A stretch of DNA of 37,878 bases from an uncultured bacterium (GTDB lineage Bacteria > Cyanobacteriota > Vampirovibrionia > Obscuribacterales > Obscuribacteraceae), in contig CAJXZK010000019.1 in NCBI GenBank assembly GCA_913063055.1, positions 1 to 37,878 on the forward strand, given 5' to 3'. Below, piece by piece: positions 1 to 37,878 of the stretch. A program made the translations under genes and the position numbers. The notes beneath the pieces were generated by a model. It did no database searches. It was not told where the DNA came from and saw only the letters and a list, made by a program, of their open reading frames with translations. Within the stretch, counting starts at the first letter, position 1. Every line of letters begins with the position of its first letter.

Positions 1-933
1 CCCACCAGAAGCGGCGCCCGAAGCACGGCTGCCAAAGGCATTTTGCATATCTTTGCGCAAATCTCTACCGCTGAATGAACGGCCATCTTCGCCATCACTG
101 CGGGCTACAGGCTGGCGCGAAGGCTGCTTGGGCGCAGGAAAACTGATATCGTCATCCTCATCATCAAGCCAATCAGTGCCTGGTGGTGCTTGTTTAGCGA
201 CATCAACTCGAGTCTTCTCTTTAAGAGCATCAACTCTTTCACTCAAATCAGTAAATTTAGATGGTTTGCCGAACACTTTAGTTTCAAGACGATTCAAGCG
301 ATCGGCTACTGGATCAGAAGCATAATCACGCTTAAAGATGCTTTGCTCAAGGGCAGTCACGGCCGGGTATTTACTTTCACCGCTCAAGACTTGACCGCCA
401 GGTTTTTTACTCTGACTGCGTTCTTCGCTCAAATCTAAATCACTGTCATTGTTATTGACTGGTTTAGCTGTAGAGCTGCCACTGCGCCCAGGAGAAGAAG
501 AAGAAGAAGAAGAACCTTCACTCTTGTCACTATCTTCGCTAGCAACAGCGCCAAGATTAGGCACTGTGTCAGCCAGATTTTTCAAGCGGGTCTCGCTAGC
601 ACCAGTTCGCGCTTCACCAAAAATCATTTTTTCAAGGCGCTCAAGGCGAACCGCCTCTTCGTCTTTAGGATAAGTATGTTTGAAAAACTTCACTTCAAGC
701 TGACTGAGCCGTACATCAGAGCTCACCGAAGCCATGGCCGAGTGGCTGAAGTTGAAGCCAGTGATAGCGCCGGAACCGCAACCTAAATCAAGCGGCAAAG
801 AAAAAGCCAGTGCTAATGACAGCCCAGCAACCAGGCGATCCAACCTAAGCCTTTCTAATCTAAGACTTGCTAGGCTAAAGGAGCGGCCGAGCAAATTTGT
901 CTCAAGTTTGGCGGCAGTATTGGTCACGTTCAT
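1..933 (-). CDS. Secreted/envelope protein with repeated LE-x2-[VI]FG motifs, truncated at window left edge
   Basis: Manual translation of the minus strand from ATG at 933 is open to position 1: MNVTNTAAKLETNLLGRSFSLASLRLERLRLDRLVAGLSLALAFSLPL... (signal-like), then RLERLEKMIFGEART..., poly-Ser, VTALEQSIFKRDYASDPVADRLNRLETKVFGKPSKFTDLSERVDALKEKT. Not in the supplied ORF track because it runs off the edge. Confidence 0.8.
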   Translation of the reverse strand, partial: MNVTNTAAKLETNLLGRSFSLASLRLERLRLDRLVAGLSLALAFSLPLDLGCGSGAITGFNFSHSAMASVSSDVRLSQLEVKFFKHTYPKDEEAVRLERLEKMIFGEARTGASETRLKNLADTVPNLGAVASEDSDKSEGSSSSSSSPGRSGSSTAKPVNNNDSDLDLSEERSQSKKPGGQVLSGESKYPAVTALEQSIFKRDYASDPVADRLNRLETKVFGKPSKFTDLSERVDALKEKTRVDVAKQAPPGTDWLDDEDDDISFPAPKQPSRQPVARSDGEDGRSFSGRDLRKDMQNAFGSRASGAASGG

Positions 934-1260
934 TGCTCTCGGAATTGAGTTCTTGCTCTTGCGAGCGCCTGTTTCACTGTCAGCTATCCAAGTAGAGCCA
1001 TCTTACCATGCTTTCCAAGACCCAGCGCCACTTTCCACCCTCATCGCTTGGTCCTTCAGCCTTGTCAAGGCAGTCAACGGCGCCAACAACTAAATTAGGA
1101 CGACCAGCAAGGTAGCCTTGTTCCCCGCCCCTTGAAATGCCCCAAACGGAAGCAACCTTAGAAGCCTGCCATTACAGTCATAATTTTCACGATAGTTAGA
1201 GTTTCGAGAGCTTTCTTCGCTATTCTGTAACGTACTAATAATTACAGCGAAAGAGGCCCC

Positions 1261-2907
1261 ATGCCAGCCAGTCAAAACCTTTCAAAATCTAACACTGCCA
1301 GCCCCAAAATCGCCCTCGATGGCTACAATTTGACCATTGAAGATGTCGAAACCATTGCCAACAAGCAAGGCAAAGTTGAGCTTTCAGCGGCGGCCTTAGA
1401 GCAATTACAGAAGTCGCGCGAAATAGTTGAAGGATATTTACAAAGAGGAGACGTGGTCTACGGAATCACCACCGGCTTTGGCAAATTTAAAGACATCTAT
1501 ATCGCACCCGAGCAAACAGAACAGCTACAACGCAATTTTCTTTTCTCACACGCCTGCGGCATGGGCGAACTATTTGACAGCAATACCGTAAGGGCAATTA
1601 CCTTGTTGCGCGCCAACGCTCTGGCGAAAGGCTTCTCTGGCATTCGGCCAGAGGTTGTAAATCTACTAGTAGAGCTACTAAACCACGAAATTCATCCAAT
1701 CATTCCGCAGCAAGGTTCAGTTGGTGCCAGCGGAGACTTAGCGCCACTGTCGCATCTAGCCCTGGTGCTGATTGCCGAAGGCAGTGCTGAATATAAAGGC
1801 AAAGTTTTAAGTGGAAAAGAGGCGCTGGCAGCCGCTGGACTCAGACCCGTTGTTCTAAAGGCCAAAGAAGGCCTGGCCCTCACCAATGGCACCCAGGTGA
1901 TGAGCGCTCTTGGATGCTTAGTAGTAAGTGAAGCTGATCGCCTGGCAAAAATGGCAGACATTATTGGAGCCATGAGCTTAGAAGCTCAACTGGGATCACA
2001 AAAGGCATTTCTGGCCCCCGTGCATGACGTTCGACCTCACCCAGGACAACGCGCTTCAGCTAGCAATCTCCTCAAGCTCCTGGCTGAGAGCGAATTGATG
2101 GAAAGTCATAAAGACTGTCCCATGGTGCAAGACGCTTATTCGCTGCGCTGTATGCCCCAAGTGCACGGCGCATCAAGGCAGGCTTTCAAGCACGCTCGCG
2201 AAGTGCTAGCAATTGAAATCAACTCAGCCACCGACAATCCCCTAGTCTTTCCGGACCAAGTTATCTCTGGTGGCAACTTCCACGGACAGCCACTAGCACT
2301 GGTGCTCGATTATGTCGGTATAGCCCTGGCCGAACTAGCCAATATCTCCGAACGCCGCACCGAACGCCTGGTCAATCCAGCCCTGTCAAATGGGCTGCCT
2401 GCCTTCCTTACGAGAAATGGTGGTTTGAACTCCGGCTATATGATTGCCCAATATACCGCAGCAGCAATTGTCTCTGAAAACAAAGTACTGGCACATCCAG
2501 CTTCGGTTGATTCAATTCCAACTTCGGCCAATCAAGAAGATCATGTGTCCATGGGCACCATCTCTGCTCGCAAGGCCAGAACAATCATGCACAACCTGCG
2601 CCGAGTGTTGGCTATCGAACTGTTATGTGCTGCCCAGGGCCTCGATATGCGCTGCGGTGTAATCGACTCTGTGCCTGATATTGGTCACGTCAGTAAAGGC
2701 AGCGGCAAATTTACTCCCGGTTCCGATACAGAACACGGCATGAAAGCCGGTCTTGGCGTAGAAGCCGCTTACCGCTTTGTCCGCAACCACATTCCCTTTC
2801 TTGAAGAAGACAGAGAAATGCATTTAGATATGGCCAGAGCAGAAGAAATCATTGCCTCTGGTGAGCTTCTAGCTGTGGTTGAGAATGCCATTGGTCCACT
2901 AGAGTAA
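1261..2907 (+). CDS. hutH: Histidine ammonia-lyase (MIO aromatic amino acid lyase)
   Basis: 548 aa; MIO-forming GSVGASGDLAPLSH; FSHACGMG and QDAYSLRCMPQVHGA favour HAL over PAL; GNFHGQPLAL; EQDHVSMG-like (NQEDHVSMG). Confidence 0.9.
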   Translation: MPASQNLSKSNTASPKIALDGYNLTIEDVETIANKQGKVELSAAALEQLQKSREIVEGYLQRGDVVYGITTGFGKFKDIYIAPEQTEQLQRNFLFSHACGMGELFDSNTVRAITLLRANALAKGFSGIRPEVVNLLVELLNHEIHPIIPQQGSVGASGDLAPLSHLALVLIAEGSAEYKGKVLSGKEALAAAGLRPVVLKAKEGLALTNGTQVMSALGCLVVSEADRLAKMADIIGAMSLEAQLGSQKAFLAPVHDVRPHPGQRASASNLLKLLAESELMESHKDCPMVQDAYSLRCMPQVHGASRQAFKHAREVLAIEINSATDNPLVFPDQVISGGNFHGQPLALVLDYVGIALAELANISERRTERLVNPALSNGLPAFLTRNGGLNSGYMIAQYTAAAIVSENKVLAHPASVDSIPTSANQEDHVSMGTISARKARTIMHNLRRVLAIELLCAAQGLDMRCGVIDSVPDIGHVSKGSGKFTPGSDTEHGMKAGLGVEAAYRFVRNHIPFLEEDREMHLDMARAEEIIASGELLAVVENAIGPLE

Positions 2908-2921
2908 ATAAAAAAGAAAAA

Positions 2922-5069
2922 TCAGCTCGCCATAAACCGGCTAGAAATAGCGGTCAAATCGAAGGGCGTGTCTTCAGCAAGAAACTTAGTGGTAGCCAAT
3001 TCTGCACTACTAGCTAACTGACCACGGGCCTCAGCGTGCAAAAGCAATAAGTCATAGAGACTCGGCTTGTTGAGATCAACCATTGACTTGAGCGACAATT
3101 GAATGCCATTCAAATTGCCGGCAATATTGTTGTACCAGTTAGGATTGCGAGTCAATGAAATATCAACCCAAATTACCTGCCGCTCTACTAAATCAAAAAT
3201 AGCCGGAATGGAAACCCTAGTATTGCCGCTAACATCTAATTTGTCTTGCACAGTTTTGGCTTCAAAAACCTCACCAGACTCCGGCTGTTCGCGGGCCATC
3301 CAACCAGCAAAGCACTCAGGCAAATCGCAAAATGGTTGCGCGGTATAACTCAATAGCGACATCACCACATAGCGACCATGATGTTTGAGCACTTTATCAA
3401 TAGAAATATCAATAAATTCGCTAGCACCTTCTGGAGCGTCAACAATATCGCCACTGTGACAACCGCCAAAATTCTTCAGATTGTAATAAGTGAGTGCATC
3501 AATAAAGGCAAAATTCTCATCAAACACAGCCGCTGACAAATCAATATCGGTGCGGTAGAGGCCGTTTTTCCACCAGGTGAAAAAACGCAGAACATTAGTA
3601 TCAGGCAAAGCCAACCTACTGCCGCGCGAGGTTGTACGAAGAGCTTTAGAAGCAGACCTTTGCGCAAACGGCACCATGAAATTCTTCAACTCTGGGTCGA
3701 CCCAGCAAGTACCCAGAGAAGGAAGCTTAGCGAAGCGCTCAAGCAAGGCTTTACGACAGAGTCCGGCGGCCAACTCACAAACGAGAGGCGGCAATCCCGG
3801 TAAGCAGTCAGGTATTGCCTGCGCTTTCGCCAGCTGCGACTTAGGGAAGAAAACCCGCAGTGGCCGCGGCTGCGCCCGGTTCTTAAAATGGTGCAAGACC
3901 TGCAACAGTACTGGTGTAGAAACCTTGTCGACAACTTTAGCGAAAGCGAATGCAACATCCTCCTGGTGGGTACCAGCAATACGCAGCAAGTGATCTAAAC
4001 GCCGAGCAAAATCTCCCGGTCTTGTTTTCAGCATAGCCACAGCAGCAGTAACATCGCTCAGCTCTAGGGCCTTCTCTAAGCGACTATTGAAAGTATTGGA
4101 GGGCAGGCCATTTCTCAAGATGTTGAAGGCTTCAAATGAACGTGGATATTGGTCTTTAAATTCACCCGGATGCAGTTTCTCACCAAGCCGAATCCATCGC
4201 TCTTTCCATCTCAGCATATCTTCAATTAAATTAGAACGACTCTCAAGCAAACTCAAAAGCAAGCGACGCACGCTACGCTTATAGGTCTTGAACTTGGCGG
4301 GCTCGGCTAAAGAGACGTCTCCGCCGCTCAAGGCAACAGCCAAACGCAGTACATCGGTAGCAGTATCGACATACTTGGCCACCAGATTAGCACTATCAGC
4401 GGTGCGCTCTATTAGCTGCGCTAAAATAAAAGCTTTATTCTCGCGGTGAGCTATTTGAGCGGGCAAGAACCGCTCAATATCGCCATCGAAGAAATCTATA
4501 TAAGCAACAATATCTTCTTTATCGGCAACAGAAATAGAACTATTAACAGAAAGCAACTGTCTAAATTGCAGCTCAAACTGCTCTAAGGTGGAAAGGGCAA
4601 GCGGCCGCAAATCAGGAGTTTCGGCAAGCGGTGCCCGTTGCGGAACAGGAATTAGACCAAAGAGCTTCTTTGGCTTAGCAGGCAAATATTTGCCACCACT
4701 AAAATAGTGCACCATGGCATTGAGATAAAGCTCCGCCTCACTCATATCCATCACTTGCTTAGGAAAGTCCGGATACATCGGCGTCAATTTTTGGTGAGCA
4801 CCTTTCTCTTTTGCTAAGCAGTCGAATAACTGTTTCTTCAAGTCAGCAAGTTCACTTAAACTAAGATGCTTGCAGGCGGCAATTAAATCAGCCGACATGC
4901 CAAACCCTAAAGCCTCTATAGTCTTCACGACTGTGGCCACATAGTGGCTAGGCAAAACCTCATTAGTAGAGGCCGGATTAAGTAAAACCTTCTTACAGCG
5001 CCGAACGAAAATCTTGTTGGCCAATTCAAGTTTTTGCGGCGAATATTCTTGCACCATGGCCTCGCACAA
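2922..5069 (-). CDS. MXAN_6230/SCO0854-like protein with C-terminal TerD-like domain
   Basis: 715 aa; EDMLRWKERWIRLGEKLHPGEF, RPGDFARRLDHLLR, then TDIDLSAAVFDENFAFIDALTYYNLKNFGGCHSGDIVDAPEGASEFIDI (TerD-like). Alternative start ATG at 5057. No obvious N-terminal RING cysteines. Confidence 0.7.
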   Translation of the reverse strand: MCEAMVQEYSPQKLELANKIFVRRCKKVLLNPASTNEVLPSHYVATVVKTIEALGFGMSADLIAACKHLSLSELADLKKQLFDCLAKEKGAHQKLTPMYPDFPKQVMDMSEAELYLNAMVHYFSGGKYLPAKPKKLFGLIPVPQRAPLAETPDLRPLALSTLEQFELQFRQLLSVNSSISVADKEDIVAYIDFFDGDIERFLPAQIAHRENKAFILAQLIERTADSANLVAKYVDTATDVLRLAVALSGGDVSLAEPAKFKTYKRSVRRLLLSLLESRSNLIEDMLRWKERWIRLGEKLHPGEFKDQYPRSFEAFNILRNGLPSNTFNSRLEKALELSDVTAAVAMLKTRPGDFARRLDHLLRIAGTHQEDVAFAFAKVVDKVSTPVLLQVLHHFKNRAQPRPLRVFFPKSQLAKAQAIPDCLPGLPPLVCELAAGLCRKALLERFAKLPSLGTCWVDPELKNFMVPFAQRSASKALRTTSRGSRLALPDTNVLRFFTWWKNGLYRTDIDLSAAVFDENFAFIDALTYYNLKNFGGCHSGDIVDAPEGASEFIDISIDKVLKHHGRYVVMSLLSYTAQPFCDLPECFAGWMAREQPESGEVFEAKTVQDKLDVSGNTRVSIPAIFDLVERQVIWVDISLTRNPNWYNNIAGNLNGIQLSLKSMVDLNKPSLYDLLLLHAEARGQLASSAELATTKFLAEDTPFDLTAISSRFMAS

Positions 5070-5084
5070 CTGGCATAAAAAGAA

Positions 5085-5145
5085 GCCGCAGAAAGCGAAG
5101 ACTCTAAATCATAGGTTTAGAAGGAAGAACCTTCATAGCCGCGGC
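5085..5145 (-). repeat. Copy A of a paired structured element (7-bp closing stem plus two internal hairpins)
   Basis: Plus strand GCCGCAG-AAAGCGAAGACTCTAAA-TCATAGG-TTTAGAAGGAAGAACCTTCATAG-CCGCGGC; identical to copy B outside the loop and arm substitutions; lies just upstream of the 715-aa CDS start. Confidence 0.85.
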
Positions 5146-5207
5146 ACTAAGTTCTATGCCCGCTGGCCCCAACGCTCAAACCATCAAGAATCAACCGCTA
5201 TTGCTAT

Positions 5208-5939
5208 CTATTTGGGCAGACTAACTTTTCCAGTTCCAGAGCAAAGGGGACAGGGTCCTTTATTAATTGGTCGACCATTAACGTACTCAATTACTTCACC
5301 CATATGGTCGTTACTCCAATATTCAGAGCCGCCTTTGCCCGCGGGGTCAAGATAAGGAAAAACCATCCAAACGAGGCGGTCGGGCTTGCCAGGCACGTCC
5401 ATTTTGCGCCAGCCCGGCGTTGAAGGTTTGAGACAATTACCCGGACAAATCCCCTTCATGTAGCTGTTTAAGGTAGCTGCTAGCCTCTGAGCGCGATTCT
5501 TGACCGAAATCAGCTTGCCTGTCTCACTAACTTTTTTGTATTGCTCAAGGGCTTTCTGATATTGATGCATTTCGTAGAAACAGTAACCTAAAAGTATGCC
5601 AGCTTCGCCGTCATCCAGAGGCGATTGAGCAGCCACAGCAAGGCTAGCTGCGGCGGCCGGATACTTCTTCTCCTGAAAGAGTTTGGCCCCCTTCTGATAG
5701 GTAGTCTTGAAAGCAACTTTTTCAGCGTCTTTTGGGGCGTTATTTTGCGGCTCAGCAGTCTGGGCTGACGCCGGTAAAAGAGAAGCAAACGGCAATAGCA
5801 GCAAAGTAGAGACTGCCAGTACCAATGCCAGTAGCAATGCTATGAACTTCAAATTATTGCCATTGAAAATGATTGATAAAAGAGGTGTCGCGGAAAGCGA
5901 AGACTCTAAATTGGAAATTTTAGAAGGAAGAACCTTCAT
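5208..5939 (-). CDS. Membrane-anchored/secreted TPR-like protein with C-terminal CxxCxGxG motif
   Basis: The ORF extends to 6125, but an internal ATG at 5939 (or TTG at 5852) better precedes the signal/TM segment NLKFIALLLALVLAVSTLLLLPFASLLPASAQT. TPR-like ALEQYKKVSETG; C-terminal CPLCSGTGK. Confidence 0.65.
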   Translation of the reverse strand: MKVLPSKISNLESSLSATPLLSIIFNGNNLKFIALLLALVLAVSTLLLLPFASLLPASAQTAEPQNNAPKDAEKVAFKTTYQKGAKLFQEKKYPAAAASLAVAAQSPLDDGEAGILLGYCFYEMHQYQKALEQYKKVSETGKLISVKNRAQRLAATLNSYMKGICPGNCLKPSTPGWRKMDVPGKPDRLVWMVFPYLDPAGKGGSEYWSNDHMGEVIEYVNGRPINKGPCPLCSGTGKVSLPK

Positions 5940-5948
5940 AGCCGCGAC
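5887..5948 (-). repeat. Copy B of the paired structured element
   Basis: Plus strand GTCGCGG-AAAGCGAAGACTCTAAA-TTGGAAAT-TTTAGAAGGAAGAACCTTCATAG-CCGCGAC; overlaps the likely 5' end of the TPR-like CDS. Confidence 0.85.
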
Positions 5949-6304
5949 TACAAATCTATACCCACTTCTAACACGAAGAACGACTTTAACAATTATTTTC
6001 CCAGAGCCATAAGCTGACGCAGTTCGCCCCCAAAGATCTCGCGGGTCAAACGCACTTGCCGTGCGCCCCGGGAGAAGTTCCATCACTAGCCAGCACCTTA
6101 AATGGCTTAAGAACAGCTTCGCCAATAAGCTTGATCATCTGCCACTGGAACAGTGGCTTCTGCAGCCATCAATGCTATTTTTTCTCCAGCCACGGCTGCC
6201 CGCCTCGGAACGTCCTGTTAACTGCATACTTGTTCACTGCAGACATGTTCACATGAGGGGCGACCAGAGTCACCGGTAAAAATACACAGCGGGCAACCCA
6301 CGAC

Positions 6305-7057
6305 CTAATCATCGAGCATCAGGTCTAAGCGTCTCTTATAGTTGTTGAGAAAATCACGGGTGACCGAGAAATGCTCAAGATTCTCATACTTATCTTCTCG
6401 CACGCCGGTTTCATCAAAAACAAGAATCTTGCTCGATGGATAGGCTAACAAAATGGGGGAATGAGTAGCGATAATAAACTGCGAACCATCCTGCACCAAG
6501 TCGTGAATACGCACGAGAGCAGCCAACTGGCGCGATGGAGAAAGAGCGGCTTCTGGTTCATCTAAAAGGTAAATGCCTTTTCCTCTAAACTTATTTACCA
6601 AAGTAGCCATAAAAGACTCGCCATGCGACTGGCGATGCAGCGACTTGCCGCCATAAGAATCGAGATAACCAACTTCGTCCATATAAGTAGCCAGGTTATA
6701 AAAGCTCTCAGCCCGCAAAAAATAACCATCCTTAGGATGAGCATGACTCTTCTTTGCTTTCAAAAAGTCTTGCAATCCAGATGAGCCGCCAGCATCATCG
6801 ATCTGTACATTTTTAGTGCCCCCTTGAGCACTAAAGCCAAGAAGCAGAGCAATGGCCTCAAGAGCTGTAGACTTACCTGATCCATTTTCGCCAACAAAAA
6901 AAGTGACATCCTCATGAAATTCCATGTTGTCTAAGTCAGCAATAGCCGGAATAGAAAATGGATAGGACTCAATGTCGAAGCCATCGCGCATCTGTATTGA
7001 GCGAATATAAGGCTTGTCTTTGGAAAAGCTTTTGTTTACCACCAGTAAACGGCCCAA
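6305..7057 (-). CDS. AAA/ABC-type ATPase (COG3910-like predicted ATPase)
   Basis: Walker A FVGENGSGKSTALEAIA, LLDEPEAALSPSRQ Walker B, FIIATHSPILLAYP H-loop. Confidence 0.8.
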   Translation of the reverse strand: MGRLLVVNKSFSKDKPYIRSIQMRDGFDIESYPFSIPAIADLDNMEFHEDVTFFVGENGSGKSTALEAIALLLGFSAQGGTKNVQIDDAGGSSGLQDFLKAKKSHAHPKDGYFLRAESFYNLATYMDEVGYLDSYGGKSLHRQSHGESFMATLVNKFRGKGIYLLDEPEAALSPSRQLAALVRIHDLVQDGSQFIIATHSPILLAYPSSKILVFDETGVREDKYENLEHFSVTRDFLNNYKRRLDLMLDD

Positions 7058-7596
7058 ACTAGCTCGCCATTGAAAACGAGCGCTACTGGTAGTTGTTTCT
7101 CATCGAAATAGACATCAACTTCAGTTGTAGGAGCGGCAGCACTGGTTTCTTTGGCTTGCTCAAACTTTGACAAGAGTACAGCCAAATGCTCAACGGCGAG
7201 TTTACTAGCTGGATCGACTTTGAGGTTTTGAATATTGGCAGCGCCCGAGTTAAGTGGTGTCAGATCAAGCTTGTATCCTGGCGAACTGACTGAATTCCAA
7301 AAAAGAAACTGTTTACTGATGCCAGTCACTGACATCTTTGTTGGAGAGGCCGATTTAAGAACAGCCACAGCTCGCTGCTTGACAAGGAGCACCGAACTTA
7401 AACCCCGCCCCACATAGAGCGCTGCCGCGATAGGGAAAATTAGCAGCCAAAGAAATTGGATATTTAGAAGGAGAGCAGCTATCGGCATTAGAAAAACAAG
7501 AAAGGCAAAGGCTGCCATCTGGGCAATATGACTCTTCGCCTCTTTGAGATATCGGGGAAGCAAGAGATCGAAATCTGCCGTTGTAGTCGGTGTCAT
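7036..7596 (-). CDS. Small integral membrane protein of unknown function
   Basis: 186 aa; two hydrophobic segments (IAQMAAFAFLVFLMPIAALLLNIQFLWLLIFPIAAALYVG); 3' end overlaps the ATPase start by 22 nt. Confidence 0.7.
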   Translation of the reverse strand: MTPTTTADFDLLLPRYLKEAKSHIAQMAAFAFLVFLMPIAALLLNIQFLWLLIFPIAAALYVGRGLSSVLLVKQRAVAVLKSASPTKMSVTGISKQFLFWNSVSSPGYKLDLTPLNSGAANIQNLKVDPASKLAVEHLAVLLSKFEQAKETSAAAPTTEVDVYFDEKQLPVALVFNGELVWAVYWW

Positions 7597-7762
7597 TTTT
7601 AATAACCAATAGTAAAAGCGGGCTAGTTAGATTTAGTCTACGGTATACCCTCGCTAAGGATGAAACAAACTTCAAGGTAAATACCCACAACGGTTGATGC
7701 CAGTTTTTCCGCCAAGCAACATACTCAAAGCTGTATATTCTGCAAATTCAGAAGCAAAATTT

Positions 7763-8197
7763 ATGAACAGTGGCTGTGACAATAAGATGACCTGCCCAAT
7801 AACCCACACCCTCGATTTGATTAGTGCCAAATGGACAGTGGAGATATTGCGGGAACTAGCGCTCAAACCAGTGCGCACCAGAGAATTTCTTACCTTTATT
7901 CCGGGACTGAGCATGAAATCGCTGCAAGAGCGCCTCAAAGCACTGCTTGCCGCGGGCATGATTACTCGCACCGTATTTGAACAGAAGTTGCCCAAAGTTG
8001 TGCACACCATTACCCCCCGAGGACAGCGCCTCTTTTTAGTAATGAGCGAACTCAAAGCCATTGCCAGCGAAATCAGTGAGAGCGAGCAACTGTGCCAATG
8101 TCCACTTGAAGGTTTCAGTAAAGATGAGATGGACTGCCCTAAGCGCCGCCCGCTAACGCCACGACAAATGCGGCAAGAACAGGCTACACAGGATTAG
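7763..8197 (+). CDS. HxlR-family transcriptional regulator
   Basis: CPITHTLDLISAKWTVEILRELALKPVRTREFLTFIPGLSMKSLQERLKALLAAGMITR is HxlR winged-helix. ORF opens at 7694; ATG at 7763 is the more likely start. Confidence 0.85.
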   Translation: MNSGCDNKMTCPITHTLDLISAKWTVEILRELALKPVRTREFLTFIPGLSMKSLQERLKALLAAGMITRTVFEQKLPKVVHTITPRGQRLFLVMSELKAIASEISESEQLCQCPLEGFSKDEMDCPKRRPLTPRQMRQEQATQD

Positions 8198-8277
8198 GCT
8201 ATACAAGAATAGACTTAAGCTATCAGCCTTAAGCAAGCCACTATGTGTGCCTTTGTGACGAGCATTAAAAAAACATT

Positions 8278-8400
8278 TTAGTAACCACCGGCGCTGGTAT
8301 CAGCCAGCACTGTGCGTTTTTCATAACCTCTAACAAAGGCCGAAGTGCAATAGAAGCCCTGGTCACCTTGAGGTAACCAGTTTTTGTCAAACTTTGGCAC
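8278..8400 (-). CDS. Candidate 40-aa small protein (GTG start)
   Basis: Minus strand GTG CCA AAG TTT GAC ... GGT TAC TAA encodes MPKFDKNWLPQGDQGFYCTSAFVRGYEKRTVLADTSAGGY; GGAG sits 7 nt upstream of GTG. Below the length cut-off of the ORF track. Confidence 0.45.
   Translation of the reverse strand: MPKFDKNWLPQGDQGFYCTSAFVRGYEKRTVLADTSAGGY
8359..8385 (+). terminator. Possible intrinsic terminator for the HxlR gene
   Basis: CTGGTCACC-TTGA-GGTAACCAG followed by TTTTT; 9-bp stem with one mismatch. Overlaps the small-protein candidate on the other strand. Confidence 0.4.
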
Positions 8401-8451
8401 TGCTAGACTCCGTTACAAGACTCTAAGAGCAGGATCAAAGCAGCGACTCTA

Positions 8452-9912
8452 ATGACTAATTCGACAAATCAGACAAATCCACTATTAATTCAAGGGGGCA
8501 TGGGCGTTGGTGTCTCCAACTGGCGACTAGCCCAGGCCGTTTCTAAAGAAGGCCAGCTGGGAGTGGTCTCAGGAACAATGCTCGATACCGTTTTCGCCAG
8601 ACGACTGCAAGATGGGGACGAAGGCGGTCACATGCAGCGCGCCTGCCAACATTTCCCAGTCAAAGAACTGGTAGATAGAGTATGGCAGCGCTACTATCGA
8701 GAGAGCGGCAAGCCAGCCGAGGCACCATATTTAAATGTGCCTATGATCGGAGTTCAACCAACTCTTGCCTCGCTTGAATTAATTGTTTTGGCAAATTTTG
8801 CCGAGGTCTATCTAGCAAAGGAAGGCCATCAGGGCAAGGTCGGTATCAACTACCTAGAAAAGATACAGCTGCCAACGCTGCCTTCACTCTATGGAGCAAT
8901 GCTTGCAGGAGTTGACTATGTCTTGATGGGAGCCGGTATTCCCAAAGCCATTCCCGGTATATTAGATGGTCTGAGCGAACACAAAGAAGTATCGCTCAAA
9001 CTGAATATTCAGAGCACTGCTTCAAGCGAGGGTGGCAACGACACCACCTATCTAACATTCAATCCCAGAGATATCCTGCTCAACGGCAAGACTCTCAAAC
9101 GTCCAGACTTTTTGGCCATAGTCTCGTCCCACACATTAGCAGCTAATATTGCTAAAAAGGCATCAGGAAAAGTAAACGGCTTCGTCATCGAAAACCACAC
9201 CGCTGGCGGTCACAATGCCCCGCCCCGGGGAGCCTTGCAACTCTCCTGCGAGGGAGAGCCAATATACACAAAGCGCGATGAAGCAGACTTAGAAGAACTG
9301 AAGAAACTAGGGCTTCCATTTTGGCTCGCCGGCATGTACGGCAGTGCAGAAAAGTTGCAAGAAGCCCTAGCACTTGGTGCAGCCGGTGTGCAGGTTGGCA
9401 CGCCCTTTGCTTTCTGCCAGGAATCAGGAATTACAGAAGAAATAAAAACAAGCACACTACAAAAAGTCTTAGATCAGACAGTCACTATATTTACAGATCC
9501 CTGTGCTTCAGCCTCTGGCTATCCCTTCAAAATCACCAACGTCGATAATTCGCTTTCAGAGTCAGCCGTCTACCAGGCTAGAGAAAGAGTCTGCGACCTT
9601 GGCTATTTGCGCTCGGCCTACACCCGCAATGACGGCTCCATCGCCTTCCGCTGCCCCGGTGAAGGAGAAGCTGACTATGTCAAAAAAGGCGGCTTAGCGG
9701 ATGACACAGTTAATCGCAAATGTCTCTGCAATGCCCTTCTATCGAATATCGGTCTGGGCCAGACTCGCTCCAATGGCTACGAGGAACCACCACTAGTTAC
9801 AGCCGGTGATCACATTGCCGCACTGAGCCAATTTCTCAGCCCCGGTGAAAGCAGTTATTCAGCAAGAGCAGTGATTGAGCTTATACTGGGCAAGCAGCTG
9901 GTCAAAGCCTGA
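8452..9912 (+). CDS. Nitronate monooxygenase family (2-nitropropane dioxygenase-like) flavoprotein
   Basis: LLIQGGMGVGVSNWRLAQAVSKEGQLGVVSGT; ENHTAGGHNAPPRGAL; PFWLAGMYGS...ALALGAAGVQVGTPFAFCQESG. Confidence 0.85.
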   Translation: MTNSTNQTNPLLIQGGMGVGVSNWRLAQAVSKEGQLGVVSGTMLDTVFARRLQDGDEGGHMQRACQHFPVKELVDRVWQRYYRESGKPAEAPYLNVPMIGVQPTLASLELIVLANFAEVYLAKEGHQGKVGINYLEKIQLPTLPSLYGAMLAGVDYVLMGAGIPKAIPGILDGLSEHKEVSLKLNIQSTASSEGGNDTTYLTFNPRDILLNGKTLKRPDFLAIVSSHTLAANIAKKASGKVNGFVIENHTAGGHNAPPRGALQLSCEGEPIYTKRDEADLEELKKLGLPFWLAGMYGSAEKLQEALALGAAGVQVGTPFAFCQESGITEEIKTSTLQKVLDQTVTIFTDPCASASGYPFKITNVDNSLSESAVYQARERVCDLGYLRSAYTRNDGSIAFRCPGEGEADYVKKGGLADDTVNRKCLCNALLSNIGLGQTRSNGYEEPPLVTAGDHIAALSQFLSPGESSYSARAVIELILGKQLVKA

Positions 9913-9968
9913 CACTACCAGTAGTGCCAAAAAAAAACAAATCAAAACAAATCACAGCAGCAATTACT

Positions 9969-10865
9969 CTAAGAAGCTTTTCGCGCATCACGCTTAGAAG
10001 AAGAAGAAGAAGAAGAAGAAGATGATGATGATGCAGCAGCATGGTCGCGCCAGAGTAAGAGCCCTCGACCAGCTGCTCCCTGGAGGAATTTTTGCAGACG
10101 CGTTCGTGCCAAAGCGTCACGAGCAGAATCTATAGCATCAGCAGAAACCACCAACAGAACGTTGTCATCGGCAGCACTAGTCACTTCTTTAAAGCTGGCT
10201 GGACGCAAGACGTTGACACCAAAAGCAGAGGACCAGCCCCCCAGAGAAAATCGCTCGGGCTCAATTGCCATCACAGCGGTATCACGACTGTCAAGCAAAA
10301 CTTCTACAGGCATGGCGAGAAGGGCACCAACTCGAAAAATACTGGCAACGGTTTCTTCGTCAGCAAGGTCTCGAGTAATAAAAATCTGCATTTTCGACCA
10401 GCGCTTTGCCACATCGCGCACCACCAACAACGGACAAGGACAGACCTTAGCCAGCTCCTCAAATAATACTCTCCGACGGGAATTAGAAGTTCTGGCATGA
10501 TAGCCAAGAACCACAAGATCATAGTCAACAGCTCGCTTAGAGATCTCGCAAGCGGGATCTCCTTCGTCTATGAAAGTATCAAAAGACTGAAGTTGGCCGC
10601 CTGCCTGACTCGCGTATGAAAGCATTAAGGCTTCAGCAATACCACGCATGATTTGAGTGATGCGCTCTTTAGCATCAATGTATGGCCCGCTGCCAATAAA
10701 TCCGGCCAAATCATAAGACAAAAAACGCCAAACATCAGCACTGTCAACGACATGCTGAGCGTCAACCTTTGAATTGGTCAAGCTTGCCAGCTGCCAAGCC
10801 AGCTGTGCAGCAGCGCGAGACGCTTGAGAACCATCAAGAGCCAACAAGTACGAGCCAGTATTCAT
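9969..10865 (-). CDS. Tandem-domain universal stress protein (UspA family) with poly-Ser C-terminus
   Basis: MNTGSYLLALDGSQASRAAAQLAWQLA..., YDLVVLGYHAR...LFEELAKVCPCPLLVVRD; second half resembles another Usp domain. ATG at 10865 preceded by GGGGAGG. Confidence 0.75.
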   Translation of the reverse strand: MNTGSYLLALDGSQASRAAAQLAWQLASLTNSKVDAQHVVDSADVWRFLSYDLAGFIGSGPYIDAKERITQIMRGIAEALMLSYASQAGGQLQSFDTFIDEGDPACEISKRAVDYDLVVLGYHARTSNSRRRVLFEELAKVCPCPLLVVRDVAKRWSKMQIFITRDLADEETVASIFRVGALLAMPVEVLLDSRDTAVMAIEPERFSLGGWSSAFGVNVLRPASFKEVTSAADDNVLLVVSADAIDSARDALARTRLQKFLQGAAGRGLLLWRDHAAASSSSSSSSSSSSKRDARKAS

Positions 10866-11034
10866 GACCAAACCTCCCCAGCGCAAAAAACACTGGAAGC
10901 TGAAAATTCCCGAATAGAAAGAAGCCTACTGGGGGAAATGTAATGACACTATTTCCAGCTTGAGGTGAATTGATTCTTTAGACATCAACAAAAAGGTGGA
11001 TTAAAAAAAGTAACCACTCTTCGTTTGTAAGTAA

Positions 11035-11232
11035 TTAGATAGCGCGCATGCTCTGTACACAAATTACCTGTGCACTATTGCCATTGGCTTCAGCGTATTG
11101 CTGGCTGCGAGCGGCTCTCTCACTGGCAAGGAAGGCATACATTGTTGCTGCCATTTCTTCAGGGGTAGCACCACTTTGCTTGCGTCGCAATTTCTCAGAA
11201 AGAAAACTAACTAGATTTTGATTGTCATTCAT
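11035..11232 (-). CDS. Small protein of unknown function, possibly translationally coupled to the upstream aminotransferase
   Basis: MNDNQNLVSFLSEKLRRKQSGATPEEMAATMYAFLASERAARSQQ... from ATG 11232; the track ORF extends to 11283. Confidence 0.5.
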   Translation of the reverse strand: MNDNQNLVSFLSEKLRRKQSGATPEEMAATMYAFLASERAARSQQYAEANGNSAQVICVQSMRAI

Positions 11233-11234
11233 TA

Positions 11235-11261
11235 CCCTAGTATCCCTAGTATCTCGAGTAT
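11235..11261. repeat. Three tandem 9-bp units (CCCTAGTAT, CCCTAGTAT, CTCGAGTAT)
   Basis: Direct reading; located between the aminotransferase stop (11264-11266) and the start of the small downstream ORF. Confidence 0.9.
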
Positions 11262-11263
11262 CC

Positions 11264-12985
11264 TTAATTTCTTGTCTTGGCACGATAAGAAGCTTTCGAC
11301 TTGGGCTTATCTTTCTTGCCTGCTGCTTTCTTCTTACCCGCCTTATTTGGCTTAGCTACTTTTTTCTTTGTGGTTTCGAGATTAGATTTTGAATTTGATT
11401 TAGCTCTAGACTCACGAACGGGCACCAGCCTTACTTCACCAACTTTGCGCGAAGCGGCCACTTTACTACTGCCGACTTTCGCAGCCGCCCGGACCCGCCT
11501 ACGCTGCCTTGCTTTAGCAACACTGAACTCGTCGATCACCATATCTGAAACTAGATTTGAATCTGAATCAGTAGCTTGCGGCACTATAGAGACTGTCAAT
11601 ACTTCCTCTACGGTCACCGGTTCGATCGCTATCACGTCTTGCTTGATTAACTCTTGCTCTTCGGCTAAGGCCTGCATTTCTGCCAAGCGACCAGAACCAA
11701 TATCAATTAATACTGATTCAAGAGCATCAATCATGAAATTGATTTGCGACTCAGTGATGATTAGTGGCGGTTCGATTCTAAATGTGCAGTTGGAATTAAG
11801 AGTCGATGCAACAATCACGCCTCTATGGAAAAGCTCAACCTGTACGGCTTCACGCAAATCTTTGCTAGTGAACTCAAGACCAATTAGCAAACCTTTGCCG
11901 CGTACATCAAAAATGCGCTCAGGATAACGTTCTTTCAATTCGTTCAATTTACGCATGAAATAATTGCCCATCAAAGCAGCGCGAGCAGGCAGGTGCTCAT
12001 CAAGCAAAACTTCAATACAGACAGATGCAGCGGAACAAGCTAAAGGATTGCCACCAAAAGTCGAATTATGAATGGTTGGGTTTGGCTCAAGCACTTTCCA
12101 GATTTTGGCCGAAGCCATGAAGCAGCCAATCGGCATTACACCGCCGCCGAGAGCCTTAGCCAAACATAGAATGTCTGGCACAACACTTTCGTGCTCGCAG
12201 GCAAACATGCGACCAGTACGGCCCATACCAGTTTGCACTTCATCGAGAATAAGAAGAATGCCGTGCTTCTCAGTAAGTTGACGTACTTTTCTTAAATAGC
12301 CTTCTGATGGAACGTTGATTCCACCCTCACCTTGAATAGGTTCGAGAATTACAGCTGCGGTATTTTCGTTGATGGCAGCTTCCATAGCTTCGATATTGCC
12401 AAACTCAACATGGCTAAAGCCATTCAGTAAGGGAGCGAATGGTTTACGGAAAACGTCACGGCCAGTGGCAGAAAGCGCCCCCATGCTAACACCGTGATAA
12501 GCGTTTTTAGTAGAGATTATCTCGGTCTTGCCGGTGTAAAGACGGGCTAACTTGATCGCCCCTTCCACAGCTTCACTACCGCTATTGCAGAAGAACGAAT
12601 ATTGCAAATCACCAGGAGTGATGGCAGCTAATTGACTAGCCAGGTGTGCAGACCAGGGATTAATCAACTCTTGGCTGTGCAAACAGACCTGGTCAAGCTG
12701 CATCTTCACAGCTTCGATTACCCGAGGGTGACGGTGACCAACGTTGAATATGCCGTATCCACCTAAACAATCTAGATAGCGACGACCTTTGTTGTCGTAG
12801 GTGTATACACCTTCATCTCTGAACTCTACGGCCCCTTCGGCACCACTAAGCTTTTGCGAATAAGCATTATTGAGGTGATTAATTGAATTGCTCAATGCAC
12901 TAGAAGCAATCTCCTGGTAATGATTGGAGTTTCGCTCCACCAGCGGAAATTGTTTAGTCTGAGTTTCGTTTTTATAAACTGCCAT
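11264..12985 (-). CDS. Class III PLP aminotransferase (putrescine/ornithine aminotransferase-like) with basic C-terminal tail
   Basis: YLDCLGGYGIFNVGHRHPRV; FFCNSGSEAVEGAIKLAR; LILDEVQTGMGRTG; ALGGGVMPIG; tail RQRRRVRAAAKVGSSK...KKKVAKPNKAGKKKAAGKKDKPKSKASYRAKTRN. Confidence 0.88.
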   Translation of the reverse strand: MAVYKNETQTKQFPLVERNSNHYQEIASSALSNSINHLNNAYSQKLSGAEGAVEFRDEGVYTYDNKGRRYLDCLGGYGIFNVGHRHPRVIEAVKMQLDQVCLHSQELINPWSAHLASQLAAITPGDLQYSFFCNSGSEAVEGAIKLARLYTGKTEIISTKNAYHGVSMGALSATGRDVFRKPFAPLLNGFSHVEFGNIEAMEAAINENTAAVILEPIQGEGGINVPSEGYLRKVRQLTEKHGILLILDEVQTGMGRTGRMFACEHESVVPDILCLAKALGGGVMPIGCFMASAKIWKVLEPNPTIHNSTFGGNPLACSAASVCIEVLLDEHLPARAALMGNYFMRKLNELKERYPERIFDVRGKGLLIGLEFTSKDLREAVQVELFHRGVIVASTLNSNCTFRIEPPLIITESQINFMIDALESVLIDIGSGRLAEMQALAEEQELIKQDVIAIEPVTVEEVLTVSIVPQATDSDSNLVSDMVIDEFSVAKARQRRRVRAAAKVGSSKVAASRKVGEVRLVPVRESRAKSNSKSNLETTKKKVAKPNKAGKKKAAGKKDKPKSKASYRAKTRN

Positions 12986-13739
12986 GATTTATACACTTGG
13001 TTGCAGCTATGAACGCGAGGCACTACCAGCAGTGCAAACGCCTGCCGAAATGCGGTTCAAAGCCTTAAGGTTTTGACTTAACTGTTATTGTTATCAGTTT
13101 GAGATTGATCTTTGGTTCGCCTGATTCACTGCGACAAAGGCAATGATCGAAATGGTGTTCGGCAAACCGAGCAAGGAGTTATTAAGCCCGCTAATGAAAA
13201 GAATATTTCAGGGCTCTTGCCTTGGATACTTTAGAAAGTACTGGTGTTACAGCACGCATAATTCCGGACCGATTTCTGTCTGAGTCTTACCGGGGCACCG
13301 GGTTTTCGAAAAGTAGCGGCCTATCTCAGTGCTGCCTGGAGAAAAATCCGCTCTCAATCGCGGTCTCCATTACTTTTTTACTGACCCTTATACATTCAAT
13401 GTACACCAGAAGCCGACATCGAGACAATGTGCACTCTGTACAAAAACGTCAGCAAGAATTTAGCCACACTGTCTAAGAAATAGCGGGAACTCATGACAAC
13501 CGGCCGGCGAAGGCTTGCCCCTGGCCCATTTCTTGCGGTTCAAACAGTAAGTTTTCAGCTATTTCATTATTTGCCGGTATTTTGCCAGATAATTAGCGCT
13601 TACAGCGTTAAGCGTCCATTTCCACTAAAGCCGCATAAGAGGAACAACCTTTCGCAAAGGGGCGTCTTGGACCATAATTAGGTACTGTTCTAATAAAATC
13701 TGCCAATTAAAAGAGCTTCTATATTAGGTACTTTCAGCA

Positions 13740-15854
13740 ATGCCGCATTCAAAATTTTCTTCAAGTAGTCGCAAGGCACATTCACTCTTGCTTTCAAGCC
13801 TCCTTGCAAGCCTGCCCTGCGTCACCACTCTTGTAAGTCAGGGGCTAACCAATGCGGCATTAGCCCAAACTAACGGCCCTGTAGCCCAGGTAATGCCCAA
13901 GCAATTCTTAGAGCGCTACTATCAAGGTGTCACCTATTTCAAAGCCGGTGACTTAGACAAAGCCCTAGCTGCCTTCAGGGCCGTTGTTATCAGCGCCCCT
14001 TACGACCCCATGGTTCACCTCAGCCTAGCGGCGGTCTTGCACCAATCTGGCGATCTCGAAAATGCCATCGCTGAATATCGCCGGGCATTAAGCCTGCGCC
14101 CAGCCGATGCCTTTGCCCGCATGAGTTTAGGTGGTTTGTTGCAATCACAAGGTCAGCTACAAGAAGCCGTTATCGAATACGACCAGGCAATTAAGCTGCG
14201 ACCGGACGTAGTGTTATTCCGCCTTCCTCTCGGTATCGCTTTGCGCATTGCCGGCAACAAAGACGAGGCTATTCACGAATTGGCCCTGGTGGTGGCCGCC
14301 TATCCAGAGAACTTAAAGGCGCTCTCGCAACTGGCTGCAACCTACCAAGATAAAGGCCAATACAAAGAGGCCGTTAAGGAATATCGCAAAATTCTGGTAC
14401 ACCAACCGCAGAATTTCTCAATTCAATTCAACACTGGGGCCTGCCTGTTGGCAATGAAAGACTACGATCCTTCCATCGAAGCTCTAACAAAAGCCGTACA
14501 GCTAGACGGCTCAGTTCCGGAAGCCCATGCTCTTTTGGGCGCAGCGCAATCAGGACGAGGCAATTACAGTGAAGCTGTCAAAGAGCTGCGTGCAGCCATA
14601 GCCCTCAAGGCAGACCGAGCCGAATGGTTCAGCCAACTAGGGGAGGCACTGAATAAGCAAAAAGATACCAAAGGGGCAATTGAAGCCTATCGCCAAGCGC
14701 AAATTCTCGACCCTAAAGATGTTAACAGCGGCTACACCTTAGGTTACCTCCTGCAAAACAACGGCGACCTTGATGAAGCAGCTAGCTCGTTCGAGCACGT
14801 GGTGAGCTTGAGCCCTAACTTCGCTAATGCCCACTACAACCTGGGTATCATCAAGCAAAAGAAAGGCGAACTTGATACTGCCGAACACGAATTCAAACAA
14901 GTACTGTCAATAAACCCCAGCGACGGTCAGGCCATGATTAATCTGGGCCGCACCTTTATCCTAAAAAACGACCCGGGACAAGCAGCAGGCTTTTACCGCC
15001 AGGGCCTGAGCTTAGAGCCAAATGACCCGGCCGCCTTTGAAGAATTGGCCGGTGCTCTAATAAAGATGAAAGACCTGGTGGGGGCACGTTCAGCCCTAGA
15101 AAGTGCCCTCAATCTAGTACCAGACGACCGCACCGCTATCTTAGCTATGGCCAACCTGGAAAGCCTTGAAGGCACGCCCGGTAAAGCAGAAGCGCGCCTG
15201 CGCAACCTAGTTGAGCGCTACCCAAACGATCTCTCCTTGCTTAATTTGTTAGCTGATAATTTAGCCGAGCAAGGCAAGCAAGTTCTGGCAATTGATACCT
15301 ACCAGCGTATTATTCAGCTGAATCCAAGCTCAGCAGAGGCATATAACGATCTTGGCCTGGCCTTGCAAAAGAAAGAAGATATTAGCAGCGCCACTAACAT
15401 GTTCAAAAAAGCAATTAGCCTCGACCCGGCCTTTGTCGAACCGCATATTAACCTGGGCAATATCTACCTCACCAGCCGCATTTACAGTGACGCCAGCGCC
15501 CAATACCAAAAGGCCCTGGAACTAAAAGCCGATAACCCACTGGCACACTACAATCTGGGCCTCACCTACACCGGCCTCGATAATCCAGAAGGGGCCATGG
15601 CAGAGTACAACCTCGCGATTAAATATGACCCGCAATTTGCCAATGCCTACTACGCTATGGGCCTGCTCTACCAAAACAAAAACGAGATCGATCTAGCCGT
15701 TCCCGCCTTTGAAAAGTACCTAAGTCTTGACCCCACTGGCCCTTATAGCGATTCTGTTAAGACCACCCTAGAAAGACTGAAACCAGGCAGCACAGCAGCA
15801 CCGTCTGGTGTAGGCAATTCAAACGGTGTTGCCCCTGGCGCCGGTTCAATGTAA
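13740..15854 (+). CDS. Large secreted tetratricopeptide-repeat protein
   Basis: 704 aa; signal-like N-terminus; many TPR units, e.g. AEAYNDLGLALQKKEDISSATNMFKKAISLDPAFVEPHINLGNIY. Confidence 0.9.
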   Translation: MPHSKFSSSSRKAHSLLLSSLLASLPCVTTLVSQGLTNAALAQTNGPVAQVMPKQFLERYYQGVTYFKAGDLDKALAAFRAVVISAPYDPMVHLSLAAVLHQSGDLENAIAEYRRALSLRPADAFARMSLGGLLQSQGQLQEAVIEYDQAIKLRPDVVLFRLPLGIALRIAGNKDEAIHELALVVAAYPENLKALSQLAATYQDKGQYKEAVKEYRKILVHQPQNFSIQFNTGACLLAMKDYDPSIEALTKAVQLDGSVPEAHALLGAAQSGRGNYSEAVKELRAAIALKADRAEWFSQLGEALNKQKDTKGAIEAYRQAQILDPKDVNSGYTLGYLLQNNGDLDEAASSFEHVVSLSPNFANAHYNLGIIKQKKGELDTAEHEFKQVLSINPSDGQAMINLGRTFILKNDPGQAAGFYRQGLSLEPNDPAAFEELAGALIKMKDLVGARSALESALNLVPDDRTAILAMANLESLEGTPGKAEARLRNLVERYPNDLSLLNLLADNLAEQGKQVLAIDTYQRIIQLNPSSAEAYNDLGLALQKKEDISSATNMFKKAISLDPAFVEPHINLGNIYLTSRIYSDASAQYQKALELKADNPLAHYNLGLTYTGLDNPEGAMAEYNLAIKYDPQFANAYYAMGLLYQNKNEIDLAVPAFEKYLSLDPTGPYSDSVKTTLERLKPGSTAAPSGVGNSNGVAPGAGSM

Positions 15855-15952
15855 TCGCAGATTTAGACCCGATTTTAAGACCGCAATAGTGAGAGAGCGG
15901 CTTTGCTGTGGCATAAGACAGTAAGTGGCCGATATTATTGAGGCGGGAATCT

Positions 15953-16732
15953 ATGATTGGCAAAGAAATTTCGCAACCGAACATAGAGCAGCAGTTAGAA
16001 TTCGAGCCATTCATACCAACCTTCGATTACATCAAGCTTAACGACTACGGACGCCCCCTGGTGGGAGCGGCGGTTTTTGGCCTAGCCTTATCCTGCCTGG
16101 TTAGCACCTTAGCAATTTTCGTGGGCGGTCCAATCTTGGCCGCCATGATTTTCGTGCTATGCCTGATCATCTATTCAATTCAATTTCCGATAGCCATACT
16201 TTTTTCAGCGATTCTCCACCACGGCTTGCTCATGCACCGTATGCGCAAGTATGGTCCAGTCTGGTACCTGAGACAGCGTGAACTCGACTTGCCCCAAGCT
16301 GAAGCTTTTGAACTTTGTCTAGCAGCCTGCACTCAATTTGAACGCGGCCGAATTACTAGCTACGACGAGAAGAAAGGCATAATCCACTTACAAATTAAAG
16401 GCAATTTCTGGGTCACCGTAGATCGCACTGTAGCCTTAATAGTAAAAGAGAAAGGGCCCCACTCATCTCTTCTCTATATTGACTCAAAGGTAAAACTGAC
16501 AAGATTTCGCAGCAAGTTAATTCAACTAACCTGGGGCGCCAAATGGCATCCAATCGTATTTCGCACCGACCGCAATTTGAATTACAAGGTGATGAATACC
16601 ATCACAAACTTCATTGACTCAGTGCCCAACTGGGATCATCGCCATGTTAGTGTGCAAGAAAAATTAGAAAATCTAGACCAGACGAAAGCAGAAAATCTTG
16701 CCACCACCGATGGTGACATGCAGGCAGCTTAG
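15953..16732 (+). CDS. Membrane protein of unknown function
   Basis: Two hydrophobic segments (LVGAAVFGLALSCLVSTLAIFVGGPILAAMIFVLCLIIYSIQFPIAILFSAILHHG); ORF opens at 15938. Confidence 0.65.
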   Translation: MIGKEISQPNIEQQLEFEPFIPTFDYIKLNDYGRPLVGAAVFGLALSCLVSTLAIFVGGPILAAMIFVLCLIIYSIQFPIAILFSAILHHGLLMHRMRKYGPVWYLRQRELDLPQAEAFELCLAACTQFERGRITSYDEKKGIIHLQIKGNFWVTVDRTVALIVKEKGPHSSLLYIDSKVKLTRFRSKLIQLTWGAKWHPIVFRTDRNLNYKVMNTITNFIDSVPNWDHRHVSVQEKLENLDQTKAENLATTDGDMQAA

Positions 16733-16913
16733 TTTCTTGAAATACAATCCTGAGCTTGTGGCAGTTTTAGTTAGGCGCAGAGATCGCTGAAAAGTTCCCG
16801 TTCTTAGCGATAGGCGACAAATTGTCTCATTATCGGCGCATCAGCACCTCGATGTGTTATCTATATCGCCTTGACTGCGCATAGAAAACAGCACGAGGAA
16901 AGGATGTAACTTT

Positions 16914-19118
16914 ATGGCCACAAAAAAGAATTCGCCAGCGAAAAGCACTGGTGCTGCTAACAATGAAAAGACAGAACAACTGAGCAATTTCACCTCTATA
17001 GACGATGGCGCATTTCTCACATCCAATCAAGGGCTACGCAAAAGCGATGATCAGAACACACTGAAAGCAGGGTCGCGTAGTCCTAGCCTTTTAGAAGATC
17101 ACCTGATGCGCGAGAAGCTTACTCATTTCGATCATGAGCGTATCCCAGAAAGAGTTGTTCATGCGCGCGGCACTGCAGCTCATGGATTTTTCGAAGCTTA
17201 TGATGGTGCAGCAAAATATTGCAAAGCCAACTTTCTTAAACCTGGCGTTAAAACTCCAGTCTTTACGCGCTTCTCGACAGTAGCGGGCTCGAGAGGTTCA
17301 AGCGATCTAGCTAGAGACGTGCGTGGCTTTGCCGTCAAGTTTTACACCCAAGAAGGTGTCTTTGACTTGGTTGGCAATAATATGCCAGTCTTCTTTATCC
17401 AAGACGGAATAAAATTCCCAGACCTCATTCATGCAGTAAAGCCAGAGCCACACAACGAAATTCCTCAAGCTCAATCAGCCCACGATACATTTTGGGATTT
17501 TGCCTCCTTGTCTACTGAGACTACTCACATGCTCATGTGGGTAATGTCTGACAGAGCCATTCCCCGCAGTTTAAGAATGATGGAAGGCTTCGGTGTGCAT
17601 ACTTTCCGCTTAATCGACGAGTCTGGAATCTCTCGCTTTGCCAAGCTCCATTGGAGACCAAGTATCGGCACACATTCAATATTCTGGGACGAAGCTTTGA
17701 AAATCTCAGGCAAAGACCCTGATTTTCACCGGCGGGACCTCTGGGAAGCCATCGAAAGTGGGGCATTTCCCCAGTGGGAACTAAGTGTGCAACTGATCGA
17801 AGAAAAGGACGAATTCAATTTTGATTTCGACCTGCTTGACCCAACCAAACTTGTGCCAGAAGAATTGGTGCCCCGTATACCGCTGGGCAAAATGACATTG
17901 AACCGCAACCCTGACAATTTCTTTGCTGAAACAGAACAGGTTGCCTTCTGTATCAGCCACATCGTTCCCGGCATTGATTTTAGCAATGACCCCTTACTGC
18001 AAGCACGACTATTCTCTTATCTAGATACTCAACTAAAGCGTCTAGGCGGACCCAATTTCCACGAACTGCCAATCAACAAATCGATTGCTGCAGTCAATAA
18101 CAATAGCCGCGATGGCCACATGCGGCAGACCATCAATGCTGGCAAAACTAGCTACCAACCTAACACAGTTGGGGGAGGCTGTCCTTTCCAGGCTGGCGCC
18201 GCTGATGGCGGGTTTGCCAGCTTTGCTGCCAAGGTCGAGGGCGTCAAGCTACGGGATCGTAGCGAAAGCTTCTTTGACCATTTCAGTCAAGCCTCTCTTT
18301 TTTATAATAGTCAGACAAAAGTCGAGAAAGAACATATTTCGCAGGCATTTCAGTTTGAATTGAGTCATGTAGAAACGCCTGCAATCAGAGAAAGAGTTAT
18401 CGCTGTTTTACAGCATGTCGACACAGAGCTAGCGAAATCAGTGGCTGATGGCCTCGGTATTAAGAGTCCAGTAAAAATCGAAGGCTATTTAAACCAAGCT
18501 GTACCAGCCGATGTTGACCCAAAGACCTATCAATCGACTGCCAATAGAACAAAGGCAACTGAGTCACCAGCTCTCAGCATTTTAGCTAACACTATCGCAG
18601 TTGTAGCGACGCGCAAAGTGGCCGTGTTATTGGCCGCTGGCTTCACGGAAGAGACTGTCGCGCCTCTGATCAAGCAATTGAAAGCAGCTGGAGCAGTGCC
18701 TAAAATAGTGGCACCCACAGGTGGCGAAGTCAGAAGCGATAAAGATAATGCCTTCAAGGTAGACTTCACACTGGCTTCTGTCGGTTCAGTATTATTCGAT
18801 GCAGTTTATGTTGCTGGTGGAACAAAAACTGCAACCATACTGACTAAACTTGCACCAGCAAAATTGTTTATCAACGAAGCCTACAAGCATTGCAAAGCGA
18901 TCGCGGGCTGTGATGAAGGGGCAGAGCTGATCAAGCATGCTTTAGAAAAAGCGGGGCTTGATCTAAAAAATGAAGCCATTTGCTCAGTCGAAAATGGAGT
19001 ACTTCTGGCCACGGCATCCAATGCCAAAAGCGCAGATGAATTGGCGACAAAATTCATCAAATGCATAGCTAAACATAGAACCTGGGATCGACTGCACTTC
19101 GACGAAATAGCCGTTTAG
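16914..19118 (+). CDS. katE: Clade-2 (large-subunit) monofunctional catalase with C-terminal DJ-1/PfpI-like domain
   Basis: FDHERIPERVVHARGTAAHGFFEAYD; FTRFSTVAGSRGSSDLARDVRGFAVKFYT; GNNMPVFFIQDGIKFPDLIHAVKPEP; ~730 aa with a catalase-associated C-terminal extension. Confidence 0.92.
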   Translation: MATKKNSPAKSTGAANNEKTEQLSNFTSIDDGAFLTSNQGLRKSDDQNTLKAGSRSPSLLEDHLMREKLTHFDHERIPERVVHARGTAAHGFFEAYDGAAKYCKANFLKPGVKTPVFTRFSTVAGSRGSSDLARDVRGFAVKFYTQEGVFDLVGNNMPVFFIQDGIKFPDLIHAVKPEPHNEIPQAQSAHDTFWDFASLSTETTHMLMWVMSDRAIPRSLRMMEGFGVHTFRLIDESGISRFAKLHWRPSIGTHSIFWDEALKISGKDPDFHRRDLWEAIESGAFPQWELSVQLIEEKDEFNFDFDLLDPTKLVPEELVPRIPLGKMTLNRNPDNFFAETEQVAFCISHIVPGIDFSNDPLLQARLFSYLDTQLKRLGGPNFHELPINKSIAAVNNNSRDGHMRQTINAGKTSYQPNTVGGGCPFQAGAADGGFASFAAKVEGVKLRDRSESFFDHFSQASLFYNSQTKVEKEHISQAFQFELSHVETPAIRERVIAVLQHVDTELAKSVADGLGIKSPVKIEGYLNQAVPADVDPKTYQSTANRTKATESPALSILANTIAVVATRKVAVLLAAGFTEETVAPLIKQLKAAGAVPKIVAPTGGEVRSDKDNAFKVDFTLASVGSVLFDAVYVAGGTKTATILTKLAPAKLFINEAYKHCKAIAGCDEGAELIKHALEKAGLDLKNEAICSVENGVLLATASNAKSADELATKFIKCIAKHRTWDRLHFDEIAV

Positions 19119-19148
19119 GAGCAAAAAAATACTGAGCAAGAGATTGGC

Positions 19149-21953
19149 TTAACCCGAGCGCATCATCTCAGAGTGCTCGCCCACAGCCTTTTGTTCTACC
19201 ATTTGCTTCAAAGTTGGATAATTCGTTAATTGCGGATCTTCTTTCATAATGGCAATGGCAGCATTTCGGGCTTCTTCTAAAATTTTGGCATCTTTAACAA
19301 GGTCAGCCAAAACCAAGTCTGGTAGGCCGCTTTGGCGGTAGCCTAAAAATTCACCAGGGCCACGTATTTCGAGGTCTTTCTCGGCCACAACAAAACCATC
19401 ATTAGTGATTGTCAGAATTTCTAGGCGCTCACGGGTTGCTTGTGACTTTTGCTCTGACACCAGATAGCAATAAGATTGATCCGCACCTCGACCGACCCGG
19501 CCACGAAGCTGGTGCAGTTGAGCCAATCCGAAGCGATCAGCATTTTCGATTACCATCACCGAAGCATTAGGGACATCTACGCCAACTTCAATAACTGTCG
19601 TTGAAACAAGGATATGAAACTCGCCCGAACGAAACGCATCCATTACTTCATCTTTTTCTTGAGCCTTAAGCTTGCCGTGCATCAAGCCCAGGCGCAGGTC
19701 TTTAAACTCGCCTGTGCGCAGCTTTTCATACTCAGCCGTGGCCGCTTTTGCCGCCAGGGTCTCAGATTCATCAATCAAAGGAAAAACAATATATGCCTGG
19801 CGTCCTTTTTCAATTTCCTTATGGACGGCTTCCCACATCTTGGCTTTTTGAGCTGGTTTGAGCAAGAACGTTTCTATGGGTTTACGACCAGGGGGCAATT
19901 CATCAATCTCAGAGACATCAAGATCACCGTGCATAGTCAGAGCCAAAGTACGAGGAATTGGCGTAGCAGTCATTGTCAGAAGCTCTGGGCTTTGACTCTT
20001 CGCTTTTAGGCGCGCCCGCTGTTTAACACCAAAGCGGTGCTGTTCGTCAATGACAATCAAACCAAGATTCTTAAATTCAACGTCGTCTTCTAGCAAGGCA
20101 TGGGTGCCAACAGCAATGTGAGCTTGCCCAGACAATATTTCTTGACGCACAGCGCGGCGTTCTTTCACTCCGTGCTTACCGAGTACCAGAGCGCACTTGA
20201 GACCCAGGGGGGTAACCAGGCGTTGAAACTGGCGGAAGTGTTGTTCGGCTAAGATTTCGGTTGGTGCCATCATGGCTCCCTGGAAGCCATTCTCAATTGC
20301 CACCATTAAGGCAAGCAGTGCAACAATGGTTTTTCCTGAGCCCACATCGCCCTGTACTAGCCTGTGCATTGGTTTATTTGATGCAAGATCCCGAGCGATT
20401 TCTTGAAAAATACGCTCTTGTGCTCCGGTCAATTTAAACGGCAATGATCCACGTAACTGCTCAACATAGCCATCAGGAGAGGAGGTATATTTGATTGAAA
20501 GAGCATCTTCTTGCGACTCATATTGATAGCGGCGATGTGCCATCTGCAGTTGGATGGCAAACAATTCGTCGAAGACTAACCGTCTTCGAGCCGCATCTTT
20601 GGTTTCAGGATCTTCAGGAAAATGGATATGAGTAAAAGCCTCACTCATACCAATTAAGTTGTATGTTTCTTTCAGGTGCTCTGGCAGCAAATCAGCAATA
20701 CCGCTTCCATAGGTAGCAATAGCATTATGTATAACGCTGCGCAAATGACGTAGTGATAAGCCTTCGGTCAGAGCATAGACTGGCACAAGCCTGCCAGCAT
20801 GGATACTCTGTGGCACCCCCTCAAAGCCAGCTTCGCGATCCTCTTCAATATGACCGCTGACGAGCTGCTCACCACCAGCCAAGCTAAGAATTTCCACCTC
20901 GGCGTTCTTCAGTTTAAATTTGTGCGAATAATCGTCAATCTCAACCACACCAGACGCCAGCACCTGAGCGCCTTTAGGGAATTGGCCTTTGAGTCGCTCA
21001 AGGAGGTATTTGTTACCCTTACCACCGACAAAACGAGTAACCAGCAGACTACCAGTGCCATCAGAAATGACCACATTTAAAATTGACATATTGCCGCGCT
21101 TTGATTGATAAGCGCCAACCGAGCGAATTGTACCGAAGATACTAACTTCTTCGCCCACTGTCAGGTCTTTGATAAACTCGCGATTTTGAAAATCGAGGTG
21201 CCGCCGCGGGTAGTGGCGCAACAATTGATCAACGGTTGTGATACCCAGATTAGAGAGCAACAGCGCGAGCTTAGGACCAACACCTTTGACAAATTGAACT
21301 GGAATTTCGCAAGGATGCTTGCCCACCAATTTCTGACCCGCCTGCTGATGGGCCAGACTAGTGACTGGGGTGCTGACTGGGGCACGTCCAGCCGGGCTAG
21401 ACGATGATTTACCAACAGCCGCCTGACCCTGGGGGGCTTTGCTTATTGGTTTACTACCTGACTTACTGGTTGAACTACTAGTCGATTTACCAGTTGAACT
21501 ACTAGTTGAATTACCGGCGGCGGACTTGCTTACAGCAGAACCAGAGGAAAAATCGCTTGAACGAAAAGAGCCCGGGGCCGCTGTGCCCGGGCTGCGCGCG
21601 TAAGCACTGGGCTCACGAGCAGCATCAGAAGCAGACAACGACTGGTCGTTTGGCACACCATCAACGTTGTCCCAGTAAGGTGCAATTAGTTCCTCTGCCC
21701 GTCGAACAATTGAAATACGGGTAGAAACATCAACATTAGGATACTGACGAAACAAACTGCGCACAGTCACCCAGATGGTGTCATAGGGGAAGCGTCGCAC
21801 GAGACGATCAGCCGTAGCCCTCATAAATTGAGAGAAGGTCGAGCGCTTACCTTGAAAATCAGCATAGCGAGCTTTGCGCTCCACGGCAATGGCAAGGCGC
21901 AAACCCTTAAGTTCAGCTTCTTTTGTAGGCCGAGTTCCGACTATATTCGCCAC
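19149..21953 (-). CDS. recG: ATP-dependent DNA helicase RecG with long N-terminal extension
   Basis: VQGDVGSGKTIVALLAL; MMAPTEILAEQHF; IDEQHRFGVKQR; TMTATPIPRTLALTMHGDLDVS; STTVIEVGVDVPNASVMVIENADRFGLAQLHQLRGRVGRG. Confidence 0.95.
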   Translation of the reverse strand: MANIVGTRPTKEAELKGLRLAIAVERKARYADFQGKRSTFSQFMRATADRLVRRFPYDTIWVTVRSLFRQYPNVDVSTRISIVRRAEELIAPYWDNVDGVPNDQSLSASDAAREPSAYARSPGTAAPGSFRSSDFSSGSAVSKSAAGNSTSSSTGKSTSSSTSKSGSKPISKAPQGQAAVGKSSSSPAGRAPVSTPVTSLAHQQAGQKLVGKHPCEIPVQFVKGVGPKLALLLSNLGITTVDQLLRHYPRRHLDFQNREFIKDLTVGEEVSIFGTIRSVGAYQSKRGNMSILNVVISDGTGSLLVTRFVGGKGNKYLLERLKGQFPKGAQVLASGVVEIDDYSHKFKLKNAEVEILSLAGGEQLVSGHIEEDREAGFEGVPQSIHAGRLVPVYALTEGLSLRHLRSVIHNAIATYGSGIADLLPEHLKETYNLIGMSEAFTHIHFPEDPETKDAARRRLVFDELFAIQLQMAHRRYQYESQEDALSIKYTSSPDGYVEQLRGSLPFKLTGAQERIFQEIARDLASNKPMHRLVQGDVGSGKTIVALLALMVAIENGFQGAMMAPTEILAEQHFRQFQRLVTPLGLKCALVLGKHGVKERRAVRQEILSGQAHIAVGTHALLEDDVEFKNLGLIVIDEQHRFGVKQRARLKAKSQSPELLTMTATPIPRTLALTMHGDLDVSEIDELPPGRKPIETFLLKPAQKAKMWEAVHKEIEKGRQAYIVFPLIDESETLAAKAATAEYEKLRTGEFKDLRLGLMHGKLKAQEKDEVMDAFRSGEFHILVSTTVIEVGVDVPNASVMVIENADRFGLAQLHQLRGRVGRGADQSYCYLVSEQKSQATRERLEILTITNDGFVVAEKDLEIRGPGEFLGYRQSGLPDLVLADLVKDAKILEEARNAAIAIMKEDPQLTNYPTLKQMVEQKAVGEHSEMMRSG
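21463..21515. repeat. 24-bp tandem repeat, about 2.2 units, within the recG 5' coding region
   Basis: TTACTGGTTGAACTACTAGTCGAT / TTACCAGTTGAACTACTAGTTGAA / TTACC; encodes Ser/Thr-rich STSSSTGK-type octapeptides. Confidence 0.85.
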
Positions 21954-22017
21954 AGATTAATTGCCACAGATAACTTCTTGCCTCTGAAGCAAATTCTACT
22001 TCAGAAAGCAGCCAAGG

Positions 22018-22596
22018 TTACTGTAAGCGGTTGAGAATTAGCTTTGAAATCGCTTTGAGAGTAGCGAATACACCTAAGCCTTCAGAAGCAACAGCTTCGA
22101 AACTTGGTACGCCACGGATATTCATATCTTTTTCTAAGCGTTCAATCGGCATGGCATTGGCCAAGTCGCGCTTGTTGTATTGCAAGACCCAAGGAATGCT
22201 ATCGAGGGTAAGGCCATATTCAGCCAAGTTCTCAACCATGTTCTGGAGAGACTCAACGTTGTCCTTAGCTCTCATGACATCGGAGTCGCCTACGAAAATA
22301 ATGCCATCAACGCCGTTCAAAATAAGTTTACGGCTGGCGTTGTACTCAACTTGGCCGGGAACGGTGTAAAGAGAAAATCTAGTTTTAAAACCTTGTACGC
22401 TGCCCAAATCGAGGGGCAAGAAGTCAAAGAAGAGCGTTCTTTCAGTTTCGGTAGCGAGACTGATCAATTCGCCTCTAGTAGTAGGGGCCAGTTGGCTGTG
22501 GATATACTTCAAGTTCGTTGTCTTGCCACCAAGGCCGGTGCCATAATAAACGATTTTGCAGTTAATCTCTCGAGCTGCGTAGTTTACGAGTGCCAT
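22018..22596 (-). CDS. mglA: MglA-like small Ras-type GTPase
   Basis: [67 protein letters not shown]. Confidence 0.88.
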
Positions 22597-23031
22597 TACC
22601 TGTTTCCTGCTTCCCCTTGCCGTCTGGCTCGGTCAATTTGAGCCTTGGCTCTCTCATACCCATCAGCCACTTATTTTCAAGCGCCTTTGAGTAAACACTG
22701 AAATTTGATAAGACCTTACACAATACTGTACTGACTGAAGATACTAAATCATTACTAAAAAGTACCCTAAATCGGCAAACTAAACCAATCTTGTAAACCG
22801 GCTTTTGTGTAGTTCGAGTAAAGGATAGGACATAACTGATTGATCTTCATCGCTTGGCAACTTCGATTAATCAGTCTGATAACACTGTAGTACAGCGCTC
22901 TCACAGTAAGCCTATCATGATTTTTAGCGCAGGTAAGATCTCCGGCAACTATCTATAACAGAATGTACCCATTCATCCTGAACTATTACAAACTTAGCAT
23001 TTGGAGGGTTGACCATATATTCAACGTGGTA

Positions 23032-23044
23032 CAGGTGCTACAAT
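23032..23044 (+). promoter_or_regulatory. Possible extended -10 promoter element upstream of rpmB
   Basis: GTGCTACAAT reads TGnTAnAAT (TGCTACAAT). The nearest TTGACC (23009-23014) is spaced too far for a classic -35. Confidence 0.3.
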
Positions 23045-23131
23045 TCCTCCTTTGCTTGTGTTCTTGAATCTACCGGGCCTCAAGGGGCTGTACGGCAGAT
23101 TTCGCGACTGAATTAAGACGGGAATTATTTT

Positions 23132-23335
23132 ATGGCTAAGCGTTGTGACGTATGCGGCAAAGGACCCCAGACCGGTGTTCAATACACCTTCTTGCGTTCG
23201 CACTGGAACCCGCACGGTAAGAGACGTTGGCTGCCAAACCTCCAACCTTTCAAGGCCTTGGTAGGCAAGACTGTTAAGCGCATGAAAGTGTGCACATCTT
23301 GCATCAAAGCCGGCAAAGTTAAGAGAGCAGTCTAA
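23132..23335 (+). CDS. rpmB: 50S ribosomal protein L28
   Basis: MAKRCDVCGKGPQTGVQ...HGKRRWLPNLQ...KRMKVCTSCIKAGKV; Cys-containing form. Confidence 0.93.
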   Translation: MAKRCDVCGKGPQTGVQYTFLRSHWNPHGKRRWLPNLQPFKALVGKTVKRMKVCTSCIKAGKVKRAV

Positions 23336-23357
23336 CTACTCAGTATCCATTTGATTT

Positions 23358-23392
23358 AACTAGCTTTCCCTCGGGGGAGCTAGTTTTGTCTT
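23358..23392 (+). terminator. Intrinsic terminator downstream of rpmB
   Basis: AACTAGCTTTCC-CTCG-GGGGAGCTAGTT followed by TTGTCTT; 12-bp stem including two G-U pairs. Confidence 0.85.
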
Positions 23393-23420
23393 GCTATATC
23401 TAGTGATTTAAAATCTCGGC

Positions 23421-24296
23421 TTAGCTCTCGCGGGCCAAATCTAACAAGCCTTCTTTCTCGACAAGATAGAGCTCATTGCAGAACTGACAGCGACCTTCCG
23501 CCTGCCCGTCTTCTTCTGCCATAGAAATAATTTCGCTGCTGGGCAATACCTTCAGGGCCTCAACAAAACGCTCGCGTGAGCACTTGCAGACAAATGATAA
23601 AGGCTTCACATCGGTCAATGGCGTAATTTCAAAGCCGGTGAGGATACGCTGCAAAATTTCTTCGAGAGTCATGCCTCTCTTCATCAAAAAGGTGAAAGTG
23701 CCAAAAGTAGAGATATTGTTCTCAATCCGGCAAATAGTTTCTTCAGTATGGTCTGGCAAAAGTTGAATTATCAGACCGCCAGCCGCTTCCACTCCGTTTT
23801 TACTGAGATGGGTACCAACCACAACTAGCGACCCAGTCTGGTCTGAATTGACCAAGAAATGGTTTACGTCTTCACCCACTTCACCAGAAGCAAGCTCAAC
23901 AGTGGAGGTATGAGGCTGACCAAAACCAGGATCAATTGTCACGTGGAGATAACCGGTAGAGCCAATGGCCGAACCCACGTCAAAATTGCCTAATGAGTTA
24001 AGAGGAAGTTCAATATCTGGGTGCTCAACAAAACCGCGGACAGTGCCTCGGGGCGATGCATCAACCATGACTTTGCCGAGGGGGCCATTGCCCTGAAACT
24101 TAAGAGCGACCTGACCATCTTTGGCCAAGATTTGTGAAAGCAGTACACCGGCAGTGAGAGCGCGGCCCAAGGCAGCAGCGGCTGTAAATGATAGGTTGTG
24201 CCTTAAGCGAGCATCTTCGGAGAGATGAGTCGTAGTAGCAATAACGGCACGCAGTGTGCCATCTGACGATATTGCTTTTAGTACGCCATCTTTCAT
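23421..24296 (-). CDS. hslO: Redox-regulated chaperone Hsp33
   Basis: C-terminal CKC...CQFC zinc motif; GPLGKVMVDASPRGTVRGFVEHP. Confidence 0.92.
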   Translation of the reverse strand: MKDGVLKAISSDGTLRAVIATTTHLSEDARLRHNLSFTAAAALGRALTAGVLLSQILAKDGQVALKFQGNGPLGKVMVDASPRGTVRGFVEHPDIELPLNSLGNFDVGSAIGSTGYLHVTIDPGFGQPHTSTVELASGEVGEDVNHFLVNSDQTGSLVVVGTHLSKNGVEAAGGLIIQLLPDHTEETICRIENNISTFGTFTFLMKRGMTLEEILQRILTGFEITPLTDVKPLSFVCKCSRERFVEALKVLPSSEIISMAEEDGQAEGRCQFCNELYLVEKEGLLDLARES

Positions 24297-24385
24297 CTAA
24301 ATCTCGTTGAATTCTGCGCCCATAGTTTTTGCAGATCTCTCAAACTAAGCCCTTATTAGCATATTACAAAAATTAAAGAGTTTTG

Positions 24386-25297
24386 TCACCACTGCCATCC
24401 AGAACTAGTCAGCACTCTAGGCCGTCCGCCCAGATCGCTCCAAAGTTGAAGCTCGCCCCAACCAGCCAATTCAAATAACTCTTTGACCGCATCGGCCTGA
24501 CCATCACCAAACTCAACTATTAGCGCCGCATGAGCGGTGGCTTCCAGGCTCGGCAGATGCTTAGCGAAATTGCGATAGAAGCCCATTCCATCAGGACCTC
24601 CGCCGACCAGGGCCAAGCGTGGCTCATGGGCAATCACTTCTGGTGCGAGAGTAGAGGCAACGGCCAGGGGAACATAGGGAGGATTGGAGAGAATGAGATC
24701 AAAGTGTTTGCTCGAGCCGAGCTTGGCCAAGCCCTCTAGGTAGTCTTCTTCAATTAAAGTAAGACGCTCAGCCACACCGTGGCAAATCGCATTGATGCGA
24801 CAGAAATGGGCTGCCTGCGGAGAAATTTCAAATGCAGTTGCTACTAATTGGGGAAATTGCTTGAGCAAACTAATTACGATAGCCCCCGAACCAGCCCCCA
24901 CTTCAAGTAAACTGACCGGGCTCTTGCTCTTGATATAATCGCCAGCCGCCACGACCAGAGTTTCGGTATCGGCCCGAGGAATCAAAACCCCTGGTCCCAC
25001 AGCAAACTTAAGCCCGCAGAAATATGTCTCACCTAATACATACTGCAAAGGCACCCGTCGGCGCCTTTGCTCTAGTATTTCAGCCAGGGTACCAGCGTGC
25101 GCAACTGACAAGACCGCCTTGGCATTAAGCAAAAGCTCATGGGCGGCCATTTTAGTCACGTGCTGTAGAGCAAGTTCAGCCTCTCGGCGAGCTTCTTCTC
25201 GCTCAATACCCAAGTCAACTAGAGCCGTGACAAAATGAGCGCGGGCCGCTTCATAACTGCAGTTAGGGGGCCAATTGTCAGGCCCAATATTATCCAA
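24386..25297 (-). CDS. prmC: Peptide chain release factor N5-glutamine methyltransferase
   Basis: VLIPRADTETL; LLEVGAGSGAI; DLILSNPPYVP; next to prfA. Confidence 0.92.
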   Translation of the reverse strand: MDNIGPDNWPPNCSYEAARAHFVTALVDLGIEREEARREAELALQHVTKMAAHELLLNAKAVLSVAHAGTLAEILEQRRRRVPLQYVLGETYFCGLKFAVGPGVLIPRADTETLVVAAGDYIKSKSPVSLLEVGAGSGAIVISLLKQFPQLVATAFEISPQAAHFCRINAICHGVAERLTLIEEDYLEGLAKLGSSKHFDLILSNPPYVPLAVASTLAPEVIAHEPRLALVGGGPDGMGFYRNFAKHLPSLEATAHAALIVEFGDGQADAVKELFELAGWGELQLWSDLGGRPRVLTSSGWQW

Positions 25298-25299
25298 AC

Positions 25300-26391
25300 C
25301 TAGTTAAGTTCGTCGTCGCGCAGCTGCTCGCGCATCAGCTCTTGCTGATGAGAAAGAATACTCGCTTCGATGAGCTTGTCTAAATCGCCTTCCAGAACCG
25401 GTTGCAATGAGAAGTTTTGATTGAGACGATGGTCAGTGACACGATTGTCTTTAAAGTTATAAGTGCGAATTTTCTCTGAGCGTTCGCCAGTGCCAACCTG
25501 CGATTTACGCTGATCGTAAATCTCTTTGTTTTGCTCATCAAGCTTGATCTTGTGGAGCTTGGCCCGCAAAATCTGCTTGCCCCGCTCTTTGTTTTGCAGC
25601 TGACTACGCTCCTCGGAGCAGGCCACGAAAATACCTGACGGCTTGTGGACGATGCGCACAGCCGTTTCTACTTTGTTAACGTTCTGTCCGCCAGCGCCGC
25701 CTGACCGCATTGTTGTGATTTCTAGATCACGCTCATCTAATTCAAATTCGACTTCTTCTACTTCAGGCATAACAGCTACAGTGGCTGTGGATGTATGCAC
25801 ACGCCCCTGGGCCTCGGTAGCAGGAACACGCTGCACCCGGTGCACTCCTGATTCAAACTTGAACTTGCTGTAGGCGCCGTCGCCTTTAAAAGCAACTATT
25901 ACTTCTTTGTAGCCGCCCAGTTCGCCCTCGCTGGCGCTAGCAATCTCAGGCTTAAAGCCAACTTTATCGGCGTATCTCAAATACATGCGCAACAGATCGC
26001 CAGCAAAAATCGAAGCCTCATCGCCACCGGTGCCGGCGCGAATTTCAAGCATGATGTTCTTGTCGTCATTAGGATCTTTGGGCAAGAGCAAGACTTTCAG
26101 TTGTTCGGTCAGATCAATGTGCTTGGCTTTCAGTGTCTCCACTTCAGCTTCAACCATCTCGCGCATTTCTTTTTCAGTTTCGCCGCGCAAAATCTCTTGT
26201 GCTTCAGCAATTTCTTTTTCAGTATCTTGCCACTGATGAAACACTTCCACGGTGCCGTGGAGTTGGTGACGCAATTTGGCTAAGCGCTGATAGTTCTCCT
26301 GATCATTGACAATGTCTGGATCGGAGAGCTTTGACTCTAGCTCTTGAAAGGTGTACTCAATTTCTTTGAGTTTTTCGACAAAATGCTCCAT
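25300..26391 (-). CDS. prfA: Peptide chain release factor 1
   Basis: GGQ motif [41 protein letters not shown] (PxT-type RF1). Confidence 0.95.
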
Positions 26392-26453
26392 AGCACCCTT
26401 CTAGGCTGACGCTAACTTACTAATTATCGTTCTGCCGCTAAGCAATTAAAAAT

Positions 26454-26540
26454 CGGAGAGGGAGGGATTCGAACCCTCGCTGCGTTTTAGCGCAGACAGT
26501 CTTTCCAGGACTGCACAATCGACCACTCTGACACCTCTCC
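26454..26540 (-). tRNA. tRNA-Ser(GGA)
   Basis: Minus strand GGAGAGGTGTCAGAGTGGTCGATTGTGCAGTCCTGGAAAGACTGTCTGCGCTAAAACGCAGCGAGGGTTCGAATCCCTCCCTCTCCG; 7-bp acceptor stem, anticodon loop CTGGAAA (GGA), long variable arm, discriminator G; CCA not encoded. Confidence 0.97.
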
Positions 26541-26610
26541 AAATGGCCGTGCCAATTATAATACGGCCGGGTTTCCATGACCCCGCTCTGAAGCAGATTG
26601 GTACTTAACT

Positions 26611-27429
26611 CTAAGAAGTCTTAACTAATTGACTCTTCAAACGCTTAGCTCCGCCCTTAATGAGAGGCAAGAAATCTTCGGCTTTTAGGCTGGCACCGCC
26701 AACAAGGGCGCCATCGATGTGCTCTTGTTCCATTTGCTCATCAATAGTAGAGGCCTTAACAGAGCCGCCATAAAGAATTGAAACACCCGCACCAATATTA
26801 GTTCCACTATATAAACTATCGATTTCAGCCCGAATCAAACCACAAACTCGGTTAGCTTCTGGAGTCTCACAAGTCTTGCCGGTACCAATTGCCCAAACCG
26901 GCTCATAGGCCACCACTACCTTGGCGGCATCACTAGCTGCGATTCCGGCCAAACCTTTTACTACTTGTTCTTTTACAACTGAGTCAGTAAGCCCTTGTTC
27001 TCTTTGCTCAAGCAATTCGCCCACACACATAACTGGAACTAAACCATGTGCTAGAGCCGCTTTTACTTTCAAGTTAACTGACTCATTGGTTTCGCCAAAA
27101 AATTGTCTTCTTTCGGAATGACCAATCAATACATATTGCACAGCCATGGCTGTCAACATCGGTGGCGCTATCTCACCGGTAAATGCACCGCTATCGCGGT
27201 AATCCATGTTCTGAGCGCCCACCTTGCAAGGACTACCCTTAACTTGGTTTAAGACCTCTGACAGACAAACGAAGGTTGGACATAAGACTATTTCAGGAAG
27301 TGCCTCACCTTTAAATTGAGACGCCACCCCCTCGACAATTGCTTTAGCCAGACTAGTAGCCTCAGCTGGGGTCTTATTCATCTTCCAGTTGCCAGCAATT
27401 ATTGTCTTACGGCCACCCTGACTACTCAT
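26611..27429 (-). CDS. tpiA: Triosephosphate isomerase
   Basis: AGNWKMNKT; LIGHSERRQFFGE; VVAYEPVWAIGTG; ILYGGSVKASTI. Confidence 0.96.
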   Translation of the reverse strand: MSSQGGRKTIIAGNWKMNKTPAEATSLAKAIVEGVASQFKGEALPEIVLCPTFVCLSEVLNQVKGSPCKVGAQNMDYRDSGAFTGEIAPPMLTAMAVQYVLIGHSERRQFFGETNESVNLKVKAALAHGLVPVMCVGELLEQREQGLTDSVVKEQVVKGLAGIAASDAAKVVVAYEPVWAIGTGKTCETPEANRVCGLIRAEIDSLYSGTNIGAGVSILYGGSVKASTIDEQMEQEHIDGALVGGASLKAEDFLPLIKGGAKRLKSQLVKTS

Positions 27430-27551
27430 AGATTATTCTCCTCGCTGACCTTATAGATCATTAGAAACAGATGATTCATTCTACATGCCAATCAACTAGA
27501 ATCACTTATTAGTCAAGCATATTGAAGGCGATTACACTGAAGGCGATTACT

Positions 27552-28514
27552 ATGTCTGAACCCGTATCTGAAGTAAAACCGGCCGACTCGAAAGAGGCCA
27601 GGCGCCTGGCTATTCTTAGCTCAAGAGGGCGAAGAGAAGAAGGCGAGGGCTACGAAGAAAAGCCACTGCGACTGCCAGAATGGGTGAAGCGCTCAGTGCT
27701 CAACACTGAAGAAAATCGCGAAACCAGGACAATCTTAAAAGAACAAAAGCTCAACACTATTTGCGAAAGTGGCCGCTGCCCTAACAAAGGTGAGTGCTGG
27801 GCCAAAGGCACAGCTACATTTATGTTGATGGGCGCTCTTTGCACCCGCACCTGCCGCTTCTGTGCAGTCAACAAAGGCACCCCCTCTCCATTAGATGAAG
27901 ACGAACCCGCCCGCATCGCCGAAGCCTCAAAGCAAATGGGTCTAAGGCATGTGGTCTTGACCTCGGTCAACCGCGATGATTTACCAGACCAGGGTGCCAA
28001 TCACTTTGCCCGCACGATCACGGCCATTAAGGACGCCATCCCTGGCGTGGCAGTGGAAGTACTCACTCCTGATTTCCAGGGCCGACAAGAATGTCTTGAG
28101 ATCGTACTGGCCGCCGAACCAGTGGTTTACAACCACAACGTTGAGACTGTACCGCGGCTCTACAAGCAAGTTAGACCGGGCTCCAAATATGACCGCTCTC
28201 TCAATATTCTAAAAATGGCAAAAGAAATTGCCCCCAATATTCCAACCAAATCGGGCTTGATGCTTGGCTGCGGCGAGACCTTTGAAGAAGTCAAGGAAGT
28301 GCTGCGCGATCTGCGCGCTGTCAATTGCGATTTTCTTACCCTTGGTCAGTACTTAAGACCAACCCGCGATCAGCTTCCTGTCAAGCGCTATGTTGAACCG
28401 GCAGAATTTGACGAACTTGGTCAGTACGCCTGGAGTATTGGCTTTAAAATGGTGCATTCTGGGCCATTGGTACGCAGTTCATATCACGCAGAAGAGCTTG
28501 CCAACCAACTTTGA
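27552..28514 (+). CDS. lipA: Lipoyl synthase
   Basis: ICESGRCPNKGECW; LCTRTCRFCAVNKG radical-SAM cluster; TKSGLMLGCGETFEEV; ATG at 27552 preceded by AAGG. Confidence 0.94.
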   Translation: MSEPVSEVKPADSKEARRLAILSSRGRREEGEGYEEKPLRLPEWVKRSVLNTEENRETRTILKEQKLNTICESGRCPNKGECWAKGTATFMLMGALCTRTCRFCAVNKGTPSPLDEDEPARIAEASKQMGLRHVVLTSVNRDDLPDQGANHFARTITAIKDAIPGVAVEVLTPDFQGRQECLEIVLAAEPVVYNHNVETVPRLYKQVRPGSKYDRSLNILKMAKEIAPNIPTKSGLMLGCGETFEEVKEVLRDLRAVNCDFLTLGQYLRPTRDQLPVKRYVEPAEFDELGQYAWSIGFKMVHSGPLVRSSYHAEELANQL

Positions 28515-29893
28515 TTCACCATTTTCTCTATGGCTCTTTCGCAAATGGAGGTAGGGCAATAAGCGACGATACAAGCTTTGCTCCTCCCAGCGCCCCGGAA
28601 GATAATTCGGAGCTGGCTCAAGCACGCCGTTTACTAGACAAAGGGCAGCTAGAGCAATGCCGCGCAGTTATTGCTAATTACTGGCTGCAAAATCCATACG
28701 AGCAAGGCGCTGTAATGCTCTTTAGCGACTTAGTCAAAGCACTGGGTCGAGAAGAAGTGGCAGCCAAGCTTGATAATTTTGCCGCAAAACTGAGCGGTTC
28801 ACTCTCACCATACAAACATCACCAAGAAATATTCGAAGCTGGCTATGCCCTGGTTGAAATTTGCCAACACGAACTGGCAGCCATGTTGCTCAAAGAATTG
28901 CAGCGAGAGCTGCCCGATGACCCGCTAGTAAACTACGAACTGGGCTTCTCGTTGATGTCACTGAAGCGCTTTAAAGAAGCGCGCAAGTATTTTGCTTTAG
29001 CCGTAAACGCCAAAGAAGACTTTGATGCCATGCTCAATTTATGCGTTTGCGAAACCTTAGAGCGAAATCTAGAAGGGGCTCGCCGACTAATTGCTGAGCT
29101 AACTCCTCTAGCCCAAAGTGAGGAAGAGAAATTAGAACTGGCCCACCGCAAAATTGTGCTCGCTCGCTTAGAGAGTCTCGGCAGCAAGAAACAACTAAAT
29201 AGTCGCGATTGGTTATACGCTCTCTATGGCAGCATTTTACTGAGACCAGGTCTAAAAAGTTTAAAGAGTTTCGCCCCAGCCTCAGGCAAGACTGAAGCGG
29301 CTGAATTAAAAGATGACGTCAGCCAAGTAGCCTCGATGCTAGTGATTTTGCGAGGGCTGCTCAGCGGTCTAGCTCTTGAAACTGAAGGAGTAGAATACTA
29401 TTCGCTGCGCTCCAGGCCCATAAGCAATGCCCTTAGTCAGCTAATGGAAGTTGACTACGATGCCTATCGCGGTCCGGACAGACCAGACCAAGTAATTCTA
29501 TTGATGTGCTGGACAACAGACATTCTTGGGCCCCATGCCGCCTTCATCGAAAACTCCATGAAGCGCTCTCTATTTGCTTACGGTCTCAGCCCAGTAGCGC
29601 CACTACCAATAGTGCCAGACATAATTGGCTGTTTAGCCTATGACGTAGTTATGCCGTGGGAAAGCAAACACCAAGAGCCCTCCAATAAAGACATCGCTTT
29701 AATTACCGAGCAAATATACGCCAGGGCCTGTGATCTTGAATCAGATCCAACTCTACTGCGCGAAACTCAAGAAGCGGTTGACTACTATCTAGAAAAGCGG
29801 CATCTGCTAGTGCTAAATAATCCAGAAGCCTTCCCCAATCGCCCTGAGTACACAGCAGAATTACCTGAATTGCCTGACTCGCCAGAAATCTAA
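28511..29893 (+). CDS. TPR-like protein of unknown function
   Basis: 460 aa; helical-repeat segments (DPLVNYELGFSLMSLKRFKEARKYFALAVNAKEDF); start uncertain (TTG at 28511 overlaps the lipA stop). Confidence 0.65.
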   Translation: MIHHFLYGSFANGGRAISDDTSFAPPSAPEDNSELAQARRLLDKGQLEQCRAVIANYWLQNPYEQGAVMLFSDLVKALGREEVAAKLDNFAAKLSGSLSPYKHHQEIFEAGYALVEICQHELAAMLLKELQRELPDDPLVNYELGFSLMSLKRFKEARKYFALAVNAKEDFDAMLNLCVCETLERNLEGARRLIAELTPLAQSEEEKLELAHRKIVLARLESLGSKKQLNSRDWLYALYGSILLRPGLKSLKSFAPASGKTEAAELKDDVSQVASMLVILRGLLSGLALETEGVEYYSLRSRPISNALSQLMEVDYDAYRGPDRPDQVILLMCWTTDILGPHAAFIENSMKRSLFAYGLSPVAPLPIVPDIIGCLAYDVVMPWESKHQEPSNKDIALITEQIYARACDLESDPTLLRETQEAVDYYLEKRHLLVLNNPEAFPNRPEYTAELPELPDSPEI

Positions 29894-30675
29894 TGAATAT
29901 TCTCACCAAGTTTATTCATGCCACTTCTTACGTCACCATTATTCCCATGGCAAGATTATTGCCAGCAAGTTCTGTCAATGAAGAAAGCTTGAACGGCTTA
30001 GCGGTCTACTTACCGGCTGTAGGACTGCTGATCGGGTCAATATTAGCTGCCACTTGTTTGACCTTAGAGACTCTCCACACCGCCAATTTCTTATTGGCTA
30101 CACTGATCACAATTTTATGGCTAACCCTTACTGGCGGCCTGCATTTTGATGGTTTGATGGACACAGCCGATGGTATTTTTTCGCACCGCAGCAAAGAGCG
30201 CATGCTAGAAATCATGCAAGACAGTCGTGTCGGTAACTTTGCTGTAATGGTAGGGGTGGCTGCCTTTGCCTTAAAAATTGCAGCCTTGACGGCCCTACCA
30301 GCCCGCGCCCTTCCCCTTTTTCTACTCTTTGCCCCCTGCTTTGCCCGCCTGGCTGAAACCTTTGCTATCGGGGCCTTTCCTTATGCTCGAGCCGAAGGCA
30401 AAGGCAAAATTTGGCACGATACCATGCGATTTCCCCAAGAAGTTTTCGTGGCAACAGTTCTGCCTTTAGGCTTATTAGCAGGGGTAATGGTACTTTCACA
30501 CGGCACCTTATTGCTGCCGCTAGCGCTCTACTTCGCCATCGCCTGTGGTGTGGGCCTGAGCAGTGCCGCTTATCTCAACAGCCGCCTTGGTGGCCAGACT
30601 GGCGATACCTACGGGGCCGTAGTAGAGCTAACAGAAACAATTTCCTTGACTCTACTGGCTCTGCTCATCAGATAA
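29893..30675 (+). CDS. cobS: Adenosylcobinamide-GDP ribazoletransferase (cobalamin synthase)
   Basis: LTGGLHFDGLMDTADGIFSHRSKERMLEIMQDSRVGNFAV; GGQTGDTYGAVVELTE. Confidence 0.93.
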   Translation: MNILTKFIHATSYVTIIPMARLLPASSVNEESLNGLAVYLPAVGLLIGSILAATCLTLETLHTANFLLATLITILWLTLTGGLHFDGLMDTADGIFSHRSKERMLEIMQDSRVGNFAVMVGVAAFALKIAALTALPARALPLFLLFAPCFARLAETFAIGAFPYARAEGKGKIWHDTMRFPQEVFVATVLPLGLLAGVMVLSHGTLLLPLALYFAIACGVGLSSAAYLNSRLGGQTGDTYGAVVELTETISLTLLALLIR

Positions 30676-31989
30676 CTCTTTTGGCGTATCTGTGCTCTCT
30701 CTGGCAGCAGCCACACCAGGAATCTTGTAGAAGAAGAAAGCAAAGATTGCTACCAACAGCAAGGCATACCACTGCTTAAGGGGAGCTACTGGCAAGAACA
30801 TAAAAGAGACATAGTACAAGTTGCAACACCACCAGGTAGCCAGGCGCAAAAACTTCACCCGAACGGCTTCCACCCCCCAGAGATAACCCTGGCCAGCAAT
30901 GATAGCAAGCAATCCAAGACCACAAAAATCGTAGAAGAGAAAATGGGGTAAAACCAGCGGCAAAACAAATAAGCCCTCTAGCATTACTAGTGCTAAAGCC
31001 GCTCGCTGGGCTCGCACCTCTGCCACAGTGGGTGCGCCGTCACTATTAGATTGGGTCGACACACTAAGCTTGGCGCCATTAAGTATGGCAGTAGCACGCC
31101 AGAGAGCAAACAAACCAATCAAGGCCGCCAAGCCATAGGCCACTAACTTTGTTGCCCCATGTCCAGGAAAAGTCTGGACTATCACCGCCGGTAGTGACAC
31201 CACCATATAGGCGGGAAATTGATAGCCAGCCTTGGCAAAGATGGTATCGGACATTTTAAAACTATTGAGCCATTCCACAAACAGATTGGGGCCGAGGGCA
31301 AATACGGTGGCTAAACCAAACACCAATAAACCGAGAGCAAAGCCAATGGTGGCCTTCGGTCGCTTACTAAAAAACAATGCCCCACAAACAAGTAGAACTG
31401 TCGGCAAGAACTGAGGCTTGAGTACAAGCGCCCCCCAGGCCAGCCCACCAGCCACTTCTTTGCCGCGACTGAGCAGAGCATAGCCTAGTGCCAGAGGCAA
31501 AAGTCCGACCACAATACCAAGGTGACCAATTAGTAAGGTATGAAAAATCGGACAAAACAGGGCGAGCATTGAAAAATACTCGAGAGCCTGAAAACGATCG
31601 CCACGACTAGAGAGCCAAGCCACCAGGGCCAGCACAAAGATTGAGAAAACTTGCCAGGCAATCAGAGCATGCTGTGCCGAGAGGAAAGAAAAGGGCACAA
31701 AGAATAGAGCCATCAAGGGGCTGTACATGTAAACAGCCACATACTGCTTAGGTAAAAAAGTAAGCAGTTGGTGCACATATAGGTTGAATGGGGCTTCAAC
31801 AAAAGAACTGGCACTGGGTGGCGGATAAATATTTTGAGCCAGACCCTGGACCACCATTTTGCCCACAGGATAGAAAGTCATGACAAAATCAGAACCTTGC
31901 ATAATCACTGGTTGCGACACAGCAATAAGGAGCGGCATAAACAGAAGAAAAACAGCCAGTATTTTTAGCAAAAGTGGAACGAGCTGCAC
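30652..31989 (-). CDS. GT87-like (DUF2029) polytopic membrane glycosyltransferase
   Basis: Polytopic; DFVMTFYPVGKMVVQG...YPPPSA near the N-terminus, WGALVLKPQFLPTVLL; 3' end overlaps cobS convergently by 24 nt. Confidence 0.65.
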   Translation of the reverse strand: MQLVPLLLKILAVFLLFMPLLIAVSQPVIMQGSDFVMTFYPVGKMVVQGLAQNIYPPPSASSFVEAPFNLYVHQLLTFLPKQYVAVYMYSPLMALFFVPFSFLSAQHALIAWQVFSIFVLALVAWLSSRGDRFQALEYFSMLALFCPIFHTLLIGHLGIVVGLLPLALGYALLSRGKEVAGGLAWGALVLKPQFLPTVLLVCGALFFSKRPKATIGFALGLLVFGLATVFALGPNLFVEWLNSFKMSDTIFAKAGYQFPAYMVVSLPAVIVQTFPGHGATKLVAYGLAALIGLFALWRATAILNGAKLSVSTQSNSDGAPTVAEVRAQRAALALVMLEGLFVLPLVLPHFLFYDFCGLGLLAIIAGQGYLWGVEAVRVKFLRLATWWCCNLYYVSFMFLPVAPLKQWYALLLVAIFAFFFYKIPGVAAARESTDTPKELSDEQSQ

Positions 31990-32028
31990 CGACTACTACC
32001 TTTTTAATCTTTAGAATGCCCAATTAAT

Positions 32029-32775
32029 ATGCCAGAGCGAAGTTCAAGTTTACCTATAATTCGGCCGACCATATCCATTGTTTTTCCCGCTTACCAGGAA
32101 GAGAAGCGAATTGGCATGACAATGGAGAGCTGGGCCAGCTATCTAGACGCCCATCACCCGGGTTCTGAAGTGGTGGTGGTCACCGACGGTTGCAGCGATA
32201 ACACCGCCAAAGTTGCCTTTGAAACTTTCAAAAGTGAGACCTGCAGCCTGCGCCTGATTGAAATTAGTGAAAACCAGGGTAAAGGCAATGCGGTCAAAGT
32301 GGGAGTAATGGAAGCTCAAGGCACTGTCATAGTCTTTACAGACTCAGACTTGTCATACGAACCACAATTACTAGACCAGTTTCTTGAAAAAATTGAAGAA
32401 GGGGCCGACTTAGTTATTGCCCAGCGCCGCAAGAAAACGCAATATCCTGGTTTGGGCCGCCGCATACTGGCAATGCTCTCCCGATTTCTGGTGGGCAACT
32501 TTGTCGTACCCGGCATCCGAGACACCCAGGCGGGTTTCAAAGTATTCAAGAAAGAAAGCGCCCATCAGCTCTTTCCCCTGGCAAGAACCAAACGTTTTCT
32601 CTTTGACCTGGAAATACTCGTGATCGCTAAAGAACATCACTGCAAAATTGAAAAGGTCTATGTTGATTGGCAAGACCGTGACGGATCGACAGTGCGTATC
32701 TTCATTGATACTTTACGTTCCCTTAGAGACCTGGTCTTGATTTATACTCGCATGTTATTCGGTGCCTATAAATAG
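32029..32775 (+). CDS. GT2 glycosyltransferase (dolichyl-phosphate glucosyltransferase/ALG5-like)
   Basis: ISIVFPAYQEEKRIGMTMESWASYL; VVTDGCSDNT; ENQGKGNAVKVGVMEAQG; FTDSDLSY; DTQAGFKVFKK. Confidence 0.85.
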   Translation: MPERSSSLPIIRPTISIVFPAYQEEKRIGMTMESWASYLDAHHPGSEVVVVTDGCSDNTAKVAFETFKSETCSLRLIEISENQGKGNAVKVGVMEAQGTVIVFTDSDLSYEPQLLDQFLEKIEEGADLVIAQRRKKTQYPGLGRRILAMLSRFLVGNFVVPGIRDTQAGFKVFKKESAHQLFPLARTKRFLFDLEILVIAKEHHCKIEKVYVDWQDRDGSTVRIFIDTLRSLRDLVLIYTRMLFGAYK

Positions 32776-32789
32776 AAAGAGAGTACTCC

Positions 32790-33368
32790 TTGAGCAAAGC
32801 AGGCCAGAAAGGCAAAAAAGACAAGAACGCCACCAGCCCAGAGCGGCTCGTTTTGGCCCTAATTGAGAATGCCCACTTTGCTGAGGCACTAGTGCTACTG
32901 GAAGAACTTAAAGACCAAGAAGAACAAAAAGAAGACAAGACAAAAGCTGGCCTAGACAAAACTGTGTGGCTATACGCCAGCGCCTTAGCTAGCTTTGGTG
33001 CCGCAGGAGCTAATGCAAGAGCAGAAGACCTAGAAAAAGCTAACACTTTTCTTCACCAGGCTTTTGCTGCTAACAACTTTGTTCTTCCTCTAATGGTGTC
33101 ACGGGTAAATGAGGTTTCAAGCAAAACTGCCAGCAAAGCTAAGAAAGCAAGTGCAGCAAAAGCTCTTCTTCCTCCAGCACAACACCAGGCTAGCAAATAT
33201 ATCGATCTCTGGTTTGGTAGCTGGCTACAAACTGAAAATGCCTTTGATTGGCTCGGCAACCAGTTTGTTGAATGGACCAAAGCAACAAAACTTGAGCGGC
33301 TAAAAGCCCAGCAAGAGAAGATGCTAGCCAATAGCAAAAAACTAGACATCGATTTCTTCTTAAATTAG
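32790..33368 (+). CDS. Lys/Ala-rich protein of unknown function
   Basis: 192 aa, TTG start; follows the GT2 gene closely on the same strand. Confidence 0.55.
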   Translation: MSKAGQKGKKDKNATSPERLVLALIENAHFAEALVLLEELKDQEEQKEDKTKAGLDKTVWLYASALASFGAAGANARAEDLEKANTFLHQAFAANNFVLPLMVSRVNEVSSKTASKAKKASAAKALLPPAQHQASKYIDLWFGSWLQTENAFDWLGNQFVEWTKATKLERLKAQQEKMLANSKKLDIDFFLN

Positions 33369-33396
33369 TGTCAATTCAAAACAGTTATAACTTCTT

Positions 33397-34311
33397 TCAG
33401 AACTTCGCTAAGAAGGCTTCTCTAGCAGCTTTGAGAGCAGCTTTAACAGTATTTTGATCGGCAAATGCTTGCTCAACATCAGCAGTGGTGGCATGTTTCA
33501 AATCAACCAGAATCTCACCAAGAAGCTTCTTGCTGCCGCCCTTCTGTACGGCAAATGCCTCGCCAATATGCTCTTCAGTGATTTTCCCACCAGCCTTGAG
33601 GAATTGTCCTAACTGGGGCGTAAACTTAAACTGCAAATCAGAACCAGCAAGCTTAATTAGATGATCTTGATCCAGCACTGTCACTTTGGCACCGCCCAGG
33701 TCACTAACTCCTTTCAGAGTGGGATTCAGTGCTGCCAGTCTTTCCGCTTCAGCTTTGGTGGCAGCTTCGGTAAACCTCTCACCGGTTGTCGCCGCACGGG
33801 ATTGCAGTGTCTTTGCGGCTAATTGGTCAAGGCCTTGGCCGGCCTCACCAACAGCTTCGCGAGGCAATTTAAATAAATCAGTCAAGCCTGCTTCATACTT
33901 TTTAGTGGTGGCAGCCAGGGCTTCCGGCGTGGTTAACGAAGAACCTTTTTCCAAAAGTGGTCGAGCCACATCAGGGATAACAGCACCATCAATAGTTTTA
34001 CGCTGCAGAGCAGGACTTTCAAAAGCAGCCTTAGCACCTTTGAGTTCGGCCGCACCAGCTTCGGCACCAGCCTTGGCTTCCGAAGAAATGATTCTAAAAT
34101 CAGCTTTGCCTTTGAGCAGAGCATACGCTCCAACCACTGCCACTCCAGCCACAACAGCGGCTTCAACTGGATGCTCTTTCACCATTGTCACAGTCTTGTC
34201 GGCGCCAGACTTAACTTTGGATGCTGCTCCGTCATAAGCAGCTTCAAACCAATTTGTCGGTTGACTATGGTGCTCAGGGGCAACCTTATGATCAAATTTC
34301 TCGATGGGCAT
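33397..34311 (-). CDS. Membrane-associated protein with C-terminal MshEN/GspE-N-like helical domain
   Basis: PVEAAVVAGVAVVGAYALL hydrophobic segment; C-terminal LGQFLKAGGKITEEHIGEAFAVQKGGSKKLLGEILVDLKHATTADVEQAFADQ resembles the bipartite MshEN pattern. Confidence 0.6.
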   Translation of the reverse strand: MPIEKFDHKVAPEHHSQPTNWFEAAYDGAASKVKSGADKTVTMVKEHPVEAAVVAGVAVVGAYALLKGKADFRIISSEAKAGAEAGAAELKGAKAAFESPALQRKTIDGAVIPDVARPLLEKGSSLTTPEALAATTKKYEAGLTDLFKLPREAVGEAGQGLDQLAAKTLQSRAATTGERFTEAATKAEAERLAALNPTLKGVSDLGGAKVTVLDQDHLIKLAGSDLQFKFTPQLGQFLKAGGKITEEHIGEAFAVQKGGSKKLLGEILVDLKHATTADVEQAFADQNTVKAALKAAREAFLAKF

Positions 34312-34481
34312 TAACGTTTACCTTAAGCGGAGGGGGTGCAGTGAACGCTTTCAGGGGGGGTGAAATTGAATACTAGCTTGCCAAGAGGCCGGTGTCATCC
34401 GTGGAAGTACGAAGCCGAAAAAGGAACTATTTCACCGGGTCGCTAGTCAGATGGTGAGCACTCGGAGTCAAAATCACGATA

Positions 34482-35300
34482 ATGCTTAATTCCAGACCAA
34501 TGTTTAACTTTAAAACAGGCCAAAACGTCGCTCAAAGCCTACTTGTCGTTGCTCTTTTTGCTGCGGCCTTAACAGCAACGCCCCCAGCGACAGCCCAGAC
34601 AGCGAACAACAAAGTCACTAAAGACCTGGGCAAAAGTACCAGCGAACTAAACTCTCACGCCATTCCCCTAAAACCAATTAGCAGCAAGCAAAAGCAAGAA
34701 AATAGCGAAGCAGCACAAGCAATAAACAAAGTACCGGGGATTCACATAGAAGGCAAAGATCTACAGCCCCCAGCCGAAGACCCCGAAATCAAGGGCTTTC
34801 ATCCAATCAAAAGGCTGATGGCGCCGGTGATTCGCCTGGGTAAGGGAACAGTGCAACTGCAACAGCAAGTAATGAAACTGGAGGGTCCGATTGGGGGCCT
34901 CGAGCCAGCTATGAATAGCCTGGCAATAAAATTGCATAACGTCGGTAGCAGATTAGGCACACTAGATAAACACTTGGTCTGTATGGAAGACCATATAGTC
35001 AATCTTGACACTCAGATGACTGGCATTCGCAATGATTTAGGCCTGATGGAAGCCGATGTCGAGGGCCTCAGCGGCCCCCTACAATCGGTTCTGCAACCGC
35101 TCACCAATGTTCATGGACCACTGGAAGAAATGACCGCTGCCCTGGGCGACATGAAAAGCATGATCACCATGGCACTATTTGCCATCATCGCCCTGACAGT
35201 GGGCATCGTCTTCGGCACTCCTCTAGCAGCGGTGTTCATTTATAAGCACCGCCGCAAAATCTTTCCTTATATGAAAGAGCATGAATTTCCAGTTCTATAA
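34482..35300 (+). CDS. Secreted or membrane-anchored coiled-coil protein
   Basis: Signal-like N-terminus ending ATPPATAQT; helical middle; C-terminal TM MITMALFAIIALTVGIVFGTPLAAVFIYKHRRK. Confidence 0.6.
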   Translation: MLNSRPMFNFKTGQNVAQSLLVVALFAAALTATPPATAQTANNKVTKDLGKSTSELNSHAIPLKPISSKQKQENSEAAQAINKVPGIHIEGKDLQPPAEDPEIKGFHPIKRLMAPVIRLGKGTVQLQQQVMKLEGPIGGLEPAMNSLAIKLHNVGSRLGTLDKHLVCMEDHIVNLDTQMTGIRNDLGLMEADVEGLSGPLQSVLQPLTNVHGPLEEMTAALGDMKSMITMALFAIIALTVGIVFGTPLAAVFIYKHRRKIFPYMKEHEFPVL

Positions 35301-35309
35301 AGCGTCGAG

Positions 35310-35909
35310 CTAAACAACGGCCCAAGGTGCTGCCTTATGGGGTCTGCGCACTTCTTTTAATTGGCAATTGCCAATATGGCCGTGCTCAAGCTGGAGAATT
35401 CTAGCGATGGCATACCACACTCCACCATGAGCAACAATCAAGACCGGCCCAGGATGGGCTAAAGCTTTCTGCAAACCATGACTTACCCTGGTACCAAATT
35501 CAATCTGCGCTTCGCCGCCCGGTGGATCTGAACCAGGCAAGAACAAGTCGGGAAGGTCACTCCAGGAGCGCCGCTCCCAATCACCCAGGTGCCATTCTCT
35601 AAGATCATCAACGGTGACAGTCTCGGCTTGCAAGACATGATTGAGCGATTGAGCTGTTTGCAGCGCTCGAAGCATGGGGCTAACACAAATAGTCTTGACC
35701 CCGATGCAGGCCCTCAAGGCCTCACTCTCAGCTAACTGACGAGCCTGAGCCATACCGGTCTCATTGAGCTCAACATCCCAACCAGAGCCCGCAGCAAGAT
35801 TGCTTAAGTTGGCCTGGGTTTGTCCATGGCGAACGAAATAGAACTTTTCTTCCTCTGACACCAGATGGCTCCTCAAACAACAGCACTCATAGTACGCCAA
35901 GTCCGCCAT
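35310..35909 (-). CDS. Histidine phosphatase superfamily (phosphoglycerate mutase/CobC-like)
   Basis: KFYFVRHGQTQANLSN (RHG motif); VSPMLRALQTAQ; LIVAHGGVWYAIARIL. Confidence 0.85.
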   Translation of the reverse strand: MADLAYYECCCLRSHLVSEEEKFYFVRHGQTQANLSNLAAGSGWDVELNETGMAQARQLAESEALRACIGVKTICVSPMLRALQTAQSLNHVLQAETVTVDDLREWHLGDWERRSWSDLPDLFLPGSDPPGGEAQIEFGTRVSHGLQKALAHPGPVLIVAHGGVWYAIARILQLEHGHIGNCQLKEVRRPHKAAPWAVV

Positions 35910-35958
35910 CTCTAATAATCGCCCGAGCCAGGAGAGGTAAAGCAGTCAACGGCAATTT

Positions 35959-35973
35959 TGACACTCATTCGCA
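35959..35973. promoter_or_regulatory. Weak Fur-like 7-1-7 dyad, site 1
   Basis: TGACACTCATTCGCA; part of a direct repeat with the 36023 site. Confidence 0.3.
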
Positions 35974-36022
35974 ATAAAACCCTTGGCGCCGACAGTCAAA
36001 ACTAAACAGACGAAAGAATATT

Positions 36023-36037
36023 TGACAATCACTTGCA
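36023..36037. promoter_or_regulatory. Weak Fur-like 7-1-7 dyad, site 2
   Basis: TGACAATCACTTGCA; TTTGACAnTCAnTnGCAATAA is shared with site 1. Confidence 0.35.
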
Positions 36038-36072
36038 ATAAGAATAAAGCTGAGATATGCTGACCTTATTGT

Positions 36073-36087
36073 TGAGAGTAATTCTCA
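36073..36087. promoter_or_regulatory. Fur-like 7-1-7 operator, site 3
   Basis: TGAGAGT-A-ATTCTCA, 6/7 dyad symmetry, close to TGATAAT-N-ATTATCA; about 155 nt upstream of the flavodoxin start. Confidence 0.5.
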
Positions 36088-36241
36088 ATAAGACCGCTTC
36101 CCTGTCACCTGAAGGACCTTTTAGCCTCAGGCCCACAGAGAAAAACAAATTTAAAAAACCGTTCCGCTCAGGCGGTGCTATTCACACGTCTTAATACTGC
36201 CGCCACCGGCGGTGCGTCCGCGCACAGCAAAGGAGAAAATC

Positions 36242-36757
36242 ATGGGGAAATTATTCTACGGAACAATGACTGGTAATACAGCCGCAGTGGCAGAAGCAAT
36301 ACAGGCTGCCCTAGCGGATCTCATAGACGAGGTTAGATGTATCGATCGGGCCAAAGCTGACGATCTGAGAGCCTGCGACCTGCTCATATTGGGTGGCTCG
36401 ACCTGGGGCGACGGCGAACTAACCGACGACTGGGCCGACTTTATGCCCCAGCTAGATCAAATTGATTTTAATGGAAAAACAGTCGCCCTATTCGGCGTCG
36501 GCGATCAAGTCAGCTACACCTACAACTTTGTCAGCGCCATGAAGCTTCTCTACGACAAAGTCAAAGAGCGTGGGGCCAGAGTCATTGCCGACAAAATATC
36601 AGTTGCTGGCTTTGAATTTGCCCATTCTGAATCAGTTGTAGACGGAGCGTTTGTCGGCCTGGTAATCGACGAGATGAACGAAGCAGAACTGACTCAAGCC
36701 CGCATTGAGAGCTGGGCTCAAACAGTGAGACAAGAAGCAGCCGTGGCAATAGCGTAA
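36242..36757 (+). CDS. Flavodoxin (long-chain type)
   Basis: MGKLFYGTMTGNTAAVAEAIQAAL (FMN phosphate loop); ILGGSTWGDGELTDDWADF; VALFGVGDQVSYTYNFVSAM. ATG at 36242 preceded by AAGGAG. Confidence 0.92.
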   Translation: MGKLFYGTMTGNTAAVAEAIQAALADLIDEVRCIDRAKADDLRACDLLILGGSTWGDGELTDDWADFMPQLDQIDFNGKTVALFGVGDQVSYTYNFVSAMKLLYDKVKERGARVIADKISVAGFEFAHSESVVDGAFVGLVIDEMNEAELTQARIESWAQTVRQEAAVAIA

Positions 36758-36773
36758 GCAGCGAGGGTAAAAA

Positions 36774-37016
36774 TTGAAAAATTTAGCGATAGAACTACTG
36801 GGCGGGCCCCACGATGGATACTCTATTGACTGTCTCCTAATGCCGCCGCCCTATTTCCTCTTACCAACTACTGGCAAAAACATTGCCTCTGTCTATTATT
36901 TTGAGTGCGTCTGCTTCACTGCCGGCGGAGGCAGACTGAACTATCAATTCAGTGGATATCAGGCCATCACAAGCGCAGAAAGGCAAGAATTAAACAACTT
37001 GCGGAGCCGATCATGA
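36774..37016 (+). CDS. Small protein of unknown function (LLGGPHDG motif)
   Basis: 80 aa, TTG start; stop overlaps the next ATG (ATGA). Confidence 0.5.
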   Translation: MKNLAIELLGGPHDGYSIDCLLMPPPYFLLPTTGKNIASVYYFECVCFTAGGGRLNYQFSGYQAITSAERQELNNLRSRS

Positions 37017-37396
37017 CCAGCCTGGAGCGCTGGTTAAAAGAACGGCCAGCAAGCACAATCGAACGGCTTAAAAAGATCAATCATGCCGCCAACAGCTCGG
37101 CCCATATTATTCTGGCGCTGTCATACGGACTGGCGGACCCTCATATTAGAGCCATCAATCGCATGATAGTGGGTCTGCTACTAGCCCGACACAAGGCGCA
37201 GCGCAATGGCAACAAAGCGCTGGAAGAACGTATCGAAGCAAAGCTACAAGACTTACATGATGCTATCAACCTGGTGACTGGCTCAAAACCACCGCATCTG
37301 CACAACCATGATACAAATGGCACAAACGGCGCAAACGCCTGCAAAAGAGCAGTGCCACGTAAAATGCTCGATCAAATGGAACTAAGCACCTCCTGA
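37013..37396 (+). CDS. Small helical protein of unknown function
   Basis: ATG at 37013 overlaps the upstream TGA; MTSLERWLKERPASTIERLKKINHAANSSAHIILALSYGLAD...; shorter than the 36905 track ORF. Confidence 0.55.
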   Translation: MTSLERWLKERPASTIERLKKINHAANSSAHIILALSYGLADPHIRAINRMIVGLLLARHKAQRNGNKALEERIEAKLQDLHDAINLVTGSKPPHLHNHDTNGTNGANACKRAVPRKMLDQMELSTS

Positions 37397-37436
37397 CCAG
37401 TCACTGTCAATAGATAGCGAAAACTGGTGACCAAAA

Positions 37437-37878
37437 ATGACATTGCCGAATGATGAACAGGCTCAGGCCTTATATCCACAAGACGTCAGCGTCGCCCTCG
37501 ACGAAATGCTCTACGACCAAAACCTGACAGAACCAAACCAAGAAGCGGCTGCCGAAGTATCACTAGAAGAACAAGCTCTCAACGCCCAAGCCGTAAGAGA
37601 CCAACACGCCTACGAGCTCGACGTGAGACAGCGCGAAATAGAAAAGATTCTTGTTAACGAAGAAATTCTCCCCTCCAGCCACGTTGACAGTTTCGACTTC
37701 TCTGGAGCGCTAATGGCTTTGCTTACAATTACAATCATTGTCGGCCTGGCTTATTTAGCACAAAAACAAATTGCCGCCATGTCAACCAAGCCAATCGTCC
37801 AGTCAGGAGTAGTGATTGATCATCCAGCTAACCTACCGGTACCGGTGCCAGCTTATCCAACGGTAAGAGTGCGTGAAT
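37437..37878 (+). CDS. Single-TM protein of unknown function, truncated at right edge
   Basis: Open from ATG 37437 to the window end: MTLPNDEQAQALYPQDVSVALDEMLYDQNL...ALMALLTITIIVGLAYLAQKQIA...; absent from the ORF track. Confidence 0.6.
   Translation, partial: MTLPNDEQAQALYPQDVSVALDEMLYDQNLTEPNQEAAAEVSLEEQALNAQAVRDQHAYELDVRQREIEKILVNEEILPSSHVDSFDFSGALMALLTITIIVGLAYLAQKQIAAMSTKPIVQSGVVIDHPANLPVPVPAYPTVRVRE

What the first reader, a model, noticed from the sequence alone, without database searches (positions are those of the whole stretch)
5085..5948. Two-copy ~61-nt structured element upstream of two consecutive minus-strand genes, with covariation in its closing stem
Copy A (5085-5145) and copy B (5887-5948) share identical 17-nt (AAAGCGAAGACTCTAAA) and 23-nt (TTTAGAAGGAAGAACCTTCATAG) blocks, separated by an unrelated 7/8-nt loop (TCATAGG vs TTGGAAAT). 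Both are bracketed by 7-nt arms. Minus strand: 5' GCCGCGG...CUGCGGC (A) vs 5' GUCGCGG...CCGCGAC (B). One pair changes C-G to U-A, and another is G-U in A vs G-C in B; that pair is a mismatch if read on the plus strand. Inside are a GAAGG-UUCUU-CCUUC hairpin and a UCUAAA/UUUAGA hairpin whose loop alone is divergent. Conserved stems, free loop and strand-specific pairing suggest a three-way-junction RNA in the gene sense, as a cis-regulatory leader or a mobile or REP-like element. I do not recognise it as a known family.
Basis: seen in the sequence. Interest (0 to 1): 0.78.

Follow-up and report, generated by a model that had tools for sequence, protein, structure and literature searches.

The report
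Y-RNA-like hairpins paired with TerD protein
The two repeats are copies of an apparently undescribed small structured RNA that occurs in many bacterial phyla and in large phages, nearly always beside a gene for one uncharacterised protein family, so the pair looks like an RNA-protein particle of the Ro60/Y-RNA sort tied to RNA repair and stress.

Summary
Copies A and B are the only two in this genome, but all 15 genomes of the family that carry the neighbouring gene's homologue carry the RNA, and the other 35 do not. The fold is one long hairpin (7-bp closing stem, small internal loop, 9-10 bp helix, conserved UUCCUUCU), not a three-way junction. Covariation is overwhelming: 463 double-change cells against 127 in shuffles. 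A covariance model finds the RNA in bacteria of many phyla and in phages, in 1 to about 8 copies, on the gene's strand (256 of 256 hits in 80 protein-selected phage loci). It lies upstream or downstream of genes for the MXAN_6230/SCO0854-like family (helical domain plus TerD, with or without RING). Being found on either side, it cannot be only a cis leader. Some phage copies carry in the terminal loop a permuted tRNA mimic that matches Rfam YrlA below its cutoff. RtcB, RtcR or TROVE lie nearby in some loci. Here each copy has its own sigmaB-like promoter. Best reading: a Y-RNA-like non-coding RNA that is the partner of a non-TROVE TerD protein, in RNA quality control or repair. RNA binding is inferred, not shown. 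No Rfam family matches the window.

The parts
5085..5145 (-). RNA copy A (61 nt), upstream of the SCO0854-like gene
   Evidence: R1 80 bits
5887..5948 (-). RNA copy B (62 nt), upstream of the TPR protein gene
   Evidence: R1 88.8 bits
5942..5948 (-). copy B closing stem 5' arm GUCGCGG (pairs with 5887-5893)
   Evidence: pair counts
5887..5893 (-). copy B closing stem 3' arm CCGCGAC
5929..5937 (-). copy B helix 2, 5' strand GAAGGUUCU (pairs with 5899-5907)
   Evidence: 4 of 9 pairs with double changes; strong covariation
5899..5907 (-). copy B helix 2, 3' strand AGAGUCUUC
5922..5928 (-). copy B conserved loop segment UCCUUCU (invariant in 18 sequences); the variable loop follows
5126..5134 (-). 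copy A helix 2, 5' strand (pairs with 5097-5105)
5156..5161 (-). copy A -10-like box GGGCAT (sigmaB-type), with GTTTGA at 5176-5181
   Evidence: GGGYA at -15/-16 in 14 of 18 upstream sequences, shuffle mean 0.13
5958..5963 (-). copy B -10-like box GGGTAT (sigmaB-type)
2922..5069 (-). gene for the RING-less MXAN_6230/SCO0854-like protein, helical domain + TerD (inferred RNA partner; exact start codon uncertain)
   Evidence: NF041916 E 5e-143 but below cutoff; AF2 pLDDT 88 with Foldseek TerD hits; phrog_33734
5208..5866 (-). gene for a secreted-looking TPR protein between the two RNA copies (present with both copies in genomes of the same genus)

Best explanation
Copies A and B are two genes, or two processed or leader portions, of a small non-coding RNA of about 62 nt that is the dedicated partner of the protein encoded next to it at 2922-5069. 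Each copy is transcribed from its own sigmaB-like promoter, starting at or a few nucleotides before the first base of the closing stem. The paired ends, the CUAU//UU internal loop, helix 2 and the UUCCUUCU segment form the part inferred to be held by the N-terminal helical domain of the protein. The variable terminal loop is the free 'effector' end, small here, while in some phages it is a permuted tRNA mimic as in YrlA. By analogy with Ro60-Y RNA the particle would recognise, hold or present damaged or structured RNA (probably tRNA) under stress, with TerD as the sensing or scaffolding module. Shown: structure, conservation, reciprocal linkage, strand bias, tRNA-like module. Inferred: transcription, RNP formation, function.
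For: In the same family all 15 genomes with the protein have the RNA and none of the other 35 does. RNA-selected loci: 74 of 87 carry the protein, 73 on the same strand, RNA upstream in 58 and downstream in 15. Protein-selected phage loci: 256 of 256 hits on the gene strand; strict motif 95 matches, all + strand and flanking, 0.25 expected. Annotated SCO0854-family genes of Streptomyces, Variovorax, Vibrio, Deinococcus, Bacillus and isolated phages carry it too: 11 of 12. Covariation. tRNA-like module and YrlA matches. RNA-repair neighbours: RtcB in L110, L125, L165 and L129, TROVE in L132, RtcR in Variovorax. sigmaB-like promoter.
Against: No transcript or binding data. The protein shows no significant similarity to TROVE by Pfam, hhalign or Foldseek. 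The window copies have no tRNA-like module and no Rfam match. Canonical TROVE loci lack this RNA. In the window both copies also sit in likely 5' UTRs, so a cis role is not excluded.
Confidence: 0.7

Rival explanations
1. A cis-acting leader: the hairpin in the 5' UTR is bound by the gene product (or a ligand) and autoregulates expression of the downstream gene, as ribosomal-protein leaders do.
For: Upstream of the gene, same strand, 20-60 nt from the start in Obscuribacterales; pyrimidine-rich anti-SD-like loop; also upstream of the TPR gene in the same genus.
Against: In Lachnospiraceae, Niallia, Variovorax, Vibrio, other cyanobacteria and many phages the RNA is 3' of the gene or on both sides, in up to about 8 copies; some copies stand beside RtcB instead; tRNA mimics in the loop.
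Confidence: 0.17
2. A type III toxin-antitoxin-like pair: tandem RNA repeats neutralise the adjacent protein, which is toxic when the RNA is lost.
For: Tandem RNA copies next to a single protein gene on one strand, horizontally spread, frequent in phages.
Against: The protein is about 700 aa with a helical repeat domain and TerD, no PADLOC match, and no nuclease domain found; RNA units carry tRNA mimics and lie on both sides.
Confidence: 0.06
3. A new branch of true Ro60-Y RNA: the protein is a highly diverged TROVE protein and the RNA a diverged YrlA.
For: YrlA model matches phage copies with E down to 8e-8; same modular layout; RtcB/RtcR/TROVE neighbours; weak in-register hhalign to the TROVE N-terminus.
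Against: hhalign E 0.39, no Pfam TROVE hit in 49 members, no Ro60 among the Foldseek hits listed, all YrlA scores below gathering (43 of 69 bits).
Confidence: 0.25
4. A mobile or REP-like repeat, or a simple local duplication.
For: Two copies 802 nt apart.
Against: No other copies in the genome; conserved through many phyla at one gene family; compensatory changes.
Confidence: 0.01

Closest known systems
Bacterial Y RNA YrlA (Rfam RF02553) bound by Rsr/Ro60
   Same: Small RNA with paired ends, internal loop and distal effector module; the module in some phage copies is the same permuted T-arm/capped acceptor/D-arm tRNA mimic; gene next to its protein; RtcB/RtcR association.
   Different: Binding-stem motif GGCUAU...UUCCUUCU...UUUCC differs from the YrlA stem; all YrlA scores below gathering; partner gene is not TROVE; window copies lack the tRNA module; up to about 8 copies per locus in phages.
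MXAN_6230/SCO0854 family RING domain-containing protein (NCBIfam NF041916)
   Same: The window protein is a clear homologue (E 5e-143); annotated Streptomyces members of this family also have the RNA just upstream.
   Different: The window protein scores below the curated cutoff (478 of 600 bits) and lacks the RING finger that the G037 member has; no RNA partner was found in the papers searched.
TerD-domain stress proteins (tellurite resistance)
   Same: C-terminal half of the model matches TerD structures 3ibz and 2qz7; Pfam TerD reaches significance in some members.
   Different: Fused to a helical N-terminal domain; accompanied by an RNA; no ter operon in the window.
Nematode sbRNA / Y RNA homologues (RF01656) beside canonical TROVE
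   Same: Small stem-loop RNAs beside the protein gene; two matches (37.4 and 31.3 bits) in front of a TROVE gene in a relative.
   Different: Not matched by the model for this RNA.

Membership tests
Bacterial Y RNA (YrlA, RF02553) | Rfam YrlA gathering score | tested here: not met
   No match in the window; best phage copy 43.2 of 69 bits
Bacterial Y RNA (YrlA, RF02553) | 5' and 3' ends form a stem that tethers the protein | tested here: met
   Stem present with covariation; tethering itself not testable
Bacterial Y RNA (YrlA, RF02553) | tRNA-like module (T, acceptor, D arms) | tested here: inconclusive
   Present in a minority of phage copies, absent from the window copies
Bacterial Y RNA (YrlA, RF02553) | Encoded with a TROVE (Ro60/Rsr) gene | tested here: not met
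   Partner gene is SCO0854-like; TROVE near only L132; none in the tested TROVE loci
Ro60/TROVE protein | TROVE domain by Pfam, profile-profile or fold | tested here: not met
NF041916 RING_SCO0854 | Curated cutoff and RING finger | tested here: not met
   478 of 600 bits; no RING in the window protein; homology itself clear
cis-regulatory leader / riboswitch | Always in the 5' UTR of the regulated gene | tested here: not met
   3' of the gene in 15 of 73 same-strand bacterial/phage loci and in many phage loci
Type III toxin-antitoxin | Protein is a ToxN-like endoribonuclease | tested here: not met
   No such domain in Pfam or PADLOC
Mobile/REP element | Many scattered genomic copies | tested here: not met
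   Two copies in the genome; 1-5 in other genomes, mostly at the gene
RNP partner of the TerD protein | Direct RNA-protein binding | not testable with these tools
   needs RIP/CLIP or gel shift

The most novel reading that the evidence does not exclude
A second, independent Ro/Y-like RNP class, spread through bacteria and large phages, in which a TerD-type protein is loaded with one or many variant RNAs; in phages the arrays, some with tRNA mimics, act as decoys or sensors against tRNA-cutting defences.
Probability: 0.25. Interest if true: 0.95.

Novelty: new variant of a known kind. Interest (0 to 1): 0.86.

Why it matters
It gives an uncharacterised but widespread protein family (MXAN_6230/SCO0854, phrog_33734) a dedicated RNA partner, and makes the bacterial Y-RNA world much larger than TROVE. 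It links TerD stress proteins to RNA repair, and offers tractable systems (Streptomyces, Bacillus, isolated phages) in which the long-open question of what Y-like RNAs do, and why some mimic tRNA, can be tested directly.

Tried and rejected
Three-way junction with GAAGG/CCUUC hairpin: no covariation, and it overlaps the second hairpin. Coding or uORF: the conserved AUG is missing in L023 and loop lengths (58-67 nt) are not multiples of three. Integron attC-like or REP: no core motif, two copies only. Known Rfam family: none at gathering in the window or for this RNA in 15 diverse loci, none by E-value in L136. First AF2 model (14 sequences, pTM 0.51) gave nothing; the deeper one gave only TerD. 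TROVE homology by hhalign and Pfam not significant. Pairing of GAAGGU with the downstream ACCUUU is not kept in relatives (read). G037 first looked like an exception (protein, no RNA), but model R2 finds six RNA copies 3' of its RING-bearing gene. Key papers on RNA repair, bacterial Y RNAs and prokaryotic RING domains are not in the library.

Full report
Observation. Only these two exist in the 5.7-Mb genome. The minus strands fold better than shuffles, and no Rfam family matches the window. The window lies in a fragmented genome (395 contigs) whose relatives are named Candidatus Obscuribacterales.

Structure. A DNA search of 99 relatives found 16 further copies in 14 other genomes, counting weak ones; one 18-nt match in G080 I set aside. 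In an alignment of 18 copies a hairpin with a 7-bp closing stem and a 9-bp helix is paired in 100% of cells, with double changes at 6 pairs; sliding the partners drops pairing to 40-54%. Typical changes are GAAG/CUUC to GGUG/CACC, GAUG/CAUC and GGAAG/CUUCC. Invariant parts are GGCUAU, UUCUUCCUUCU, AGAG and the start of the 3' closing arm. The terminal loop varies freely.

Promoter. In 14 of 18 upstream sequences GGGYA sits exactly 15-16 nt before the first base of the hairpin (shuffle mean 0.13, maximum 2), usually with GTT[TCA] 17-20 nt further up. That is the sigmaB-type promoter as I know it, and places the start of transcription at or just before the stem. The genome has SigB/F/G-like sigma factors, the best at 204.7 bits, below the curated cutoff of 234.35. 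Transcription itself is inferred.

Linkage to one gene. In every relative the RNA lies just upstream of a homologue of the protein at 2922-5069 (38-95% identity), and nothing else in the neighbourhood is conserved between genera. In the family, 14 genomes have both; the fifteenth with the protein (G037), first scored as lacking the RNA, has six copies 3' of the gene. The 35 genomes without the protein have no RNA hit.

Far beyond the family. A degenerate core pattern (17 fixed bases) was scanned through GTDB genomes and IMG/VR. Of 87 loci with hits to the covariance model R1, 74 carry the protein, 73 on the same strand; the RNA is upstream in 58 and downstream in 15. Hosts named in the records include Bacillota, Verrucomicrobia, Acidobacteria, Bacteroidota, Proteobacteria, Cyanobacteria and Armatimonadota-type lineages. 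On 94 matches, 95.9% of cells are paired, with 463 double-change cells against 127 in shuffles. Several of the 13 loci without the protein are cut by a contig or locus end; L110, L125 and L165 have RtcB directly after the RNA, and L132 has TROVE 1.4 kb away.

Reciprocal test. Eighty phage loci chosen by the protein alone gave 256 hits to the wider model R2, all 256 on the gene strand and flanking the gene; by my count of that table 75 of the 80 loci have at least one. Part of R2's training set came from phages, so I also counted the strict core motif in 40 of these loci: 95 matches, all on the + strand, 60 upstream, 35 downstream, 0.25 expected. A second check used named records: 11 of 12 loci from Streptomyces, Variovorax, Vibrio, Deinococcus, Bacillus, Niallia and isolated phages have the RNA beside the gene, including genes annotated 'MXAN_6230/SCO0854 family RING domain-containing protein'. 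The twelfth, phage RcXuper, has a YrlA-like hit upstream of the gene. Whole-genome searches of 11 genomes gave 1-5 hits each, mostly at this gene.

tRNA mimic. The longest phage copies carry in the terminal loop a T-arm (GGUUCGAAUCC), an acceptor stem closed by a short loop and a D-arm (UAGCUCAGUUGGCAGAGC), joined to helix 2 through a shortened anticodon stem. Rfam's YrlA model matches these at 30-43 bits, E down to 8e-8, below its cutoff of 69. This permuted layout is that of bacterial Y RNA, whose basal stem tethers Rsr/Ro60 and whose tRNA-like end binds PNPase (PMC8394870; operon context PMC7790460). At least 11 of 150 aligned phage copies show a T- or D-arm signature; the window copies do not.

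The protein. It belongs to the SCO0854 group (NF041916, E 5e-143 but below cutoff) and to phrog_33734, of unknown function. The window member lacks the RING finger present in G037. A 49-sequence AlphaFold2 model is confident (pLDDT 88, pTM 0.85): a helical N-terminal part followed by a TerD beta-sandwich (TerD structures 3ibz and 2qz7). It is not a TROVE protein by any test run. The genome has a separate TROVE gene without this RNA.

Mechanism. Linkage on either side of the gene, strand bias, multiple copies and the YrlA-like module argue for an RNA-protein particle rather than a leader. RtcB, RtcR and TROVE neighbours, placement among tRNA genes in phages and the sigmaB-like promoter point to RNA repair or quality control under stress. 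I infer that the helical domain holds the conserved stem and that the variable loop is the effector end. Binding and function are untested. The sharpest alternative is that the RNA acts in cis in the bacteria where it is upstream; both roles may coexist.

Limits. Most loci are metagenome contigs. Model E-values rest on a short calibration. The core consensus is partly fixed by the seed pattern, although protein-selected loci confirm it. The literature library is incomplete, so a prior description elsewhere cannot be excluded.

Noticed in passing
L229:2576-2781 (-), upstream of the TROVE gene L229:859-2496: Two matches to Rfam RF01656 (nematode stem-bulge RNA) at 37.4 and 31.3 bits (gathering 38) directly in front of a cyanobacterial-phylum TROVE gene; likely canonical bacterial Y RNAs.
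   Followed up: partly
L132:4681-6328 and L197:4230-5875: In two Bacteroidota-type loci the RNA precedes a two-gene unit (184-aa protein plus AbiEii-like nucleotidyltransferase), without the TerD protein; L132 also has TROVE.
   Followed up: partly
L349 (Variovorax plasmid) 1-5724: rtcR lies four genes from a RING4/TerD gene with two RNA copies 3' of it, suggesting control by tRNA-damage sensing.
   Followed up: no
G000:C32:27800-28306 (L230, L319): The genome also encodes a TROVE (Ro60) protein at another locus; no Y RNA recognised beside it.
   Followed up: partly
window 5208-5866: A secreted-looking TPR protein gene sits between the two RNA copies and is kept, with both copies, in genomes of the same genus.
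   Followed up: partly
L274:2879-3192 and L359:1803-2219: Phage loci carrying this RNA also encode a tmRNA; many carry tRNA arrays.
   Followed up: no
window 1261-2907: Histidine ammonia-lyase gene (hutH), convergent with the SCO0854-like gene.
   Followed up: no
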